Assembly: GCA_018432315.1 (NCBI GenBank)
Contig: JAHDLB010000010.1
Location: forward strand, 1 to 64,000
Direction of reading: 5' to 3'
Source of the DNA: Anaerolineae bacterium
Lineage (GTDB): Bacteria; Chloroflexota; Anaerolineae; Aggregatilineales; Aggregatilineaceae
DNA length: 64,000 nt
Below, piece after piece: positions 1-64,000 of the stretch (positions are counted from its first letter, which is position 1; each line of letters starts with the position of its first letter). The position numbers and the translations under genes are program-made. The notes below the pieces were generated by a model, which saw only the letters and a program-made list of their open reading frames with translations, was not told where the DNA came from and did not search any database.

Positions 1-1
1 C

Positions 2-352
2 GAGCTGACGCTGGACTACGACGACGAGAACACGGGCGTGCGCATCGTGCGCCAGGCGCTGCAGATGCCCATGCGCGGCATCGTGGCGAACGCCGGGCTG
101 GATGGCGGCGTGGTCCAGCAGCAGATCCTGGCCGAGCAGAAGGCGCAGAAGAACCCGAACATCGGCTTCGACGTGATGTCGGGCGCGTACGTGGACATGA
201 TCAAGGTCGGCATCATCGACCCGGCCAAGGTGACCAAAGGCGCGCTGGAAAACGCCGCCTCCATCGCCGGCATGATCCTCACCACCGAAGCCCTCATCAC
301 CGACATCCCGGAAGAGAAGGCGCCCGCAGCGCCGCCGATGCCGGACTATTAA
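2..352 (+). CDS. groEL: GroEL chaperonin, C-terminal fragment
   Basis: This is the 3' end of a 60-kDa chaperonin gene whose 5' part lies before the window; 116 residues remain. The reading frame is open from base 2. The equatorial-domain end is recognisable: the stretch around [11 protein letters not shown], then NIGFDVMSG, then [22 protein letters not shown] and [11 protein letters not shown] are all standard GroEL. The protein ends in a short Ala/Pro tail, PPMPDY, instead of the Gly-Met repeat of E. coli GroEL. GroEL forms the ATP-driven folding chamber in the cytoplasm with GroES. A hairpin terminator follows at once, so this is the last gene of its transcript. Confidence 0.97.
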
Positions 353-378
353 ACCGGACGGTTTCGCAGAGTATCGCA

Positions 379-412
379 CGGCCTCACTCGCTGAGTGGGG
401 CCGTTTTGTTTC
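379..412 (+). terminator. Rho-independent terminator after groEL
   Basis: A GC-rich hairpin (arms CGGCCTCACT and AGTGGGGCCG, loop CGCTG) is followed by TTTTGTTT, 27 bases after the groEL stop. Confidence 0.85.
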
Positions 413-502
413 GCGCCGCAGCGGATTTTGTGGCGATGCGCCCGATATGATGTACACTGGCATTGAGCGTTGGCGTTCTCTCACAACAGGGTAGCTCAGG
501 GT

Positions 503-1831
503 ATGAATCACAGCTTGATCGGCGTCACGATTGGCGGTTGCGAGATCCGCGAGGAAGTGGGGCGGGGCGGGATGGCGACCGTCTACCGCGCGCACCAGAT
601 CTCGATGGATCGCGACGTGGCCGTGAAGGTGCTGCCCCCTGAATTCCTGCACCAATCCGCCTCGCTCGACCGCTTCAAGCAGGAAGCGAGCATCGTCGCG
701 CGCCTGGAGCACCGCGCCATCGTCCCGGTCCATGACTACGGCGAATACGAAGGGATTCCCTACATCGTCATGCGCTACATGGACGGTGGCTCGGTCGAGG
801 ACCTGCTGGTCGAGGGGCCGCTGCCACCGGAGCAGGTGCTGCACATCTTGCAGCAGATCGCCCCCGCGCTGGATTACGCGCACCGCGAAGGTGTGCTGCA
901 CCGCGACCTCAAGCCGAGCAACATCCTGTTGGACGCTAACGGCGACGCTTTCATCACCGATTTCGGGATCGCGCGCATTCTGGGCGTGAACAAGAAACCG
1001 CTCACGACCAGCGGGGTGGTGGGCACGCCGTCGTACATGTCCCCGGAGCAGGCCCAGGGGCACGAGCTCGACGGGCGCAGCGACGTCTACGCGCTGGGAG
1101 TCGTGTTGTTCGAGATGCTGACCGGCCTTCGCCCCTTCGACGGTGAAACCCCGTACAGCGTGGCGGTCAAACACGTCACCGAGGCGCCACCCTCGGCCTG
1201 TGCGATGAATCCCGACCTGCCGCGTGCCGTCGAGCCGGTGCTGCGTAAGGCGCTGGAGAAAAAGCCGGGCGCCCGCCACCAGACCGCCGCCGAGGTGACC
1301 ACTGCACTGGCTGCCGCGCTCGAATCGCCCGGCGACGCCGGCCTGAGTGACGCAGACGATACGCATCCCACCCTCAACGAAATGCTCAAGGCAGAAGCGG
1401 CGCATCCCGTTCTGCCGCAGGCGGTGCCACGCGCTCAGCCGTACCGCGCGTCGCCCGATATCCAGATCATGCCCGCCTACGTGTCGCCGGCTTCGCGCTC
1501 GTATACCGGGGCGCTCGTGCCGCCTCGCCACAGGCGCCGGGCGGGTGGGCTGCCGTCGTGGCTGACGTGGGCGACGGTGGGGATGTTGATCGGCGGGCTG
1601 TTGTTGGCGGCGGTGCTGGTGGGCGGCTATTACCTGCTCAATGCCAGCAATGGCGGGACTGGCGCCACCGTGACCGAAGACCTGGGCGCCACGGCCAGTT
1701 TCAAACTGACGGCCACCGGCGAGGCGGTCGGAGTACCGGCGGAGGAAGCCAGCTCTGCCGCGCCCGGCGAGATCGCGGCGACGAGCCCTCCCACGAACAC
1801 GCCGCGCGCCGCCCCGGACGATCCCTCCTGA
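503..1831 (+). CDS. Transmembrane serine/threonine protein kinase (PknB type, no PASTA)
   Basis: A 442-residue eukaryotic-type Ser/Thr kinase. The catalytic domain fills residues 10-275: P-loop GRGGMATV (20-27), ATP lysine K42 in VAVKVL, catalytic HRDLKPSN with D135, DFG at 153-155, and the activation-segment motif GTPSYMSPEQ. A Pro/Arg juxtamembrane linker leads to one membrane helix at about 352-379 and a short extracytoplasmic Ala/Thr/Pro tail of about 63 residues. There are no PASTA repeats, so the sensor part is minimal. The ATG at 503 is chosen because family members begin just before the GxxI-E-G-GGM region; an in-frame TTG at 470 would add 11 unlikely residues. It converges on tal-pgi, and the two genes share a hairpin region. 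Confidence 0.93.
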   Translation: MNHSLIGVTIGGCEIREEVGRGGMATVYRAHQISMDRDVAVKVLPPEFLHQSASLDRFKQEASIVARLEHRAIVPVHDYGEYEGIPYIVMRYMDGGSVEDLLVEGPLPPEQVLHILQQIAPALDYAHREGVLHRDLKPSNILLDANGDAFITDFGIARILGVNKKPLTTSGVVGTPSYMSPEQAQGHELDGRSDVYALGVVLFEMLTGLRPFDGETPYSVAVKHVTEAPPSACAMNPDLPRAVEPVLRKALEKKPGARHQTAAEVTTALAAALESPGDAGLSDADDTHPTLNEMLKAEAAHPVLPQAVPRAQPYRASPDIQIMPAYVSPASRSYTGALVPPRHRRRAGGLPSWLTWATVGMLIGGLLLAAVLVGGYYLLNASNGGTGATVTEDLGATASFKLTATGEAVGVPAEEASSAAPGEIAATSPPTNTPRAAPDDPS

Positions 1832-1834
1832 CCG

Positions 1835-1870
1835 GAAAGAAAACGAGGGCTCGCGCGCGCCAGCCCTCGT
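1835..1870 (-). terminator. Terminator of the rpiB/tal-pgi operon
   Basis: Nine-base arms ACGAGGGCT and AGCCCTCGT (1843-1851, 1862-1870) are followed on the minus strand by TTTTCTTTCC. The hairpin may also stop transcripts of the convergent kinase gene, although no T-run follows on the plus strand. Confidence 0.8.
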
Positions 1871-1891
1871 CAGTTCTTCGCTGTACGGCCG

Positions 1892-4786
1892 TCACCAGCC
1901 GCGTTTTTGGGCGGCAGCCGTTTTCATCGCGTCGAGCACGCGCTCCAGCCCGGCAGAGACGCTGCCTTCCGGCAGGTGGAACCGGACCACCCGGCGCCCT
2001 TTGGCTTGCAGAGCCTGCAGGTCGCCCTGGGCCTGGGTGCGCTTGAGCGTCATGAAGTCGTACGGCTCGCCGGGGATGGGGATTTCCTCGTTGTTTTCGA
2101 CCGTGATCTGGATGAACACGCCCTTGTTGGGACCGCCCTTGTGAAGCTGGCCGGTCGAGTGCAGGAAGCGCGGGCCATAGCCGAGCGTCACGGCGCGGGT
2201 GGTCGCGTGGCGCAGTTCGTCGCGGATGGCCTCGAGCAGCCGGTCGTGCTTCTCGGTGGGCGCCAGGTACGCCAGCAGCGCCAAGTAGTCTCCCGAGCGC
2301 GCCGTGGTGATGTGCGCCAGCAGCAGGTTGATCAACTCGCCATAGTCAAAGCCGCGCTGCTCGCCGATGCGCCGCAGGATGCCGGCGGTCTTGGCGTCTG
2401 CGTACAGCTTCAGGCCATCTTCCTCCAGCACGGGCTCGTCTTCGGGGATGGCGCCCTGCTCGCGGAAGATGTCCAGCAGGCGCTGGGTGTTCTCTTTGCT
2501 CTCGCGAACGTTGGGCTGGTCGAACGGGTTGATTTGCAGCAGGTGCCCGGCAACCGCCGTCGCAAATTCCCACCGGAAGAATTCGCCGCCCAGGGCGTAG
2601 GTGTCGGGCAGGTGGAGCGTCAGCGTGGGGAACCCGGCCCGCTGGAGGGCTTTCACCTGTCCGTCCAGGCCGGTTTCGGGCCCGTCCAGCCGCAGATAGA
2701 CGAAGACCTGATCGTCGTCGAAGTTGCGCGGATCATCGGGGACTACGTGCGCCACCGGCACGATGCCGCGCTGCTCTTTGCCCGTGCTCTCGGCGATCAA
2801 CTGCTCCGCCCACAGGCCAAAGCTGCTGATCTGCGGTGAGGCGACGAGGCATATCTTGTCGTGGCCGCGCTCGGCCAGGTGGCCCATGGTCGCGCCCAGC
2901 CACGCACCGGGATTGCTGGCTGTGGGAATGTGGCGCTGGCACGCGAGCGCCATCTGGCGGGCGCTGGCGAGCAGCCGCTCCAGGTCTAGCCCCATGACCG
3001 CCGCCGGCACCAGCCCGAAGTAGCTGAGCACGCTGTAGCGCCCGCCGATGTCCTCCGGGTTGAGGAAGACGGCCCTGAACCCTTTTTCGCGCGCGGTCGC
3101 TTCCAGCGACGATCCGGCATCAGTGACGGCGATGAACTGCTCTCCGGCCCCGCTGCCCTTCTTCGCTTCGACCAGGCCGAAATAGTACCTGTAGAGCGAG
3201 ATGGTCTCGATGGTGTCGCCCGATTTCGTGGAGACGATGAACAGCGTGCGCTCCAGGTCGATCGCGCCAGTTGCCAGACTGATCGCCTGGGGGTCGGTCG
3301 TGTCGAGCACCATCAGGTCGGGGAAACCGGGCTGCACGCCGAACGTCTGGCGCATGACCTCGGCGGCGAGGCTGCTCCCGCCCATGCCCAGCAGCAGCGC
3401 GTGGGTATAACCGCGCCCCTTGACCTCATCCCGCAGGGCATAGAGCGGGGCGAAAAAGTTGTCACCGGCGTCGACGATGTCCAGCCAGCCGAGCCGCTCG
3501 CGGATGATCTGCTGGTGGGCCGATTCTTCCTTCCACACCGACGGGTCTTTGTCCCAGATGCGGGCCGGGATGTCGTTCTTGTCGAGGCGCGCCAGGATGT
3601 CGCGAATGCCGTATTCGTAGGCGGCCATCACGACATCCTGGCGCCGACTAAAACCCAGGCGGATCGCCTCTCGCTTGCCTTCGATGGCGTCCAGCAGACG
3701 GCGAAAATCGTTCGCAAAGGATTCGACGCCGTCGCTCTGGAGCTGCTGAGCGACCCTGTCGATTTGCACGCCGACTTGCGCCAGATCGGCCATGACCTGC
3801 CGCGCGCCTTCGACGTCCTGATCGAGCGTCCGCTCGACGGTGCCATGCGCGCGGAAGGCTTCGATCGTGTTGGGCGGCAGGGTGTTGACCGTGTGCGGCC
3901 CGATCAACGAGTCGACGTAGTAGGTGTCGGGATAGTTCGGGTTCTTGGTGCTGGTGCTGGCCCACAGCGGGCGTTGGACGCGCGCACCGGCTGCGCGCAG
4001 TTTGGCGAAGCGCTCGCCCTCGAAGAGGGTCTTGAACTCGTCGTAGGCCAGTTTGGCGCTGGCGATGGCAGCCTGTCCCATCAACCGCCGGTTGATACGC
4101 CCGTGTTCGAATTCCCCGCGCGACCGCCCGGACTGGATGTTGCTCTCAAGAATGTTGTCGACCACGGTGTCGATGCGGCTCAAGAAGAAGCTGGCGACCG
4201 ACGCGATGTGCGAGACGTCCTCACCGGCTTCCAGGCGCCGCTCCAACCCGCGGATGTAGGCGAGAGCCACCTCGATGTAGTTTTCCACCGAAAACAGCAG
4301 CGTCACGTTGACGTTGACGCCGGCGGCGATGGCCTCCTCGATGGCGGGCACGCCTTCGGCTGTGCCGGGAATCTTGATCATGACGTTGGGCCGGTTGACC
4401 ACGTTGAACAGGCGCTTGGCCTCGCTGAGCGTGGTGTCGGTATCGTAGGCCAGCAGGGGGGAAACCTCGAGGCTGACGTACCCGTCTTCGCCTTCGGTCC
4501 GGTCGTACACCTCGCGGAGCACGTCTGCCGCGGCCTGGATGTCGGCCACGGCCAGCGCTTCGTAGATCTCCATCACGTCGAGATCGAGCAACCCGGCGAT
4601 GGCGTCATCGTATTCCTCGCTGCCGCCAATCGCCTTGCCGAAGATGGTGGGATTCGACGTCATGCCGACGATGCCGTCCTCGACCAGCGTCTTGAGCTTG
4701 CCGGACGTCATGAGACTGCGCTGGATGTAGTCCATCCAGATGCTTTGACCACAGGTTTGTACTTCGATCAGCCGGTTCGCTGCCAT
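1892..4786 (-). CDS. tal-pgi: Bifunctional transaldolase / glucose-6-phosphate isomerase
   Basis: A 964-residue fusion. Residues 1-360 are a transaldolase: GMTSNPTIFGKAI near the start and the Schiff-base lysine K138 in VMIKIPGT. Residues from about 400 to the end are a phosphoglucose isomerase: GMGGSSLAAEV, STKSGDT in the sugar-phosphate site and ESTGKEQRG. Transaldolase exchanges dihydroxyacetone units between sedoheptulose-7-P and glyceraldehyde-3-P; the isomerase interconverts glucose-6-P and fructose-6-P, so one cytoplasmic protein links the pentose-phosphate and glycolytic pools. Such fusions are known in several bacteria. A strong AGGAGG lies eight bases before the ATG. rpiB is 83 bases upstream on the same strand. 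Confidence 0.96.
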   Translation of the reverse strand: MAANRLIEVQTCGQSIWMDYIQRSLMTSGKLKTLVEDGIVGMTSNPTIFGKAIGGSEEYDDAIAGLLDLDVMEIYEALAVADIQAAADVLREVYDRTEGEDGYVSLEVSPLLAYDTDTTLSEAKRLFNVVNRPNVMIKIPGTAEGVPAIEEAIAAGVNVNVTLLFSVENYIEVALAYIRGLERRLEAGEDVSHIASVASFFLSRIDTVVDNILESNIQSGRSRGEFEHGRINRRLMGQAAIASAKLAYDEFKTLFEGERFAKLRAAGARVQRPLWASTSTKNPNYPDTYYVDSLIGPHTVNTLPPNTIEAFRAHGTVERTLDQDVEGARQVMADLAQVGVQIDRVAQQLQSDGVESFANDFRRLLDAIEGKREAIRLGFSRRQDVVMAAYEYGIRDILARLDKNDIPARIWDKDPSVWKEESAHQQIIRERLGWLDIVDAGDNFFAPLYALRDEVKGRGYTHALLLGMGGSSLAAEVMRQTFGVQPGFPDLMVLDTTDPQAISLATGAIDLERTLFIVSTKSGDTIETISLYRYYFGLVEAKKGSGAGEQFIAVTDAGSSLEATAREKGFRAVFLNPEDIGGRYSVLSYFGLVPAAVMGLDLERLLASARQMALACQRHIPTASNPGAWLGATMGHLAERGHDKICLVASPQISSFGLWAEQLIAESTGKEQRGIVPVAHVVPDDPRNFDDDQVFVYLRLDGPETGLDGQVKALQRAGFPTLTLHLPDTYALGGEFFRWEFATAVAGHLLQINPFDQPNVRESKENTQRLLDIFREQGAIPEDEPVLEEDGLKLYADAKTAGILRRIGEQRGFDYGELINLLLAHITTARSGDYLALLAYLAPTEKHDRLLEAIRDELRHATTRAVTLGYGPRFLHSTGQLHKGGPNKGVFIQITVENNEEIPIPGEPYDFMTLKRTQAQGDLQALQAKGRRVVRFHLPEGSVSAGLERVLDAMKTAAAQKRGW

Positions 4787-4869
4787 TCAAGAGCCTCCTA
4801 AACTGTTGTCGCATTAAGGTGCTTAAATACAAGGAGCGTAACTGCTCACTGCAAGCCGCCGCGTTCGCG

Positions 4870-5343
4870 TCATTCGGTGCCGCGCCGGGCGATGCCGCGC
4901 TGTTCGATGGCTTTGACCTTGCCGTGACGGCGCACATGCCGTTCTTCATGCGATTCAAAGGTCGCGCCCAGGTAGGCGACGGCCAGCTCCTGCGCCAGCG
5001 CCGTGCCGATAACGCGGCTGCCGAAGCAGATCACGTTCATGTTGTCGTGCTCGACACCCTGGTGGGCGGAATACGTATCGTGAACCAGCGCGGCATAGAT
5101 GCCCGGAATTTTGTTGGCGGCAATGCTGGCGCCCACGCCGCTGCCGCAGACGATGATGCCCCGCTCGGCAGTGCCATCCAACACGTGCTGCGCGACCGCC
5201 TCGGCGAAGTCCGAATAATCGACCGCGACGTCTGCCGAATCCGTTCCGACGTCGATGACATCGTGCTGGTGCTCGCGCAGAAAACCAACCAGGAACTGCT
5301 TGAGGGGGAAGCCTGCGTGATCGCTGCCAATTGTCACTTTCAT
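4870..5343 (-). CDS. rpiB: Ribose-5-phosphate isomerase B
   Basis: A 157-residue RpiB/LacAB family protein that interconverts ribose-5-P and ribulose-5-P. It begins with MKVTIGSDHAGFPLK, whose Asp-His pair binds the substrate, and contains GIIVCGSGVGASIAANK, which carries the active-site cysteine and the phosphate loop. HDTYSAHQGVEHDNMNV follows as usual. Length is normal for the family. It is the first gene of a two-gene operon with tal-pgi, so three non-oxidative pentose-phosphate and glycolytic activities are made together. Confidence 0.96.
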   Translation of the reverse strand: MKVTIGSDHAGFPLKQFLVGFLREHQHDVIDVGTDSADVAVDYSDFAEAVAQHVLDGTAERGIIVCGSGVGASIAANKIPGIYAALVHDTYSAHQGVEHDNMNVICFGSRVIGTALAQELAVAYLGATFESHEERHVRRHGKVKAIEQRGIARRGTE

Positions 5344-5404
5344 TCAACTGCTCTCTATCGTTGGTCGGCCCGGTCCATAGGCAGATTATAGCGCAAGCGG
5401 GATC

Positions 5405-5439
5405 AAAAAAAAGTGCGCCCCGGTGAATCTCCGGGGCGC
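5405..5439 (-). terminator. Terminator after the SUMF gene
   Basis: Arms GCGCCCCGG and CCGGGGCGC (5415-5423, 5431-5439) with a seven-base loop; on the minus strand an eight-base T-run follows (5405-5412). It separates the SUMF gene from the rpiB operon. Confidence 0.9.
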
Positions 5440-5468
5440 CTGGTTGCTGATTGCTCGCCCGCCCGTTT

Positions 5469-7127
5469 TTATCCGGGCGCCAGCGTGGGCGTCGGACCTG
5501 CCGGGGGACGCGTAGCCGCTGGTGGGTTGGTGGGGGGCGGGGCCAGCGTCGGGGCGCCGCCCGATGCCGCATCGTCAGCGCCGGAGGACTGGGCGGCGTC
5601 ATTGGCGGGCGGGGCGGCCTCCACGCCGGGGCCGCTGGATTCCGCCACGCAGCGGAAGCCGGTCGAAGTGGTCGGCTGGCCGGGCGGCAGGCTGCGGCGG
5701 TGGACCGACCGCAGGAAGAACGGGATCGTATCCCAGCTCCCGCCACGGAGCACCTTCTCCGTGCCGCTGATCGGCCCTTGCGGATTGGGCGACGGGTTGC
5801 TCGCCTGCTGCGTGTAGTAGTCGGCCTGGTACCAGTCCTGGACCCATTCCTCGACGTTGCCGGCCATGTTCAGGATGCCGTAGGGGCTGGCGCCAAGAGC
5901 GTAGGAATCGACCGGCACTGTGGCGGGCGTCTCGTTGATGGACGACATCGCCAGGGTGGTGTCCAGGTCGAATCCCCAGGGATAGATGTAGTTCTGCGCG
6001 CCGCGCGCCGCGCGCTCCCATTCGGCCTCGGTCGGCAGGCGCCGGTTGAGCGTGTTGCAGTACTGCTCGGCACCCCACCACGTCACCAACGTGACCGGGT
6101 GGCTGCCATAGAACTCGGCGTTGCGGACGGAGTAGGTCTCGCCGTCGAAATTGATGTAGCTGGTCTCTTGCTCCTGGGTGGTGAGGGCGCAAGGCTGGCC
6201 CTGGCACATGCTCTTGTGGCTGTTAGGCCCCAGCCAGTTGAGGAAGGCCACGTACTGCGTGACGGTCACCTCGTAGATCTCCATCTCGAAGCTGTCTACG
6301 ATGACCTGGTGCGTCGGCGTCGAGTCCGAGGCCCATTCGATCTGGCATTCCTTGTCATAGGTCGCGCATTCATCGCGCGCCTGACTGGCTTCTTCCAGCG
6401 TGGTGCCCATCAGGTACGTGCCACCCGTCACCGGCAGCATTTCGGTTTTGATCGCGTCCAGTTCCGGGGGGATGGCCGGGGCCGATCCGAAGGTGATCGT
6501 TGGAGTCGGCTGGCCGGCAGGCGGCGTGCCGACGACCGGCGTGTCCTGCATCATGGCAGCCGCCGGGGCGGATTCCTGCTGCGATTCCTGCGGTTGCTGG
6601 CCGGTAGGTTCGCCGGCAGTCTCCGCCGTGTCAGCCTGGTCGGCAGGCGGGACTGCGTCTGCCGGGAGCGCATCTTGAGTCCGCGCCGTATCGCTGCCCG
6701 GCAGCGGGGACGGCGTGGCGTCCACGCCTTGCGGAGCCGCATCCGCGGGCGCCTCGTCTGTCGTTATCGTCTCTTCGGTTGCGCCGGCTGGCAGCGCCTC
6801 GGTTTCGACGAGGGGCGCCTCCTCAACGGGCGGCGTCTCTTCGCCGGCCGCTTCGGTAGGTTCCTGCGTCTCGGCGGCGGCCTGAGCGTCGAGCGTCTGC
6901 TGCGCAGCCGCGATCGCCTGTGCGGCGACTTCGGTTTCGTTGGGGGCAATCTGGACGTTGGGCGTTGACGTTTCCTCGTCCAGCGGCGGGAACGTGATCG
7001 CGCCCAGCGCGTAGCCCCCTACGCAAATGACCAACGCGAAGCCCAACCCGAGGATCGTTCCCATAAACAGCCATTGCCAGCTCGAGTCGCGCGTGCGCCG
7101 CCGCAAATTACCGTAGTTGTCTCTCAT
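5469..7127 (-). CDS. Membrane-anchored SUMF1/formylglycine-generating-enzyme-like protein
   Basis: A 552-residue protein with one N-terminal membrane helix (about 18-42) after an Arg-rich start, so the rest should be outside the membrane. Residues 50-210 are a low-complexity Ala/Glu/Thr/Pro linker. Residues about 225-500 are an FGE-sulfatase (SUMF1) domain: GGTYLMG, EIYEVTVTQYVAFLNW, NRRLPTEAEWERAARG, YPWG, MAGNVEEWVQDWY, VLRGGSWD and TGFRC. A Pro/Thr tail follows. SUMF domains either make formylglycine in sulfatases or act in other roles, including kinase-linked sensing. I do not see the two-cysteine copper site of true FGE, and no sulfatase is in the window, so the reaction is unknown. Confidence 0.9.
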   Translation of the reverse strand: MRDNYGNLRRRTRDSSWQWLFMGTILGLGFALVICVGGYALGAITFPPLDEETSTPNVQIAPNETEVAAQAIAAAQQTLDAQAAAETQEPTEAAGEETPPVEEAPLVETEALPAGATEETITTDEAPADAAPQGVDATPSPLPGSDTARTQDALPADAVPPADQADTAETAGEPTGQQPQESQQESAPAAAMMQDTPVVGTPPAGQPTPTITFGSAPAIPPELDAIKTEMLPVTGGTYLMGTTLEEASQARDECATYDKECQIEWASDSTPTHQVIVDSFEMEIYEVTVTQYVAFLNWLGPNSHKSMCQGQPCALTTQEQETSYINFDGETYSVRNAEFYGSHPVTLVTWWGAEQYCNTLNRRLPTEAEWERAARGAQNYIYPWGFDLDTTLAMSSINETPATVPVDSYALGASPYGILNMAGNVEEWVQDWYQADYYTQQASNPSPNPQGPISGTEKVLRGGSWDTIPFFLRSVHRRSLPPGQPTTSTGFRCVAESSGPGVEAAPPANDAAQSSGADDAASGGAPTLAPPPTNPPAATRPPAGPTPTLAPG

Positions 7128-7185
7128 CTACACCTAGCTCCTTACACCTGTTGTCCGGGCCGGTTTGGGGCCGCAGATGCCTCCA

Positions 7186-7214
7186 ATAATACCGCCGTCC
7201 CGGACGTTGACCAA
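7186..7214 (-). promoter_or_regulatory. Sigma-70-type promoter for the SUMF gene
   Basis: On the minus strand a -35 TTGGTC (7209-7214) and a -10 TATTAT (7186-7191) are 17 bases apart, about 60 bases before the SUMF start codon. Confidence 0.5.
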
Positions 7215-7223
7215 ACGATCAGC

Positions 7224-8117
7224 CTACGATTCCTCGCCGCTATCCTCAACGTCCCCCTCATCCTGCTGATCGCGCAGGCGGCGGAGCGTAGCTTGCAGGG
7301 TGAGGGCATCCGCGACGTGAAACGGCTCGGGCGCTTCGACGGCGATGCTGCCGCGCACACCAAAATCGAGCAGCGCCTGGAGCAGCTCGCGGTAGCGCAG
7401 ATCGGCCTCGTTCAGCGGCAGGTGATGGCGCTCGCCTTTGTCGTTGTAGGCGATCCCGGACATGTGGGCGTGCAGGTTTTCGAGTCCCTCTTGCCCCAGG
7501 CCATCCTGCACGTCTTTGAGGATCGAGGCGAATTCGTCGTAGCTGTTCAGCGCGCCGGTGCGCGCGTGCAGGTGGGCGAAGTCGATGCACGGCATCACGC
7601 CGGGGATGTCGCGGCTGAGCTGGATCACCTCGTCCAGCGAGCCGAACATGGCGGACTTGCCCATCGTCTCGGGCCGCAAGGTCACGGTGACGCCTTCTTC
7701 GTCCAGGATGCCACGGATCTCGAGCAACTTTTCCTTGACGCGCTCGTAAACTGATTCAGGCGGTTGTTCGTGATACGATCCCGGATGAAACACGATGTCG
7801 CGCGCGCCGGACAGGTAGCCCTTGCGCGCCGCCTGGAGCAGTCGCTCGTCACTCTTGCGCATCAGGTCGGCGGTCTGGCTGTTGAGGTTGATATAATAGG
7901 GCGCGTGGACGCTGAGCGAGACGCCGTGATCCTCGGCGGTCTGGCGGATCGCCTCGCAGGTCTTGTCCGATACGCGAACGCTCTGCACCCAGGCGATTTC
8001 CAGGTGATCCATGCCCAACAGCCGGATGTGCTCGATGGCTGCCGGGGTGCCGGATTTGGGGGTCGTCTGAGGGCTGCCAACCGTTCCAAAACGGATAGGT
8101 TCGGAGGGGCTGCTCAT
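7224..8117 (-). CDS. Nfo-like TIM-barrel protein (AP endonuclease family 2)
   Basis: A 297-residue xylose-isomerase-like TIM barrel that resembles endonuclease IV, a zinc enzyme cutting DNA at abasic sites. Candidate metal ligands appear in the expected order: His in SVHAPYYINL, His in IVFHPGSY, Glu in RPETMGK, Asp and His in CIDFAHLHAR, His in LHAHMSG, His in GERHHLPL, and Glu in IAVEAPEP. In E. coli Nfo the residue two before the last His is Asp; here it is Glu. The acidic C-terminal tail is probably disordered. DNA repair is likely, but a sugar-phosphate isomerase role cannot be excluded. Confidence 0.82.
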   Translation of the reverse strand: MSSPSEPIRFGTVGSPQTTPKSGTPAAIEHIRLLGMDHLEIAWVQSVRVSDKTCEAIRQTAEDHGVSLSVHAPYYINLNSQTADLMRKSDERLLQAARKGYLSGARDIVFHPGSYHEQPPESVYERVKEKLLEIRGILDEEGVTVTLRPETMGKSAMFGSLDEVIQLSRDIPGVMPCIDFAHLHARTGALNSYDEFASILKDVQDGLGQEGLENLHAHMSGIAYNDKGERHHLPLNEADLRYRELLQALLDFGVRGSIAVEAPEPFHVADALTLQATLRRLRDQQDEGDVEDSGEES

Positions 8118-8170
8118 TGTTGATGTTGTCCTTTCGCGTGCTGATTGGCGTAAGCCAGAAGGAAAGCTCC

Positions 8171-9064
8171 ATGCAAACTGCCGTCGATCAACGGAGTCCG
8201 CGCCGCGACCTGGCCCTGGCCGTGACCGCGTTTCTGATCGCGCTCGCGCTGCTGCAAATGCAGGGCCTGACGGTCGTGACGTATCCCTTCCGCCTGTTCG
8301 TTACGATGATCCACGAGCTTGGGCACGGGTTGGCCGCCATCCTGACCGGCGGTGATTTCGTGCGCTTCGAGGTCACCAAATACGGCGCCGGGCTCGCCTA
8401 CACCACCGGCGGATCGCGGTTTGCGATCATCCAAGCGGGGTACCTGGGCACGGCGTTATTCGGTGCAGGGCTGCTTTACGTGTCCCACCGGGTCCGCCAA
8501 CCGGGACGGATCGCGATGGGGTTGGGCGTGATGCTCGCCGCGCTCACGCTGCTGTATTCCGGCATCAGTGTATCCCGGCTCGGCCCGGTTCAGCTCGTGG
8601 CCGTGTCCGTAGTGATTATAGTCGCTTTGTACCTGATTCTCACACGAGAATCGGACCAGGGACGCCTGGCCGGGCTGGTCGTGGCGCTGGTGGCAGGCGT
8701 GATGCTGGTGGCATTTTCCAGTTGGGACAACACGCTGACGATTGTGGTGGGCGTGGGTAGCGGGCTGGTGCTCATTGCGCTGGGATTGAAGGGCTCCCGC
8801 GATGTGATCGCCGTGACGCTGACGTTCCTGGCGTTTTTGACCGGGCTTCAGGCCATCACCGACGCGTGGCTGCTGCTCAGGATCGTGTCGCTGCCCGAAG
8901 GGATGATGCCCCTCAACGACGCGACGACCATGTCGCAGGCGTTCGGCGGCCCGGCGACGTTCTGGGCGCTGTACTGGGTGGCGCTGGACGTGATCGTTTT
9001 CGGGGGCGCGGTATACCTGACGTACATCCGACCGGCGCGACAGGCCGGCCAGAGAAGCGGTTAG
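8171..9064 (+). CDS. M50B-type membrane metallopeptidase-like protein
   Basis: A 297-residue polytopic membrane protein with about eight hydrophobic segments. The zinc motif HELGH lies in TMIHELGHGLAAILTGG, followed by a conserved-looking Gly/Tyr region (AGYLGTALFGAG). This is the pattern of the peptidase M50B-like family, distantly related to site-2 proteases; no specific substrate is known. The ATG at 8171 follows AAGGAAAG by six bases; an upstream in-frame start at 8117 would overlap the divergent gene. The 3' end overlaps the convergent gene by four bases. Confidence 0.8.
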   Translation: MQTAVDQRSPRRDLALAVTAFLIALALLQMQGLTVVTYPFRLFVTMIHELGHGLAAILTGGDFVRFEVTKYGAGLAYTTGGSRFAIIQAGYLGTALFGAGLLYVSHRVRQPGRIAMGLGVMLAALTLLYSGISVSRLGPVQLVAVSVVIIVALYLILTRESDQGRLAGLVVALVAGVMLVAFSSWDNTLTIVVGVGSGLVLIALGLKGSRDVIAVTLTFLAFLTGLQAITDAWLLLRIVSLPEGMMPLNDATTMSQAFGGPATFWALYWVALDVIVFGGAVYLTYIRPARQAGQRSG

Positions 9065-9522
9065 GGTTCGCCGGGCGGCGCGTCGTCTTCGGCGTCGTCT
9101 TTCGGAGGGGGGCCGAACCACGCGTAAATCACCACGCCCAGCGACGCCAGCAGAATCCCGCCGACGAACGTGATGGCCTGCAAGTTTCCCAACAAGGGGC
9201 GCGTGTCCTCGGTGATCGGGTGGCTGCCAAACCCCAGCACGTCTGCCAGCCCGCCCGCCGCCGCGATCAGCAGGCCGGTCAGCGTCAGCCGGATCCCGAT
9301 GTTCTGCGCGAGTGTGGCCGGCATGTCGGCGAAGAATTCCAGCTTGGCGAAGACGTAGGCGCCGGTATACAGCAGGCTGAAGCCAAATAGTGTCACCAGC
9401 ACCTGCAGCACGCCGATGCCGGACGCCGCCTCCAGGCCGATGATGCCGGGAAACAGGCCAATCAGCGTGATGACGATGCCAAGCGCGCCGATGGTAATGC
9501 TGAACTGCGCGTGTCGTTCCAT
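9061..9522 (-). CDS. Small four-helix membrane protein of unknown function
   Basis: A 153-residue protein with four predicted membrane helices (about 8-28, 32-55, 72-95 and 108-130) and an acidic Pro-rich tail (PPPKDDAEDDAPPGEP). I do not recognise the family. The ATG at 9522 is four bases past the stop of the upstream dipeptidase gene, with GAGG just before it, so it is probably translated with that gene. It is the last gene of a run that starts near 13145. Confidence 0.75.
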   Translation of the reverse strand: MERHAQFSITIGALGIVITLIGLFPGIIGLEAASGIGVLQVLVTLFGFSLLYTGAYVFAKLEFFADMPATLAQNIGIRLTLTGLLIAAAGGLADVLGFGSHPITEDTRPLLGNLQAITFVGGILLASLGVVIYAWFGPPPKDDAEDDAPPGEP

Positions 9523-9526
9523 AACC

Positions 9527-10615
9527 TCAGCCGCCGGGCAGCCCCGCCCGCAGGATACGTAACATATTGCCACTCAATATGGCCGAGACATCGCCCGGCT
9601 CGTAGCCGCGCGCACGCAGCGCCGGGCCAATGTCCCATAGATCGGTCACCGTGTCGAATCCGGCAGGCGTCGATTCCGCGCCGAAACCGCCGTCAAAGTC
9701 GCTGCCGATCCCGACATAACGCGCGCTGCCGGTGATCTGGCAGACGTGGTCGATGGCAGCGATGACGGTGTTCATGGTCGCCGCGTCTTTGCGATCGCCC
9801 AGTTTCCAGCCGGGCACGAGAAACAGGTTGTAGGGCATGATGCCCACCACGCCATCGCGCTCGGCGACGCGCCGGATCAGGTCGTCCGACAGATTGCGGT
9901 CGGTGCGGCCCGGGCTGAAGTGGAGCGGGTTGGCGTGCCCGGCGAAAACCGGCCCCGCGTAGCGGTCGAGCGCTTCCAGGCAGGCTTCGGGCGCCATATG
10001 GGACAGGTCCAGGATCATCCCAAAGCCGCCCATAACCTCCAGCAAGGCGCGGCCCAGGTCGGTCAAGGGGCCGGGGGCTTTGGTGCCGCCCGCGTAACGC
10101 GTCGCGGTCCAGGCGGGGCCGACGATGCGCAGCCCGCGCTCGACCCATTCCTCGAGCTGGGCCGGCTCCAGGATCGGATCGGCGCCTTCCATCAGCAGGA
10201 CCAGTCCCAGGCGATGATCGGCGAACTCGGTGCCGGGCGTCCAGGTCGCCAGCACGGCGTCGAGGTCCGCCTGGGTGAAGATCAGGTCGACGCGGTCGTT
10301 TTCGTCCGCCAGCCGTTCGTAATAGTCCATCTGCTGGATGCCCAGCCGGTAGGCTTCCTCGGGCGTGTCGTAGAGCAGCCGGTCTGTCGGGAACATCTTG
10401 CTCTTGGCCGGCGGCACGAACACGGTCGCGCACACCACGGCGATCCGGCCCAGGATTTCGTCGGGCAGGCCCACCATGCACGGGCCATAGACGCGCGCCA
10501 CATCAGTCCCGGCTTCGCGGCGGCGCGTATCCCAGGCGCTGCGCGTAAAATCGCGCCCGTGGTTGAAGTGGTTCCAGGCGATGTCCTGGTGACCGTCGAC
10601 GATGAAATCGGTCAT
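9527..10615 (-). CDS. Membrane dipeptidase family protein (peptidase M19)
   Basis: A 362-residue renal-dipeptidase-like amidohydrolase. The binuclear zinc site signs are DGHQD near the N terminus, EGAD in LLMEGAD (bridging Glu), and histidines in LDLSHMAP and FAGHANPLHFSPGRTDRN; YVGIGSDFDGG is also typical. M19 enzymes cleave dipeptides, often with a D-residue, so a role in peptide or murein turnover is possible. No signal peptide is seen. The start codon overlaps the stop of the upstream DsbA-like gene by four bases (ATGA), which fixes the start and implies coupled translation. Confidence 0.92.
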   Translation of the reverse strand: MTDFIVDGHQDIAWNHFNHGRDFTRSAWDTRRREAGTDVARVYGPCMVGLPDEILGRIAVVCATVFVPPAKSKMFPTDRLLYDTPEEAYRLGIQQMDYYERLADENDRVDLIFTQADLDAVLATWTPGTEFADHRLGLVLLMEGADPILEPAQLEEWVERGLRIVGPAWTATRYAGGTKAPGPLTDLGRALLEVMGGFGMILDLSHMAPEACLEALDRYAGPVFAGHANPLHFSPGRTDRNLSDDLIRRVAERDGVVGIMPYNLFLVPGWKLGDRKDAATMNTVIAAIDHVCQITGSARYVGIGSDFDGGFGAESTPAGFDTVTDLWDIGPALRARGYEPGDVSAILSGNMLRILRAGLPGG

Positions 10616-11310
10616 GGCGCGGTGTTCAAAGCCTCGATTTCGCGGTAATCCTGCACGCGCTGGCCGTCGATGAAAAACGTCGGCGTGCCGGTCAGCCCGC
10701 GCCGGTCGAACTCGCGCCGCGCCGCGTCGAGCACCGCGTCGAGCCCGTCCGAGTCCATGCACTGCTCGAAGGCGGGCATGTCCAGCCCCAGGTTTTCCGC
10801 GCCGAGCGTGATCCGCCGCTCGTCGAAGACCGACGTCAGGAATTTATCCTGCCAGTAAAACAGCGTGTCGTGCATCTCCCAGAACTGGCCCTGCTCGCCC
10901 GCGCACAGGGCGCCTTTGGCCGCGTCGCGCGCGCCGGAGCCGATGTGCGGGACCGGGATCATCACGAACTGGACCTGACCGGCGGCGATCTCGTCCAGCA
11001 AATCCTCGAACTGCTCCTCGTGAAACTCCCCGCAGTGAGGGCAGGCGTAGCTGGAGAAATCTTCGAGGAGGACCGGCGCGTTCGGGCTGCCCAGCCGCGC
11101 GAATCCTTCCCCGGTGAAGCCGCGCTCCAGCCCGGCGTAGTGCGTCTCGACGCCGTCTGGCACCGGGCCTTCCAGCGGGCGCAGCAGCAGATACGCCGCG
11201 ACACCCACGGCGATTACGGTCACAACCAGGATGATCAAGACCCACAGCGGCGGGCGCCTCCGCGCCGCGCGGACGGGTCGAGCGTGGTCAGTCGGGAGCC
11301 GTCGCGTCAT
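10612..11310 (-). CDS. DsbA-family thioredoxin-fold protein, membrane anchored
   Basis: A 232-residue protein with one N-terminal membrane helix (about 21-44) and an external thioredoxin fold. The redox motif CPHC sits in SSYACPHCGEFHEE, and the cis-proline motif in TGTPTFFIDG, as in DsbA/DsbG-like oxidoreductases of Gram-positive type and Chloroflexi. Two further cysteines (GALCAGE and EQCMD) may pair. It should form or reshuffle disulfides in extracytoplasmic proteins. It starts three bases after the HAD gene stop and overlaps the dipeptidase start. Confidence 0.9.
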   Translation of the reverse strand: MTRRLPTDHARPVRAARRRPPLWVLIILVVTVIAVGVAAYLLLRPLEGPVPDGVETHYAGLERGFTGEGFARLGSPNAPVLLEDFSSYACPHCGEFHEEQFEDLLDEIAAGQVQFVMIPVPHIGSGARDAAKGALCAGEQGQFWEMHDTLFYWQDKFLTSVFDERRITLGAENLGLDMPAFEQCMDSDGLDAVLDAARREFDRRGLTGTPTFFIDGQRVQDYREIEALNTAP

Positions 11311-11313
11311 GGG

Positions 11314-12063
11314 TCAGCGCCACGGCTGGATGACGTCGAGCAGGTCGGGCAGGGTGGTGATGGTGGCGTCCGGCTCCACGGTGATACCGTCCGGCAGCCA
11401 GTGGTGCGGCTGCTCGATCCAGACTCCGCGCAGGCCGGCCTGCTGGGCGCCCCACACGTCGAAGTACAGGCTGTCGCCCACGTATATCGCCTCGCCGGCC
11501 TCCAGGCCCAACCCCTGCAAGCCCATCTCGAACACGTCGCGGGCGGGCTTCCACGCCTCCGCGTCGGACGAGAAGACCAGGTGCTCCAGGTAGGTCGTCA
11601 GGCCGAACCGGTCGAGGTCGTAGACGTGCGCCTCGCCGGGCCAGTGCGTGTTGGAGATCAGCCCGACGCGCAGCCCGGAGTCACGCAGCGCGCGCAGCGT
11701 CGCCTCGGCACCGTCGAGCGGGCGCACGGTCGATTGGATGGCGGCCATGTACACCCCGGCGAGTTCGTCGACGAGTTCCGCAGTGGGGGCCCGAACGCCC
11801 CATTTCTCCGCGACGAGCGCCATCTGGCGGTCGGTCTTGAGTTCCTTCACATCCTGGCGATCGAGCGAGCCCCACAGCATCAACGCGTGGTCCCAGGCGG
11901 TCGCCAGGGCGTCATCTTCCGGCGGCAGGGTGTAGCCCAACTGGTAGAGGTGGCGATAGACCGCCCTCGCGCCGACCTTTTCCATCTCTTCCCAGGTTTC
12001 GCCGGGCGGGGTGTAGTGCAGCAGGGTGCCGCCCATGTCGAACAAGACGCCGCGTAACGCCAT
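11314..12063 (-). CDS. HAD-superfamily hydrolase
   Basis: A 249-residue haloacid-dehalogenase-type phosphatase. Motif I is LFDMGGTLL: the nucleophile Asp is present but the acid/base Asp two residues later is Gly (DMGGT), a variant common in this subfamily. Motif II is GLISNTHW, motif III lysine lies in DAEAWKPARDVFE, and motif IV is IYVGDSLYFDVWGAQQAG. A helical cap lies at about 20-100. Substrate is unknown. The ATG at 12063 is preceded by AAAGGAGC at good spacing; the longer open frame upstream runs into the M42 gene and is rejected. Confidence 0.9.
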   Translation of the reverse strand: MALRGVLFDMGGTLLHYTPPGETWEEMEKVGARAVYRHLYQLGYTLPPEDDALATAWDHALMLWGSLDRQDVKELKTDRQMALVAEKWGVRAPTAELVDELAGVYMAAIQSTVRPLDGAEATLRALRDSGLRVGLISNTHWPGEAHVYDLDRFGLTTYLEHLVFSSDAEAWKPARDVFEMGLQGLGLEAGEAIYVGDSLYFDVWGAQQAGLRGVWIEQPHHWLPDGITVEPDATITTLPDLLDVIQPWR

Positions 12064-12092
12064 TGACGCTGCTCCTTTCGCGGCCTGCGGGG

Positions 12093-13145
12093 TCAGGATA
12101 ACAGATACCGCGCGATCAGGTGCGCGGTGTGGATCAGGCTGTCGTGGTGGGTGCGCTCGTAGGCGTGCGACGCATCGACGCCGGGACCGATCAGCGCGAC
12201 CTGGGCCGCACCACCCGCCCGCCAATAGGCTTCGCCGTCCGAGGCGTAATACGGGTAGATGTCCGGCTTGTAGGGAATGCCGGCTTCGTCGGCCAGGGTT
12301 CGCAGTTTGTGCGTCAGGCCGGCGTGGTACGGGCCGCCGGCATCCTTGACGCAGATGCCCACGCTGAACTCATCCGAGTTCTGCCCTTCGCCCACCGCGG
12401 CCATATCGACCGCTACCAGCTCGCGCAGGTCCTCCGGGAAGCCCGCCGACGCGCCGTGCCCCGTCTCCTCGTAGTTGGCGATGACCGTGGTCACCGGCTG
12501 GGCCGGGCGGGTGTCTGCCGCACGCAGCGCGCGAAAGGCGGCGTAGATAGCGGCCACACCGGCCTTGTCGTCCAGGTGGCGCGAGCGGACGAACCCGGTG
12601 CCGGTGATTTCGACGCGTGGATCGAGGAAGACGAAGTCGCCCACCTCGATTCCCAACTGGCGCGTGTCGTCGGCGCTGCTCACCCGCGCATCGAGGCGGA
12701 TCTCCATCGTGTCGGCGTTGCGCGGCGCGTCGGGCGCGTCGCGGTGGATGTGCACGCTGGCCTTGACCGGGACGACGGTGCCCCGGTAGCGGGCGCCGCT
12801 CTGTGTCTGGATCGTCACGCCTTCGAACTCGATGGCGTTCCACATGTACCCGCCGAGCATGGTGAGCTTGAGCCGCCCGTTGGATTTGATCTCCTTGACC
12901 ATCAGCCCCAGCGTGTCGATGTGGGCGGTCAGGCCACGCGGCACGGTGTCCTGGGCGCCCGGCCAGGTGAGGACGAGCGCGCCTTTGGGCGCGCGCCTCA
13001 AGCTCAGGCCGGGGATGGCGAGCGCGGCAAAACGATTCTCGACAAAGGCGATAGCTTCGGAATGGTAACCGGTCGGGCTGGGGGTATTGAGCAATTCCAC
13101 CAGGAAATCCGTCACCGGCTCGATCTCGAACTGAAGGTCCTGCAT
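12093..13145 (-). CDS. M42 family metallo-aminopeptidase
   Basis: A 350-residue cytoplasmic M42 (glutamyl aminopeptidase/TET-like) peptidase. Zinc ligands and catalytic residues can be placed: His and Asp in LTAHIDTLG, Asp in RSRHLDDKAG, the catalytic Glu pair in NYEETGHGAS, Asp in VAVDMA, and His in ASHAYERTHHDSL. M42 enzymes trim N-terminal residues from peptides and often form 12-mers. The ATG at 13145 has GGAGA seven bases ahead; a GTG four codons upstream is possible. It heads a run of same-strand genes with the HAD, DsbA-like and M19 genes, with spacings of 29 bases or less. Confidence 0.93.
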   Translation of the reverse strand: MQDLQFEIEPVTDFLVELLNTPSPTGYHSEAIAFVENRFAALAIPGLSLRRAPKGALVLTWPGAQDTVPRGLTAHIDTLGLMVKEIKSNGRLKLTMLGGYMWNAIEFEGVTIQTQSGARYRGTVVPVKASVHIHRDAPDAPRNADTMEIRLDARVSSADDTRQLGIEVGDFVFLDPRVEITGTGFVRSRHLDDKAGVAAIYAAFRALRAADTRPAQPVTTVIANYEETGHGASAGFPEDLRELVAVDMAAVGEGQNSDEFSVGICVKDAGGPYHAGLTHKLRTLADEAGIPYKPDIYPYYASDGEAYWRAGGAAQVALIGPGVDASHAYERTHHDSLIHTAHLIARYLLS

Positions 13146-13214
13146 CGGCGTCTCCACACGGTCGGGTGCGAAACCATGCCAGGAGTATAACCCGACACCG
13201 CGTCTGACGAAACC

Positions 13215-15620
13215 TCACGGTGTAATGGTGATCGTCGCCAGCACGGCGTGATCGCCTAGCGGGGCGCCGTTCGCGTTCACGACCGTCAGCCGGTCGGCGG
13301 GCGTTTCCCACCAGTAGAGCACGGCCCACAGCTCGTAGGTGCCGGGGGCGAGGCTGTCGGGAAGCGGCAGACCGTGATTGTCGCGGTGCAGCGAGCCGGG
13401 CTGCCACGTCGAGGTGAATTCGAAGTGATTGGCCGGGAACGAGTCGCGCTGCGCGACTAGCACGCCGTCCTGCGTCAGGAACAACCCCACCGTGAAATCA
13501 TGCGGCGGCGGGGCCACCGTCTCCCACAGCAGCGAAATGGGCAGCACCTGGCCGCGCTCCCAGGTGGTGCCGCCGGGAATGTCGTACCCGACCAGCCGCA
13601 GCGTATCGCCGAACGTCGCGCCGGTGAATGTGTCCGGCCAGGCGGGGGCGGTGGGCGGCGGCGCGGGCGTGGTGCTGAAGGCCACGGCACGGGCCACGTC
13701 GCTGGCCTGGATCGTGCCGGTGGCAAAGTAGTGCCGCGTCAAAAACTGCTCCATCGGGCGGACGGCCCAGGGAATCGCCGGGCTGCTGTTGATCACGAGC
13801 CAGAATCGCGCGTGGCGCGTGGCGAGGTCGGACAGGATCAGGGTGTTAGCCGGATCGATCAGGTCGTCGGGGTAGGGCGATTCGTGTTCGGGACTCTGGT
13901 CCGGGCTGGAGCGCTCGCCGGGCGACTTCGACAGGGTGATCACCGGGGGCGCGTTGCGCTTGTAGTAGTTCATGAAAAACCGGGAATAGGTGTAATCGTT
14001 GAGCACGATCACGTCGCCGGGGTCCAACTGTGTTTCGAGCTGGGCCAGCAGGTCCCGCGTGGGTTGGAAGTCGCCGTAGTAGCGAGGGTCGCGCCGGATG
14101 GCGAGCAGGCCGCCGCCGAGCGTCAGCGCGGTGGCGGCGACGAGCGCGGCAGCGGTCAGCAGGCTGCTGCGCGGCGAGGTGGCCCGTTCGCGCGTCCAGG
14201 CGACCAGCCCGGCCAGCGTCCCGATCCCCAGCGCGGCGCACAGAACCGGCAGGAGCCACGCGTCGCCCGTCGCGTAGCGCCACGCGAAATCGGCGGGAAA
14301 ATCACCCAACAGGTCCAGCGCGACGCGAAACTGCGACCAGCGCGGATTCCAGGCGCCGCCTTCCCAGGGAATGATGCCGTTTGCCGTGAGCACGTCGTAA
14401 TAGCGGTGAATCGGGACGACCACGCCCAATACCTGAACCGCAACGCTGATCGCCAGGACAGCGAGCGCGCCCAGCCGTTTCCAGGCGGCGGCGCCTCGCC
14501 TGACGAGCGCATCGGCCACGGGCAGCAGCCACAGCGCGACGAACGGCGTCACCGGCACCAGGTAGCGCGGGCCCCAGCCCAGGCCGCCGTGCCATTGGTC
14601 CGCGCCGCGAATGGCCGCGTAGCCGACCGCGAACGAAACCGTCATCACCAGCGGCATCAGGATCAGCCGCCAGCGCCGCTCGCGGGCCAGGCGCGGCCAA
14701 CCGAGAAAACCGAGCAGCAGCACCGGCGAAAAGAGCCACATGCTGCGCCCTGGGCTGAACATGTAGCCCTTGATGCCCTCCGATAGATCCGACAGGTTGC
14801 CCCTGGCCTGCTGCAGGCGCTTGACGAATGCGTAGCGTTGGGGAATGTCGAACAGCGTGTCGGCGTTGAGGACCGCCAGCGCCAGCAGGATCGCCGCGAT
14901 CCCCAGGCCCGCCAGCGTGATGATCGCGCCGCGGGTGAGGCGGACGCGCCCCAGGCGGGCGGGCAGCGCCTCGACGATCACGGCGGGGAGGATCAGCAGC
15001 GCCGCCTCTTTCGAGAGCACGGCCCCGCTGAAGGCGAGCGCCAGCCCGGCACCGGCCAGCCAGGGCCGTTTGCCGCCGGCGAGTTGTTGGCGCAGGCGCA
15101 GCGTGAAATAGACGCTGAGCAGGGACAGCCACGTGAACAGCGGCTCGCGGAAGAATGTTCGGCTGTACGGCCAGGCGATGGTCCCAATGCCAAAGGCGAG
15201 TGCTACCAGGGCCGCCACCCGTCCCCGGTAGCCCAGGGCCAGGCCAAACGCGAACAGCGTCGCGGCGGTGAGCGCCGTGACCAGGACGTTGAACAGCCAG
15301 ACCGTGTGAGCCAGCCCGATGCCCGGCAGCGCCTGGGCGATCAGGAACAGGCCCGCCGCCAGCACCGGTTGCAGCGGCTCGGTGTCGGCGGGAGGCGGCT
15401 GGGCGTCCGCCAGCCGGACCGGCGGGTAAGCGTCGAATTCGAAATTCACGCGCAGGTCGCCGCGCCGCGCCATGCTTTCCGTCGCGTCGAACAGAAACCA
15501 TTCGTCGCGGCTGGCGGCGAATCCGTTGTACGTGACGAAATACACCGCGACCAGGAACGCGACCAGACAGGCGCCAATCGCCAGCCGCCGCCAACCGTTC
15601 GGCGCGCGCTCCGCGTTCAT
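13215..15620 (-). CDS. GT-C fold membrane glycosyltransferase-like protein (ArnT/GT39 type)
   Basis: An 801-residue integral membrane protein. The first external loop has ASRDEWFLF, the acidic pair typical of GT-C enzymes that use lipid-linked sugars. About 11-12 hydrophobic helices follow up to residue 500. The C-terminal 300 residues are soluble and beta-rich, with Trp/Pro-rich segments such as GTYELWAVLYWWETPAD near the end. It probably moves a sugar from a polyprenyl carrier to an acceptor outside the membrane. The start overlaps the stop of the upstream GT4 gene by four bases, so it is the last gene of the polysaccharide operon. Confidence 0.85.
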   Translation of the reverse strand: MNAERAPNGWRRLAIGACLVAFLVAVYFVTYNGFAASRDEWFLFDATESMARRGDLRVNFEFDAYPPVRLADAQPPPADTEPLQPVLAAGLFLIAQALPGIGLAHTVWLFNVLVTALTAATLFAFGLALGYRGRVAALVALAFGIGTIAWPYSRTFFREPLFTWLSLLSVYFTLRLRQQLAGGKRPWLAGAGLALAFSGAVLSKEAALLILPAVIVEALPARLGRVRLTRGAIITLAGLGIAAILLALAVLNADTLFDIPQRYAFVKRLQQARGNLSDLSEGIKGYMFSPGRSMWLFSPVLLLGFLGWPRLARERRWRLILMPLVMTVSFAVGYAAIRGADQWHGGLGWGPRYLVPVTPFVALWLLPVADALVRRGAAAWKRLGALAVLAISVAVQVLGVVVPIHRYYDVLTANGIIPWEGGAWNPRWSQFRVALDLLGDFPADFAWRYATGDAWLLPVLCAALGIGTLAGLVAWTRERATSPRSSLLTAAALVAATALTLGGGLLAIRRDPRYYGDFQPTRDLLAQLETQLDPGDVIVLNDYTYSRFFMNYYKRNAPPVITLSKSPGERSSPDQSPEHESPYPDDLIDPANTLILSDLATRHARFWLVINSSPAIPWAVRPMEQFLTRHYFATGTIQASDVARAVAFSTTPAPPPTAPAWPDTFTGATFGDTLRLVGYDIPGGTTWERGQVLPISLLWETVAPPPHDFTVGLFLTQDGVLVAQRDSFPANHFEFTSTWQPGSLHRDNHGLPLPDSLAPGTYELWAVLYWWETPADRLTVVNANGAPLGDHAVLATITITP

Positions 15621-16801
15621 GCGCGGCCCTTCTGCGCGCCAGCGAGCAGCGCGCGGTACAGCGCGGCCAATTCCGCGGCCCGCCGGCTGATGTCGTAGTC
15701 GGCCAGGATGGCCCGCCGGACGTCTTCGTGCGCGGCGGGACCGGCTTCCAGCGCCTCGCGCACGGCGTCCGCCAGTTGATCAGGATCGCCGGGCGGGACC
15801 AGCGCGCCATAGGCGCCACCGCGCAGCAGGTCCGGCACGCCGCCGACCGCGGTCGAGACGACCGGCACGCCCGCCGCCAGCGCCTCGATCAGCGACACCG
15901 GGGTGCCCTCGTTGTGCGAGCTGATCACCAGCGCGTCCATGTCGCTGTAGACGTCCCGCAGGTCGGCTATCCAACCGGTGAACAGCACGCGGCCCGCCAG
16001 GCCCAGTTCCCCGGCGCGCGCCTCGATCGCGGCGCGACATTCCCCGTCGCCGACGATGGCGAACCGGGCCTCGCTCAGCGCCGGGACGTGCACGAGGCGG
16101 GCGGCCATTTGCAGGAACAGCTCGTGGTTCTTGATCGGCACCAGCCGCCCGACGATGCCCACCAGCGGGGCCTGGGGCGGGATGTCGAACCGGCGGCGGA
16201 AATGCCCATTGTGGCGCGGTGTCTCGGCGAACGCGCCCAGGTCCAGGATCAGCGGCATGACCTCGATCTGGTGGGCCGGGGCGATGCGGTAGGTGTTCGC
16301 CAGCTCGTCGCGCAGGCCGGGACTGATCGTGATCAGGCGGGTGCTCAGCCGCGCGGTGAGCCGTTCCAGCCAGAGAAAAACGCGCGTCTTGGCCGGGCTG
16401 AAATAGCCGTGGAACACGTGCCCGTGAAAGGTGTGGACGCGCACCGGGACCCGCGCCAGCCACGCCGCCCAACGGCCCACGAACCCGGCTTTCGCCGTGT
16501 GGGTGTCCACGATATCCGGGCGAAGGCGGCGCATCAAGCGCCAGAGCTTGACCAGCGTGACGACGTCGCGCAGCGGCGACAGCTCGCGCCCCAGCTCGGG
16601 GATGCTGACCGGTTCGATCCCGTGCTGCGCCGCCAGGTATCCCATGTCGCCTTCCTGGGGGCCCACCTGTCCGCAGACGAGGGTGCTCTCGAACTCGGGC
16701 GGGCCGAGCCGGGCGGTGAGCAGCACGACGTGAATCGCGGGACCGCCCACGTTCAGGCGGGCGATGATGCGCATGACGCGAATCGGGCGATCGGCGGTCA
16801 T
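15617..16801 (-). CDS. GT4 family glycosyltransferase
   Basis: A 394-residue GT-B glycosyltransferase. The N-terminal half has LNVGGPAIHV and FHGHVFHGYF (acceptor side); the C-terminal half has GRLVPIKNHELFL, VGDGECR, FTGW and the EX7E-type donor site SSHNEGTPVSLIEALAAG. It should add a sugar from a nucleotide donor to a lipid-linked glycan in the cytoplasm. The ATG at 16801, preceded by GGGGA, is preferred; an in-frame ATG at 16867 would add 22 residues unlike the family. It lies between another GT4 gene and the GT-C gene. Confidence 0.93.
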   Translation of the reverse strand: MTADRPIRVMRIIARLNVGGPAIHVVLLTARLGPPEFESTLVCGQVGPQEGDMGYLAAQHGIEPVSIPELGRELSPLRDVVTLVKLWRLMRRLRPDIVDTHTAKAGFVGRWAAWLARVPVRVHTFHGHVFHGYFSPAKTRVFLWLERLTARLSTRLITISPGLRDELANTYRIAPAHQIEVMPLILDLGAFAETPRHNGHFRRRFDIPPQAPLVGIVGRLVPIKNHELFLQMAARLVHVPALSEARFAIVGDGECRAAIEARAGELGLAGRVLFTGWIADLRDVYSDMDALVISSHNEGTPVSLIEALAAGVPVVSTAVGGVPDLLRGGAYGALVPPGDPDQLADAVREALEAGPAAHEDVRRAILADYDISRRAAELAALYRALLAGAQKGRA

Positions 16802-16874
16802 CGGATTCCCCAGGGCGTGGTCGGGACACCAACCGGCGCGCCGTTGCGGATCGGGAAGCGGCACCATTCGGCCA

Positions 16875-18008
16875 TCAGGCGCTGGCCTCCAGGCCGCGAT
16901 ACAGCGCCAGCGTGCGCTCGACCATCACTTCCGGCGAGAAGTGTTCCTCCAGGCGGCGGCGGCCATCGGCACCGCGCTGCCGGGCAGCGGATGGATCGGC
17001 GAGCGCTTCGCCCAGCGCCGCGCCGGTGGCGTCCGGATCGCGCGGCGGCACGAGCCAGCCGGTTTCGCCGTCGATCACCACTTCGGGAATGGCGCTGACA
17101 CGGGTCGCGATCACCGGCACGCGCAGGGCCATCGCTTCCAGGAAGACGAGGCCGAAGCCTTCCCACAGCGACGGCGCGAGCAGGACGTCCAGCCCGGCCA
17201 TAATCGCGCGGGCGTCGTCGCGCCAGCCGAGGAAATGGACGTTCTGCGCGACGCCGAGCCGGGCCGCTTCCGCTTCCAGTTGGGGGCGCAGCGGGCCATC
17301 ACCGGCGATGACGTAGTGCGCCTGGGGGAAGCGGGCCGCGACCTGGGCGAAAGCGCGCAGGCCGTGGATCAGGCCCTTCTGCTCCGCCAACCGGCAGACC
17401 GAGCCGACGACCGGCGCATCGCCCGGAATGCCCAGCGATCCGCGCAGCGCGGCGCGGGCGTCTGGCGGCGCGGAGACGGTGGCCGGGTCGAGGCCGTAGT
17501 GGATGGTGACGACGCGCTCGGGCGGGGCGCCTGCGAAATCGATCACGAACTGGCGGATCGCGCCGGAGATGGCGATACCCCGGTCGGTCCGGCGCCACAG
17601 CCAGCGATGCAGCCAGCGCATGGGCAGGGTCCGCCGGAAGCGGTCGTCGTTGTGCTGCGAGCTGACGACGAACGGAATCCGCGCCCGTCGCGCGGCGGGG
17701 ATGCCGTACAGATCGGCGTGGAGCAGGTGCGTGTGCACGATGTCGGGCCGGGCATCGCGGAACGCGCCCGCCAGCCGGGGCCACAAGCGCGGATCGAGAT
17801 GGCGATGAATGACAAGGCGCCGGGTTGGAATGCCCAGCGCCGACGCCTGCTCGACAAATGACTCGACGGGGTTGTCCGGCTCGACGAGGATCCACAGGCT
17901 CACGTCCAGGCCGCGCGCGCGCAAGCCAGGAAGCAGCGTGAGTAGATGTCCTTCGGAGCCCGCGACGCCGGTCATTTTCGACAGGTGTATGACCCGGTTG
18001 GTGGACAT
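16875..18008 (-). CDS. GT4 family glycosyltransferase
   Basis: A 377-residue GT-B enzyme, distinct from its neighbour. It begins with RVIHLSKMTGVAGSEGHLL, has VHTHLLHADLYG and SSQHNDDRFRR in the acceptor half, and VCRLAEQKGLIHGL, AGDGPLRPQLE and APSLWEGFGLVFLEAMA (EX7E donor site) in the second half. It is probably a second sugar-adding step of the same glycan. The start ATG at 18008, with GGGAGC ahead, is 14 bases after the epimerase stop. Confidence 0.93.
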   Translation of the reverse strand: MSTNRVIHLSKMTGVAGSEGHLLTLLPGLRARGLDVSLWILVEPDNPVESFVEQASALGIPTRRLVIHRHLDPRLWPRLAGAFRDARPDIVHTHLLHADLYGIPAARRARIPFVVSSQHNDDRFRRTLPMRWLHRWLWRRTDRGIAISGAIRQFVIDFAGAPPERVVTIHYGLDPATVSAPPDARAALRGSLGIPGDAPVVGSVCRLAEQKGLIHGLRAFAQVAARFPQAHYVIAGDGPLRPQLEAEAARLGVAQNVHFLGWRDDARAIMAGLDVLLAPSLWEGFGLVFLEAMALRVPVIATRVSAIPEVVIDGETGWLVPPRDPDATGAALGEALADPSAARQRGADGRRRLEEHFSPEVMVERTLALYRGLEASA

Positions 18009-18022
18009 GAAGCTCCCGCCGG

Positions 18023-18979
18023 CTAGACCGCCAACGTCGACTCGTACCACGCCAGCGTGCGCGCCAGCCCATCCTCGAACGAGATGACCGGCTCGTAGCC
18101 CAGCAGCCGCCGGGCCTTGTCGATCGCGGCGCGTGAATGGCGGACGTCGCCGGGGCGCGGATCGGTGTACCGCGGCTGGATGTCCTTGTCCAGCAGCCGG
18201 TTCAGGATGGCGATCATATCCAACAGGTTGATCTGGCCCCCGCAGGCGATGTTGAACACCTCACCGGCGACGCCCGGCGTGTGGCAGGCCAGCAGGTTGC
18301 CGTGCACCACGTTGTCGATGTACGTGAAATCGCGCGTTTGCAAGCCGTCGCCCTCGACGGTGGGCTGCGCGTCGTCGAGCATGGCCGCGATGAACTTCGG
18401 GATCACCGCCGCGTAGGCCGAGCCTGGGTCCTGGCGCGGGCCGAAAACGTTGAAGTAGCGGACGGTGACGGTTTCCAGGCCGTACACCGTGGTGAACACC
18501 TGGCAGTACTGCTCGGCGGCCAGCTTGGCGACAGCATACGGCGACAGGGGCTGGGGCGTCATGTCTTCGGATTTGTACTCCGCGGTGATGTTGCCGTAGG
18601 CCGACGATGATCCGGAGTACACCACGCGCTTGACGCCCGCATCACGCGCAGTGACCAGGACGTTGAGCGTGCCGTTGACGTTGTTGTCGTTGCTGCCGAT
18701 CGGGTCCGCCACGGAGCGCGGCACCGAGGGCAGGGCGGCGATATGGAACACGTAATCCACGCCCTGCATGGCCTCGGCCAGGGCGTCGCGATCGGTGATG
18801 CTGATCTCGTGCAGGTCGATCTTGTCCGCGACGTGCGCCAGATTCTCGCGGTAGCCGGTCGAGAAGTTGTCCACGACCCGGACGGCGTGCCCCTGGTTGA
18901 CCAGCGCATCGACCACGTGCGACCCGATAAAGCCAGCGCCCCCCGTCACGAGGTATGTATTGGCTGTGGTGTGTTCCAT
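18023..18979 (-). CDS. NAD-dependent nucleotide-sugar epimerase/dehydratase
   Basis: A 318-residue extended short-chain dehydrogenase (GalE/WbpP-like). The NAD loop is VTGGAGFIGSH (12-22), the catalytic triad includes Ser in SGSSSAYG and Tyr/Lys in SPYAVAK, and RYFNVFGPRQDP and DFTYIDNVVHGN match UDP-sugar epimerases. It likely makes a nucleotide sugar, for example UDP-galactose or UDP-N-acetylgalactosamine, for the neighbouring transferases. The start at 18979 follows GGGGGAA; the frame stays open far upstream through the next gene, which is an accident of high GC. Confidence 0.94.
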   Translation of the reverse strand: MEHTTANTYLVTGGAGFIGSHVVDALVNQGHAVRVVDNFSTGYRENLAHVADKIDLHEISITDRDALAEAMQGVDYVFHIAALPSVPRSVADPIGSNDNNVNGTLNVLVTARDAGVKRVVYSGSSSAYGNITAEYKSEDMTPQPLSPYAVAKLAAEQYCQVFTTVYGLETVTVRYFNVFGPRQDPGSAYAAVIPKFIAAMLDDAQPTVEGDGLQTRDFTYIDNVVHGNLLACHTPGVAGEVFNIACGGQINLLDMIAILNRLLDKDIQPRYTDPRPGDVRHSRAAIDKARRLLGYEPVISFEDGLARTLAWYESTLAV

Positions 18980-18987
18980 CGTTCCCC

Positions 18988-20010
18988 CTACTGACGTTGT
19001 TTGTTGTGGATATAGACGTATTCCAGGATGACGAAAGCCGCCAGCGCGGCCAGCCCCAGCACCAGGCCGGTCCGGAGGCCGCCCTCGATCGACGCGTCCG
19101 GCAGGCTGATGGCGACCAGCCCCAACAAGACGCACACGCCGTACAGCAGCAGGACCGCCGCGCGCTGGCTCAAGCCCAGGCTGACCAGGCGGTGCGAGGT
19201 GTGATCCTTGCCGCCCTGCATGGGCGACCGCCGCTCGCGCAGGCGGGTGAAGACGACCAGCGTCGTGTCGAAGATGGGCAGGCCGAGCACGGTGACGGGC
19301 ACCATCCAGGTGACGATCTGCCGGTCCACCGGGACCTTGAAGTCGAGCTTGATCGCCAGCACGGCCAGCAAGAATCCCAGCACCATGCTGCCCATATCGC
19401 CCATGAACGTCGTGGCCGGGTTGAAGTTGTAGATCAGGAATCCCACCGACGCCCCGGCGAGCGCCGCGGCCAGGCTGCCGACGAGGCTGAGCTGCTCCTG
19501 GACGGCCATAATGAAGAAAAACGTGGACGTGACCGCGGTGATGCCCGCCGCCAGCCCGTCCATGTTGTCCTGGAAGTTCATCGCGTTGGTGATGCCCACG
19601 ATCCAGAACAGGGTGACCGAGATGTTCAGAATGTCGCTTGCGAAGATGCGCACGTGAATCCCGGCGGCGATCAACACCGCGCCGGCGATCATCTGGGCGC
19701 CCAGCTTGACCAGCGGCTTCATCCCGTTCCGGTCGTCGACGAAACCGACGAGCACCAGCCACGTCGTCCCGGCCATGATCGCGCCGAACTCGACGAGGTA
19801 AAACGGCGGGCTGAAAAACACCAACGCGAGCACCAGCGCGCCGTAAATGGCAAGCCCGCCCAACAGGGGCGTCGGCGCCTGGTGGACTTTGCGCACGCTG
19901 GGTTGATCGAGCACGCCGAAATGGAATGCCAACCGGCGCGTGATGGGCGTGAAACCGACCGCCGCCGCAAAGCCGGCGATCATAACGGGCAAGAACTGGG
20001 TCATTTCCAT
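18988..20010 (-). CDS. WecA/MraY-type polyprenyl-phosphate sugar-1-phosphate transferase
   Basis: A 340-residue membrane protein with about ten helices. It moves a HexNAc-1-phosphate from UDP to undecaprenyl phosphate and so begins a lipid-linked glycan. Family landmarks are VRKVHQAPTPLLGG, the Mg-binding GFVDDRNG, NAMNFQDNMDGLAAG, FNPATTFMGDMGS with the nucleophile-region Asp, and the cytoplasmic HTSHRL loop. Two small variations, QDNMDG and GDMGS, differ from the common IDNLDG and GDSGS, but charged residues are kept. As first gene of the operon it likely defines the first sugar of the exopolysaccharide or O-chain. Confidence 0.93.
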   Translation of the reverse strand: MEMTQFLPVMIAGFAAAVGFTPITRRLAFHFGVLDQPSVRKVHQAPTPLLGGLAIYGALVLALVFFSPPFYLVEFGAIMAGTTWLVLVGFVDDRNGMKPLVKLGAQMIAGAVLIAAGIHVRIFASDILNISVTLFWIVGITNAMNFQDNMDGLAAGITAVTSTFFFIMAVQEQLSLVGSLAAALAGASVGFLIYNFNPATTFMGDMGSMVLGFLLAVLAIKLDFKVPVDRQIVTWMVPVTVLGLPIFDTTLVVFTRLRERRSPMQGGKDHTSHRLVSLGLSQRAAVLLLYGVCVLLGLVAISLPDASIEGGLRTGLVLGLAALAAFVILEYVYIHNKQRQ

Positions 20011-20093
20011 GAACTTTCGATGATCCGCCTGTAGACTGCACCCGGTATTGGGGATTAGCCGGATGAAGGACTGCTGTTCACAAGCCGGGCGGG

Positions 20094-20121
20094 AGTATAC
20101 CTTAAGTGTTCACCCAGGCAA
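20094..20121 (-). promoter_or_regulatory. Candidate promoter for the polysaccharide operon
   Basis: On the minus strand TTGCCT (20116-20121) and TATACT (20094-20099) are 16 bases apart, about 84 bases before the WecA-like start and after the udg4 stop. Confidence 0.45.
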
Positions 20122-20149
20122 AACGGACATTCACACCGGCGGCACGCCG

Positions 20150-20794
20150 TCAGAACAGGCTGAGCTGCCTGGGCGGGGGCGGTGGCTCGTCCCCGGGATC
20201 GTCCTCGTCGCCGATCTCGGCGAGCAAGGTGAGCATCCGCTTGAAATCCTCTTCCATGGCCGGGCGCAGGTTCGGGTTGCGCAGCACCGCCGCCGGGTGG
20301 AACAGCGGGTAATAGATGCGCCCGTTGGCGCGCTTGGGCTGCCCGTGAATGCGAGAGATGCGCGCCGTATTCGGGAAGAACAGCGCCATGCTGAACCGGC
20401 CCAGCGTGGCGATCAGCTTGGGGCGAATGACCTCGACCTGGCGCTTGAGATAGGTCGGGACGCACGTGTCGATTTCGGGCGGCAGCGGGTCGCGGTTGCC
20501 GGGCGGACGGCATTTGACCACGTTGGTAATGAAGACCTGCTCGCGCGAGAGGCCGATTTGAGCCAGCAACTGGTCCAGGTATTTGCCCGACGCGCCCACG
20601 AAGGGCAGTCCCTGCTGGTCTTCGTGGTAGCCGGGCGCCTCGCCGATGAACATGATATCCGCGTCGGCGCGGCCCGCCCCAGGGACGGCGTTCGTTCGCC
20701 CACTGTACAGGGGGCATTGCTGGCATTCCCGGACTTCGCCGGCGATGGCGGCCAGGGCGGCCTGACGATCTTCGAGGCTTTTCAGTTCGCTCAC
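20150..20794 (-). CDS. Family 4 uracil-DNA glycosylase with C-terminal clamp-binding motif
   Basis: A 214-residue UDG that removes uracil from DNA. Four cysteines for the 4Fe-4S cluster are C24 and C27 (CQQC), C95 (VVKCRPPGNRDP) and C111 (DTCVP). Motif A is GEAPGYHEDQQGLPFVG and motif B is LFHPAAVLRNP. After the fold comes a flexible Asp/Glu/Pro linker and the last five residues are QLSLF, the consensus of the bacterial sliding-clamp binding pentapeptide. The GTG start at 20794 lies six bases after AAGGAG; the TTG two codons earlier touches that site. It is the last gene of the tsaE operon. Confidence 0.95.
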   Translation of the reverse strand: MSELKSLEDRQAALAAIAGEVRECQQCPLYSGRTNAVPGAGRADADIMFIGEAPGYHEDQQGLPFVGASGKYLDQLLAQIGLSREQVFITNVVKCRPPGNRDPLPPEIDTCVPTYLKRQVEVIRPKLIATLGRFSMALFFPNTARISRIHGQPKRANGRIYYPLFHPAAVLRNPNLRPAMEEDFKRMLTLLAEIGDEDDPGDEPPPPPRQLSLF

Positions 20795-20818
20795 AGTCAA
20801 CTCCTTCTTTGATCCTGC

Positions 20819-21427
20819 TCAGCCGGTGAACTGATCGACGAAATCGACGCGCTGGCGGAGGGCGCGAGTCCGTTCCGCGAGGCGCTGCTGGTAGGCGGCG
20901 TCCAGGGGGCGGACCTCCATCAGGTAGGCGTCCTCGCCGTTGTCGCGGTAATAGCCGGGACGGCGCCCGACGATGGCGTATTCGTATTTGCGGTAAAGCG
21001 CCTGGGCCTGTTCGTTGCTCACGCGGACCTCCAGCACCGAGTACTCGCCGCCCAGGTTGAGCGCCCGCTGCAACATGCCGACCAGCAGCAGCTCGCCCAG
21101 GCCCTTGCCCCGGTAGGCCGGGTGGACGGCGATCGTGCTGATGTGCGCCTCACCGGCGATCAGCCAGCAGCCCCCGTAGCCGATGATGGCCGTTTCGGGC
21201 GGGGTATCCCCGTGCACCAGGCGGCGGAACATCGCCCCCAGGCCGTTCGAGCCGCCGGGCGGTGGAGCCGGAACTTCCAGCACGACCATCTGCGAGGTAG
21301 TGTTGTTTTCGATCTCGAAGGTGTAGGTGCGCGACGACCACGGCGTCGGGAACGACTCGCGATCGATCGCGACGACCTGGGGAATGTCCTCGGCGCGCAT
21401 CGGACGCATGATCACCGGTGAGGTCAT
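20819..21427 (-). CDS. rimI: Ribosomal protein bS18-alanine N-acetyltransferase-like GNAT protein
   Basis: A 202-residue GNAT acetyltransferase. It opens with MRAEDIPQVVAIDRESFPTPWS, the RimI signature, and has the acetyl-CoA loop VHPAYRGKGLGELLL followed by LEVRVSNEQAQALYRKYEY and GRRPGYYRDNGEDAYLM. RimI acetylates N-terminal alanine of a ribosomal protein. There is an insertion of about 35 residues (60-90) before the core strands and a C-terminal extension. It overlaps the tsaB stop by four bases, an arrangement frequently seen for rimI with the t6A genes. Confidence 0.93.
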   Translation of the reverse strand: MTSPVIMRPMRAEDIPQVVAIDRESFPTPWSSRTYTFEIENNTTSQMVVLEVPAPPPGGSNGLGAMFRRLVHGDTPPETAIIGYGGCWLIAGEAHISTIAVHPAYRGKGLGELLLVGMLQRALNLGGEYSVLEVRVSNEQAQALYRKYEYAIVGRRPGYYRDNGEDAYLMEVRPLDAAYQQRLAERTRALRQRVDFVDQFTG

Positions 21428-22092
21428 GGGTGGGCCGCCCCCGGCTGGTGCAGGTAGATCGGCGCCGCCGTGGCCGGATCGTCGAGCTGCCCGGCACGCA
21501 CGCGTTCCCAGGCGAGCTCGGCCAGGAACCCGGCGCGGCGCAGGCTGTGCGCCCCCGCAGCCAGCGTGACGGGCCGCGCGGAATCCGCCAGCAGCGCGTG
21601 CGCGGTTTCGTCGATCTCACCGGTGATGACGGTCGGGCGGTCGATGGCCGCCAGCAGCGTGTCCCAGCCCACGATCGCGGCGGCCTCGGCGGGCAGCCAG
21701 CCGGCCTCCGTCCAGGCGAATCGCTGGGCGCAGATCCGGCTACGCCCGGCCTGCAGCACGGCGATTAGCGGGTGCGCGGACTGGGGGATGCCCCGGGCGA
21801 CGATCTCCAGCGTGGGAATCAAGACCAGCCCGATTCCCTGGGCCACGGCCAGCCCCTTCGCCACGCCCAGCCCGATCCGCAGGCCGGTGAACGAGCCGGG
21901 CCCCTGCGACACGGCGACCGCCGTCAGATCGCCGGGGCTGAGCCCGTTCTGGGCGAGCGCCTGCCGGATGGCGGGCGTCAACTCGATGGTGTGATTGTTG
22001 GGGGTGCGCCAGGTGGCCTCGTGCCATAGCTGGCGGCCATCGTGCAGCGCGAGGCTCATCCAGCGGGTGGCCGTATCAAACGCGAGTAACAC
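21424..22092 (-). CDS. tsaB: tRNA t6A modification protein TsaB
   Basis: A 222-residue ASKHA-fold protein. It begins with LLAFDTATRWMSLAL and carries the signature GPGSFTGLRIGLGVAKGLA at about 64-82. TsaB is a partner of TsaD and TsaE in the transfer of threonylcarbamoyl to adenosine 37 of ANN-decoding tRNAs. The GTG start is preceded by GGAG. The gene lies 18 bases after tsaE and overlaps rimI by four bases; tsaC and tsaD are not in the window. Confidence 0.95.
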   Translation of the reverse strand: MLLAFDTATRWMSLALHDGRQLWHEATWRTPNNHTIELTPAIRQALAQNGLSPGDLTAVAVSQGPGSFTGLRIGLGVAKGLAVAQGIGLVLIPTLEIVARGIPQSAHPLIAVLQAGRSRICAQRFAWTEAGWLPAEAAAIVGWDTLLAAIDRPTVITGEIDETAHALLADSARPVTLAAGAHSLRRAGFLAELAWERVRAGQLDDPATAAPIYLHQPGAAHP

Positions 22093-22110
22093 CGGGGGCT
22101 GCTCCTTTCA

Positions 22111-22611
22111 TCACGCGCGGGCCAGTTCCTGGCGGAGACTCTCGACCAGCGCGCGGAAGCGGGAGCCTGTTGCCCGGAAATGCAAGCGGCGCCGGTTCTC
22201 ATCCACCATGTCGATCGTCACCCACAGCCGCTCGTCGGGCAGGACGTCCGCGATGTTCTCCGGCCATTCGATGACCAGGATCCCGTCGTCGTGCAGGAGA
22301 TCGTCCAGGCCGATGCTCCAGGCGTCGGCGCTCCCCTGGAGCCGGTAACAATCGATGTGATACAGGGTGTGGTCGTTCTGGTCCCGGTGGTGCTCGTGAA
22401 CCAGGGTGAAGGTCGGGCTGGTGACGGCTTCCAACGCGCCCCAACCGCCGCCAATGCCGCGTGTCAGGGCCGTTTTGCCCGCGCCCAGGTCGCCCGCCAG
22501 GCAGACGACGTCACCGGCCTGAAGCAGGGTGCCCAGGCGGTGTCCGATCTGGTAGGTTTCGTCGACGTTATGGCTGACCAACTCGAAAGAAGCCGGCTCG
22601 AAACTGACCAC
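22111..22611 (-). CDS. tsaE: tRNA t6A modification ATPase TsaE
   Basis: A 166-residue P-loop ATPase with Walker A GDLGAGKTAL (about 40-49), SPTFTLVHEH and HIDCYRLQG, and the EWPE motif late in the protein. It drives turnover of the TsaB-TsaD complex. The GTG start at 22611 has AGGAG seven bases upstream. A good promoter lies directly before it, so this is the first gene of tsaE-tsaB-rimI-udg4. Confidence 0.96.
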   Translation of the reverse strand: MVSFEPASFELVSHNVDETYQIGHRLGTLLQAGDVVCLAGDLGAGKTALTRGIGGGWGALEAVTSPTFTLVHEHHRDQNDHTLYHIDCYRLQGSADAWSIGLDDLLHDDGILVIEWPENIADVLPDERLWVTIDMVDENRRRLHFRATGSRFRALVESLRQELARA

Positions 22612-22639
22612 GTTGTGCTCCTGTTAGCCTATGTCCCTC

Positions 22640-22667
22640 ATTATACTGCGCGCCGGACGGGAGACAA
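22640..22667 (-). promoter_or_regulatory. Promoter of the tsaE operon
   Basis: On the minus strand a perfect -10 TATAAT (22640-22645) and a -35 TTGTCT (22662-22667) are 16 bases apart, 28 bases before the tsaE start. Confidence 0.75.
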
Positions 22668-22742
22668 TACTATTCGCCGGGCGGGTTGAATCATGCTATC
22701 ATACCACCGTTCGTCTTCACGTGGTTGTAGGATGTCTGCCGT

Positions 22743-23474
22743 ATGCGAATTTTGGTCATATCCGATATGCACGCCAATCTGGCGGCGTTCGAAGCCGTCA
22801 TGGACGATGCCCAGGACGACTGGGATTACGTCTGGTGTCTGGGCGACGTCGTGGGCTACGGGCCCGATCCCAATGAGTGCTGCGAGCTGCTGCGCAGCCT
22901 GCCGCACCTGTGCCTGGCCGGCAATCACGACTGGGCGGCGCTGAACCGGCTGGACATCCGGACCTTCAACGCCGATGCCCGGCGCGCGGTCACCTGGACG
23001 CGCGAAACGCTCACGCCCGACAACCTGGCCTACCTGGCCGCGCTGCCGACGACCTTCGTGCTGGGCAATTACACGCTGGCCCATGGCAGCCCGCGCGAGC
23101 CGGTGTGGGAGTACATCCTCGACCCGCTGATCGCGGCGCTCAATTTTCCCCACTTCGAGACGCCCTATTGTTTCGTCGGGCACACGCACACGCCGATCCT
23201 GTTCCAGCTTTCGGGCGAGCGCGGCGATACCGAGTCGCTGCAACCGCTCTACAGCGAACGGCGCGAGCTGAACGGCCACCGGCTGATCATCAATCCCGGC
23301 AGCGTGGGCCAACCGCGCGACTCCAACAAAGACGCCGCCTACGGCATTCTGTACGTCGAAGAAGCGGTCTTCGAGCATCGCCGCGTGCCGTATCCGATCC
23401 ACGTGACGCAGGAGAAGATGCGCAAGCTCGACATGCCCGAGCGCCTGATCACGCGCCTCGAGCACGGGTGGTAA
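22743..23474 (+). CDS. YfcE/MJ0936-like calcineurin-fold metallophosphoesterase
   Basis: A 243-residue phosphoesterase. The metal-binding motifs are in order: RILVISDMHANL (D-x-H), CLGDVVGYGPDP (GD), AGNHDWA (GNHD), TLAHGSP, and VGHTHTPILF (GHTH), ending with INPGSVGQPRD. This is the class of small phosphodiesterases or phosphatases whose substrates are often unknown. The ATG follows AGGATG by nine bases. It is transcribed away from tsaE and ends 87 bases before a convergent unknown gene. Confidence 0.93.
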   Translation: MRILVISDMHANLAAFEAVMDDAQDDWDYVWCLGDVVGYGPDPNECCELLRSLPHLCLAGNHDWAALNRLDIRTFNADARRAVTWTRETLTPDNLAYLAALPTTFVLGNYTLAHGSPREPVWEYILDPLIAALNFPHFETPYCFVGHTHTPILFQLSGERGDTESLQPLYSERRELNGHRLIINPGSVGQPRDSNKDAAYGILYVEEAVFEHRRVPYPIHVTQEKMRKLDMPERLITRLEHGW

Positions 23475-23503
23475 ACGCCCGATTTCGCGACAACACCACG
23501 CAG

Positions 23504-23541
23504 AATCAAAACGACCAGAGCGTCACGGCGCCCCGGTCGTT
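23504..23541 (-). terminator. Possible terminator of the 23563-24159 gene
   Basis: Arms AACGACC and GGTCGTT (23510-23516, 23535-23541) enclose an 18-base loop; on the minus strand TTTTGATT follows. The loop is long, so the call is tentative; it lies between convergent genes. Confidence 0.4.
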
Positions 23542-23562
23542 GTTGCGTGCGGGTGAGCGAGC

Positions 23563-24159
23563 CTAGCGCGCGTTCTCCGGAAGGTACCCGTACATCCACC
23601 AAAAACGGTCTTTGGGATAGGCCGCTTCGAGCCGCTCGTCGGTGATGAAGTCGCCTTCGTGCAGCAGGCGCCGCAGCCGCTGGTCGATGTGCCGGATGCG
23701 CCCCTCGATCTCGTCGGGGAGCGCTTCGAGTTCCTTGAGCTCATCGGTGAGGTGTTCGATGATCGTGCGCTTCTCGGCCTGGACGGGGTAATTTGCCGCG
23801 CACGACTGCAAATCGTCGCCGCACTCGTTGAGGAACTGGTCGAAGGCATCCAGCCGGGCGTGCAGCTCGTGCTGGAGCTTGCTTTCATAGTGCACCGCCC
23901 ACTTGGCGCACTCGGCCTCGAAGTTGATCCGCGCGTCCTGAAGCATCGTCTGCTGGTCGGCATCCAGCGAGTTTTCCAACTGGCCCAATCGGTACAGGCG
24001 CAGCAGCAGACCGCCCAACGTCAGGTTGGGCAGGTCCCCGGAGAGGAAGCCGTACATCTCGTCTTCATACAGATACGGGGTCAGGTTCGACGCCATCGTA
24101 GCCAGCGCGCGCAAGTCTCGATCGAGATCGAACGCCAGTGTTGGCGGTTTGGTACTCAT
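23563..24159 (-). CDS. Unknown cytoplasmic alpha-helical protein
   Basis: A 198-residue acidic, mostly helical protein that I do not recognise. There is no signal peptide or membrane helix. Residues 95-165 are rich in Glu/Asp/Leu with heptad-like spacing (HLTDELKELEALPDEIEG and following), suggesting a coiled coil. The C-terminal end RFWWMYGYLPENAR is aromatic. The ATG at 24159 is preceded by GAGGA. It lies 51 bases downstream of another unknown gene, so the two are probably co-transcribed. Confidence 0.7.
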   Translation of the reverse strand: MSTKPPTLAFDLDRDLRALATMASNLTPYLYEDEMYGFLSGDLPNLTLGGLLLRLYRLGQLENSLDADQQTMLQDARINFEAECAKWAVHYESKLQHELHARLDAFDQFLNECGDDLQSCAANYPVQAEKRTIIEHLTDELKELEALPDEIEGRIRHIDQRLRRLLHEGDFITDERLEAAYPKDRFWWMYGYLPENAR

Positions 24160-24210
24160 CAAATCCTCGCTTTGGCTGCCTGCCCGCAGCGCACAACGCC
24201 CGCGGGCGTG

Positions 24211-24612
24211 TTATTTGTATCGCTTGATGTGGTGGAAGTTGGGATTGCCTTGAATGTTCTGTATGCGTTGGCCGGCCTGCTTCATGTGCCACTCGACGAT
24301 CTGGTCGCCATTCGGATCGACGTAAGAGATCGTCGGCATGAAGCCCAGGATCTCTTTGAGCGCGACGATCAACTGGTCGACCTGGGTATCCGGCTGGGTC
24401 GTCAGGGTGAAATAATCGCGCGGGACCCACTCGATCGTGAGGGGCAGCTCGCCCCAGGTGCCCACCATCTTGAAGGGGGGCGTATCGCTCAGGCAGTCCA
24501 GATAGACCGCGCTGAGGCGGTTGCTCCAAAAAGTGTGATTCACGCGTTCTTCAAGCAAATAGGCATTATGCTCTGGCTCGTTGTAGAACCACGTGCTCGC
24601 ATTGGTCGCCAT
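24211..24612 (-). CDS. Unknown small soluble protein
   Basis: A 133-residue protein of unknown family with mixed alpha/beta character and several aromatic residues (STWFYNEPEHNAYLLEE at the start, GNPNFHHIKRYK at the end). No known catalytic motif is visible. The ATG at 24612 is used because AGGAGG lies 12 bases ahead; an upstream in-frame start at 24666 lacks such a site. It precedes the other unknown gene and is divergent from the membrane protein at 24772. Confidence 0.7.
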   Translation of the reverse strand: MATNASTWFYNEPEHNAYLLEERVNHTFWSNRLSAVYLDCLSDTPPFKMVGTWGELPLTIEWVPRDYFTLTTQPDTQVDQLIVALKEILGFMPTISYVDPNGDQIVEWHMKQAGQRIQNIQGNPNFHHIKRYK

Positions 24613-24771
24613 GAAGTCTTTTCGCCTCCTGCACCGATTGTGACCTGCTGGTAATGATAACACCAAAGATGGGGCTGAGGCTACTCAGATCTGAACTGGG
24701 CGCGCAGCCCGGCGGTATTGTAGAGGTAACCGGTTGTACGTGGCCTGGCATGGACGTGCCGAGGGTGGTGG

Positions 24772-25194
24772 ATGAGCGACTATTCGTGGTTGGGGGTGTT
24801 GGTGAGTTCGTGCGTATCGACGCTGGCACTGGGGGGATACCTGGTGATGGCCGTGCCCTATTTTGACGATGCGCCGTACCTCACCGATCTGAAGAAAAAT
24901 ATCCGGTTGGCGATGCTGGTGGGCGGCAGTCTGTTTGCCGTCTTCTTCGTCATTTTTTACCTGAGCGCGCTTTACGTGGACCAGGACACGAGCGGCCCGC
25001 TGCTGGTGATGGTCGCGGTGATCGTAGCCCTGCCGGCGAGCATGCTGCTCGGCTCCGAAACGTGGGAATACTACCGGCCCAAGCAGATGGACCGCGCGCC
25101 GGGGTTGCAAGCGGTGACTGTCGCGACCGGGATCGGACTGGCCGAGCTGGCCGGCAGCGCGCTCGCGTTCATGGCCCTGTTTCACGTGGGATGA
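24772..25194 (+). CDS. Small membrane protein, four helices, unknown function
   Basis: A 140-residue membrane protein with four predicted helices at about 5-27, 45-68, 76-95 and 115-137. The only distinctive polar segment is GSETWEYYRPKQMDRAPG between helices three and four. I do not recognise the family. It stands alone, divergent from 24612 and convergent with the tail tube gene, with a hairpin just after it. Confidence 0.7.
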   Translation: MSDYSWLGVLVSSCVSTLALGGYLVMAVPYFDDAPYLTDLKKNIRLAMLVGGSLFAVFFVIFYLSALYVDQDTSGPLLVMVAVIVALPASMLLGSETWEYYRPKQMDRAPGLQAVTVATGIGLAELAGSALAFMALFHVG

Positions 25195-25207
25195 CCGGCG
25201 CGGCACA

Positions 25208-25240
25208 CCAGCGCCCTTTTTGTCGCTCGGCGGGCGCTGG
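25208..25240. terminator. Hairpin between convergent genes
   Basis: Nine-base arms CCAGCGCCC and GGGCGCTGG with a 15-base loop lie in the short gap between two convergent genes. No T-run follows on either strand, so the terminator role is inferred from position. Confidence 0.4.
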
Positions 25241-25254
25241 CAGGCTCCGGCAGA

Positions 25255-25686
25255 TCACGCTCCCGGCCAGATCTCTTCGACTCCGTGATGCTGGACGACC
25301 AGCCGTTCCTCGATAAGCTCATCGCGGCTGGTATCGAAGTCGGAGAACGAGATGTCGCTGATCCAGGCGTCTTTGAAGACCCAGCGCCGGGTTTCTCGGC
25401 CCTCGTCCATCGCCACGACGGCGATCTGGCGCGTGACGCGCGTGGTGGGGTTGGTGAGCGTCTCGCGCGTCCACCGGTTGAACGGGAGTTCCGGATCTTG
25501 CTGGACCATCTTGGTGATCGTAATCGGCGCGTTGATCAGGCGCCCGGCGTTGATATCGACGCTGCGGCTGACAATGCCGCTCACGCCGAAGATGCCGGTC
25601 GCGATGGCCCCGTCGATCTCCACGTGAAACTCGTTGGCGGACAGGCTGTCCAGCGCCTTGATGCCGGTTGAGCTGTCTGTCGTCAT
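25255..25686 (-). CDS. Phage T4 gp19-like tail tube protein, orphan
   Basis: A 143-residue protein that resembles the tail tube family of contractile phages and injection systems (T4 gp19/Hcp-like). Visible landmarks are NEFHVEIDGAIATGIFGVSG near the N terminus, a middle block ITITKMVQQDPELPFNRW, and the late pattern RRWVFKDAWISDISFSDFD followed by IEERLVVQHHGVEEI. These subunits stack as hexamers into a tube. AAGGAGAG lies eight bases before the ATG at 25686. It follows aspS by 33 bases on the same strand. No sheath, baseplate, spike or ClpV gene is nearby, so its role here is unknown. The assignment is by pattern, not by a search. Confidence 0.75.
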   Translation of the reverse strand: MTTDSSTGIKALDSLSANEFHVEIDGAIATGIFGVSGIVSRSVDINAGRLINAPITITKMVQQDPELPFNRWTRETLTNPTTRVTRQIAVVAMDEGRETRRWVFKDAWISDISFSDFDTSRDELIEERLVVQHHGVEEIWPGA

Positions 25687-25719
25687 GGTCTTGCTCTCCT
25701 TTTCGGCGAACACACGAAT

Positions 25720-27498
25720 TTACCGTTCGTTCTCTCCCACCACCGTCCGGATGTGGAGTTCTTCGAGTTGTTTCAGATCGGCTTCGGACGGCGCCCCGGC
25801 CATCAGGTCGGCGGCCTGCTGCGTCTTGGGGAAGGCGATCACCTCGCGGATGTTCGGCTCGCCCGCCAGCAGCATCACGAGCCGGTCGATGCCGGGCGCG
25901 ATCCCGCCGTGGGGCGGGGTGCCGAACTCAAACGCTTCCAGCATGTGGCCGAAGCGCTCCCTGGCAACCGCCTCATCCAGGCCGATCAGGCCAAACACTT
26001 TTTCCTGAACCGCGCGGTCGTGGATACGGATGCTACCGCCGGCAATCTCGTACCCGTTGCAGGCCAGGTCGTACTGCTGGCCGCGCACCTTGCCGGGGTC
26101 GCTGTCGAGCAGGGCCAGGTCTTCCCACATCGGCGCGGTGAACAGGTGATGGCTGGGGTCCCAGCGGTTTTCGTCGGCGTTCCACTCGAACAGCGGGAAG
26201 TCGATCACCCAACAGAACGCGACTTTGTTGGGGTCGGCCAGGTCCAGCCGCGCGGCCATTTCGCGCCGCAGCGTGTCCAACACGTCGCAGACGACGGTTT
26301 CCGTATCGGCGGCGAACAGGATCAGGTCACCGGGTGTCGCGCCCGCGCGTTCGACCACCGCCTTGAGTTGGTCCTCGCTGAAGAACTTGGCGATCGGCGA
26401 GCGGACGTCGCCGTTTTCCTCGATCGCCATCCAGGCCAGCCCTTTGGCTCCGGCGGTCCTGGCGATCTCTTCCAGCTCGCCAAGCTGTTTGCGGCTGTAC
26501 GTCCCACAGCCGGGCACGCAGATGGCGCGCACCGGGTTGCCGGCGCTTACGGTGTCGGCGAAGACGCGGAACTCGGTCTGGCCCGCGATGGCGCTCAGGT
26601 CGACGATCTCCAGGCCGTAGCGCAGGTCGGGCTTGTCGGTCCCATAGCGGGCCAGGGCTTCGGCGTGCGACAGGCGCGGGAAGGGCCTGGTCACCAGCTC
26701 GCGGTCGGTCACTTCCTCGACCAGCCGGGTCATCATGCCTTCGATCAGGTCCAGCACGTCCTCGCGCTCGACGAAGCTCATTTCGAGGTCGAGCTGGGTG
26801 AATTCCGGCTGGCGGTCGCCGCGCTGGTCCTCGTCGCGGAAGCAGCGCGCGATCTGGAAATAGCGCTCGTACCCGGCCACCATCAGCAACTGCTTGAGTT
26901 GTTGGGGGCTTTGGGGCAGCGCATAGAACTTGCCGGGATGCACGCGGCTGGGCACCAGGTAATCGCGGGCGCCTTCGGGCGTGGTCTTGAACAGGATCGG
27001 AGTTTCGATCTCGACGAAACCGCGCTCGGACAGGTAGTTCCGGATGAAGCGAATCACGTTGTGGCGCAGCACGAGGTTAGACTGCATTGCCGGGCGGCGC
27101 AGGTCCAGGTAGCGGTAGCGCATCCGCAGCGCTTCTTCGACCTTCTCGTCCTTGTTGATGTAGAACGGCGGCGTCTTGGCGCGGTTCAGCACTTTCAGCT
27201 CGGACACGGCCAGCTCGACGTCGCCGGTTGGCAGATCGGGATTCTGCATGCCGTCCGGGCGCAGGATGACCGTCCCGGTGACCTGGATGACCCACTCCGA
27301 ACGAACCTCTTTCGCCAGTGCGTGCGCGTCAGGCGCGGTCTGCTGGTCCACCTTGATCTGGGTGATGCCCCAGCGGTCGCGCAGGTCGAGGAAGACCAGG
27401 CCGCCCTGATCGCGCCAGCGATGGACCCAGCCCGCCAGCGTGACTTGCTGCCCGGCGTGTGTAGCACGTAGTTCGCCGCAGTTGTGCGTCTTGAGCAT
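25720..27498 (-). CDS. aspS: Aspartyl-tRNA synthetase
   Basis: A 592-residue bacterial-type class II synthetase that charges tRNA-Asp. The N-terminal OB fold has [20 protein letters not shown]; motif 2 is [19 protein letters not shown]; the GAD insertion occupies about 290-420; motif 3 is [16 protein letters not shown]. Length is typical of the bacterial form with the GAD insert. GGGAG precedes the ATG. Whether it also charges tRNA-Asn (non-discriminating type) cannot be told from here. The tail tube gene follows closely downstream. Confidence 0.97.
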
Positions 27499-27602
27499 GA
27501 GAGTACTCCCGTGTGTGGTGTGTTCAGGTGAGGATCACCTGCTAGCTTGTGGGCCAGCCCGAAATGCTGCGAAAAGAGTAACACACACTCCGGCTATCAG
27601 GC

Positions 27603-27638
27603 AACAAAAATGCCCCTGGATCGGGCGATCGCAGGGGC
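27603..27638 (-). terminator. Terminator after the DUF4870-like gene
   Basis: Arms GCCCCTG and CAGGGGC (27612-27618, 27632-27638) plus an inner GATCG/CGATC stem; on the minus strand ATTTTTGTTG follows. It isolates this gene from aspS. Confidence 0.88.
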
Positions 27639-27664
27639 GTGATGGGCCGGTTGGAGCGGTAGGG

Positions 27665-28435
27665 CTACAGGTTCGATACCCAGCCGCCATGCATCTGGTT
27701 TTCGACCCAGCGGGCCACGAACGGGATGCGGTAGTTGCGCCCGCCCCAGGTTTCGATGGCCGCGATCACCGAGTAGACGGTCATTCCCAGCGGCAGGAGC
27801 AGGGTTGCCAGGATGAAGATCGGGTAGGCGATGATCACCAGCGGCAGCAGGACGATGCCCACCAGCACGATCAACAGGAGCGCGGACAGGATCAGCAGGA
27901 TGATCCACATGAACGTCCCGGCCAGGATCAGACCTACGAACCCGATAGTGCCGACCAGTTGGATGGTAAAGGCTTGCAGCGCGTGGAAGGCCACGTATTC
28001 CGAGCGGTTGCGGAACGAGAAGTAGATCAACAGCGGCACGAACATCGTGATCAGCACGCCCGCGCCCGCGCTGCCCAGGGCCACCAGCGCCGTCAGCAGC
28101 GTGCTGGCGTGGGCCAGCGTGGCCCATTTGCGCTCGTTGGCGTCCACTGACGCCGGGTCGTGATGCCGTTTGGCCTTGTAGGGCATGGCCACACGGGCCG
28201 GTGGCGCGCCGGTATCTTCCAGGCGCCGGCGGCCCCCATAATAGCGCTCCTCGTATTCATCCACGACGTCGCGCGTGTTGTGCAGCTCCTCCGACACGCG
28301 GCGCTTGACGTCGTGCATGGCGTCGCGGATGCGCGACGGGATAGGCGTGCCCTCGCCCTCTGTGCTCTGGATCTTGGGCGGTTCGCCGGGCGTTTCGCCG
28401 CCTTCCAGGTTATGCAACCGATCGTGGTCTTCCAT
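27665..28435 (-). CDS. DUF4870-type membrane protein with charged N-terminal region
   Basis: A 256-residue protein. Residues 1-115 are soluble and highly charged, with a heptad-like helix around MHDVKRRVSEELHNTRDVVDEY. The C-terminal half has three or four membrane helices, and KWATLAHASTLLTAL and RSEYVAFHALQAFTIQ are typical of the DUF4870/Tic20-like family, whose function is not established. The ATG at 28435 is preceded by GAGGAG at seven bases. Confidence 0.82.
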   Translation of the reverse strand: MEDHDRLHNLEGGETPGEPPKIQSTEGEGTPIPSRIRDAMHDVKRRVSEELHNTRDVVDEYEERYYGGRRRLEDTGAPPARVAMPYKAKRHHDPASVDANERKWATLAHASTLLTALVALGSAGAGVLITMFVPLLIYFSFRNRSEYVAFHALQAFTIQLVGTIGFVGLILAGTFMWIILLILSALLLIVLVGIVLLPLVIIAYPIFILATLLLPLGMTVYSVIAAIETWGGRNYRIPFVARWVENQMHGGWVSNL

Positions 28436-28583
28436 TCTTGCACTCCTCACATGGGTTCCGGTTTTATCCCCGATCAACCAGACCAGGAGATTGATGACGC
28501 TCATTTCACTAGTTAATACGCAGCAAAGCGGGTCTGGGTTGCGCGCTGTTCTGCGGTATACTTGCCGCGCTGAGGAGGGACGT

Positions 28584-28808
28584 ATGCTAAAACGGGTTCT
28601 GAGCGCGGACTTTACACTCACCAAGCGGCACCTGGGCGCGCTGTTCATCCTGGGCGGGCTGGTCGTCGGAATCGGCATCCCCGTGTCGGACGCGCTGCAA
28701 TCCCAGCCGGACGGGTTTGGGACGCTCCAGCAGATCGGCACGCTGTTGGCCGTGGCGAGCGTGGCGATCGGCGTGACGTTGTGGCCCTTGGGCGATCGAC
28801 CTGCGTAA
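28584..28808 (+). CDS. Small two-helix membrane protein
   Basis: A 74-residue protein beginning MLKRVLSADFTLTKRHLG. It has two hydrophobic segments (about 17-35 and 50-67) joined by a polar loop with GFGTLQQ. A strong AGGAGG lies six bases ahead of the ATG, which supports it being real although the function is unknown. It ends five bases before the GT-C gene at 28813 and is probably its operon partner. Confidence 0.7.
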   Translation: MLKRVLSADFTLTKRHLGALFILGGLVVGIGIPVSDALQSQPDGFGTLQQIGTLLAVASVAIGVTLWPLGDRPA

Positions 28809-28812
28809 GACG

Positions 28813-30726
28813 ATGGCGATGACCGGACGACAACCCATCGACCAGGACCGGGCGGGCCGGGGGTGGCAGTGGGCCAGCCGCGCTCTGTTCGCGCTGGCGA
28901 TCGCGCTGCTGGTGGGGCATTTCCTGATCTACGTCCACTTCGCGGTGGGCGTTATGCGTTTCCCGTTCGATTACGACCAGGGCGAGGGCTTCGAGCTGGT
29001 CGATACGATCATGTTCAGCGAGGGCGAGTGGCCGTACCGGGATAACGAAACGTACCCGTTCTATGCCAGCAACTACCCGCCGCTCTTTCACGTGATTCTC
29101 GTGCCGTTCGCGTGGCTGTTCGGCCCGGCGTACTGGTACGGACGGCTGGTGGGGTTCGTCGCCACGTTGATCACGGCGGCGGCCATCGGCTGGATCGTCT
29201 TCCGCGAGGGACGCCACCGCCCGCTGGCGGTCATGGCCGGGCTGGCCTACCTGGCGTCGAATTACATCTACCACGTGGGTCCGCTGTTCCGGCAGCACAT
29301 CTCGATGGTCCTGTTCGAGACGCTGGCGATCCTGGTCCTGGCGCACGTGACCGAGGGGCAGGACGTCCGGCGGCGGCGCTGGACGATGGCGGCGGGCCTG
29401 CTGCTGCTCCTGGCGGCGGGATACACCAAGCAGCTCGCCCTGGCGACGTGCATCGCGGTCTTCGTCTTCCTGTTCGTGCGCAATCCGCGCCGGAGCGTCG
29501 CCTGGGGCGTGGTGTTTGCGGGGGCGGCGGGCCTCCTGTTCGTGTGGATCAACGTCGCGACCGGCGGCGAGTGGTGGGCGAACATCATCGCCGCCAACGT
29601 GAACGAGTACTTCCTCCAGCAGTTCATCGACCTGTTCGAGCAGTGGTTCCGGCTGCATTACGCCCTGGTCATCCCGGCGGGGCTGTTCGCGCTCTACGAG
29701 CTTTATTTCGACCGGCTCTCGCTGTACAGCGTGTGGTGGGCACTGGCGGTGGCGAACACGGCGCTGTCCGGCAAATGGGGCGCGGGCGACAGCTATTTCG
29801 CAACGGCGATCGCGGCGACGTGCGTCCTGTCCGGCATCTTCGCGGCGCGGACGGTGCGCGGGGACTGGCAGTTCCCCGACAACTACCTCGCGCGCGCCCT
29901 GGCCCGCCCGCGAGCCTTCACGGCGCGGCACCGCCGGTCGCTGCTGCGCGGCGCAGGGGTGATCGTCCCGGCGGTTTACGTGCTGTATGCGGCCAGCGTG
30001 GTGAAAATGCCGACCGAAGGACGCTTCTTCGGTGCGCTGTCGGATGCGCTGGGGCTGGAATCGAGCTACGGCGACCGTTACGCATTCTACGATGCGGCGG
30101 GGTGGGTGCCCGGCTACGCCACGATCGGGCACGTGCCGTCGCAAACGGACATCGACAACGGCTGGCGGCTGGTGGACGTGATCCGGGCCAGCGAGCGCCC
30201 GGTGATGAGCGAGGAGGCCGGGTTCAGCCTCCAGGCGGATCGGGACGTGATCACCAACCCGACGCAGCTCAAGAACCTGTACGAAAACGACCTGTTCGAC
30301 CCCGCCAATCTCGTCGCAGCGATCCGCGCTCACGAGTTCGGCGCGATCATCTTCCGCGCCCAGTTCTACCCGCCGCCGGTGCTCGACGCGGCCTACGAGG
30401 CGTATTACCCGGACGAGACGATCCCCATGAACGGGTTCAACTACGAGGTGTGGCGGCCCGGCCCGCCCGCCGCGGAGCGCGACGCGCTGGCGGCTGGTTT
30501 GGGATCGCTGGGCGCGGGCGAGACGGCGACCCTCGACGTATCGCTGCCGGTCGAGCAGGCGGCGCGCTGGGCGGCGCACGCGCTGGCCTTTCACAACTGG
30601 GACGGGCCGGGGCTGGCGCGGCAGGGCGATTGCTACGCGGGGCAGGCCGAGAATGCCGCCTCCCGGCTGGTGGCCGAGGTCTGCCCGTCCGGAGAACGGG
30701 CGACGATCGCGCTGCGCGGGGAGTGA
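28813..30726 (+). CDS. GT-C fold membrane glycosyltransferase-like protein
   Basis: A 637-residue polytopic membrane protein. The first loop after helix one carries FDYDQGEGFELVDTI, an acidic motif in the place where GT39/GT83-type enzymes keep their catalytic Asp, followed by YASNYPPLFHVIL, also typical. About ten helices extend to residue 400; the C-terminal 230 residues are soluble. It is expected to transfer a sugar from a polyprenyl-phosphate donor on the outer face of the membrane. Six bases separate it from the next GT-C gene. Confidence 0.83.
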   Translation: MAMTGRQPIDQDRAGRGWQWASRALFALAIALLVGHFLIYVHFAVGVMRFPFDYDQGEGFELVDTIMFSEGEWPYRDNETYPFYASNYPPLFHVILVPFAWLFGPAYWYGRLVGFVATLITAAAIGWIVFREGRHRPLAVMAGLAYLASNYIYHVGPLFRQHISMVLFETLAILVLAHVTEGQDVRRRRWTMAAGLLLLLAAGYTKQLALATCIAVFVFLFVRNPRRSVAWGVVFAGAAGLLFVWINVATGGEWWANIIAANVNEYFLQQFIDLFEQWFRLHYALVIPAGLFALYELYFDRLSLYSVWWALAVANTALSGKWGAGDSYFATAIAATCVLSGIFAARTVRGDWQFPDNYLARALARPRAFTARHRRSLLRGAGVIVPAVYVLYAASVVKMPTEGRFFGALSDALGLESSYGDRYAFYDAAGWVPGYATIGHVPSQTDIDNGWRLVDVIRASERPVMSEEAGFSLQADRDVITNPTQLKNLYENDLFDPANLVAAIRAHEFGAIIFRAQFYPPPVLDAAYEAYYPDETIPMNGFNYEVWRPGPPAAERDALAAGLGSLGAGETATLDVSLPVEQAARWAAHALAFHNWDGPGLARQGDCYAGQAENAASRLVAEVCPSGERATIALRGE

Positions 30727-30732
30727 GGTCGG

Positions 30733-32652
30733 ATGGCTCGGCGGACTCTGGCGGTATCGACCGCGCTGCTGCTGGCGATTGCGGCGCTGCTGGTGGTGCA
30801 GTGGCCGGGCCGGAGCCTGTGGTACGACGAAACGGTGAACGCCTATTTCGCCGGGGAGAGTTGGTCCGCGATCTGGGAATGGTGCACCGCGATCGACAAC
30901 CAGGTGCCGCTGCATTTCGCCGCGCTAAAGGTGTGGGGCATGGGCCTCGGCACCGGGGAATTCGTGCTGCGGGCGTTCTCCTTCTTCTGCGCCCTGCTCG
31001 GCGCGGCGGGGCTCGTCGCCCTGGGGCAGCGCGTGGCCGGGCGGGCCTCCGCCGGGTGGCTGGCCGCGGCGGCGCTCGCGCTCAGCCAGAGTTTCCTGTA
31101 TGCCGCGTTCGAGGTCCGGGCCTACGGGCTGGCCCTGGCGCTGTTTGCCGTGTCGAGCGTTGTGCTGTGGAGCCTGTGGGAGCGCTATGCAGACGGGGCC
31201 CGCCCGCTCGATCGCGGCTACGCGGCCCGGCTGGCGCTTTACCTGGGGCTGGCGCTGGCGCTGGTCTACACGCACTATACCGGGGTCATCGCGCTGGCGG
31301 CGCACGGCGGCTACCTGGCATGGCGGACGCTACTCGCGCCGTCGCGTCGTCGCGCGACACTGCTGGCTCACCTGGGGCTGGGGCTGGCGCTGGGCTACGT
31401 GCCGTGGATGGTGGCGCTCGCCGGGCGTGACATCCGCGCCGGGACGGCCTACGCGGGGCGCATTCCCCCCGACGCGGCGCTGCGCACCTACGTCGATTTC
31501 TTCGCCTACGGGCAGCACCTGCTGCCGGAGGGCAGCTTCCCGTACGCGGGCGCGATCGCCGGGCTGGTGATCGCGTGCGGCGCGGCCTGGGCGATTGCCC
31601 GGCGGCGGGACCCCGCCCGGCTGCGCGCTGCGGCCCTGGCGGCCAGCCTGACGCTCGTGCCGCTGGCAGGGCTGGTGGTGATGGTGTACGCCGTCCAGGC
31701 CAAGCTGTCCGGCAGGCACGGCTGGCCGGCCTGGTTGGGCGCGGCCCTGGTGATCGGGCTGGGGCTGGCGGCGTTCGAGCCCCGGCGGTGGCTCCGGTGG
31801 CCGGTGTGGATCGCCGCGCTGGCGCTCGTCTGGCTGCCGTCCCGCGCCGCGCTGCGCCCGGTGTACGACAGCCACCTGCGCGAAGCGTTCGCCTATATCA
31901 ACGAACACGCGCAGGACGGCGACGTGCTGGTGCTGCGCGACGGGACGCTGTTCACGGCGGCGGAATACTACGGCGCGGCGATGCCATGGATCGGGCTGCC
32001 GCCCGACAGGCTGACCGACGTCGAGCGCACGCTGTTTTTCGACGAGGCGGCGGCTGATTTGCAGGCGCTGGTCGCGCGCGAAGAGGCGCGGCGGGTGTGG
32101 GTGGTGGCCTGGCAGGGGCACATCATGGATCCGCAGGACCTCGTCGCGGGCATCCTGGAGGTAATCGGCGATCCGCAGCCGATTGGCCGCCCGTTCGGGG
32201 ACGTGTTCGTGTCGATGTACACGCTCCGCGCTGAGCCGCGCGCCCTGGCCGAGCGCGTCGCCGGGATGCGCCCCGTCGTGCAGACACCGCCGGACGGGCC
32301 GATCTACCTGGGCGGCTACGTAGTGGAGCCCGGCCCGGTCATGCGTGGGGGGATCATTCACGTGCATACGTGGTGGCAGCGCGGCGCCACGGTCATGCCG
32401 GACATGCGCGTTAGCGTGCGGCTGTATAACGCTCGCGGGACGTTCTACACCCAACTCGACCAGCCGCCGGTCGCGCCGTGGTTCGGCCAGGAACATTGGC
32501 AGCCGGGCAGCCCGGTCCTCAGCCGTTTCACGCTGTGGATTCCCGCTGAGATTCCGGCGGAGACGCTGCACGTGCGCATGCTGCTGTACGACATGCCGGG
32601 AAGCTTCGAGCCGCTCCCGGTCGAGATCGGCACGATCGAGGTGCTGGAGTAG
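30733..32652 (+). CDS. GT-C fold membrane glycosyltransferase-like protein
   Basis: A 639-residue polytopic membrane protein, a second GT-C enzyme of the same operon. The motif SLWYDETVNAYFA near residue 30 contains the Asp-Glu pair of GT39-like enzymes, followed by NQVPLHFAALKVW and FVLRAFSFFCALLG. Eleven or so helices run to about residue 375. The soluble C-terminal part ends in a beta-rich stretch that resembles the end of the 13215-15620 protein (long Trp/Gln-rich strands such as HVHTWWQRGA). Acceptor unknown. Confidence 0.85.
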   Translation: MARRTLAVSTALLLAIAALLVVQWPGRSLWYDETVNAYFAGESWSAIWEWCTAIDNQVPLHFAALKVWGMGLGTGEFVLRAFSFFCALLGAAGLVALGQRVAGRASAGWLAAAALALSQSFLYAAFEVRAYGLALALFAVSSVVLWSLWERYADGARPLDRGYAARLALYLGLALALVYTHYTGVIALAAHGGYLAWRTLLAPSRRRATLLAHLGLGLALGYVPWMVALAGRDIRAGTAYAGRIPPDAALRTYVDFFAYGQHLLPEGSFPYAGAIAGLVIACGAAWAIARRRDPARLRAAALAASLTLVPLAGLVVMVYAVQAKLSGRHGWPAWLGAALVIGLGLAAFEPRRWLRWPVWIAALALVWLPSRAALRPVYDSHLREAFAYINEHAQDGDVLVLRDGTLFTAAEYYGAAMPWIGLPPDRLTDVERTLFFDEAAADLQALVAREEARRVWVVAWQGHIMDPQDLVAGILEVIGDPQPIGRPFGDVFVSMYTLRAEPRALAERVAGMRPVVQTPPDGPIYLGGYVVEPGPVMRGGIIHVHTWWQRGATVMPDMRVSVRLYNARGTFYTQLDQPPVAPWFGQEHWQPGSPVLSRFTLWIPAEIPAETLHVRMLLYDMPGSFEPLPVEIGTIEVLE

Positions 32653-32660
32653 GGGGAACC

Positions 32661-32688
32661 GTCCGCCCGGCAGCGCGACCGGGCGGAC
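32661..32688. terminator. Strong hairpin between convergent genes
   Basis: Ten-base perfect arms GTCCGCCCGG and CCGGGCGGAC with an eight-base loop lie between the GT-C operon and the DUF3068 gene. There is no T-run on either side; a bidirectional terminator is inferred from position. Confidence 0.55.
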
Positions 32689-32700
32689 AGCAGAGCAGGC

Positions 32701-33765
32701 TTACTCGACGGTAGGGGCCTTGCTGAGCACGAGCACGCCGCCCACGACGATCAGCAGCGCGCCGATGATGATCGCCACGATCGGGATCGTGGTGCCGAAC
32801 AACTCGATCTGGTTGGCCGCATCTTCGGCGTCTTGCTTGGCGTCCTGAACGGCCTCGTCGGTGGCCTGGTAGGTCAGGTCGAAGACGGTGACGCGCGAGG
32901 CGGCCCGTTGTTCCTCGCTCATGTTTGCCAGCAGCGGCGACATTTCCAGGAACTCGTCGCCCAGCCCGACCTTGCGCAGCTCGTGCTTGCGCGTGTCGAT
33001 CAGCACGCCGGTGTCCGGCTCGATCCAGTATTCGCCTTCGTACTCATAATAATATTGCAGCGGGATCGTCTCTTCTTCCCACTGGTCGAGCAGCACGGGG
33101 ATCATATTCTTCAGCGCGTCGCTCACGTCCGCGCCCTGGATCAACCCGGCGAACTGCTCTTTGGGCAGCGCGTTGGGCAGCCCCATCGCGGTGACAGCGT
33201 CCGGGTGGATCGGTCTGGCGGGGGCGCCGGCGGTGAAATAGTAGGTTGTGATCCCCGCGCGGTCGTGTTGCACTTCTTCCGAAAAAGCCAGCGTTACCGT
33301 ATCGCGGTAGTCGTCGCTCCAGCCAACATAGTCTTTCTTTTCGGTGTCGATCGGCCAGCCGAGCACCAGCCCCTCGCGCGGCCAAAAGCCTTCTTTGGAT
33401 GCCCATGCTTCCGGGTAAGTGTCGGAAACTTCCATCGACTTACGGTCGAGCGCGTAGTGCTTGACCAGCCGCTGCAGCGGCTCGCCGCCGGCGAGCAGAA
33501 TCTGCTCCTCGTACACCAGCGCCACATCGCCATCGACTTCCTCGGTGCGGAAGTTACGGTTCAGCTCCACGTCCAGATCGGTCATGAACTCGAAGGTGGC
33601 CGGATTCAACAGCACCGGCATGGTGCCGCTGTAGGTGCGGGTCGTATCGACGTCGTCCGGAAACTGCTTCATGCCGGGGACCACTACCAGCATCAGCACC
33701 AGCCCGGCCACAATCAGGATGGCGCCAACGAGGGCGATGATTCCCCCCAGGGTTCTGCGACTCAT
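32701..33765 (-). CDS. DUF3068 / PorA-family membrane protein
   Basis: A 354-residue protein with one helix at each end (about 7-30 and 325-348) and a large extracytoplasmic domain between them, in the topology of DUF3068. Typical segments are TYSGTMPVLLNPATFEF, ALVYEEQILLAGG, EGLVLGWPIDTEKKDYVGW and EYWIEPDTGVLIDTRKHE. The family is common in Actinobacteria and also occurs in Chloroflexi; its biochemical role is not established. It is divergent from cysC across an AT-rich region holding an 18-base tandem repeat. Confidence 0.85.
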   Translation of the reverse strand: MSRRTLGGIIALVGAILIVAGLVLMLVVVPGMKQFPDDVDTTRTYSGTMPVLLNPATFEFMTDLDVELNRNFRTEEVDGDVALVYEEQILLAGGEPLQRLVKHYALDRKSMEVSDTYPEAWASKEGFWPREGLVLGWPIDTEKKDYVGWSDDYRDTVTLAFSEEVQHDRAGITTYYFTAGAPARPIHPDAVTAMGLPNALPKEQFAGLIQGADVSDALKNMIPVLLDQWEEETIPLQYYYEYEGEYWIEPDTGVLIDTRKHELRKVGLGDEFLEMSPLLANMSEEQRAASRVTVFDLTYQATDEAVQDAKQDAEDAANQIELFGTTIPIVAIIIGALLIVVGGVLVLSKAPTVE

Positions 33766-33818
33766 GCTACTGCCTCCTTGTTGCTTATTGCGCGTTTGTT
33801 TGCGGAGTGGATGGAGTA

Positions 33819-33854
33819 AACAATAGTCTACTTGTTAACAATTGTCTACTTTTT
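33819..33854. repeat. 18-base tandem repeat with internal palindrome, likely operator
   Basis: Two adjacent 18-base units, AACAATAGTCTACTTGTT and AACAATTGTCTACTTTTT, differ at three positions. Their junction forms the perfect palindrome TTGTTAACAA (33832-33841). It is strikingly AT-rich for this genome and lies between the divergent DUF3068 and cysC genes. On the minus strand TAGACA and TATTGT are 17 bases apart within it, a possible promoter for the DUF3068 gene. Confidence 0.5.
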
Positions 33855-33894
33855 CCAGGGGCGCGGTTTCAATCCTTTTCTGCCGGGCCAAGTG

Positions 33895-33903
33895 TGGTAC
33901 AAT
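33895..33903 (+). promoter_or_regulatory. Extended -10 promoter element for cysC
   Basis: TGGTACAAT (extended -10, hexamer at 33898-33903) lies about 90 bases before the cysC start. No convincing -35 is present, which is tolerated with an extended -10. Confidence 0.4.
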
Positions 33904-33991
33904 GGCGAAGTCGCGGCCCGCCAGGGCCGCCTGCATGTGGATGCCGGCTGTTTCCGCGCGAAACGGCCAGAGTCGAGGACAATTGACTGAT

Positions 33992-34546
<555 letters not shown>

Positions 34547-34571
34547 CTGCAAGCTCGTCGCAGAACGAGGT

Positions 34572-36062
34572 TCACAGCCCCAGCGAGACATCGTCGGGGC
34601 TGATTTTTTGTCCCCTCTGGCGTGGGAACTCGCGCGCCTGCCACAGGCTGGAGATCCCCAGGCCGCCGAAGGCAACCACATAAACGGCCATGTAGGGAAC
34701 CATCGCCGGGAAACGCGCGGCAGCGATCAACAGCCCCAGCACGCCATAGCCGCACAGCGCGAACTCGCCGGCGGTCGTCCAGTCGGGCCGAATGGCGTAC
34801 GCCAGGCTGGCGGGCCGGTCGTGGCGGTGAACTACGTGGAACTTGGGCGTGCGGACGAAAGCCCGGCTGCCGGTTCCGGTCAGCCCTTCGATCACGGCGC
34901 GGGAATTGCTCAGCATCATGGCGGTGCTCAGCAGCATCAGCGCGGGGAAGCGCGCGAGCCGCCGCGGCCAGTCCGGGTAGAGCGCCATCTGGCCGAGCGC
35001 GATGATCAGCGGCGGGGCCAGCCCGGCGATCCCCAGCGGGCCGAGCGGGAGCCGCGCCAGCAGGCCGGTGAGCAGCACGGGCGGGGTGAGCAGGAACAGC
35101 AGCAGCACGAACGGCTGGATCGCGTACTGGCCCAGGTGGAGCAGGCCCATCCATTTTTGCAGCGGCGTCAGGTCTGCGCGCAGCAGCGCCCCGGCGTGCT
35201 TGCGCAGGCACTGCGTCGAGCCTTTGGCCCAGCGCGCCTGCTGGACCTTGTAGGCGGTGAGCTGCGGCGGCACTTCGCCGGGCACGGCAACGTCGACCAC
35301 GTAGCGGAAGCGCCAGCCCTTCAGAAAGGCGCGGTAGCTCAGGTCGAGGTCTTCGGTGAGGGTATCCGCCGACCACCCGCCCGCGTCCTCGATCACGTCC
35401 CGCCGCCAGATCCCGCCGGTGCCGTTCATCGCCATTGGCAGCCCGGCGCGGCTGCGCGCCACCTGCTCGACGGCAAAATGCTGGTCGATTGCCAGCACCT
35501 GGGCGCGGGTGAGCAGGTTGTACCCATCGTTGAGGTGCGACCAGCGCGACTGGACCAGCCCCACCGCCGGGTCGGCGTTGAAGTGCGGCATGGTGCGCCG
35601 CAGGAAATCGGGCGCGGGGATGAAATCGGCGTCGAACACGCCGACGCAGTCGGTTGTTACCCGCGCCAGCCCATAGGCCAGCGCCCCGGCCTTGTAGCCG
35701 GTCCGGTCCGGCCTGCGGATCAGCTCGATGTTCAGGCCCTTGCGCCGCCATTCGCGCACCTTGCGGCGGAGCAGGGCGGTCGTCTCGTCGGTGGAATCGT
35801 CGAGCACCTGCACGGCGAGCTTGTCGCGCGGATAGTCGAGCGCGCCGATGGCGTCGGTCAGGCGCTGGACGACGTGCCGCTCGTTGTAGATGGGGAGCTG
35901 TACGGTGACCGGCAGCAGGTCGTCGTCGGTGACCGGCGGCGCTGCGGGTGCCTGGCGGCGCGTGCGGAGGTAAAGCGCGATTAGCACGAAGAAGCTGCCC
36001 GAATACAGCGCGATGACCGCCGAAGCCCCCACGTATCCCAGCCCCAACAGGCTCTCCACCAT
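34572..36062 (-). CDS. Cellulose-synthase-like GT2 membrane glycosyltransferase
   Basis: A 496-residue processive-type GT2 enzyme. One N-terminal helix is followed by the GT-A domain: VTVQLPIYNERHVVQRL, the UDP-binding Asp in VLDDSTDET, DXD-like VFDADFIP, the catalytic TEDLDLSYR and the product-channel motif QQARWAKG (QxxRW). Four or five helices follow from about residue 310. The pattern fits CslA/glucomannan-synthase-like and BcsA-like enzymes that extend a beta-linked polymer while exporting it. No PilZ domain or BcsB partner is present. ATG at 36062 with GAGA ahead is preferred over the TTG two codons upstream. Confidence 0.9.
   Translation of the reverse strand: MVESLLGLGYVGASAVIALYSGSFFVLIALYLRTRRQAPAAPPVTDDDLLPVTVQLPIYNERHVVQRLTDAIGALDYPRDKLAVQVLDDSTDETTALLRRKVREWRRKGLNIELIRRPDRTGYKAGALAYGLARVTTDCVGVFDADFIPAPDFLRRTMPHFNADPAVGLVQSRWSHLNDGYNLLTRAQVLAIDQHFAVEQVARSRAGLPMAMNGTGGIWRRDVIEDAGGWSADTLTEDLDLSYRAFLKGWRFRYVVDVAVPGEVPPQLTAYKVQQARWAKGSTQCLRKHAGALLRADLTPLQKWMGLLHLGQYAIQPFVLLLFLLTPPVLLTGLLARLPLGPLGIAGLAPPLIIALGQMALYPDWPRRLARFPALMLLSTAMMLSNSRAVIEGLTGTGSRAFVRTPKFHVVHRHDRPASLAYAIRPDWTTAGEFALCGYGVLGLLIAAARFPAMVPYMAVYVVAFGGLGISSLWQAREFPRQRGQKISPDDVSLGL
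34575..34609 (+). terminator. cysC terminator lying inside the end of the convergent GT2 gene
   Basis: Arms CAGCCCC and GGGGCTG (ending at 34602) followed by ATTTTTTG on the plus strand. The same bases encode the last residues (PDDVSLGL) of the convergent GT2 gene. Confidence 0.8.
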
Positions 36063-36149
36063 CGCCAATTCTCACGTCTCCGTGTATGGAATGCCACCAC
36101 CAGCAGACGGACAATCGTAGCGCCGGATGCGCCGACGATCAAGGGCGCG

Positions 36150-36977
36150 CTAGAGGTCGCGCAGCTCGTCGAGACGGTCGAGACACGCCTGGTACTCGCG
36201 CTCCAGCCGCTCGGCCATGTCGCGTAGCACGTCGCGCCCGCGCCGCCTGGCGAGCGTCTGTTCCAGCTTGAGCGCCATCAGGTCGCTGTTGATCAGCTCC
36301 AGCCGATCCGCTTTCAGACGGTCGATGCGCTCCGCCAGTTGGGCGGAGATCTGGCGTAGCTGGCGCGCCTGGATGGCGGCGAGCGGCTCGACCGGGGCGG
36401 CGTCGACCGTCTGCCCGGCCAGCGCCCGCAGCGCTTCGACATCGCGGCGCATGTACGCGTCGTTGATCTCGGCCATCAGCCGGTTGCGCCGGGTCCGCTC
36501 GGCGGGGTCGGTGGTCAGGTCCGGGTGGTAGCGCCGCGCCAACTGCCGGTAAAGGGTCTTGATGGCCGTCTCGGGCGGCTCGCCAACCGTGACGGTTTCG
36601 GGCGCGGCGGGCGGGGGCGCGTGCGCCTCGCGCTCTGTGGGCACCTGCCACGCGCGGCGAAACTGCTCCTCGACCGGGACGTAGTCCGGCGGCGGAGTCC
36701 AACTGGATTCCAGGGTGGGACGGTCCGGGGCGGGGCCAAGCTGGGGCGGCGGACTATGCTGGGCTTCCAGGTCGGCGATCACGCTGCGAATGATCTCCAG
36801 GCGGTCGAGCAGCGGCTTGATCAGCCGGTCGTAGCGCTCCTGGAAAGTGTGCAGTTCGCGCCGCAGGTCGAGCAGGTCGGCTTCGAGCGCGGTGAGCTCG
36901 GTTTCCTGGCGGGCGATGTCGGCCTTGAGCCGCGCGATTTCCGCCTGGGGATCGAAGCCGGGGAATCCGTTCGGCAT
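36150..36977 (-). CDS. J-domain-like protein with N-terminal coiled coil
   Basis: A 275-residue protein. Residues 8-75 form a heptad-rich coiled coil (ARLKADIARQETELTALEAD and on). A Pro-rich linker follows. At about 138-175 lies a J-domain-like helical hairpin with KTLYRQLARRYHPDLT, including the HPD motif that stimulates Hsp70 ATPases. The C-terminal 90 residues are again strongly helical and charged. The J domain is short and has divergent flanks, so partner use is uncertain. The start ATG overlaps the stop of the upstream cyclase gene by one base (TGATG), implying coupled translation with it. Confidence 0.85.
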   Translation of the reverse strand: MPNGFPGFDPQAEIARLKADIARQETELTALEADLLDLRRELHTFQERYDRLIKPLLDRLEIIRSVIADLEAQHSPPPQLGPAPDRPTLESSWTPPPDYVPVEEQFRRAWQVPTEREAHAPPPAAPETVTVGEPPETAIKTLYRQLARRYHPDLTTDPAERTRRNRLMAEINDAYMRRDVEALRALAGQTVDAAPVEPLAAIQARQLRQISAQLAERIDRLKADRLELINSDLMALKLEQTLARRRGRDVLRDMAERLEREYQACLDRLDELRDL

Positions 36978-38710
36978 CAGAGCGCGCTCTTTTTCACTCG
37001 CAGGACGCGATACATGACGCGGAAACCGGCGTATCCTTTCGTCTTGTGGGGGCGGAGCGCCTCACATTCGAACACGTCCCGAATCTGCTCGAACGTGCGC
37101 TCGCTGATGATGATCTGCCCCGCCTGCGCGTTCTCTTGCAGCAGCTTGGCGAAGTTGAACGGCTGGCCGATGGCCGTAAATTCCTTGCGGCTGGGGCTGC
37201 CGACGTTGCCCAGCATGGCGCTGCCCGTGTCGATCCCGATCCCGTAACCCAGGCGCTGCTCGGGCGGGAGCACTTCGTGCAGCGCGCGCACGTCGTAGGC
37301 CATCGACAGCGCCGCCCGGACGGCGCGCACGGCGTGGTCGCTTTGCGGGTTGAGCTGGGTATTGAACAGCCCGACGACGGCGTCGCCCATGTACTTGTCG
37401 ATGATGCCGTCGTGCAGCTCGACGGCGTCTGACGCCACGGTCAGGTAGCGGGTGATCACCGTCATGAGCTCTTCGGGCGGCAGGTGCTCGCTGAACGTCG
37501 TGAAGCCGCGTACGTCGGCGAAGATGATCGATACCTCGCGCTCGTCACCGCTCAGGCCCAGGTCGTCGATGCTCTGGATGTGGCGCACCAGGCGCGGCGA
37601 GAGATAGGTCCGCACGACGTTCAGGGTGGCCTCGCGCTGCTTGATCGCGGTGAGATCGTCCACGACCACGACGAGACCGTAAGTGACGTTGTTCACGTCC
37701 TGCAGGGGGGTGAGCTTGATCCGCAGATTCACTGCCCCGCGCCCCGGCAGGACCGGCTCGACCTCGATGGTCTGCGGCGTGTGCTCGCGGAAGACGGCAT
37801 CGATCAGCGCGTGGGCGCGCTCGAAGAAACCGGGAAATACCTCTTGCAGCGATCGCCCCACGATGTCCCCCGGCGTGACGTTGAGAATGCGTCCCGCAGC
37901 CTGGTTGCAGGTCAAGATCGTGTGGGCGCTGTTGGTGGTGATCACCCCGCTGGCGACCGATGCAAAGACGTTGCCCATCATGTCCTTGATCTCGGTGATC
38001 TCGCGCAGCGCGCGCCGGGCGCGGTCGTAGAGGCGGGCGTTCTCGATGGCGATGGCCGCCTGGTGCGCGAACGCCGCCAGCAGGTTGAGCTCCTTCTCGC
38101 CGAACAGACCGGCCACGCGCCGGTTGTCGGCGTACAGCACGCCGGTGACGCGCTCGCGGAAGATCAGCGGCACGCACAGGATCGAGCGAGTCGCCTGGGA
38201 GGCGATGCTGGCCTGGGCGTTGAACTCCGGATCGAGCAGCGCATCCGACGCGATCACGGGCTGGCCGGAGTGCGCGACTTCCGCGAGGATGGTCCGCGAA
38301 ACGTTGAAGCGGTCCGGCTCGATGGTGCGCTGTTGGTTGTCGCGCGCGACGCGGAATTCAAGCTCGCCGGTGCGCGACGAATGGAGCACGATGAAGCCGC
38401 GCTCGGCGCCGGTGAGGGCGATGGCGGTATCCATCACCTGTTCCAGCACGGCGTCGAGCTCCAGCGACGAGTTGACGATCTGGGTGGTCTGAGCCAGCGC
38501 GCGCAGCCGGTCTATCTCGGCGCCATGCCCGGCGATCCGCCGCTCGAGGCGGGCCAGATCCGTCTGCGCGTAGGCCAGCTTTTCGAGCACGTCCGACGGC
38601 AGGACGATGCCCCGCTGGCGGAGGATGTCGTGCTGGGCGCGCAGCCCCTGTTCCAGGGCGGCGAGCTGCTCCTGGATCTGCGTGAGGGTCGCGTGGGCGG
38701 CGGGCTGCAT
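36977..38710 (-). CDS. GAF-PAS-class III cyclase, C1-like subunit (transition-state Arg missing)
   Basis: A 577-residue soluble protein: N-terminal coiled coil (1-75), GAF (about 80-230, with ERGFIVLH and RSILCVPLI), PAS (about 245-355), and a class III nucleotidyl cyclase domain (390-530). Both metal aspartates are present: D399 in IIFADVRGFTTF and D443 in DKYMGDAVVGLF. The transition-state Asn is kept (N519), but the Arg four residues later is Leu (L523 in FNFAKLLQ), and the usual GD before it is GQ. By itself a homodimer should be poorly active. It begins two bases after the stop of a homologous cyclase gene with the opposite defect. Product (cAMP or cGMP) cannot be told. Confidence 0.9.
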   Translation of the reverse strand: MQPAAHATLTQIQEQLAALEQGLRAQHDILRQRGIVLPSDVLEKLAYAQTDLARLERRIAGHGAEIDRLRALAQTTQIVNSSLELDAVLEQVMDTAIALTGAERGFIVLHSSRTGELEFRVARDNQQRTIEPDRFNVSRTILAEVAHSGQPVIASDALLDPEFNAQASIASQATRSILCVPLIFRERVTGVLYADNRRVAGLFGEKELNLLAAFAHQAAIAIENARLYDRARRALREITEIKDMMGNVFASVASGVITTNSAHTILTCNQAAGRILNVTPGDIVGRSLQEVFPGFFERAHALIDAVFREHTPQTIEVEPVLPGRGAVNLRIKLTPLQDVNNVTYGLVVVVDDLTAIKQREATLNVVRTYLSPRLVRHIQSIDDLGLSGDEREVSIIFADVRGFTTFSEHLPPEELMTVITRYLTVASDAVELHDGIIDKYMGDAVVGLFNTQLNPQSDHAVRAVRAALSMAYDVRALHEVLPPEQRLGYGIGIDTGSAMLGNVGSPSRKEFTAIGQPFNFAKLLQENAQAGQIIISERTFEQIRDVFECEALRPHKTKGYAGFRVMYRVLRVKKSAL

Positions 38711-38712
38711 GG

Positions 38713-40479
38713 CTAGCGCTCGGGCACCGGCTGGGCACGCCGGATCTCGTAGACGGTCGTTGCCTGGCGGCGGCCCCGGACCTGGAGACTGGACTCGATG
38801 AGGCTGATGCCGCTCGCCGGGTCGGACAGGCGCGGCCCGCAGTGCCGGCGGGTGTCGTCGCTGATGATGATCTGGCCCGGCCTGGCGCTCTCTTGCAGGC
38901 GCTTGGCGAGGTTGACCGAGTCCCCGATGGCGGTGAACTCGCGCCGGGTCTGGCTGCCGACGTTGCCTACCGTGGCGATGCCGGTGTGAATGCCGATCGT
39001 GTAATACGGGATGGGTTCTTCGCCGAGATCGGCCAGCAGCCGGGCGAACTCGTCGGCCAGCGCCAGCCCGGCCTGCACGGCGTTCCAGGCGTGATCCGGG
39101 CTGGGGTTCAACTGCGTGTTGAACAGGCCCATGATCTCGTTGCCCATGAACTTGTCGATCAGGCCGGTGAACTTGTGAATCGTGTCGGCGCCCATCGTCA
39201 GGTGGAGGTTGAGATGATCGGTCAGTTCGTGCGGCGCCAGGGCAGGGGGGAAGCTGTTGAACGGGCGCACCTCCACGAACAGGATGGTGATCTCGCGGCG
39301 CTCGCCGCCCAGGCCCAGGCCGTCCAGGCTCTGGATGTGGTCGAGCATGGTCGGCGGCAGGTAGCGCCGGGCTACGTCGAGCGTGGCGTCGCGCTGCCGG
39401 ATCTCGGTGAGGTCGTCGAGCACGATGGTGATGCCTTCGATCACGTCCTGGTTTTTGAGCGGGGTGATCTTGAGCCGGAGGTACGTCCGACCCCGGCCCG
39501 GCACCGTGGGGTCGACCTCGATGGTGTGCTCGTGCCCGTGGCGAAACACTTCGGGCAGCAGGTCGTGAACGTACGCGTAGATGACCGGCAGCACGCGCCC
39601 CAGCGGCTGGCCCAGTACGGTGAGGCCCGGCGCGTTCAGGATGTGCTCGGCGGCGAGATTGTACGTGGTCACGATCTGTTCGGTGTCGGTCGTGATCACG
39701 CCGCTGGTGATGGACGAGAACACGTTGTCCATCAGCTCTTTGATCTCGGTCATCTCGGCCAGCGTGGTCTGCACGCTCTGGTAGAGCCGCGCGTTTTCGA
39801 TGGCGACGGCGGCCTGGTTGGCAAACGCCACCAGCAGCGAGCGGTGGGTTTCGCCGAACAGCCCGTCGCGAACCCGGTTGTCGACGTAGACGACACCGGT
39901 GACCGTCCCGCGCACGACGAGCGGCACGCACAGGATCGAGCGCAGCCCGTGGATCATGACGCTCTCGTGACCACTGAAGTTCGGGTCCGCCTGGGCGTTG
40001 GTCGCGATCACGGCCTCGCCGGTCTGGGCGACCTGGTTGACGATCGTCCGGCTGACGATGAATTCGCCTTCGTCGATGGTTTCGCGCTCCAGGTTTCGCG
40101 CCACGCGGAAGGCCATCTCGCCCGTGACCGGATCGCGCAGCACGATATACCCGCGCTGGGCGCCGGTCAGCGTGATGACCGTGTCCATCACCTGGTTGAG
40201 AACCTGGTTGATGTCGAGCGACGAGGTGACGAGGGCCGCCGTACCGGCCAGGGCGCGGAGCTGGTCGAGCTCGACGATCTCGCGGTTGATCTGTCCGGCC
40301 AGCGTGTCGAGGCTGCGCCGGATGGCCTGCAAGCCTTCGAGCGTGCCCGGCGGCAGGCTCATGCCTTGCTGGCGGAGCATGTCGTACTGGTGGTGAAGGC
40401 TCGCGACGGATTCATCGATGATCCAGCCCAGGCGATCGATCGCGTGCTGAACACTCTGATTATCGGCTGGACTGGTCAT
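38713..40479 (-). CDS. GAF-PAS-class III cyclase, C2-like subunit (metal Asps missing)
   Basis: A 588-residue homologue of the next gene, with the same order: coiled coil (1-80), GAF (about 85-235), PAS (about 250-365) and cyclase domain (395-535). Here the two metal aspartates are replaced: E403 in ILFVEVRPFNSF and N447 in DKFMGNEIMGLF. The lysine K443, transition-state N523 and R527 (in GDSVNLAKRLQ) are intact. This is the residue set of a mammalian C2 domain, while the downstream partner keeps the C1 set. The ATG at 40479 is used; an upstream in-frame ATG at 40518 lies within the -10 box and cannot be in the transcript. Confidence 0.9.
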   Translation of the reverse strand: MTSPADNQSVQHAIDRLGWIIDESVASLHHQYDMLRQQGMSLPPGTLEGLQAIRRSLDTLAGQINREIVELDQLRALAGTAALVTSSLDINQVLNQVMDTVITLTGAQRGYIVLRDPVTGEMAFRVARNLERETIDEGEFIVSRTIVNQVAQTGEAVIATNAQADPNFSGHESVMIHGLRSILCVPLVVRGTVTGVVYVDNRVRDGLFGETHRSLLVAFANQAAVAIENARLYQSVQTTLAEMTEIKELMDNVFSSITSGVITTDTEQIVTTYNLAAEHILNAPGLTVLGQPLGRVLPVIYAYVHDLLPEVFRHGHEHTIEVDPTVPGRGRTYLRLKITPLKNQDVIEGITIVLDDLTEIRQRDATLDVARRYLPPTMLDHIQSLDGLGLGGERREITILFVEVRPFNSFPPALAPHELTDHLNLHLTMGADTIHKFTGLIDKFMGNEIMGLFNTQLNPSPDHAWNAVQAGLALADEFARLLADLGEEPIPYYTIGIHTGIATVGNVGSQTRREFTAIGDSVNLAKRLQESARPGQIIISDDTRRHCGPRLSDPASGISLIESSLQVRGRRQATTVYEIRRAQPVPER

Positions 40480-40516
40480 GGCGTTGCTGGCTCCACGGGG
40501 GCATCTTTGCGGGTTC

Positions 40517-40544
40517 ATTATACCGGGTTGGAGGCCATCAGCAA
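40517..40544 (-). promoter_or_regulatory. Promoter of the cyclase pair / J-protein operon
   Basis: On the minus strand a perfect -10 TATAAT (40517-40522) and a -35 TTGCTG (40539-40544) are 16 bases apart, 38 bases before the first cyclase start. Confidence 0.75.
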
Positions 40545-40566
40545 CCCATCGCGCCCGTCGAAATGA

Positions 40567-40591
40567 CAGCGCCGCATTCGCTGCGGCGCTG
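40567..40591 (-). terminator. Hairpin after topA
   Basis: Nine-base perfect arms CAGCGCCGC and GCGGCGCTG with a seven-base loop, just past the topA stop; the minus strand continues TCATTTCGAC, a weak T-tract. It lies between topA and the cyclase promoter. Confidence 0.6.
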
Positions 40592-40599
40592 GGCTGGGC

Positions 40600-43164
40600 T
40601 TACTTCGCCTTTTTGTTGGACTTACGCTTCTTGCGGCCCTTCTTCTCTTTCCTGGCCGCCAGCAGTTCGAGCGCCTGCTCCATCGTCAAGGTGGTGGGGT
40701 CCGTGTTTTTCGGCAGAGAGGCGTTCACCTTGCCGTGCTTGACGTAGGGCCCGTAGCGCCCGGTGAAGATCGCGACCGGCTCGCCGTCCGCCGGGTGCGG
40801 GCCGATCTCGCGCAGCGCCGCGGGCTTCTTGCGGCTGCGCTTCTCCTGCGCCAGCAGTTCGAGCGCGCGGTCCAGGTCCACGGTGAGGACGTCGTCGCCT
40901 TTCGCCAGCGAGCGGTATTCGCCGTTGTGGCGCACGAACGGCCCGAAGCGTCCCATGCCCGCCTCGACCGGCTCGCCGGTGTCCGGGTGGGTGCCGAGCA
41001 CGCGCGGCAGTTCGAGCAGGCCGATCGCCTGTTCGAGGGAAACATCCTCGGGTTTGGTCCCTTTGGGCAGCGACACGCGGCGGGGCTTGGCGCCGTTGGC
41101 GTCGCCGTTTTCGCCGAGCTGCACGTACGGGCCATAGGGGCCGACCAGCGCGAAGACCGGCTGCCCGGTTTTCGGATCGTGACCGAGAGCGGTCGGGCCC
41201 TGCTCTTTCTCGCGCAGCAGCCGCTCGATCACGTCCGGGTCGAGATCGGATGGCGCGAGGTCGTCGGGCAGCGAGATGCGGATCGTGTCGCCGTTGTTCT
41301 CCTGTTCGAGGTACGCGCCGTAACGGCCCACCCGCACCCGCGCGTTGAGATCGTCCAGCACCAGGGCGTGAATCTCGCGCGGGTCGATCTCCTGCTCTTT
41401 GGTTTTGACCTGTTGATCGAGGCCATCATCCCCCAGGAAGAACGACTTGAGATACGGCGTTCCCTCGGCGTGGCCTTCGGCAATGTCGTCCAGAACCTGC
41501 TCCATCTGGGCGGTGAACCGCATATCGACCAGGTTGGGGAAGTGGTGCTCCATCAGGTGATTCACCGCGAACGCCATGAAGGTCGGCGAGAGTTGGTTGC
41601 CGGTCTTGGTCACGTAGCCGCGATCCTGGATGGTGCCGATGATCGTGGCATAGGTGCTGGGGCGACCGATTCCCTCGCTTTCCAGCGCCTTGACGAGCGT
41701 GGCGTCGGTGTAGCGCGCCGGGGGCTTGGTGTCGTGCCGGACCGGTTCCAGCTCGCGGCAGGCGACCGGGTCGCCGGTTTTGAGCTCCGGCAGGATCACT
41801 TCCTGGTTGTCGAGGGCGGCGGTGGGATCGTCCGCCCCTTCGACGTACGCGCGGAAGAAACCGGGAAACAGCACCCGCTTGCCCGATGCGCGAAACTCGG
41901 CGTCGTCGACCGTGATCGTGACGGTGCTCAGCCGCAGGCGCGCGTCGGCCATCTGGGTGGCGATGGTCCGCTTCCAGATCAGGTCGTACAGCGCGTATTC
42001 CTGCCCGTCGAGGCGCAGTTCCTCGGCGGTGGGCATCTTCTGGCCGGCGGGACGAATGGCCTCGTGCGCTTCCTGGGCGCCTTTCGACTTGGTGCGATAC
42101 TGTCGCGGCGACGGGCTGAGGTAGTCCGCCCCGTACTTATTGGTGACGCACTGGCGAATCGTCTTGAGCGCCTGGCCCGACAGGTGCACGGAGTCGGTTC
42201 GCATGTACGTGATCAGGCCGCGCTCGTAGAGCCGCTGCGCGACGCGCATCGTCTGCTGGGCGGACATGTTCAGCTTGCGGTTGGCTTCCTGCTGGAGCGT
42301 CGACGTGGTGAACGGCGGGGCCGGCGAGCGCTTCTGATCGCGCTCGTTGACGTCGGTGACCTGCCACGCGCCCTTGATCAGGCGGTCCGCCAGGGCGCGC
42401 GCCTGCGCCTCGTCGAGCAGGACGACCTTCTTGCCTTTGGGGATCTGGCCCGTGTTTTCGTCGAAGTCCTTGCCGGTGGCGAGCCGCACGCCGCCCAGCG
42501 TGACGAGCTGCGCAGTAAACCGCTGGCCGCGCGCGTCGAGCGTGGCTTTCAGGTCCCAGTACGAGCCGGATTTGAAGTTGCGCCGCTCCAGCTCGCGGAG
42601 CACCAGCAGGCGCACCGCCGCCGACTGGACGCGCCCGGCGGACAGGCCCGGCGCGACTTTCTTCCACAACAGCGGCGAGACGGTGTAGCCCACCAGCCGG
42701 TCCAGGATGCGGCGCGTTTCCTGCGCCTCGACCAGCTTATCGTCGATGGTGCGGCAGTTCTTGATCGCCTCTTCGATGGCCTCGCGGGTGATTTCGTGAA
42801 AGACCATACGCTTGACCGGCACTTTCGGCTTGAGCAGCTCGATCAGGTGCCACGCGATGCTCTCGCCTTCGCGATCTTCGTCGGTCGCCAGGATGAGCTC
42901 GTCGGCAGTTTTGAGCGCCGCGGTGAGTTCCTTGACAACCTTCTTCTTATCTTTGGGCACCACGTACAGCGGATCGAAGTCGGCGCCGATGTTCACGCCC
43001 AGCCGGGACCATTCCGCGTCTTTGAGCTTGGCGGGAATCTCGCTGGCCGAAGCCGGCAGATCGCGGACGTGCCCCATGCTGGCCTCGACCCGGTACTCGC
43101 CGGGCAGAAAGCTGCCGATGGTGCGCGCTTTGGTGGGTGACTCGACAATGACAAGTTTGCTCAC
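40600..43164 (-). CDS. topA: DNA topoisomerase I (type IA) with repeat-type C terminus
   Basis: An 854-residue topoisomerase that relaxes negative supercoils. TOPRIM motifs are [13 protein letters not shown] and [20 protein letters not shown] and [13 protein letters not shown], with catalytic Tyr320, follow. The C terminus has no zinc-finger cysteines; instead four short repeats of the pattern G-R/P-Y/F-G-x-Y/F-V ([33 protein letters not shown]) are present, then a Lys/Arg-rich tail. The GTG start at 43164 follows AAGGTGAG and matches the usual [10 protein letters not shown]; a GTG three codons upstream is rejected. Confidence 0.97.
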
Positions 43165-43339
43165 GAAACTCACCTTGTGAAAACTGACTTATGCCTGTGT
43201 GACAAGGGTTGGGATGATCCAACTGGGCGGAAATCGTGCGAAGGGTAACACGCTGTTCGCCGCTTGACAAGTCTCACTTCAAGAATAGTCGAGACTCCGG
43301 CTGGCGTCCAGAGGGGATTTTTCGAGCGCGACGACCCGG

Positions 43340-43834
43340 TCAATCGCCCGGCGGCGGGAGGCGCGTGGGCGGCAGTTCCAGCACGCCGTCGATGCCCTCG
43401 AGGACGATGTCACCTGGCGTCACGTGGAAAGCAAGATGGCAGTCCGCCGGGACGGTCACCGTCAGCGCGACGTGGCCGATTTGCCCGACGACCGGTTTCC
43501 GGTGGGCGACGATGTACACGCCGGCGTCGTCCTGTTCGGTTGCCAGTTCCAGCCCGAACGCGCTCGCCATCTGGGCTTCGAGCGTCACCCTGGGGGCGGT
43601 CGTGCGTCGCACCGCGACCCGGCAGTGACTGGCGCGGATATAGACTGTGACCGGCGGGGTGATGTTGAACACCTGGACGTGCGATCGCTGTGCCGGGCGG
43701 GGCAGTGCCTCCACCGCCGCGCCGAGCGCCGTGTCGATCGCGGTCCGGCGCGCCATGCCCAACGCGGATCGCAGCAGGGGGCGGCTCGCGTTGGCGGTGG
43801 TCCATACGAACAGGTGACGTATCAGGCGTTGCAT
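43340..43834 (-). CDS. Unknown beta-rich protein (DUF4097-like segment)
   Basis: A 164-residue protein. Residues 1-50 are helical and basic; the rest is beta-rich, with HVALTVTVPADCHLAFHVTPG and DIVLEGIDGVLELPP resembling the repeating strands of DUF4097-type adhesin-like domains. No signal peptide is clear. AAGGAGA precedes the ATG at 43834, which lies inside the 3' end of the hydrolase gene (13-base overlap), so the two are co-translated. Function unknown. Confidence 0.65.
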   Translation of the reverse strand: MQRLIRHLFVWTTANASRPLLRSALGMARRTAIDTALGAAVEALPRPAQRSHVQVFNITPPVTVYIRASHCRVAVRRTTAPRVTLEAQMASAFGLELATEQDDAGVYIVAHRKPVVGQIGHVALTVTVPADCHLAFHVTPGDIVLEGIDGVLELPPTRLPPPGD

Positions 43835-44598
43835 AGTGTCTCCTTCAGCCAGCGCCGGACGGCCCCGGCTACGGCGTCGGGCCGTTCGAGCGGGATCATG
43901 TGCCCTGCGCCGTCGAGGGTGACCAGCGTCACGCGGGGGATTCGCTCGGCCAGCGTGATGCTGAACTTGAGCGGGACCATGTTGTCCCCGGCGGAGCCGA
44001 TCACCAGCGTGGGCACGGCGATCTGGTCGAGCTGGTCGCGGACGTCGAAACGCTGGCATGCCACGTAATCCCCGCGCAGGATGGCGGGGGGCATCTTCCG
44101 CAGGCGGTCGCGGCTCAGGGCGCGCATGTCGCCGGCGGCCTCCGGCCCCCACGACCGCTCGACGATCCAGTCGATCGTGCGCTCCGGCTCGTCGATGATC
44201 CGCTGCGGCAGCGCGGGATCGACCGGCAGCTTGCTCCCGGTGGCGATCAATATCAGGCCCGCCGCGCGCTCCGGCACGTGCAGCGCGATCTGCTGGGCGA
44301 TGGCGCCGCCCATGCTGTGCCCGGCGATGACTGCCTGCCGGATGTCCAGCGCATCGAGCAGGGCGATCACCGCGCGGGCGTAATCGAGCGTATCGGTGCG
44401 GCCGGGTGGAGCCGACCGGTCGTGGCCGGGCAGGTCGAGCGCGATGACCCGCACGCCGTCCAGGCGGCGGAGCTGCGGCGGCCAGTCGAGGCGCGATCCG
44501 CCCGCGCCGTGGACCAGCACCAACGGCGGGCAGGCCGGGTCCGGTACCGGGCGGTCGGTGAAGTAGATCGGGCCGGCGGAAGTCTCGCGGATGGGCAT
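43822..44598 (-). CDS. Alpha/beta-fold hydrolase
   Basis: A 258-residue alpha/beta hydrolase. The oxyanion loop is LVHGAGGS, the nucleophile elbow GHSMGG with catalytic Ser, the acid is in GSAGDNMVP and the His in LDGAGHMIPLERP. It resembles small esterases/lactonases and haloalkane-dehalogenase relatives; the substrate cannot be predicted. No signal peptide. AGGAGC lies seven bases before the ATG. It overlaps the unknown gene downstream. Confidence 0.92.
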   Translation of the reverse strand: MPIRETSAGPIYFTDRPVPDPACPPLVLVHGAGGSRLDWPPQLRRLDGVRVIALDLPGHDRSAPPGRTDTLDYARAVIALLDALDIRQAVIAGHSMGGAIAQQIALHVPERAAGLILIATGSKLPVDPALPQRIIDEPERTIDWIVERSWGPEAAGDMRALSRDRLRKMPPAILRGDYVACQRFDVRDQLDQIAVPTLVIGSAGDNMVPLKFSITLAERIPRVTLVTLDGAGHMIPLERPDAVAGAVRRWLKETLCNA

Positions 44599-44758
44599 CG
44601 AGCGGGCTCCTGATCTCGTCGGGTCAGCGCCTTGAGTCTACCGTCAACTGCCGCCATCAGCCACCTCGAGGATGCCGTGCAGGTCAGCAGGGCGGCGCGT
44701 GTGCGAGAGGGCCATCATCGAGACGGACATAGATGCCCGCTCGTGACATCGTGCACTA

Positions 44759-44788
44759 TTGACAGCGGCGAAGACATTGTGCTATGCT
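44759..44788 (+). promoter_or_regulatory. Sigma-70 promoter of the GyrI-like gene
   Basis: A perfect -35 TTGACA (44759-44764) and a -10 TATGCT (44783-44788) are 18 bases apart. Transcription should start near 44795, immediately before or within the palindrome at 44797-44816. Confidence 0.7.
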
Positions 44789-44796
44789 GCAAATGA

Positions 44797-44816
44797 ATTA
44801 GCACATATGTGCTAAT
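44797..44816. promoter_or_regulatory. 20-base perfect palindrome, probable repressor operator
   Basis: ATTAGCACATATGTGCTAAT is a perfect 10+10 inverted repeat without a spacer. It covers the predicted transcription start of the GyrI-like gene, the classical place for a dimeric repressor site. No regulator gene is adjacent. Confidence 0.7.
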
Positions 44817-44851
44817 CGGCGCGTGTCACACCCAGGTGAGGAGGAGTCGCC

Positions 44852-45310
44852 ATGTATCCGTGTGAGATGAAAGAACAGGATGCCCGGCATGTCTTGTCCG
44901 TCCGGTTCCGGGCGCCAGTACAGGACTTGCCCAGGCACTTCGACCGGATTTACGGTAGCATCATCCAGTATCTCGAAACCCTGGGAGAACAGCCCACAGG
45001 GGAACCCTTCGCTGCCTATTTCAACATGGACATGCAGAATCTGGATATCGAGGCCGGCTTCCCGGTAGCAAAACCACTGCCGGGCAAGGGCGACATTCAG
45101 TCCAGCGCGATCCCCGGTGGGATGGCTGCCGTCTGCCACTACACCGGCCCATACGACGGCGTTGGCCCGGCTTACGAGCAGTTGTCGCAGTTCATCAAAG
45201 ATCAAGGCTACACGCCCATCGGCCCGGCCTACGAATGGTACCTGTCCGAGCCCGACGTGCCCTCGCAGGACATCAGGACCGATCTCATGTTTCCTGTCAG
45301 GGCGCTGTGA
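44852..45310 (+). CDS. GyrI-like / AraC effector-binding domain protein
   Basis: A 152-residue single-domain protein of the GyrI-like small-molecule-binding (SOUL/BmrR effector) fold. It starts with MKEQDARHVLSVRFRAPVQDL, has the family pattern AAVCHYTGPYDGVGPAYEQL in the middle and GPAYEWYLSEPDVP near the end, followed by RTDLMFPV, where a conserved Glu usually contacts ligands. Stand-alone members bind hydrophobic cationic compounds or act as toxin antagonists; here no DNA-binding domain is present. GAGGAG precedes the ATG. It is controlled by a strong promoter with a perfect palindrome over its start. Confidence 0.88.
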   Translation: MYPCEMKEQDARHVLSVRFRAPVQDLPRHFDRIYGSIIQYLETLGEQPTGEPFAAYFNMDMQNLDIEAGFPVAKPLPGKGDIQSSAIPGGMAAVCHYTGPYDGVGPAYEQLSQFIKDQGYTPIGPAYEWYLSEPDVPSQDIRTDLMFPVRAL

Positions 45311-45335
45311 CTGTGGCGGAAAGGGCCGCGTCGCC

Positions 45336-45364
45336 TTGACGCTCGCCAGCCGGGAAGCTATACT
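45336..45364 (+). promoter_or_regulatory. Promoter of the Trm112-like gene
   Basis: TTGACG (45336-45341) and TATACT (45359-45364) with 17-base spacing, close to consensus, 38 bases before the start codon. Confidence 0.7.
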
Positions 45365-45402
45365 CCTGGCGACGTGGCATTTCATTCTGTGAGGACACAC
45401 GC

Positions 45403-45666
45403 ATGGCGGACGAAGCAAAACAGGACTCCGTGATCAGCCCCGACTTGCTGGATATTCTGCGCTGTCCTGAGGCAGTCCATTACACGGACAAAGGCGATGA
45501 TCCGGGCCGGCTGCGACTGGTACATGACTGCTGGCTGGTGTGCGATGACTCGGGCTACAAGTACCCGATTCGCGATGGCATCCCGGTGATGTTGATCGAC
45601 GTTGGCAAGAAATATAAAGACGTGCCGGAAGACGAGCTGCCGGTGCCGCCGCCGGCAGATGACTGA
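45403..45666 (+). CDS. Trm112/YcaR-family small protein
   Basis: An 87-residue protein of the Trm112-like zinc-ribbon family. LLDILRCPEAVHY near the N terminus and YKYPIRDGIPVMLIDVG are diagnostic. The zinc cysteines are partly changed: the first CPxC is CPEA, while two later cysteines remain in DCWLVCDDSG. Trm112 proteins serve as activating partners of methyltransferases; bacterial YcaR roles are unclear. A good promoter and a strong terminator make it a single-gene transcript. Confidence 0.87.
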   Translation: MADEAKQDSVISPDLLDILRCPEAVHYTDKGDDPGRLRLVHDCWLVCDDSGYKYPIRDGIPVMLIDVGKKYKDVPEDELPVPPPADD

Positions 45667-45686
45667 TCCTGGCCCGATTTCACTTA

Positions 45687-45717
45687 CGCCCGGCAGTGCA
45701 TGCCGGGCGTTTTTGTT
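45687..45717 (+). terminator. Terminator after the Trm112-like gene
   Basis: Nine-base arms CGCCCGGCA and TGCCGGGCG with a five-base loop followed by TTTTTGTTT. Confidence 0.93.
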
Positions 45718-45799
45718 TGCGCCGCGCTGCTAGTCCGAGTTCACACCTTCTGCTATACTGCAACGCAACCCTCGTATTCGATACTGAATGGTGGTTCGG

Positions 45800-48286
45800 A
45801 TGAGTCAACAATCCCTCAATTCCCCTGGAGCACCGATCTATGGCAGCGAGCGCCTGCCGGTCAGGTTGCCCGATCGCCTTTTCGGGCGCGAGGCCGACCT
45901 GGAAGCCGTTCATCACCTGCTGAAAGCCGGCACAGCGGTGCTGCTGCACGGACCGGCGGGTTATGGCAAGTCCACGCTCGCCGCGGCGCTGGCGGCGAAC
46001 TACACGGAGATGCCCGGCGGCGTCTTGTGGATCGACGCGGCGGATGATTCGCTCCGGTCGCTGTTGATTCGGGTCGAGCGCGCGTATGGAATCCCCGATC
46101 CGGAATCCGGTATGGCGCGACAGGCCGCGGTGCGCGAGGCGCTGGACGACAACCGCCCGCTGGTGGTCATCGATGGCCGCGTGCGCATCGAGGCGGCTCG
46201 CGACTTCGTCCGGAGCTGCGCGCCGAGTCTGCCGGTGATCGTGGTCCATCCGTCGCTGGAGCCCGGCCCGTGGACGCCGCACGAGGTCACGCCGCTGGAC
46301 AGCGCCGACGCCGGAGAGATGATGAGCGCGCTGGTGGGGGCCGTGGCGGACGAGGACGACCTGGCGGGGTTGAACGCGGCATTGGGCGGCCACCCCTTCT
46401 CGATCGTGGTCGCGGCGCACCAGGTTGCGCTGGGGATGGTGTCGCCCGATGAGTTCGTGGAGCGTATGCCGGAGATGCCACCCGGCGCGATCAACCGCGC
46501 GATGGGTGTGTTGATGGCCGCGTACCGGCTGCTGTCGTCGACGCAGCAGGGGATGCTGTTGTTGTTGGGCACCACGCTCGCCCCCGGCGCCGGCGAGGAC
46601 CTGCTGGTCGACGTGGCCGGGGCGCCGGATTCGGTCGTGCGCCCGGCGCTGCGCCAGTTGCTGGTGCGCCGGCTGGTCAGCGAGCGGACCGTATATGGCC
46701 GGGCCTATTTCGCCGCGCACGAGCTGGTACACGTGTTTGCCGAGGCGTTTCTGCGCGGCAAGAACCAGCTCGACCCGATGATCGAGCGCCACCTGGACGG
46801 CCTGCTCACGTATTTCCGGCGCCACACCGAAGATGGGGACATGGACGCGCTGGCCGCCGAGATGCCAACCTGCCTGCGCGCGGCGGCGCTCGCTGCCCGG
46901 ACGGGGCGCACAGCCTTTCTCTCGCAGTTGATCCAGTTGCTGGAACCCTCTGGGGCGCGCGATTTCGTGGTGGAGCGCGGCTATCAGGCAGAGCTCGAAT
47001 GGCTGTGGCAGCTCCAAGACGATCCGGCCTGGGGAGAGGCGGGCGCGCTGGCGCTGCCGGACGAGGAAGCCATCGAAACCCAACCGCCCGCGGACGAGGG
47101 CGAAATCCAGGTGGCGGCGGAAGCCACGCCCACGCCGGAGCTAGAGATCGCTGAGGAGGCCCCGGAAGAACTGGGCAGCGAGGCTGAGGAGCCTTACGCG
47201 GCGCTGGCGGAAGCGCTCGACGTGGAAGAAGTCACCGAGGCGCCGGAAGCGCCGCCGCTGCCGCCCGAACCGGTCACCCTGCCGGAAGCGGTCGAGATCC
47301 CCGAAAAGCTGCCGGAGTCCGCGCTGCGCCCCGGCCACGAACTCGGTGAGCAAGCACAGGAGGCGGCGCTGAGCGGCGACACGGCGCAGGCCATCGCCCA
47401 GTACAGGGTCGCGCTGGAAACGTACCGGGCCAACAACGATGTCGAGGACGAGCTGGCGGCGCTCGAAGCGCTGGCCGCGCTGAACCTCGAGCAGGAAAAT
47501 TACGAGGACGTGCTCGACTACGTGGACCAGGGGATGACACTGGCGAAGGAGGCCGACAATCCGCTGCGCGAGGGCAAGCTGCTGGTCGTGCTGGGCGATC
47601 TGCAGGCCATGCTGGGGCGCGACGAGGGCGCCGAGATGGCCTACAAGGAAGCGATCAGCGCGTTTCGCCCGGTGGAAGCCTGGCTCGAGATCGGCCTGAC
47701 GCTGGACAAGCTCGCCATGTTGTACGTGGACCAGGGCCGCACCCAGGACGCGGTGGCCCTGTGGGAGCAAACGCTCCCGATTTTCGAGCGCGTGCAGGAC
47801 CTGGACGATCTGCGGGCCGCGCTGGAACGGGCCGGTGACGGCTACGCCGAATTGATGGCGTGGGACAAGGCGCAGACGTACTACACGCGCCTGCTGGCGA
47901 TCTCGCGCCAGGTCGGGGACGAGCAGGCCGAATTCGACGAGTTGAGCCGCCTGGGTTACCTGATGGAGATGAGCGGCGAGCCGGACAAGGCCATGCAGTA
48001 TTACCGGCAGGCGCTGCACGTCGCGCTGCGGCTCGGCGACGAGGAACAGCTCGGCCAGACGTATCTGGCGAATGCGCGCCTGTTGATCGACGACACGACG
48101 CAGCTCAAGCGCGTGCTCCAGCTTCTGGAAGCCGCGGAGGACATCATGCCGGGCGACAGCGAGGTCCAGCGGTTGTACCGGCGCGCCCGAACGCGCCGCC
48201 AGCGGCTGACGGAGGCCGGCGTTACCCTGCCCGAACTGGACAGCGACCTGGCGGCGTTCGCGCGGGAAGCTTACGAAGCGTCGTAG
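45800..48286 (+). CDS. P-loop ATPase with C-terminal TPR repeats (STAND/AAA-like)
   Basis: An 828-residue protein. Residues 25-330 look like a STAND or NB-ARC-type NTPase: FGREADLEAVHHLL, Walker A LLHGPAGYGKSTLA, a Walker B-like LVVIDGR, and winged-helix-like segments after LGGHPFSIVVAAHQV. Residues 405-490 are a Glu/Pro/Ala-rich linker. Residues 505-800 contain about seven TPR units (AQEAALSGDTAQAIAQYRVA, then QTYYTRLLAISRQ). Such proteins are signal-driven oligomeric switches, but no effector domain is attached. The ATG at 45800, with GGTGG ahead, is preferred; 45788 is four codons upstream. It converges on a MoeB-rhodanese gene. Confidence 0.85.
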   Translation: MSQQSLNSPGAPIYGSERLPVRLPDRLFGREADLEAVHHLLKAGTAVLLHGPAGYGKSTLAAALAANYTEMPGGVLWIDAADDSLRSLLIRVERAYGIPDPESGMARQAAVREALDDNRPLVVIDGRVRIEAARDFVRSCAPSLPVIVVHPSLEPGPWTPHEVTPLDSADAGEMMSALVGAVADEDDLAGLNAALGGHPFSIVVAAHQVALGMVSPDEFVERMPEMPPGAINRAMGVLMAAYRLLSSTQQGMLLLLGTTLAPGAGEDLLVDVAGAPDSVVRPALRQLLVRRLVSERTVYGRAYFAAHELVHVFAEAFLRGKNQLDPMIERHLDGLLTYFRRHTEDGDMDALAAEMPTCLRAAALAARTGRTAFLSQLIQLLEPSGARDFVVERGYQAELEWLWQLQDDPAWGEAGALALPDEEAIETQPPADEGEIQVAAEATPTPELEIAEEAPEELGSEAEEPYAALAEALDVEEVTEAPEAPPLPPEPVTLPEAVEIPEKLPESALRPGHELGEQAQEAALSGDTAQAIAQYRVALETYRANNDVEDELAALEALAALNLEQENYEDVLDYVDQGMTLAKEADNPLREGKLLVVLGDLQAMLGRDEGAEMAYKEAISAFRPVEAWLEIGLTLDKLAMLYVDQGRTQDAVALWEQTLPIFERVQDLDDLRAALERAGDGYAELMAWDKAQTYYTRLLAISRQVGDEQAEFDELSRLGYLMEMSGEPDKAMQYYRQALHVALRLGDEEQLGQTYLANARLLIDDTTQLKRVLQLLEAAEDIMPGDSEVQRLYRRARTRRQRLTEAGVTLPELDSDLAAFAREAYEAS

Positions 48287-48314
48287 ACCGGCGCGGCGCG
48301 ATAGAAAACGCGGT

Positions 48315-49499
48315 TCAATACAGCGGGATTGACGGGTCAACCTGGCGGGCCCAGGCGTCGATCCCGCCTTGCATGTTGACCAGATTCGTGTACCCGTGCG
48401 CGGCCAGATACTCGATCACCTGGCTGCTGCGAACGCCGTGATGGCAGAACACGACCACGGGCCGGTCGCGCGGGATCTCGACCCGGCGGCTCGCGATCTG
48501 GCTCATGGGGATGTGGATGGCATGGTCCAGGTGGCTGATCTGCAGTTCGTAAGGCTCGCGCACGTCCAGCAAAACGAGCGCCTCGCCGGACTCCAGCCGC
48601 GCGTTGATCTCGCGCGGGGCTAGTTCGGCCTGATGGGACGCTCGATAGGTGCTGTCCTCGTAGGCGGGCATGCCGCAGAAATCCTCGTAGTCGATCAACT
48701 CGGTGATGGTCGGTGAGTCGCCGCAGACCGGGCAGTTGGGCCGCCTGGACAGCTTGATCGTCTCGAACGACATATCCAGCGCGTCATATAACAACAGGCG
48801 CCCGATCAATGGCTCGCCGATACCCAGGATCACTTTGATCGCCTCGGTGGCTTGCAGGGTGCCGATGGTCCCCGGAAGGACGCCCAACACGCCCGCCTCG
48901 GCGCAGCTTGGCACGAGGTGCGGCGGGGGCGGCTCCGGCAGCAGGCAGCGGTAGCACGGGCCATCCGGCGCGCCGAACACGCTCACCTGGCCCTCGAAGC
49001 GGTAGATGCTGCCGTAGACGACGATTCTGCCGAGCATCACTGCCGCGTCGTTGAGCAGGTAGCGCGTGGGGAAATTGTCGGTGCCGTCGAGGATGAGATC
49101 GTATCCGGCCAGAATGTCCAGCGCGTTGTGCCGGGTCAGCGGCACCGGGTACGTGTCGACCGCGATCGCCGGATTCAGGTCGCGCAGGCGGGCCGCCGCC
49201 GACTCGACCTTCGGCGTGCCGACCGCCCGGTCGCTGTGGATGATCTGCCGCTGGAGGTTGCTGGCGTCGACCACGTCGAAATCGACCAGCCCGATGCGTC
49301 CGATCCCCGCCGCCGCGAGGTACATGGCGATCGGGCTGCCCAGGCCGCCGGTGCCGACGACGATGACGCTGGCCGCCTTGAGCCGCTGCTGGCCTTCGAT
49401 GCCCACCTGGGGCAGGGTGAGGTGCCGCCCGTAGCGCGCCAGCTCGGCGGGCGTGAGATCGGTGTGAGAGCCGGTTTCGTGTGTGCCAGGATCGATCAC
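48315..49499 (-). CDS. MoeB/ThiF-type adenylyltransferase fused to rhodanese (MoeZ-like)
   Basis: A 394-residue E1-like enzyme. Residues 15-260: ATP loop VVGTGGLGSP, DFDVVDASNLQRQ, ILDGTDNFPTRYL, zinc pairs CYRC and CPVC, and the PSCAEAGVLGVLPG loop. Residues 285-394 are a rhodanese domain with active-site Cys in VVFCHHGVRSSQ. It activates the C terminus of a small sulfur carrier such as MoaD or ThiS by adenylation and then sulfurates it, for molybdopterin, thiamine or tRNA thiolation. No sulfur carrier gene is in the window. GTG start with AAGGTGA four bases ahead. Confidence 0.94.
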   Translation of the reverse strand: MIDPGTHETGSHTDLTPAELARYGRHLTLPQVGIEGQQRLKAASVIVVGTGGLGSPIAMYLAAAGIGRIGLVDFDVVDASNLQRQIIHSDRAVGTPKVESAAARLRDLNPAIAVDTYPVPLTRHNALDILAGYDLILDGTDNFPTRYLLNDAAVMLGRIVVYGSIYRFEGQVSVFGAPDGPCYRCLLPEPPPPHLVPSCAEAGVLGVLPGTIGTLQATEAIKVILGIGEPLIGRLLLYDALDMSFETIKLSRRPNCPVCGDSPTITELIDYEDFCGMPAYEDSTYRASHQAELAPREINARLESGEALVLLDVREPYELQISHLDHAIHIPMSQIASRRVEIPRDRPVVVFCHHGVRSSQVIEYLAAHGYTNLVNMQGGIDAWARQVDPSIPLY

Positions 49500-49544
49500 G
49501 GGTCACCTTCAGGCTATGGTGCGAATCAACTCACCGTAGAGTGT

Positions 49545-49581
49545 AACAAATCCGCCCCGGATCGGGGATAGTCCGGGGCGG
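49545..49581 (-). terminator. Terminator after the TadA/CpaF-like gene
   Basis: Ten-base perfect arms CCGCCCCGGA and TCCGGGGCGG with a ten-base loop; the minus strand continues ATTTGTTAC. It separates the ATPase gene from the moeB-like gene. Confidence 0.75.
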
Positions 49582-49613
49582 TGGGGATGCGATTCAGGGA
49601 CCGGCGCCAGCGG

Positions 49614-51065
49614 CTAGACGTTGAACTTCTGCCCCGCGCCGAAGACGCGCCCGCTGAGCTTGAAACCGGCCTCTTCGAGCCGGTCCATGAAGCTGGGGCG
49701 GAAGCCGGTCGGGACGAGCGTGCCGCCGCCGGTGTGGCTGGGGCCGCCGCCTTTGTGATCGGGCGTCTGGTACATGAAGATATCCTGCAAGATGACCTGC
49801 TCGCCTTCCATACCCTGCATCTCGGTGATCTGTACGATCTTGCGGCTGCCATCCTTCAGGCGGCTCTGCTGCACGATCAACTGGACGGCGCTGGCGATCT
49901 GGCGCCGGATGATGCTCACCGGGAGGTCCATACCGGCCATGAGGGCGAGCGTTTCCAGGCGACCGATGCAGTCGCGCGGGCTGTTGGAGTGGACCGTCGT
50001 CAGCGAGCCGTCGTGCCCGGTGTTCATCGCTTGCAGCATGTCGAGCGCCTCGCCCGACCGGCACTCGCCGACGACGATCCGGTCCGGGCGCATGCGCAGG
50101 CTGCCCTTGACCAGGTCGCGGACCGCGAGTTGGCCGTCCTTGGTGCCGGGCACGGGCGGGCAGGTCTCCAGCCGGACGACGTGACGCTGCGAGAGTTGAA
50201 GCTCCGCCGAGTCTTCGATGGTGACGATGCGCTCGTCGTCGGGGATGAACGACGACAGGACGTTGAGCAGCGTCGTCTTGCCGGAGCCGGTGCCGCCGGA
50301 GACGACGACATTCAGCCGCGCGACGACGCACGCCTGCAGAAATTCCGCGACCTCTTCGGTGAACGAGCCCCACTCGATCAGGTTCTCGACGGTGAGCCGT
50401 TTTTCGGGGAATTTGCGGATGGTGAGCGTCGTGCCTTCCAGGGCCGAGGGCGGCATGATGGCGTGCACGCGCGAGCCGTCGGGCAGGCGGGCGTCGACCA
50501 TCGGGTGGTTCCGGTCGAAATTGCGCTGGAGCGGGCGCACGATGCGCTGCGCGGTCCACTGAACGTGCTCTTCGTCGTCGAATACGTACTCCGTTTCGAG
50601 CAGCTTGCCCTTGTACTCCGCGAAGATGGTGTCTGGCCCGTTGACCATGATCTCGGAGTAGCTTCTGTCACGGACCAGCGGCTCGATGGCGCCAAAACCG
50701 AGCAGGTCCCAGATCAGGGCCGTTTCCAGCTCGGCCAGCTCGGCGGCGGACAGCCGCACTCCGGTTCGCTGGAGGAGCACCTTGAGCCGGTCGCACACGA
50801 TTTGCTGGTGTTCCGGGTTGCTGCTATCCATCTGATCGAGTTCGTCCGGCGTCGCCAGCAGTTTGGGCCGGATCTGCCGGCGCAGGTCGGCGAGGCGCGG
50901 CGGCAGGCGCTTTTTGTTGGCCGGGCCGGTTTCGACCGAAACCAGGGTCGGGCGCTCGTCCGGTTCGGGTTCCGGTGTGACAGGCGGCGGTGCGCTGTCC
51001 TGGGCGGGTTGGAGCGTGTCCGGCGGTGGTGTGATGCGGCTCAAGCGGGAGATTCGTGATCCCAT
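49614..51065 (-). CDS. cpaF: TadA/CpaF-type secretion ATPase
   Basis: A 483-residue type II/IV secretion ATPase of the CpaF branch. After a Pro-rich N terminus the motifs are: GAIEPLVRDRSYSEIMVNGP, IRKF, Walker A SGGTGSGKTTLLN, the Asp box TIEDSAELQL, RPDRIVVGECRSGEA (Walker B), and a His box GHDGSLTTVHSNS. CpaF energises assembly of Flp/Tad pili or type IV-like secretion. The window has no tadB, tadC, prepilin peptidase or pilin gene, so the partner genes must lie elsewhere. The last 45 residues are Gly/Pro-rich and unusual. Confidence 0.95.
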   Translation of the reverse strand: MGSRISRLSRITPPPDTLQPAQDSAPPPVTPEPEPDERPTLVSVETGPANKKRLPPRLADLRRQIRPKLLATPDELDQMDSSNPEHQQIVCDRLKVLLQRTGVRLSAAELAELETALIWDLLGFGAIEPLVRDRSYSEIMVNGPDTIFAEYKGKLLETEYVFDDEEHVQWTAQRIVRPLQRNFDRNHPMVDARLPDGSRVHAIMPPSALEGTTLTIRKFPEKRLTVENLIEWGSFTEEVAEFLQACVVARLNVVVSGGTGSGKTTLLNVLSSFIPDDERIVTIEDSAELQLSQRHVVRLETCPPVPGTKDGQLAVRDLVKGSLRMRPDRIVVGECRSGEALDMLQAMNTGHDGSLTTVHSNSPRDCIGRLETLALMAGMDLPVSIIRRQIASAVQLIVQQSRLKDGSRKIVQITEMQGMEGEQVILQDIFMYQTPDHKGGGPSHTGGGTLVPTGFRPSFMDRLEEAGFKLSGRVFGAGQKFNV

Positions 51066-51131
51066 GGTGTCCCTGTCCTATTTGCATGCCGTGCGATAAT
51101 TAATGAAAAATGATCACCCCCAATTCAGCTT

Positions 51132-51160
51132 ATTGTATTACAAATGCAATCTTAATACAA
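51132..51160 (-). promoter_or_regulatory. Promoter of cpaF built on an inverted repeat
   Basis: On the minus strand TTGTAT (51155-51160) and TACAAT (51132-51137) are 17 bases apart. The same bases form an inverted repeat, TTGTATTA at 51133-51140 and TAATACAA at 51153-51160, in an AT-rich stretch, so a dimeric regulator could block this promoter. Confidence 0.55.
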
Positions 51161-51288
51161 CTGGCATTTTTCCTTTGACGTTGGCCAATTGAAGGCTAAT
51201 GGCGCAGCGCCTCGTAGATTTCTGGTTTTCGAGCGCAACGACTCGATTTTTTCTGCGTAAATACTTAAGATGGGGTATCGTCGTAACG

Positions 51289-51297
51289 TGGTATGAT
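51289..51297 (+). promoter_or_regulatory. Extended -10 for the E2/JAB/E1 operon
   Basis: TGGTATGAT (extended -10, hexamer 51292-51297) lies 25 bases before the first start codon of the operon. No clear -35 is visible. Confidence 0.45.
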
Positions 51298-51322
51298 CGG
51301 GCTAGTTCAAGGGCGAGTGCGC

Positions 51323-52102
51323 ATGTTTCAACAAAGCCGCCGGGGAACCATCGTCTGGCTGTTCATCGTTGGGTTGGCGCTGAGCTTGACGCTGGCCGCC
51401 GGTGCGATTCCCACGGAGATCGGCGTGGCGCTGCTGGCTGCCTACCTGGGCCTGGCGCTGCTGGTGGCCCGCAACGTGCCGCTGGGCGACGTGATGAGCA
51501 CGCTGCCCAGCCGGACCAGCCGCCAGCCCCAGGCGACCGAAATGGCGCGCGAAGCCGTCGCGCGGGCGCGCAGCCATCCCGCCTACGATGCCCTGGTGCA
51601 GTTGCTGGACGTGGGCCTGATCGTCGATGAGCAGCGCCCCGATGGCCTATCGCTGCGCCGCGGGCGGTTCATCTCGCTCGACGACGAGGGGATCAGGCCG
51701 TTCGCCATCGTGACGGTGCCCGGCGCGCTGGCCGATCGCCTGGGCCGCGTCCGGTTCGAGTTGCGCGACGAAACAGGCAAGGCGCAGTACGTCTATGAAG
51801 ACGAGAAATGGCTCCAGGCCGGCGAGAACATTCTGCTGCCCGACTACCGGTTTCCAATCCGGAAAAACAAGCAGGAACTCGAGGCGGGTGGGTGGACGCT
51901 GCTGGTCATGGTGGACGGCGGGATGATCGGGATGCACCATTTCAGCCTGTCGCCCTCGCTGCGCGAGCGGCGGCGCGAACTGACGTCGACCGATGGCGAG
52001 CTGCGCGAGCGCATCTGGCGCAGCCGCGAAGATGACGAGTCCCTGCCGCTGAGCCTCGAAGAGCTGCTGCGGCAGCAGAGCCGCCAGCGTCACCAGAGTT
52101 GA
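51323..52102 (+). CDS. Membrane protein with cytoplasmic beta-domain, paralogue 1
   Basis: A 259-residue protein, first of eight tightly packed genes. Two helices (about 9-28 and 33-50) follow a basic N terminus, so by the positive-inside rule both ends are cytoplasmic. The soluble domain (90-210) is beta-rich: QLLDVGLIVDEQ, IRPFAIVTVPG, GRVRFELRDETG, GENILLPDYRFP and GGWTLLVMVDG. The same string of motifs occurs in the next two genes. A charged C-terminal tail holds STDGELRER and LSLEELLRQQ. I do not recognise a named family; the fold may be Ig-like. ATG 51323 fits, with GGGCGAG ahead. Confidence 0.8.
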   Translation: MFQQSRRGTIVWLFIVGLALSLTLAAGAIPTEIGVALLAAYLGLALLVARNVPLGDVMSTLPSRTSRQPQATEMAREAVARARSHPAYDALVQLLDVGLIVDEQRPDGLSLRRGRFISLDDEGIRPFAIVTVPGALADRLGRVRFELRDETGKAQYVYEDEKWLQAGENILLPDYRFPIRKNKQELEAGGWTLLVMVDGGMIGMHHFSLSPSLRERRRELTSTDGELRERIWRSREDDESLPLSLEELLRQQSRQRHQS

Positions 52103-52113
52103 GGCCGGATGCG

Positions 52114-52815
52114 ATGATGATGGGCAGCATGATGGGCAGCGTGTTCTTCATCCTGTTCATGCTCCTGGTTCTGTCGTTCCTGGTTGCGGCTTTTTCGGCG
52201 GGACGGCACAAGGCTGCGCCCCGCACGAACAGCCGCCGGAAGCGCACGGTGCAGCGGCGTCCGGGCAGCGAGGCCGGGCGCATGGCGATGCAGCGGGCGG
52301 GCTACGAGGGCGAGGGAGCGACCGACTACGTCCAGGTGCTGGATATCGGGCTGCTGGCCTACCGGCACACGAACGAGCCCAAGCTGGTCCGTTACGGCGA
52401 CGTGTTGATGGACACGCACCACCTGCGCCCGTTCGCCGAGTTGTGGCTGCCGTACCGGGCGCGGGGCACGGTTCGCTTCGAGATGATCGATGGCGAGGGG
52501 CGGCTGCGCTACGCTGACGAGAGCCCGTACGATCTGGTTCGCGGACCGAACACGCTGCTGCCGAACACGTGGCTGCCCCTGCGCGAGAAAGCCGTGGCGC
52601 CGGGACAGTGGCGGCTGCGCGTGTTGGCGAATGACACGCTGCTGGCGAGTCACGTCTTTGGCTGGCGGCCTGTTGGCGGCGGCGAGATACAGGAATTCGT
52701 CGCCTCGGATGGCGAGATGTCGCCCACGCTCATCCAGGCGCTGGAACGCCGGCAGGTCAGCCAGGCGATGAGCCTGAACGACCTGCTCGCCGATCAGGAA
52801 GAGTGGATGGGATAG
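52114..52815 (+). CDS. Membrane protein with cytoplasmic beta-domain, paralogue 2
   Basis: A 233-residue homologue of the previous protein. One helix (about 8-28) is followed by a strongly basic stretch (RHKAAPRTNSRRKRTVQRR), which places the remaining domain in the cytoplasm. The shared motifs are VQVLDIGLLAYR, LRPFAELWLPY, GTVRFEMIDGEGRLRY, NTLLPNTWLPL and GQWRLRVLAND. The tail again has SDGEMSP and MSLNDLL, matching paralogue 1. The ATG at 52114 has GAGG nine bases upstream and is 11 bases past the previous stop. Function unknown. Confidence 0.8.
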   Translation: MMMGSMMGSVFFILFMLLVLSFLVAAFSAGRHKAAPRTNSRRKRTVQRRPGSEAGRMAMQRAGYEGEGATDYVQVLDIGLLAYRHTNEPKLVRYGDVLMDTHHLRPFAELWLPYRARGTVRFEMIDGEGRLRYADESPYDLVRGPNTLLPNTWLPLREKAVAPGQWRLRVLANDTLLASHVFGWRPVGGGEIQEFVASDGEMSPTLIQALERRQVSQAMSLNDLLADQEEWMG

Positions 52816-52818
52816 GCT

Positions 52819-53583
52819 GTGGTTGTAAGCGATCTGCGCCGGAAACGAGCGCGCGCCAACCGGCGCGGCCTGTTGGGAACGGCTGCGGGTTTCGCGCTGT
52901 TGTACGCCGCGCTCAGCCTGGCGTTCGGCCCCTGGCGGGCCGTGGCGTACATCACGGCGGGCCTGTTTGGGGCGTTGTTCGCGCTGGCGTTTTACTTCTG
53001 GGGCGCGATGCTGTTTGGCGGGACGTGGCAGTTTCTGCGGCGGCGAACCCCGGTGCCCTGGGCGCTGGACGACGACGCGAGCGCGGTGCCCGTGCACGAT
53101 ATCGATCCTGGCCTGGAATTGATGGCCGCCGGGATGCTGGTCTACCGGGCCGGGGAAGCGAGGCCGCGGGCGTATTTCCGGCAGGTGCCGGTGGCGGATG
53201 CCCGGGCTGTCCGCCCGTTCGTGGTGGCGCGGACCGGCGTGGCGCGGCGGTGCGAATTTGCGATCGCGCTCTACGACGAGCACGATCGGGCCCGGCACCA
53301 GGATTCGTTCACGACTGAACTGGGCGACCGGGCGGCGCTGGTGGTCCCGCCCTACCGGCTGGCGGTGGACGATCCGGCCCGGCTGGTGGGCCGCCGCTGG
53401 AGCTTGCAGGTCCGGTCGGGCGGGACGGTTGTGGCGGCGTGCGGTTTCCGGTTCGTGAACGGAACCACGCAGCCCGAGTCGGTGTTGGACTGGCAGGCGC
53501 ACATGCTGCCGCGTCTGGTGGACGAGGTGATCGCGCGGGACACTCTGGCCCAGGCGGGCGACGTGGCGCTGAAGGAAAGGTAA
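52819..53583 (+). CDS. Membrane protein with cytoplasmic beta-domain, paralogue 3
   Basis: A 254-residue third member of the set. A very basic N terminus (RRKRARANRRG), two helices (about 18-37 and 42-66) and then RRR put the soluble domain inside the cell. Shared landmarks are GMLVYRAGEARPRAY, VRPFVVARTG, CEFAIALYDEHDRAR, ALVVPPYRLAV and RRWSLQVRSGG. It is the most divergent of the three and lacks the DGE/SLxxLL tail. It starts with GTG, three bases after the previous stop, and ends three bases before the E2-like gene. Confidence 0.75.
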   Translation: MVVSDLRRKRARANRRGLLGTAAGFALLYAALSLAFGPWRAVAYITAGLFGALFALAFYFWGAMLFGGTWQFLRRRTPVPWALDDDASAVPVHDIDPGLELMAAGMLVYRAGEARPRAYFRQVPVADARAVRPFVVARTGVARRCEFAIALYDEHDRARHQDSFTTELGDRAALVVPPYRLAVDDPARLVGRRWSLQVRSGGTVVAACGFRFVNGTTQPESVLDWQAHMLPRLVDEVIARDTLAQAGDVALKER

Positions 53584-53586
53584 ACG

Positions 53587-54066
53587 ATGGCGAGAGAGCA
53601 ATGGTGGGGGACGCCCAACCGGGTGTCGAACCGGCTGCGGCTGGAAGTGGATATGATGCGCGCCACCTTTGCGGATACGTTCCGGTTGGTAGTGCCCAAG
53701 CGGGACCTGCTGTACTGGGTGGGCGACGTGGAGATCAACCTGCACGGCATTCCCCAGCGCCTGCACACGCTCAAGATTCTCTATCCCGAAGAATACCCGA
53801 ATCGCCCGGCGGAGGCGTACGTCCTCAAGCCGACGGTCTACAGCGAAAAACACCAGTTTGAAGATGGGCAGTTGTGCCTGTTCAACCCTAAAGATGGCGT
53901 TACTTACGGGTGGAATCCGAGCACGTCGACGGCAGTGACCGTGGCAGGGTGGGCGATTCAGTGGTTGTACGCCTATTATACGTGGCGCGCAACGGGCAAC
54001 TGGCCCGGCATTGAAGAAAGGATGCCCCCGGTCAAGGACCGGCGGCAGCGTAGGAGGAGATGGTGA
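53587..54066 (+). CDS. E2-like ubiquitin-conjugating-fold (UBC) protein
   Basis: A 159-residue prokaryotic E2-like protein. The UBC signature is HTLKILYPEEYPNRPAEAYVLKP (strand, YP turn, proline-rich strand), followed by SEKHQFEDGQLCLFNP with His89 and the candidate thioester Cys97, and then the helix starting STSTAVTVAGWAIQWLYAYY. E2 proteins accept an activated ubiquitin-like tail from E1 on the cysteine and hand it to a target. The sequence ends in a basic tail, RRQRRRRW, which could touch the membrane or nucleic acid. The stop overlaps the JAB start by one base (TGATG). The neighbouring JAB and E1-like genes strongly support the assignment. Confidence 0.88.
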   Translation: MAREQWWGTPNRVSNRLRLEVDMMRATFADTFRLVVPKRDLLYWVGDVEINLHGIPQRLHTLKILYPEEYPNRPAEAYVLKPTVYSEKHQFEDGQLCLFNPKDGVTYGWNPSTSTAVTVAGWAIQWLYAYYTWRATGNWPGIEERMPPVKDRRQRRRRW

Positions 54067-55259
54067 TGGGCAGCCAGGCACCGGGAAATGTGCGCGATGT
54101 TCCTCAGGTGGTGATCGCCCAGCGGGTGGTCGACAAACTCGTGCGTGGGGCGCTGTTGTATCCCGAGCCGGAAACCGGTGAGGCCATGGTTGGCCTGGTG
54201 ATCCCGCGCGAGGGGCACGCCGAGCCTGACATCTACGTGCTGGACACGATCAGCCCCGGCGAGCACGCCGTCCGCGAGTGGGGCATGTTCGAGCAGGGCG
54301 ACGACTGGCAGGGCGACGTGTTCAACTGGATGTACTACAACTGGGAGGCGTTCCGCGAGCTGCGGCGGCCTTCGTATGGCAACGCGCTGGCGGCCAAGTG
54401 GGACACACCGCTCCGGCACGTGGGCGACTGGCACAAACAGCCGGGCGACATGACCGAGCCTTCGAGCGGCGATGCCCAGACGGCCCGGCGCATGATCGAC
54501 GACGTAGAGACTCCGGTTGAGCACATCGTCGCGCCGATCGTGACGATGTACCCGCTGGCGCCGGTGCCGCTGTTCGCCGGGAAACCCGCCAGCGCTGAGC
54601 AGGGCGCCGAAGCGAACGCGACAGAAACGCCACCCGACGACGCGGCAGGAACGGAGCATCCCCCTGCGCCCGGCGGGGCCGCACCGAGCGCCGAACAGCC
54701 GGACGTGCCGGCCCCGGCGGCTATGCCGGAGAGCGGGCCGAACGCGATAATCAAGACGCTGGAGGACGAAGGCTGGCACATCCGGATCGATTTCTGGTAC
54801 ATGAGCAGACGTCAGCGGCAGTTCGTGCCCGTGACGCCTGTCGTGTGGCCGGACGACCGGCTGCCGTCGGTGCCCCCGGTGGCGTGGCACCTGGCGCACC
54901 CGCGCCGCTTCGACCAGGAGTTCGACCTGCTGACCGACGCCGGTTACGCGATCGACGTGGTGCGCTGGGACGCGGACGGGAAGCCGCCATACGAGATTTG
55001 CTTCTCGGTGTACAAGCCCGGCGGCACGCACGTGTTCCTGCTGGTGACATCGGTCGATTACCCGGTGACCCAGCCCGCGGTGCGCGTCGCGCCGCTGGTC
55101 AACGTGGCGGATGACGAAGACGTGTTCGAGAAACTGTACGAAGCGTCCGAGCCGGTTGGCGCGCTGCACATGCCGGAATGGTCCTGGGACTCCAAGCGGA
55201 CTTTGTACGAGCTGGTGCGGGACGTCGAAGGCAAGTTCAAAGGGAAGCGCGTGCCATGA
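54066..55259 (+). CDS. JAB/MPN-domain protein with C-terminal UBC/RWD-like domain
   Basis: A 397-residue protein. Residues 15-150 resemble a JAB (JAMM) isopeptidase: ETGEAMVGLVIP (candidate catalytic Glu36) and VGDWHKQPGDMTEPSSGD, where the H-x-H-x10-D zinc motif is present in spacing but reads H123-x-Q125-x10-D136. Residues 170-225 are a Pro/Ala linker. Residues 226-397 look like a second E2/RWD-type fold: YEICFSVYKPGGTHVFLLVT, SVDYPVTQPAVRVAP (the YP turn) and a final helix TLYELVRDVEGKF, with no catalytic Cys. AGGAGG lies eight bases before the ATG. JAB enzymes cut ubiquitin-like tails; the Gln swap may weaken or abolish this. Confidence 0.78.
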   Translation: MGSQAPGNVRDVPQVVIAQRVVDKLVRGALLYPEPETGEAMVGLVIPREGHAEPDIYVLDTISPGEHAVREWGMFEQGDDWQGDVFNWMYYNWEAFRELRRPSYGNALAAKWDTPLRHVGDWHKQPGDMTEPSSGDAQTARRMIDDVETPVEHIVAPIVTMYPLAPVPLFAGKPASAEQGAEANATETPPDDAAGTEHPPAPGGAAPSAEQPDVPAPAAMPESGPNAIIKTLEDEGWHIRIDFWYMSRRQRQFVPVTPVVWPDDRLPSVPPVAWHLAHPRRFDQEFDLLTDAGYAIDVVRWDADGKPPYEICFSVYKPGGTHVFLLVTSVDYPVTQPAVRVAPLVNVADDEDVFEKLYEASEPVGALHMPEWSWDSKRTLYELVRDVEGKFKGKRVP

Positions 55260-56152
55260 GCTGGGACCGAGTCGAACGACTGCTGGGATCGGATGCGCTG
55301 GCGCACCTATCTGCACAAACGGTGGGCATCATCGGGCTGGGATCGGGCGGCAGCTTCGTGGCGATCAGCCTCGCGATGAGCGGGGTGGGGCGTTTCGTAC
55401 TGATCGACGATGATGTGATGGAGCAGGCGAACGTCGTGCGGCATGCCGCCGATTTGCGCTACGTGGGGCAACCCAAAGCCGAGTCCATGGCGGACCTGAT
55501 CCGCCACCGCAATCCGTCCGCCGAGATCAAGGCGATCCACGGGCGCGCCGAGGATCACCTCGACCTGCTGGCCGAGATGGATGTCGTGGTGGCGGGCGTG
55601 GACGGCGAAGGCCCGAAATACCTGATCAACCAGGCGGCGCTCGAACACGGGCGGACGGTGGTGTACGCCGGGGTCTACGAGCGGGGCGAGGGCGGCGACG
55701 TGTGCGTGATTCACGCCAACGACGGGCCCTGTTACGCCTGTTGGGCGGAGCACCTGCGCCAGGGGTTGGCCGAGCCCGCGCCCGGCGCCCCTGACCTGGA
55801 CTACGGCATGATCGGCCCGGATGGCACGCTGGCCGCCGAGCCGGGACTGTGGCTGCACGTGGTGCGCGTCGCGAGCGTGCAGGCGGACATGGCGCTCAAC
55901 GAGCTGTTGCGAGGGATGCCGGCGCATCGGGAAATGCCCGCGAATACCGTCGTTCTCGCGAACACGCGCCTTGAGATTTACGAAGGGTGGACAACACTGC
56001 CCTATGGCGCCGAGTGGGTGAACGTCCCGCGCAACCCGGAATGCCTGGTGTGTGGGAAGTCGGGCCGGACGGAGTCCGCCGATGCGCTCAGCCTGGACGA
56101 CCTGATGAACCTGGGCAATGTCACGTACGAGCAGGACGAAAGCGGGCAGTAG
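55256..56152 (+). CDS. ThiF/E1-like ubiquitin-activating-type enzyme
   Basis: A 298-residue E1-like adenylyltransferase. ATP loop GIIGLGSGGSF (25-35), then LIDDDVMEQANVVRH with the conserved Asp and Arg63, K74 in GQPKAES, and VVAGVDGEGPKYLINQ in place of the usual TDN stretch. Two CxxC pairs (CYAC at 159-162 and CLVC at 263-266) should bind zinc. It would adenylate the C-terminal Gly of a ubiquitin-like protein. It is clearly different from the MoeB-rhodanese protein at 48315. The start overlaps the JAB stop by four bases (ATGA). No obvious modifier gene is adjacent. Confidence 0.93.
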   Translation: MSWDRVERLLGSDALAHLSAQTVGIIGLGSGGSFVAISLAMSGVGRFVLIDDDVMEQANVVRHAADLRYVGQPKAESMADLIRHRNPSAEIKAIHGRAEDHLDLLAEMDVVVAGVDGEGPKYLINQAALEHGRTVVYAGVYERGEGGDVCVIHANDGPCYACWAEHLRQGLAEPAPGAPDLDYGMIGPDGTLAAEPGLWLHVVRVASVQADMALNELLRGMPAHREMPANTVVLANTRLEIYEGWTTLPYGAEWVNVPRNPECLVCGKSGRTESADALSLDDLMNLGNVTYEQDESGQ

Positions 56153-56188
56153 TGGTGATGGCAGCAAGACAGCAAGGATACGAGGTTC

Positions 56189-56509
56189 ATGACTGACAAC
56201 ATTCTCCCTCCTGACAATGCGCCTGACAACGGCAACGGCGCGGCGATCCCGCCGGAAACACCGGACGATTCGAACGCCAACCAAGTGCCCGACAACCCCG
56301 GCGCGGCGCATGACGACGACCTGGGGCCCCGCCTGGAGCGGCTCGGCGGCGAGCCCGCGCCGGACATCACGCCGGAGGAATTCGCCCGGCTCCAGCAGGC
56401 GGGCCAGATTCACATCGATCCGCGTGGCCGGGTGCGCACCACGCAGCGAAATGAGACGGATGCTGGCGTGTCGCTGCGCAAGCGGCGGGCGTGGTATCTC
56501 CCGGAATGA
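56189..56509 (+). CDS. Small acidic, largely disordered protein in the E1/E2 operon
   Basis: A 106-residue protein. Residues 1-55 are Asp/Asn/Pro-rich and probably disordered. The rest holds a short helix (TPEEFARLQQAG) and a strand-turn stretch (QIHIDPRGRVRTTQ), ending in RKRRAWYLPE. It has no glycine pair at the C terminus, so it is not a conventional ubiquitin-like modifier. Its position between the E1-like and Nudix genes, overlapping the latter by four bases, suggests a subunit, adaptor or substrate of the system. Family unknown. Confidence 0.7.
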   Translation: MTDNILPPDNAPDNGNGAAIPPETPDDSNANQVPDNPGAAHDDDLGPRLERLGGEPAPDITPEEFARLQQAGQIHIDPRGRVRTTQRNETDAGVSLRKRRAWYLPE

Positions 56510-57138
56510 GTCCGATCGATCTGGAGCGAGTCCGCGCGGCGCTGGCGCTGGACCCCTTCGACGCTGTGGACGCGCAGCGCCGGATGGCGCCTCAGCCGCG
56601 CGTGTTGTATCGCAGTGAGAACCGCGCGGGGCACCCTCGCCAGGCCAGCGTGATGGTCTTGCTCTACCCGCTTGACGACGACCTGGGAATGGTGCTGGTG
56701 CAGCGCTCTGAGAACGAGCGCGACGTTCACAGCGGCCAGATCGCGCTGCCCGGTGGAGGGCGCGAGGGCGACGAAAGCGCGATCGAGACGGCGCTGCGCG
56801 AAACCGGCGAGGAGCTTGGCGTCACCAGCGGGATAGAGATCGTGGGCATGCTGACACCCCTCTACATTCCGCCGAGCGATTTCGAGGTGCATCCGGTGGT
56901 GGGCTATCTGCCGCGCCGCCCGGCGTGGGTGCCCGACCCGGCTGAGGTGGTCGGCGTGTTGGAATGCCCCATCGACTGGCTGCTGGATGACGATCGCAAG
57001 ATGATCGGCGATTGGGATTTCGGCGGCTACACCATGCGGGTGCCCTGGTACGACGTACACGGACACCGCGTCTGGGGGGCGACCGCGATCATGTTGAGCG
57101 AGCTGGAACAGCGGCTGCGTCGCGTGGTGTCCACGTAG
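56506..57138 (+). CDS. Nudix hydrolase, CoA-pyrophosphatase type (NudL-like)
   Basis: A 210-residue Nudix protein. The Nudix box is GGGREGDESAIETALRETGEELG, read here as G-x5-E-x7-R-E-x2-E-E-x-G, preceded by the NudL-type signature RSENERDVHSGQIALPGG. Enzymes of this kind split coenzyme A or acyl-CoA into 3',5'-ADP and phosphopantetheine. The ATG at 56506 overlaps the previous stop by four bases, so it is translated with the E2/JAB/E1 genes, an unexpected partner. It may be a housekeeping gene caught in the operon or may process a nucleotide linked to it. Confidence 0.9.
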   Translation: MSPIDLERVRAALALDPFDAVDAQRRMAPQPRVLYRSENRAGHPRQASVMVLLYPLDDDLGMVLVQRSENERDVHSGQIALPGGGREGDESAIETALRETGEELGVTSGIEIVGMLTPLYIPPSDFEVHPVVGYLPRRPAWVPDPAEVVGVLECPIDWLLDDDRKMIGDWDFGGYTMRVPWYDVHGHRVWGATAIMLSELEQRLRRVVST

Positions 57139-57189
57139 TTCCCCGGCAGCAAGGGCGGCTTCGGCACCTCCTGGCCCCTGGTTGCTCAC

Positions 57190-57218
57190 TTGCATCCACA
57201 CTCCAGGCGTGGTACAGT
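57190..57218 (+). promoter_or_regulatory. Promoter of the response regulator gene
   Basis: TTGCAT (57190-57195) and TACAGT (57213-57218) with 17-base spacing, about 66 bases before the start codon. Confidence 0.55.
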
Positions 57219-57230
57219 GCATCGCAAGTC

Positions 57231-57255
57231 TAACCATATCATAACTGAATGGTTA
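57231..57255. promoter_or_regulatory. Inverted repeat downstream of the promoter, possible operator
   Basis: TAACCAT (57231-57237) and ATGGTTA (57249-57255) are perfect inverted arms with an 11-base AT-rich centre, lying in the leader of the response regulator gene. Autoregulation is possible. Confidence 0.45.
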
Positions 57256-57283
57256 ATCACGCATCGGCTGGGGGATGCACCGC

Positions 57284-57970
57284 ATGGCTGAGAAGATCCT
57301 GGTTATCGACGATGAAGATGTGACCGTCCAGCTCATCAGCATGCTGCTCGAGCGCCGCGGGTACGAGGTGATCAGGGCCTATCGCGCGGAGGACGGACTG
57401 CGCAAAGCCTATCGCACGCACCCGGACCTGATCCTGCTCGACATCATGATGCCGGATATGGACGGGTGGGAAGTATGCCGCCGCCTGCGCGAGCTGTCGG
57501 ACGTTCCGATCGTTTTCCTCACCGCGAAGGCCGACGTGCGCGATGTGGTCAAAGGGCTGGAGTTGGGCGGCGATGACTACATCATCAAGCCGTACGACAG
57601 CGACGAGTTAGTGGCGCGCATCAAAGCGCACTTGCGCCGGTCGCCCAAGCCATCGGTTGCCGAGGAACTGGTCTTCGACACGGGGAACTTCCGGATCAAT
57701 TTCATCAGCCGCGAGGTGCGCGTGCGAGGGAATCAAGTGCACCTGACGCCGAAGGAGTTCAACCTCCTGGGGGTGCTGGCGCGCAACGCGGGCCGCGTGA
57801 TCACGCGCACCGATCTGGTCAAGGAGGCGTGGGGGCCGGAATACGGTGACGCGATCGACAGCCTGAAGCTGTACATCCATTATTTACGTCAGAAGATCGA
57901 GAAGGACCCACAGCGCCCGGCGTATATCCTGACGTCGCGGGGCGTGGGCTACCGGTTCGCGAACCTCTAG
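57284..57970 (+). CDS. OmpR/PhoB-family response regulator, orphan
   Basis: A 228-residue two-component regulator. Receiver domain 1-120: acidic pair in VIDDEDV, phospho-acceptor Asp in LILLDIMMPDMDGWEVC, and Lys in DYIIKPYD. The winged-helix DNA-binding domain (about 130-228) has LTPKEFNLLGVLARNAGRV and SLKLYIHYLRQKIEKDPQ, ending RGVGYRF. No sensor kinase gene is next to it. The ATG at 57284 has GGGGG eight bases upstream; an in-frame ATG three codons earlier is also possible. The stop overlaps the convergent TPR gene by four bases. Confidence 0.95.
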   Translation: MAEKILVIDDEDVTVQLISMLLERRGYEVIRAYRAEDGLRKAYRTHPDLILLDIMMPDMDGWEVCRRLRELSDVPIVFLTAKADVRDVVKGLELGGDDYIIKPYDSDELVARIKAHLRRSPKPSVAEELVFDTGNFRINFISREVRVRGNQVHLTPKEFNLLGVLARNAGRVITRTDLVKEAWGPEYGDAIDSLKLYIHYLRQKIEKDPQRPAYILTSRGVGYRFANL

Positions 57971-58386
57971 ACCAGGCCGGTCACCACCGCCGCCACGACC
58001 AGCGCCGCCGCCAGCATCACCACCAGCACCAGCCTCACCAGCCGGCGCCGCCGCCGCGACCACCCGCCGCGCCTGCCCTGCGAATTCATCGTGGCGAGCA
58101 GCGCCTGCTGATCCAGTTTCTGAAGCTGGCGCTGTGCTGTCACGTTGTCCGGATTCAGTTCCAACACGTTCTCGAAGCAAACGCGCCGGTCGTCGTCCGT
58201 TTCGACCACGCTCGCCAGCCACAGCCAAACCTGTTCGTGATAGGGATCGACTTCAATCGCGCGGCGGAACAGGTCGTGCGCCTGCTGGTTGTTCCCACTC
58301 CGCGCGGCCTCTTGCCCGGCTTTGAACAGGCTGAGAAATTCCCTGGGCGCATTCATCAGGTCAGAAGAAATGCCCATCCCCCTCAT
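57967..58386 (-). CDS. TPR protein with C-terminal membrane helix, paralogue 4
   Basis: A 139-residue protein: a two-unit TPR region (about 15-90; LFKAGQEAARSGNNQQAHDL, VWLWLASVVETDDDRRVC and ELNPDNVTAQRQLQKL) and a tail-anchor-like helix (about 115-137) preceded by RRRRR. The same TPR block opens the three upstream genes. Tail anchoring suggests the TPR faces the cytoplasm and binds partners there. Three in-frame ATGs exist near the start; the first (58386) is used here but is not certain. Confidence 0.8.
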   Translation of the reverse strand: MRGMGISSDLMNAPREFLSLFKAGQEAARSGNNQQAHDLFRRAIEVDPYHEQVWLWLASVVETDDDRRVCFENVLELNPDNVTAQRQLQKLDQQALLATMNSQGRRGGWSRRRRRLVRLVLVVMLAAALVVAAVVTGLV

Positions 58387-58463
58387 GGCCTTTCACGACG
58401 ATCTGTGCAACAGTACGCTCATTGTAGCACGGGTCACACAGGGGCGGTAGTACCGGAGTACTC

Positions 58464-59960
58464 CTATGGCCCCCAGTCGTTGGCGATATCCGTCACCGGA
58501 TCGGTCGTGACCTGGAAGATCTCGCCGGTGGCGAGTTCGTAGATGAAGACGTCCCAGTTGCCGGTGCGGTCCGACGAAAACACGATGTGCCGTCCGTCCG
58601 GCGAGAAACGTGGTTGGATGTCGGCGGCGTCGGAGTCGACCAGCTTTTCCGGCGGCGATTGCCCATCGGCGTCCATGATGTAAATGTCCGGCGCGGTGGC
58701 GCCTTCTTCGAGCGCGTGGAAGACGATCTGCGATCCGTCGGGCGACCAGTCCGGCGCGGCTTCGATCAGCGCGGCGCCGTTGTCCGTCAGGTTGGAAACC
58801 CGCCCGTCCGCCATGTTGTAGATGCGCAGCTCGGTCGAGCCGCCCAGCTCCACCAGCGAGAGGTCGGCGGCGTAGACGATGAACTGGCCGCCGGGCGAAA
58901 AGGCCGGCCAGCTGTCGATCGCGTCGTCGGTGGTCAGGCGTGTCAGGTTGTCGGCGCTGCCCGCTTCGCCGGTCAGGCTGGCGCGGTAGAGATCGCGCGT
59001 GGCCGATCCCATGCCCACGGCGCTGAATGCGATCCACGCGCCGTCCGAGGACCACGCGGGGCCGTGCTGGTCGTCGAGCAGGGGGCCGCCGCCCCAGGTG
59101 GCGCTGACGCTGCGCGGCTCGGTGCCCTGCAGGTTGTTGAACTGGAGGATCAGCTCGCGCGTGCCGGGCGCGTACTTGACGAACAGATACTCGCTGCCGT
59201 CCGGGGAGATCACCGGAGTCTGTCCGCGCTCGTTCGTCCCGGTCACGATGAACTGCTCGCTTCCGTCTGGGCGGATGATGGCGATCGGGTGATTGTTCGG
59301 ATCGCCGGGAACGGAGCCGGTCTGCATGATGATCGCGCCCGCGAGGCTGGCCGGGGCGGGGGGCAGCGGTGTGCCCGGCCCGGTATCGAGGGGAGTCGCC
59401 GTCGGGGCGGGCGTCCACGTGGGCGGCAGCAGGGACGGCATCCGGGTTGGCTCGACTGCCGTCTCGTCCGGATCGGTGACGGCCACGGCAGCGCCGGATT
59501 CCCCGGCGGGCGAGCCGGGCGGTTGCGTGGCGGCGGGGGAGGGAGTCGGCTCATCGTCCCCACCGGACAGCAGCGCGACCAGCGCGATCAGCAGCACGAT
59601 GACGGCGACGGCGCCCAGCGCAGCGGCGAGATAGGCCATGTTGCGGCTGGGGGTGCCGGGCGCGGCGCTGGCGGGCGCCGTGGCGAGGGATTTTTCCTCG
59701 AGCTGTTCGAGCAGGCGTTTGGCGCGCTCGTTCTGCGGATTGATCACGACCACGTTGCCCAGGCAGACGCGCTTTTCTTCGTCCGTGTCTACCACAGCGG
59801 CCAGCCAGAACCAGCCTTTTTCGTTGTGTTCGTCCAGCTCGACAACCTGCTCGAACAGCGCGCGGGCGGTGGCTTTGTCCTCGGCGCGCGCAGCGGCGAT
59901 TCCCTCTTTCAGCAGGTGCTCGACCTGCTCAACCTGACGATCCGGTTCTTGCGTACTCAT
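58464..59960 (-). CDS. TPR - membrane helix - TolB-like beta-propeller protein, paralogue 3
   Basis: A 498-residue protein: cytoplasmic TPR block (about 8-85; HLLKEGIAAARAEDKATARA, GWFWLAAVVDTDEEKRVC), one membrane helix (about 108-132), a Pro/Thr-rich linker with PTWTPAPTATP, and an outer six-bladed PD40/TolB-type propeller (about 210-498) with repeats such as AWSSDGAWIAFSA, AFSPGGQFIVYAA, DWSPDGSQIVFHA and RFSPDGRHIVFSS. It may sense or bind something outside and signal to the TPR side. GAGGGG lies six bases before the ATG. It is 27 bases after a full-length homologue. Confidence 0.88.
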   Translation of the reverse strand: MSTQEPDRQVEQVEHLLKEGIAAARAEDKATARALFEQVVELDEHNEKGWFWLAAVVDTDEEKRVCLGNVVVINPQNERAKRLLEQLEEKSLATAPASAAPGTPSRNMAYLAAALGAVAVIVLLIALVALLSGGDDEPTPSPAATQPPGSPAGESGAAVAVTDPDETAVEPTRMPSLLPPTWTPAPTATPLDTGPGTPLPPAPASLAGAIIMQTGSVPGDPNNHPIAIIRPDGSEQFIVTGTNERGQTPVISPDGSEYLFVKYAPGTRELILQFNNLQGTEPRSVSATWGGGPLLDDQHGPAWSSDGAWIAFSAVGMGSATRDLYRASLTGEAGSADNLTRLTTDDAIDSWPAFSPGGQFIVYAADLSLVELGGSTELRIYNMADGRVSNLTDNGAALIEAAPDWSPDGSQIVFHALEEGATAPDIYIMDADGQSPPEKLVDSDAADIQPRFSPDGRHIVFSSDRTGNWDVFIYELATGEIFQVTTDPVTDIANDWGP

Positions 59961-59987
59961 GTGATACCCCTCGAAAATTCGCGCCAG

Positions 59988-61577
59988 TTAAGGTGTCCAA
60001 GCCGGATAACGCGAGTCGTCATCCTGCATTGTCAACCGCTGCAATCCGGTGCTGTCCGTCCGGGCGACGTACAACTCGTACCACGCCGTTTCCCGGTTCG
60101 AGCTAAACGCGATCCACTCGCCGTCAGGCGACCAGGACGGGTCGCGCTCCTCGGACGGGATGTCGCGCACGATCAGCGCCCGCTCGCCGGTGCCGTCGGC
60201 GTTCATCAGGAAGATGTCGGTGTGCGTCCAGCGGGTGGACAAAAACACGATCATGCTGCCGTCGGGCGACCATGCCGGCGCGTAGCTGCTGTTCACGTCG
60301 TCCGTGAGCTGCTTCTTGTCGGCGCCGCTGATGCGCATGCGCCAGATCTCCATTTCGCCGGGCGTATTCTCGTCCGTGGCGAAGGCGAGCCACTCTCCGT
60401 CCGGCGACCATGCCGGGTAGCGGTCGTCGGCGGTGTTCCGCGTGAGCAGGCGCGGCGTGCCGCCATCGCTGTCGATGGTGTAGAGATCGAAGTCGCCATC
60501 CGCGTCGGATGCGAAGGCGATCTGCTCGCCGTCGGGCGACCAGGCCGCGTCGCCGGTCTGCGCGGCTTCGAGCTCGGTCAGGCGGCGCATGTCGCCGCCG
60601 CGCGCCGGGGCGACGAAAATCTCCTCGAACTCGGCGGTGGCCGGCGCGCCGTCTTGCTGGCCGGTCGCGCGGAGGCGAGCCGTGAAGGTGATCTCCTCGC
60701 CGTCGGGCGAATACGCCGCGTCATAGACTTCGAGCAGCGTCAGGCCGGCGGCCTCATCCGCCGCGCTGAGCCGCAACGGCAGCCGGCGCTCGCCGGTGCC
60801 ATCGCCCCGCAGCGTGTACAGGCTCCACGAGGCGCTCCCTGCCCGGCGCGCCGAGATGAGCATGGTATACGACGACAGCGGCGGCGGGGTCGGCGTCAGG
60901 GTCTGCGTTGCCGTGGGGGTAGCCGTGGGCGGCGGCGTCCAGGTTGGCGGGAGCGACTCTTGGGGCGGCACGGTGATCAGCACCCCGCCCAACGGTGTCG
61001 AAGTGGGGCGCTCGGCGGGCGCCGCCGGTTCTTCCGGCATGGCGGTGGGCGGGCTGGTCGCTGTGGCCGGTGACGGCGCCGGGCCGGTTTCGTCCTCGCC
61101 GGACTGGCTCGCCTCGTTCAGCAGGATCACCCCCAGTGCGACCAGCGCGACGATGATCAGCGCCAGCAGCGTCAGGAGCACGGGCCGGCGGCGCGCGCGG
61201 CGGGGCGCTTTCGGCTCTGGCTCGAGCAGGGCGTCACGGTCGAGCGTGGGCGCCGATCGGGGCCGTTCGGCGCGCGGCCCTTCGGGGCGCGGGGCCCGCC
61301 GGGGTTTTTTCGCCGGGCTGGGAGGCGGAGCTGTCTTGAGCTTGTCGAGCGCCTGCCGGGCGCGTTCGTTGTCGGGATTGATGGCGATCACGCGCTCGAG
61401 GTGCACGCGCCGCTCGCCGACGTCATCCGCGAGGGTCGCCAGCCAGATCCAGGCCAGCTCGCTGTTGGGGTCCTGTTCGATGACCTGTTCGAGAATTCGG
61501 CGCGCAACAGCTTTGTTGCCACTTTGCGCCGCCTGAATGCCGGTTCGCAGTAGTTCCTGGAGTTCGTCGTTGGTCAC
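59988..61577 (-). CDS. TPR - membrane helix - TolB-like beta-propeller protein, paralogue 2
   Basis: A 529-residue homologue of the next gene: TPR block (about 4-80; ELLRTGIQAAQSGNKAVARR, AWIWLATLADDVGERRVHL), a basic Pro-rich segment, a membrane helix (about 130-152), a Pro/Thr linker and a PD40/TolB propeller (about 235-529; AYSPDGEEITFTA, AWSPDGEQIAFAS, AWSPDGEWLAFAT, SWSPDGEWIAFSS). The start is GTG with AGG upstream. The tandem arrangement points to local duplication. Confidence 0.88.
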   Translation of the reverse strand: MTNDELQELLRTGIQAAQSGNKAVARRILEQVIEQDPNSELAWIWLATLADDVGERRVHLERVIAINPDNERARQALDKLKTAPPPSPAKKPRRAPRPEGPRAERPRSAPTLDRDALLEPEPKAPRRARRRPVLLTLLALIIVALVALGVILLNEASQSGEDETGPAPSPATATSPPTAMPEEPAAPAERPTSTPLGGVLITVPPQESLPPTWTPPPTATPTATQTLTPTPPPLSSYTMLISARRAGSASWSLYTLRGDGTGERRLPLRLSAADEAAGLTLLEVYDAAYSPDGEEITFTARLRATGQQDGAPATAEFEEIFVAPARGGDMRRLTELEAAQTGDAAWSPDGEQIAFASDADGDFDLYTIDSDGGTPRLLTRNTADDRYPAWSPDGEWLAFATDENTPGEMEIWRMRISGADKKQLTDDVNSSYAPAWSPDGSMIVFLSTRWTHTDIFLMNADGTGERALIVRDIPSEERDPSWSPDGEWIAFSSNRETAWYELYVARTDSTGLQRLTMQDDDSRYPAWTP

Positions 61578-61693
61578 GGCACGCCTGTCCTGAGATGAGC
61601 CGGTGCATACACGCCACCTATCTTATACCGGCTTCACGCGCAGGGCCACATGCCCGGTCACCAAGCGGGCCCGGCATCGGTGCGGACAGGCAT

Positions 61694-62068
61694 TCACAGC
61701 ACGGCCAGGACGAGAAACGCCACAGCGATCAGCAAGATGATGATCGCCAGCCCGATGCCGCCGTAGATCAGCACCTGGCTCGTGCTGGATTCCTCGCCTT
61801 TGCGCAGTCGATTGAGCTCGCGTTGGGCCGTGCTGTTGTGGGGGTTGATGCGCAGCACCGTGTTGAGGTAGCGAACCCGGTCGACCGGCGTCTCGGCGAC
61901 GGCGGCCATCCACAGCCATGCGCGCTCGTTGTGGCTGTCGGCGTCCAGCACCTGCTGGAAAATGACGCGCGCGTTCTCCTTGTTGCCCTGCCGGGCCGTC
62001 TGGATGCCCAACTGCATGAGCTGTTCGAGATTCGGGGTATTGACGTCTCGATTCGTTTCGCTGTCCAT
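61694..62068 (-). CDS. TPR protein with C-terminal membrane helix, paralogue 1
   Basis: A 124-residue protein with the shared TPR block (about 15-92; QLMQLGIQTARQGNKENARV, AWLWMAAVAETPVDRV, INPHNSTAQRELNRL) and a C-terminal helix (about 100-123). It is the first of four same-strand paralogues and follows a good promoter. The ATG at 62068 has GGGGAG nine bases ahead; an ATG 20 codons upstream would start at or before the transcript. Confidence 0.82.
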   Translation of the reverse strand: MDSETNRDVNTPNLEQLMQLGIQTARQGNKENARVIFQQVLDADSHNERAWLWMAAVAETPVDRVRYLNTVLRINPHNSTAQRELNRLRKGEESSTSQVLIYGGIGLAIIILLIAVAFLVLAVL

Positions 62069-62130
62069 CCGCGAGTGCTCCCCAGTCGTGTACGGATCGG
62101 AAAACAGTTTACGACAAAATGCTGACACTG

Positions 62131-62159
62131 TTTATAGTCTTTTCCGGACCGGCTGACAA
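62131..62159 (-). promoter_or_regulatory. Promoter of the TPR paralogue cluster
   Basis: On the minus strand TTGTCA (62154-62159) and TATAAA (62131-62136) are 17 bases apart. Inverted arms AAACAGT (62102-62108) and ACTGTTT (62127-62133) surround the expected transcription start and could be an operator. Confidence 0.65.
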
Positions 62160-62197
62160 GTCGGCAGGATGATAGGGGCGCGAGTCGAGTCGTTTCT

Positions 62198-62226
62198 TTG
62201 ACGGGAGCCGGGTGCTAGGGCACAAT
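62198..62226 (+). promoter_or_regulatory. Promoter of the PfkB kinase gene
   Basis: TTGACG (62198-62203) and CACAAT (62221-62226) with 17-base spacing, 37 bases before the start codon; divergent from the TPR cluster promoter. Confidence 0.5.
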
Positions 62227-62263
62227 CGGAAACAGGCATCCGGTCAGACCGCGGGAGCACGGC

Positions 62264-63199
62264 ATGAATACAGAGCCATCGGTACTCGTGATCGGAACAT
62301 CCGGTATCGACGTGAAGGGACGCCCATTCGAGCCGCTTCGCATGGGCACATCGAACCTGGGCCGCGTGCGGAACAGCGTGGGCGGCGTGGCGCGCAACAT
62401 CGCCGAGAATCTGGCCCGGCTGGAAGTGCCGACCACGCTGCTCTCGGCAGTGGGACAGGACGACCTGGGCGAGTTCGTCGTGTCGCATACCGCCCGCGCC
62501 GGTGTCGACGTCAGCCACATGCTGCGCCTGCCGGACGTCCAGACGGGGAGCTACGTGGCGATCCTCGATGAAACGGGCAAGCTGCACGTGTCGGTCAGCG
62601 AGTACGACATCGTCAACAGCATTTCGCCCGCCTATTTGCGCGAGCATCGCGCCCTGTTCGCCAGCGCCTCGATGATCGTGATCGACGCCAACCTGTCCGC
62701 CAAGTCGCTGGCGACGGTGTTCAGCCTGGCGCGGCGCTACAAAGTGCCGGTGTGCGCCGATCCGACATCCCAACTGCTGGCGGAGAAGCTGATCCCGCAC
62801 CTGCCGGAGCTGTACATGCTGACGCCCAACGCGGTCGAAGCGGCGGTCCTGTGCCAGACGGACGCAGCCCCGGCCACGAGCGAGAGCGCGATCGAAACGG
62901 CGCAATGCCTGGTGAGCCTGGGCGTGAAGATCGGGGTCGTGACTCTGGCCGAGCAGGGGCTGGCGTATGCCGACAGCAGCAGCGCGGGTCACATCCCGGC
63001 CCTGCGCACGCAGGTCGTGGACGCGACCGGGGTCGGTGACGCGCTGTCGGCTGCCGTGATCTTCGGCCTGTTGAACGACATGCCGCTGGACGAGGCGATG
63101 CGCCTGGGGATCTCGGCGGCGGCCCTGACGCTGCGCACGCGCGCGACGGTGTACGAGGGCCTGAGCCTGGATCGCTTGTATGATGAGCTTGTGGTGTGA
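62264..63199 (+). CDS. PfkB-family carbohydrate/nucleoside kinase (PsuK-like)
   Basis: A 311-residue ribokinase-fold kinase. Signature 1 is NSVGGVARNIAENLARL, which is closest to pseudouridine kinases and related nucleoside kinases; signature 2 is VVDATGVGDALSAAVIFGLL with the catalytic Asp in VGD. The usual DTTGAGDAF is DATGVGDAL here. ATP transfer to a ribosyl 5'-OH or similar is expected. No pseudouridine glycosidase (PsuG) gene is adjacent, so substrate stays open. GGGAGC precedes the ATG. endonuclease III follows 10 bases later. Confidence 0.88.
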   Translation: MNTEPSVLVIGTSGIDVKGRPFEPLRMGTSNLGRVRNSVGGVARNIAENLARLEVPTTLLSAVGQDDLGEFVVSHTARAGVDVSHMLRLPDVQTGSYVAILDETGKLHVSVSEYDIVNSISPAYLREHRALFASASMIVIDANLSAKSLATVFSLARRYKVPVCADPTSQLLAEKLIPHLPELYMLTPNAVEAAVLCQTDAAPATSESAIETAQCLVSLGVKIGVVTLAEQGLAYADSSSAGHIPALRTQVVDATGVGDALSAAVIFGLLNDMPLDEAMRLGISAAALTLRTRATVYEGLSLDRLYDELVV

Positions 63200-63209
63200 G
63201 GCTGCGCTG

Positions 63210-63923
63210 ATGACATCGACCAATTCCCAAGAGGCGGTGCTCGATCCCGAAACGCTGGACCTGCGGCGGCGCCAGTACGCGCACATCGCCGAACTGCTGG
63301 AGGAGTTGTACGGGTACCCGGAATGGCGCTCGCACCTGCTCCCGCTCGACGAGCTGGTGAGCACGATCCTCAGCCAGAGCACGACCGACTCCAACCGGGA
63401 CGTAGCCTTCAATCGCCTGGTGGAGCGCTTCGCGGATTGGGAAGCCGTGCGTGATGCGCCGGTCGAGGACGTGGTCGAGGCCATTCGACCGGCAGGGCTG
63501 GCGAACCAGAAGGCGCCGCGCATTCAGGACGCGCTGCGTTTCGTGACCGAGCAGCGCGGCGAGCTGACGCTCGACTTCCTGGCCGACATGGACATCGAAG
63601 CGGCCAAGGCGTGGCTCACGCAGATCAACGGCGTGGGTCCCAAGACCGCGGCTATCATCCTGCTGTTCGCGTTCGGCAAGCCGGCTTTTCCGGTCGATAC
63701 GCACGTGCACCGGGTCACCAAGCGCCTGGGGTTGATCGATCCGAAGACGAGCGCGGAGAAGGCGCACCGCGAGCTGGAAGCGATCATCCCGCCGGATGAA
63801 TACTACCCGGCCCATCTGAACATCATCCGGCACGGGCGCGAGATCTGCCACGCGCGGCGCCCGCGCTGCGAGGAGTGCCCGCTGACATCATATTGCGATT
63901 ATTACCAGGCATTGATCCGCTAG
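63210..63923 (+). CDS. nth: Endonuclease III (DNA glycosylase/AP lyase)
   Basis: A 237-residue HhH-GPD glycosylase for oxidised pyrimidines. The helix-hairpin-helix is INGVGPKTAAIILLFAFG with catalytic Lys; the catalytic Asp is in FPVDTHVHRV. The 4Fe-4S cluster cysteines are C-x6-C-x2-C-x5-C in CHARRPRCEECPLTSYC. Start ATG at 63210 has GAGG eight bases ahead; a start ten codons earlier overlaps pfkB. The N terminus is about 20 residues longer than E. coli Nth. Confidence 0.94.
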   Translation: MTSTNSQEAVLDPETLDLRRRQYAHIAELLEELYGYPEWRSHLLPLDELVSTILSQSTTDSNRDVAFNRLVERFADWEAVRDAPVEDVVEAIRPAGLANQKAPRIQDALRFVTEQRGELTLDFLADMDIEAAKAWLTQINGVGPKTAAIILLFAFGKPAFPVDTHVHRVTKRLGLIDPKTSAEKAHRELEAIIPPDEYYPAHLNIIRHGREICHARRPRCEECPLTSYCDYYQALIR

Positions 63924-63960
63924 CGCGCCCAAAGTCGCCCTATCGACCGGCGCCGGAGCG

Positions 63961-63969
63961 TGGTATAAT
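63961..63969 (+). promoter_or_regulatory. Extended -10 promoter for a gene beyond the window
   Basis: TGGTATAAT (perfect TATAAT at 63964-63969 with TGn extension) reading toward the right edge. The downstream gene is not in the window. Confidence 0.55.
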
Positions 63970-64000
63970 ATTAAGTTGTTGGGCGCCAGGGATCACGGCA

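Follow-up and report, generated by a model that had tools for sequence, protein, structure and literature searches.

Organisation of the gene pair

The window analysed here, a stretch of 64,000 nucleotides from an Anaerolineae bacterium, contains two class III cyclase genes that we have called A (38713..40479, minus strand) and B (36977..38710, minus strand), encoding proteins of 588 and 577 amino acids, respectively. The genes lie head to tail, B following A with only 2 bases between them (38711-38712), and the reading frames, coordinates and two-base gap proposed in a first-pass annotation were all recovered on re-reading. The Pfam domains GAF, PAS and Guanylate_cyc (PF00211) were found in identical order in both proteins, above the curated cut-offs; the PF00211 match covered residues 395-547 of A (38839..39297, minus strand) with 49.6 bits and residues 391-559 of B (37034..37540, minus strand) with 54.8 bits, the curated cut-off being 21.9. 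An N-terminal helical segment was predicted in each protein; that annotation had given both a coiled coil-GAF-PAS architecture. The two proteins are 48% identical over their length.

Downstream of B, and with its start overlapping the B stop, lies a gene for a DnaJ-like protein (P0003, 36150-36977, minus strand), whose weak DnaJ-like match of 23.5 bits is below the cut-off. A conserved-neighbour module, with the DnaJ-like protein downstream and TopA upstream, was rejected because tblastn of 97 long loci found the former in 2/97 and the latter in 1/97; clustering of the flanking genes at 105 loci showed no neighbour common to more than 12 of them. A and B themselves were directly adjacent in 100/100 measured pairs, with -25 to +161 nt from the A stop to the first aligned B residue. 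This adjacency was kept while the flanking genes changed, suggesting that it is held by something specific to the pair. It also makes plausible the earlier idea that one promoter serves both genes, although this remains unproven, because a promoter scan upstream of gene A reported no site. A candidate recognised by eye, TTGCTG-16 nt-TATAAT (40517..40544, minus strand), was absent from the scan and is weak.

Active-site residues and predicted structure of A and B

In class III cyclases with C1 and C2 halves, one half gives the metals and the other gives the purine-selecting residues and the transition-state Asn and Arg, according to the portion of the source available (PMC4174876). Protein A of the window has neither metal Asp, as E403 (39271..39273, minus strand) stands at the first metal position and N447 (39139..39141, minus strand) at the second, and it keeps K443, T516, N523 and R527, the transition-state Asn and Arg being encoded within 38899..38913 (minus strand). 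Protein B keeps both metal Asp residues, D399 (37514..37516, minus strand) and D443 (37382..37384, minus strand), as well as the FADVRGFT..FSE loop, and its transition-state Arg is gone, L523 (37142..37144, minus strand) standing where this residue is expected; the other two B residues read were K439 and N519. The complementary active-site losses that had been claimed for the two proteins were thus borne out residue by residue.

Neither A nor B meets the criterion for a homodimeric adenylyl cyclase, namely the full D, K, D, T/D, N and R set in one chain. When the two are combined, exactly one complete site results, made up of D399/D443 from B and K443/T516/N523/R527 from A, as far as sequence alone can tell. 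The adenylyl-type pair in class III cyclases is a Lys plus Thr or Ser at the purine positions, and the class IIIb rule likewise asks for Lys together with Thr or Ser where the purine is selected. This class IIIb adenylyl cyclase criterion was met by K443/T516 of A, which points to ATP and cAMP. The criteria for a soluble guanylate cyclase (sGC), namely NO-sensing domains (H-NOX/HNOB) and a Glu/Cys specificity for guanine, were not fulfilled, since Pfam gave only GAF/PAS sensors and the purine positions carry K/T.

Single-chain AlphaFold models of A and B had a mean pLDDT of 86.0 and 83.6, respectively, with the cyclase fold kept in both. Values in the catalytic parts were mostly 84-98, with dips at residues 381-390 of A, just before the catalytic part (55), and at residues 501-510 of B (69). 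Foldseek matched both models to 2w01, 1wc1 (1wc0-1wc6) and 3r5g, with a target TM of 0.79-0.88. Among the full-length human sGC chains, the A model found a beta chain best (8hbe_B at rank 14, 8hbe_A at rank 26) and the B model an alpha chain (8hbf_A at rank 12, 8hbe_B at rank 35). These ranks would fit a C2-like A and a C1-like B, but the rmsd was over 20 in the long alignments and this comparison of models is weak evidence to which we give little weight. In sequence searches at E<=0.001, human sGC beta-1 was reached by A alone and the AC5 C1 chain by B alone.

Distribution of the pair and sampling of homologues

A search with gene A through its own family gave matches in 18/18 genomes; those of one genome (G006) involved only the sensor part or unrelated cyclases, and the G006 match is a GAF-type relative rather than a cyclase of the A/B pair. 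Through its own order, 145/154 genomes matched at E<=1e-60, mostly with two matches each, and the other 9 genomes had no gene A match at this threshold. A single match was found in one family of the order (f8, 9 genomes) and in many families belonging to other orders of the class. The tandem pair is spread across one order of Anaerolineae (Chloroflexota), and where public contigs of the relatives carry a name, this is Anaerolineae, Anaerolineales or Chloroflexi. Outside f8, no lone intact A or B was found that could not be explained by a contig end (G014, G035, G050, G052, G062, G075, G133 and G135 were checked).

For the residue counts, the DNA of pairs and single-copy relatives was taken, open frames were read and the genes were classed as first or second by gene order alone, not by their residues. 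The aligned genes were then read at six columns. Reading covered 106 pairs in total; 98 of these had every column needed, and 8/106 were left out for gaps at key columns (G004, G013, G017, G057, G061, G074, G096 and G104). Broken, split or one-sided loci were also left out (G006, G014, G034, G035, G050, G052, G062, G075, G133 and G135), and the pair counts do not include 21 genomes of the order with matches, 19 of which are in genus g46.

Two loci of the order, L244:1611-3215 (+) and L245:1242-2804 (-) (genomes G134 and G137), each encode two cyclase domains in one open frame. Read by eye, the first domain keeps both metal Asp residues, its Lys and Asn positions being E and T, and the second keeps Asn and Arg, its metal positions being N and S. 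These frames look like a soluble one-chain cyclase of the C1/C2 type.

Conservation of the two half-sites

The purine and transition-state columns of A were conserved throughout, with Lys, Asn and Arg each in 106/106 genes, and Thr in 100 and Ser in 6 at the remaining position. At the second metal position Asp was never found in the 106 A genes (N 55, T 27, S 20, and one each of G, A, Q and H). The first metal position was D in 54, E in 40 and another residue in 12. The loss of both metal Asp residues that the first-pass annotation described for A of the window accordingly extends to all counted A genes only for the second (0/106 D); the first is variable and still Asp in 54/106. The E403 of the window is a lineage-variable change, and N447 and L523 are universal losses in the counted pairs.

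In B, each metal position was Asp in all of the 105 readable genes (D1 105/105, D2 105/105). Arg was present in 0/98 readable genes at the transition-state position and Asn was kept in 15/98, that is, lost in 83/98; the Lys column contained K in 93 and Q in 11 of the 104 readable genes. All 98 complete pairs (98/98) were complementary, the first gene being without the second Asp and keeping Lys, Asn and Arg, and the second keeping both Asp residues and being without Arg. Since the same split occurs in every pair complete at the key columns, it cannot be put down to chance. That annotation had also called for an alignment of homologues, and no readable pair in it showed the two losses independently of each other.

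The Lys to Gln replacement in 11/104 B genes belongs to genus g46 (e.g. L239:2172-4019 and L241:1889-3655) and corresponds to one change on the tree; it is a further decay of the unused half of B.

Single-copy relatives carried the D, K, D, T/S and N set in 37/37 genes and R in 36/36 readable ones. As a control, 30 non-orthologous class III cyclases of related genomes were read, with D1, D2 and Arg in 30/30 and Asn in 29/30. This set derived from 33 loci, of which 32 yielded rows (L006 gave none), after omission of two f8 orthologues and one extra weak L210 row; being a sample of best-scoring matches, it leans towards intact enzymes.

Evolutionary history of A and B

Trees of the full-length proteins and of the catalytic columns separated A, B and the single-copy genes; A grouped with B, and the f8 singles fell outside them. 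Both the catalytic tree and the final-count tree were built with the key columns removed, and in the latter the clade supports were 1.0 for A, 0.97 for B and 1.0 for the singles. One duplication explains this tree. Duplication followed by complementary loss, suggested earlier as the simplest explanation, is now directly supported, because extant singles carry the full site (37/37, Arg in 36) and because the A clade is sister to the B clade.

A tree of the GAF-PAS sensor region, by contrast with the catalytic and full-length trees, failed to separate A from B. As it contained neither an A nor a B clade, gene conversion between the two was considered, and it was rejected because an A nearer to the B of its own pair than to every other A was seen in only 1/100 pairs in the sensor region and in 0/100 in the catalytic region; that one case is perhaps a local conversion.

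Parsimony within the A clade required 0 changes for each of K, N and R, against 16 for D1 and 20 for D2. Within the B clade, D1 and D2 required 0 changes each, against 33 for N, 19 for R and 20 for the purine-position T. The absence of change in one half-site and the many changes in the other indicate that, across the radiation, selection has maintained one composite site and relaxed its hold on the other. Because all 98 pairs go back to one origin, they do not count as 98 independent events, and the evidence lies in the contrast of rates rather than in the count as such. Simple pseudogene decay of one copy was rejected: in each copy, one half-site is strictly invariant.

These rates also bear on the possibility that A is a catalytically dead regulatory subunit, a pseudoenzyme, and B a non-canonical homodimeric cyclase working without the transition-state Arg. 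Some class III enzymes, such as Rv1900c, are active despite non-canonical substrate-binding residues, and B does retain both metal Asp residues and the phosphate loop. However, such an arrangement gives no reason for K, N and R of A to be present in 106/106 genes with 0 changes, and B has lost not only its Arg but also Asn in 83/98 readable genes and Lys in 11/104. We regard a B homodimer as very unlikely.

The two half-sites as a whole went the way of their key residues: B retained the FADxRGFTxxSE metal/phosphate loop of the singles (G.98, F 1.00, S.98, E 1.00), whereas in A it was eroded (G.04, F.36, S.06, E.04). Residue 448 of A (39136-39138), just after the lost second Asp and a Glu in the window, was acidic in 102/106 A genes (E 96, D 6), and the singles have Ala there. 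Thr at position 503 of A reached.99, the singles having Val (1.00), and at the position of residue 390 B had Glu (.95) and the singles Arg (.97). That these newly fixed residues (E448 and T503 of A, Glu at 390 of B) have a role in the dead site or force hetero-pairing is only a guess.

Acid follows the lost second Asp in 102/106 A genes and stands at the first metal position in 94/106, so that an A:A homodimer with a displaced metal ligand cannot strictly be ruled out. A would then be an active homodimer taking its metals through E403 and the shifted acid E448, and B its decayed partner. Against this stand the erosion of the metal/phosphate loop in A and the 12/106 A genes where acid is lost at the first metal position; the two Asp residues of B, with 0 changes, would also be left unexplained. 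We consider an active A homodimer very improbable.

Proposed heterodimeric cyclase

We propose that A and B, as its two subunits, make up one soluble class III adenylyl cyclase that works only as an A:B heterodimer, a reading to which we assign a probability of about 0.87. It starts from what is observed for the two genes, that is, their residues, adjacency, co-conservation, single duplication and full-site relatives; the pairing, the inactivity of the homodimers, the catalysis and the cAMP product are inferred, and no biochemistry for either A or B was found. B would be the C1-like (sGC-alpha-like) subunit, with D399 and D443 holding the two catalytic metals, and A the C2-like (sGC-beta-like) subunit, with K443/T516 for the adenine and N523/R527 for the ribose and phosphate in the transition state. 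Each heterodimer would have one complete site, and the second one, in which the metal half of A faces the Asn/Arg half of B, would be dead and free to drift or to acquire a regulatory role. The GAF and PAS domains on both chains may pass signals via the helices into the dimer. The pair would go back to a single event, in which a homodimeric cyclase with a full site was duplicated in tandem in an ancestor shared by most families of one Anaerolineae order, and the complementary loss would have come after it.

Further observations count against the heterodimer. The Lys of B is kept in 93/104 readable genes, and a composite site has no need of it. The dropped fragments that were readable at key columns and belonged to the pair fit the complementary pattern, except for the A-like fragment of G034, an excluded genome with its genes split by breaks; the first and second metal positions of this fragment read N and E, respectively.

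The genome contains 14 matches to cNMP-binding domains, none of them tied to the A/B pair, and these proteins are possible cAMP receptors. Other intact cyclases are also present, and A and B could instead form a heterodimeric nucleotide-binding sensor, neither making a cNMP any more, as complementary binding residues alone could retain ATP binding without turnover. We give hardly any credence to a pure sensor, since the strictly kept set includes both metal Asp residues and the Asn and Arg that carry out the chemistry, and to keep these in 98 pairs is more than binding alone would require.

A wider version of the heterodimer proposal is tentative, and we think it rather less probable than not. 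It would have an order-wide obligate two-gene heterodimeric adenylyl cyclase, independent of eukaryotic C1/C2 and sGC, with the full-site homodimeric ancestral form still alive in sister families; E448 and T503 of A and Glu at 390 of B would mark a re-purposed dead site or a hetero-pairing interface, so that both GAF-PAS inputs must agree before cAMP is made.

Comparison with known cyclases

The closest solved catalytic domains, in sequence and in fold, are those of Cya2, Spirulina CyaC and P. aeruginosa CyaB (2w01, 1wc0-1wc6 and 3r5g), which share with A/B the class and the type of reaction. In the part of a review that was accessible, bacterial class III adenylyl cyclases homodimerise and their monomers contribute equally (PMC9552081); in contrast with enzymes so described, A and B each lack half of the site. 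The single-copy orthologues (f8 and other Anaerolineae families) are in the length class of A and roughly 40-50% identical to it, but they are one gene with a complete site (37/37, Arg seen in 36) and represent the pre-duplication state.

As far as the available portions of the sources go, the second C1/C2 site of the mammalian membrane adenylyl cyclase is dead and binds forskolin (PMC4174876), and the mammalian C1 and C2 halves lie as two domains on a single membrane chain and are of eukaryotic origin (PMC9552081). The likeness to A/B that can be drawn from these portions is one composite site, with metals from one half and purine and transition-state residues from the other. Unlike C1/C2, A and B are two soluble proteins that carry GAF-PAS sensors, are encoded by neighbouring bacterial genes and have an origin of their own. 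In sGC the alpha chain gives the metal Asp residues and beta gives R552, the homodimers are inactive and the site is pseudo-symmetric, according to an extract of PMC3591389. Judged from that extract, sGC resembles A/B in having two homologous chains with a split site; it differs in its cGMP product, its NO sensor and its other sensory domains, A having the adenylyl-type K/T pair and A/B having GAF-PAS sensors. The chytrid rhodopsin guanylyl cyclases NeoR/RGC show activity only when two homologous proteins pair as a heterodimer, in the accessible text of PMC7655827, and differ from A/B in being eukaryotic, with membrane rhodopsin sensors and cGMP as product.

No precedent for a bacterial two-gene heterodimeric class III cyclase was found in searches of the open literature, which is weak evidence of absence because most subscription papers were outside their scope. 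On that footing, the new element would be a bacterial, independently evolved two-gene heterodimeric cyclase, its pairing being inferred, the known cases being the eukaryotic C1/C2, sGC and NeoR/RGC. Heterodimeric class III cyclases are textbook matter for animals, and the passage of the review available to us has the bacterial ones as homodimers (PMC9552081). The A/B pair would imply that bacteria can evolve, and keep, a cyclase dimer whose chains divide the labour unequally, and the questions of why an active site is split and what the dead site does would become directly testable in soluble proteins. In one bacterial order, nature would have cleanly repeated the C1/C2 step, and pre-duplication relatives exist that can be assayed side by side with the pair.

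Follow-up and report, generated by a model that had tools for sequence, protein, structure and literature searches.

An operon of eight genes from an Anaerolineae bacterium encodes what is, by a slight balance of probability, a core, vertically inherited E1–E2–JAB conjugation pathway that works at the face of the membrane and is assembled through SLxxL tails. The evidence lies in the set of genes, in the sequence families and conserved active-site residues of the E2 and E1 enzymes, in a modelled JAMM fold for the JAB protein, in a shared tail motif, and the co-occurrence and vertical inheritance of the genes in one order of Anaerolineae, probably Aggregatilineales. From these features we infer that the products form a complex, that a modifier is conjugated to targets, and that the JAB protein acts in one or both of the directions outlined below.

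The genes occupy part of a window of 64,000 nucleotides, the whole stretch of DNA analysed. The ORF coordinates confirm the eight co-oriented genes of the original prediction, all on the plus strand, with spacings of 11, 3, 3, -1, -4, 36 and -4 bases. In order, they encode three membrane proteins (P1–P3), an E2 (P4), a JAB protein (P5), an E1 (P6), a small protein (P7) and a Nudix protein (P8). A search for plus-strand promoters gave no match. The ORFs are not a product of chance, because the order E2–JAB–E1 recurs in every related locus of sufficient length. The modules are separated from one another in several lineages of the order, and families with a split cassette retain three of them: E2–JAB–E1, P1–P2 and P7–Nudix. 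This persistence, together with the absence of P3 from many loci, P3 occurring in part of the family, favours a reading in which the eight genes do not form a single unit. The machine would then consist of E2–JAB–E1, P1/P2 and P7, with P3 and the Nudix protein as mere neighbours. Its chances are somewhat short of even; P7 and the Nudix gene stay side by side even where P7 is unlinked from E1 (L116), which argues against it. A looser unit of this kind is compatible with the membrane-face pathway.

The E2 (53587..54066) has a UBC fold and bears the family sequence, catalytic cysteine and nearby histidine of an active E2 enzyme. Profile searches match it to PADLOC E2 models (best 7e-16) and to solved E2s, among them a CBASS E2 and UBE2L3; no Pfam family matches. 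Cys97, encoded at 53875..53877 in the context KHQFEDGQLC, and the upstream His89 are conserved in 89/89 aligned sequences, as expected of the UBC-fold E2 with Cys97 originally proposed. The C-terminal tail is polybasic here and commonly so in relatives, 66 of 90 sequences having at least four Arg/Lys in the last 10 residues. The E1 (55256..56152) is a single protein of 298 amino acids of MoeB/ThiF type. It matches ThiF (PF00899, 1e-32), aligns with MoeB/ThiF, and has the nucleotide-site residues of an adenylating enzyme: GxGSGG, D51, D53, N59, R62, K74 and D116 (L039 numbering) show little or no variation across 57 sequences, which agrees with the ThiF/E1-like identity given to it at the outset. 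The only invariant cysteines in the same sequences are the four zinc-type CxxC cysteines, so that the catalytic cysteine of canonical ubiquitin-type E1s is missing; a modifier would then be passed directly to E2 Cys97.

P5 (54066-55259) combines two domains. The first, a JAB/JAMM domain with linker (54066..54770), is weak by sequence in profile searches. Its predicted structure is confident (pLDDT 86, pTM 0.82) and matches JAMM folds of the Rpn11/CSN5/BRCC36 type, as in JAMM/MPN isopeptidases; the model thereby supports the JAB/MPN identity suggested earlier. Glu36, His123, Ser133 and Asp136 of the zinc site are conserved in 90/90 sequences. The second zinc-ligand histidine (position 125) is glutamine in 83/90, including Gln125 in the window, and histidine in 7/90; the site E...HxHx7Sx2D is therefore incomplete, and peptidase activity, which cannot be deduced from this substitution, may be weak or lost. 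The second domain (54771..55259) comprises the C-terminal ~160 residues and is, by prediction, an additional UBC/RWD-like domain that is inactive and has no active-site cysteine. Its model has the expected layout of one helix, four strands and two helices (H279-291 E295 E310 E322 E338 H353 H380) and a YPxxxP motif (F/YPxxxP in the family), in which P333 and P337 are conserved. The predicted RWD identity draws on this model and on a profile match to the E2 of 54 % (hhalign, E 1.3e-4), to be read against E-values of 0.05 or worse between unrelated domains of the operon. Used alone as the query of a PDB profile search, this domain gave no hit.

The three membrane proteins are related, as first noted: their soluble domains are homologous by hhalign (99.5, 97.4 and 95.7 %). 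P1 (51323..52102) is predicted to have a two-TM hairpin, an Ig-like beta-sandwich and a C-terminal helix with LSLEELL; P2 (52114..52815) one TM helix, a strongly basic stretch, an Ig-like domain and the tail motif MSLNDLL; and P3 (52819..53583) a two-TM hairpin and Ig-like domain without an SLxxL tail. The TM helices have basic flanks, and the Ig-like domains are probably cytoplasmic. These domains were rejected as ubiquitin-like proteins (Ubls), being Ig-like beta-sandwiches nearest, at low TM-score, to a Wzt carbohydrate-binding domain and UNC119. P1, P2 and E1 (LSLDDL) end in tails that share the motif SLx[DE]L, which no other product in the window has. It is found in 38/39 P1/P2 and 50/60 E1-cluster ORFs, and in 1/724 of the other conserved neighbouring genes taken as background. 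Where P1 and P2 are encoded elsewhere in the genome, P2 keeps the motif and P1 has a relaxed form. The shared tails of E1, P1 and P2 are most likely bound by a single partner common to all three. The membrane-linked E2–JAB–E1 set of the original prediction thus stands. The membrane proteins may be targets, as it suggested, but a role as scaffold or recruiter fits the SLxxL tails and the probably cytoplasmic Ig-like domains at least as well. Features that go beyond that prediction are the UBC/RWD-like domain on JAB, the E1 without catalytic cysteine, the common tail motif, the His-to-Gln change in the JAMM zinc site, and the status of the cassette as a core, vertically inherited system of an order.

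The proposed pathway would run as follows. (i) P1, P2 and, here, P3 would lie in the inner membrane with their Ig-like domains in the cytoplasm. (ii) A common docking partner of the E1, P1 and P2 tails would place the enzymes at the membrane, helped by the polybasic tail of E2 and the basic-aromatic tail of P7. (iii) E1 would adenylate the C-terminus of the modifier and hand it directly to E2 Cys97. (iv) E2 would attach the modifier to an amine group of a target in or close to the membrane. (v) The JAB domain would trim a modifier precursor, take the modifier off again, or both, while the RWD-like domain may hold E2 or the modifier.

Candidate modifiers are P7 and a ThiS/MoaD-type protein encoded elsewhere. 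No Ubl was found among the eight products, and the gaps between their genes leave no room for one; the operon likewise has no E3 and no conserved C-terminal glycine. The small protein was rejected as a Ubl because it is short and not beta-grasp-like, and YukD was set aside for want of a match above cut-off in the bacterium's own genome. ThiS/MoaD-type Ubls are present, and since they also occur in genomes without the cassette, their distribution singles out none of them. P7 (56189..56509) had been described as a small disordered protein. This holds for its acidic N-terminal half; the last ~60 residues are highly conserved (ITPEEFARLQ...SLRKRRAWY). An internal RLGG was rejected as a ubiquitin-like end, as it is internal and varies (RLSG, RLAG). 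P7 might serve as a disordered, Pup-like tag on an E1–E2 chassis, its C-terminus being adenylated by E1, perhaps once JAB has removed the 0-6 residues that follow SLRKRRAWY, and E2 attaching it to membrane-proximal targets. We consider this special case of the membrane-face pathway rather unlikely. P7 follows E1, is found in the order together with E2 even where the two are not linked, sits in an operon whose gaps are too small for a Ubl, and has an invariant block that stops 0-6 residues before the C-terminus in 35/37 sequences; however, its final residues vary and are not glycine, and a basic-aromatic end also resembles a membrane-surface anchor. CBASS offers a parallel in that its E1–E2 uses the C-terminus of a protein that is not a Ubl; we know of no modifier with a basic-aromatic end like that of P7. 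The neighbouring P8 (56506..57138) is a Nudix hydrolase, as predicted (PF00293, 2e-11), nearest to a CoA pyrophosphatase model but under that model's cut-off; whether it belongs to the machine is uncertain. Less probable still is a constitutive, order-wide housekeeping modification of protein, or even lipid, at the inner-membrane surface, with no part in immunity, in which the partly disordered, non-Ubl P7 would be a Pup-like modifier and shared SLxxL tails a code for assembling E1 with Ig-domain membrane scaffolds.

The same cassette could have lost conjugation altogether, with RWD-JAB, Ig-like membrane proteins, E1 and E2 serving as binding modules of a scaffold, or in sulfur or cofactor transfer. 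The degenerate zinc site, the E1 without catalytic cysteine and the operon without a Ubl point this way; conservation of Cys97, His89 and the E1 nucleotide site across the order makes it distinctly improbable.

Distribution supports the membrane-face pathway as a core system. E2 is found in 135/154 genomes of the order and 87/90 good genomes, the membrane family in 137/154 and P7 in 135/154, and all three are absent jointly from the same clades; the genes co-occur across the order. Of the two findings named beforehand as refuting the original prediction, a product of 53587-54066 without a UBC fold and genes not conserved together in related genomes, neither was obtained. The cassette is single copy in nearly all genomes. 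Near-universal presence and an E2 tree that follows families, with sampled families monophyletic, indicate vertical inheritance, not the patchy distribution of type II CBASS; a defence-island or mobile-element reading was rejected on these grounds and on searches of phages (no match) and plasmids (one weak hit). A CBASS- or Bil-kind anti-phage system with membrane proteins as effectors is very unlikely for the same reasons, and because profile searches found no CD-NTase among the eight products whereas a same-class E2 in L110, a positive control, adjoins one, even though E2 and E1 match PADLOC CBASS-type models and TM effectors are common in CBASS.

Bacterial E1–E2–JAB cassettes include CBASS ancillary genes (Cap2/Cap3) and Bil operons, from which this one differs, as had been proposed. 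Type II CBASS shares a related E2 core (LCLF...W...TGxWxG; stand-alone E2 solved as 8hsb), a ThiF-type E1 and a JAB; the present cassette has an RWD-like domain on JAB and Ig-like membrane proteins. Bil (BilABCD) also encodes E2, JAB and E1 separately, but its E2 has a CEHH motif and its E1 an inactive half and Cys domain (PMC11354881), all absent here, where E2 has an upstream His instead of that motif and no BilA tandem Ubl gene is found. Operons 6a-6e join E1, E2 and JAB (Iyer, Burroughs and Aravind 2006, PMC1779556); these occur sporadically, in some cases on mobile elements, have fusions or Ubls that the present cassette lacks, and include no Ig-like membrane proteins among their listed components. 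Operon 6e has a polyUbl, an inactive E2/RWD protein and a JAB-E1 fusion (PMC1779556), whereas here JAB and E1 are separate, the RWD-like domain is fused to JAB and polyUbl is lacking. In bacterial FtsH-ternary Ubl systems (Kaur et al. 2020, PMC7159879), JAB, E1 and E2 are likewise encoded together, but with a Ubl-E2 fusion and alongside a RING-type E3, vWA/MoxR components and caspase-like effectors. Sister cassettes in another Chloroflexota class (L109, L112) share E2, JAB with RWD-like domain, E1 and membrane proteins. They are sporadic (any E2 match in 11/158 genomes), RWD-like, SPFH and TPR domains occur in their membrane partners, and neither the Ig-like family, the SLxxL tail nor P7 was seen in them. 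A literature search for Chloroflexi/Aggregatilineales E2/JAB systems found nothing; its coverage is incomplete and prior mention is possible.

The bacterial E1–E2–JAB systems studied so far occur sporadically and have mostly been interpreted as immune systems, which makes an order-wide core cassette unusual. If the membrane-face pathway is correct, ubiquitin-like conjugation would be a bacterial housekeeping process, near-universal and vertical in one order and tied to the membrane. The pairing of a UBC/RWD-like domain predicted to be inactive with an E2 that looks active recalls eukaryotic E2/UEV partners, and the system would then bear on the origin of the eukaryotic pathway's parts.

Re-reading of the window confirmed the eight ORFs of the original prediction in position and spacing, all on the plus strand. 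These encode three membrane proteins, P1 (51323..52102), P2 (52114..52815) and P3 (52819..53583); an E2-like protein (53587..54066); a JAB protein (54066..55259); an E1 (55256..56152); the small, partly disordered P7 (56189..56509); and a Nudix hydrolase (56506..57138). The proposed E2-like product with Cys97 was also borne out. Its ORF has no match in Pfam; PADLOC E2 models match it (best 7e-16), as do two solved structures, the CBASS E2 8hsb and eukaryotic UBE2L3. Cys97 and a His eight residues upstream are invariant in an alignment of 89 relatives. E2 tails are polybasic (RRRRR) and conserved (54025-54063 in the window), and some end in W/Y, resembling the P7 tail. Second, divergent E2-like genes (L114, L115) occur in the cassette-bearing genomes G472 and G431.

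The cassette is a vertically inherited core system of its order, probably Aggregatilineales, as its order-wide presence, the E2 tree and the phage and plasmid searches indicate. Of 154 genomes of the order, 135 have E2 (87/90 good ones), nearly always in single copy; the membrane family occurs in 137 of the 154, and P7 in 135. Families f94, f95 and f97 and one incomplete genome lack all three; elsewhere a single component is absent at a time, in many cases from a genome that is incomplete. Outside the order, a 400-genome sample of the phylum gave only six weak matches. In a tree of 31 E2 members, the three sampled families each form a single group (0/200 shuffles as good). The phages searched yielded no match and the plasmids one weak match. 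E2, JAB and E1 genes stay together in all loci of sufficient length. P1/P2 and the P7-Nudix pair are relocated yet retained in a marine/sponge group; at locus L116, P7 and the Nudix gene sit together ~11 kb from E1. P3 has a restricted distribution, and the Nudix gene may be only a neighbour of the machine. In several lineages (L052, L056, L057, L061, L091, L093), P7 has as its neighbour a gene that, judged by eye, probably encodes a protein-L-isoaspartate methyltransferase.

P1, P2 and P3 have a soluble domain in common (hhalign 95.7-99.5 %), modelled as an Ig-like beta-sandwich; its nearest solved structures, the Wzt carbohydrate-binding domain and UNC119, score a low TM-score. P1 and P3 have a basic N-terminus followed by a two-helix hairpin, and P2 a single helix followed by nine basic and zero acidic residues. 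By the positive-inside rule, these basic flanks would place all three soluble domains in the cytoplasm, on the same side as the enzymes. Upstream of the operon lies a divergent TadA/CpaF-like secretion ATPase gene (49614-51065, minus strand; by eye).

The E1 is a ThiF/MoeB relative. Across 57 complete sequences the nucleotide-site residues are kept and the only invariant cysteines are the four CxxC ones, so that the simplest route would pass the modifier directly from the E1 adenylate to E2 Cys97. A separate MoeB/MoeZ-like E1 with an apparent rhodanese domain (by eye) lies ~2 kb upstream on the opposite strand (48315-49499) and lacks the SLx[DE]L tail motif described below.

The JAB protein is a weak match at the sequence level; its model (pLDDT 86, pTM 0.82) matches the JAMM domains of Rpn11, CSN5 and BRCC36 complexes. 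Glu36, His123, Ser133 and Asp136 are each conserved in 90/90 aligned sequences. At the position of the second zinc-binding His, 83 sequences have Gln and seven have His, among these seven the most divergent member, L094; as the sister cassette L109 also has His, the loss looks derived. Judged by this residue, isopeptidase activity may be weakened. A second, UBC-like domain is a supported prediction for the C-terminal region. Residues ~237-397 are modelled as N-terminal strands, then a helix, four strands and two helices (279-291, 295-301, 310-316, 322-328, 338-343, 353-360, 380-391), which is the UBC/RWD layout; strands 3 and 4 are separated by an (F/Y)PxxxP motif (P333 invariant, P337 nearly). 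Profile-profile alignment with the E2 family keeps this register, at a probability of 54 % and E 1.3e-4, compared with E 0.05 or worse when unrelated domains of the operon were aligned with each other. The assignment falls short of proof, since searching PDB profiles with the domain by itself gave no hit. Its one invariant cysteine, C312, sits in strand 2, away from the E2 active-site position.

A short motif, SLx[DE]L, recurs in the C-terminal tails of P1 (LSLEELL), P2 (MSLNDLL) and E1 (LSLDDL); it is helical in the P1 model. Counted over the final 75 residues, the motif is present in 38/39 P1/P2 ORFs, 50/60 ORFs of an E1 cluster that takes in truncated and MoeB-like members, and 1/724 other conserved neighbouring genes. 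In the window, a six-frame scan of ORFs with at least 60 residues finds it in P1, P2 and E1 alone. Where P1/P2 are relocated in some lineages, P2 retains SLD[DE]LL and P1 a relaxed form; sister E1s lack the motif. Common descent does not explain it, because E1 and P1/P2 are unrelated; a shared binding partner would. The Nudix protein of the most divergent cassette (L142:700-1365) has an internal MSLSELL. The best reading is an E1-E2-JAB pathway put together at the inner membrane surface through these tails and the membrane scaffolds, with conjugation itself putative. Candidate modifiers are P7, whose invariant block stops 0-6 residues before the C-terminus in 35/37 sequences, and a ThiS/MoaD-type protein; such proteins are encoded in the genome and are not specific to cassette carriers.

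Sporadic sister cassettes (L109:1-11001, L112:703-9670) occur in another Chloroflexota class, that of genome G267. They encode an E2, a JAB with an RWD-like stretch after it, and an E1, amid membrane, TPR and SPFH/Band_7-like proteins; several neighbours, membrane proteins among them, have an RWD/UBC-like stretch with F/YPxxxP, read by eye except for one PF05773 match (E 0.003) that misses its cut-off. This likeness suggests that the combination of a membrane-linked E2-JAB-E1 set and inactive UBC-like domains may extend more widely through the Chloroflexota. In contrast to the cassette, an E2 from another family of the same class, outside the order, adjoins a clear CD-NTase in a CBASS-like arrangement (L110:5397-6904). 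The present operon is not CBASS, as it has no CD-NTase, nor Bil, as it has a simple E1 and neither Ubl nor CEHH, and it fits none of types 6a-6e as tabulated in PMC1779556. It represents a further variant among bacterial E1-E2-JAB systems.
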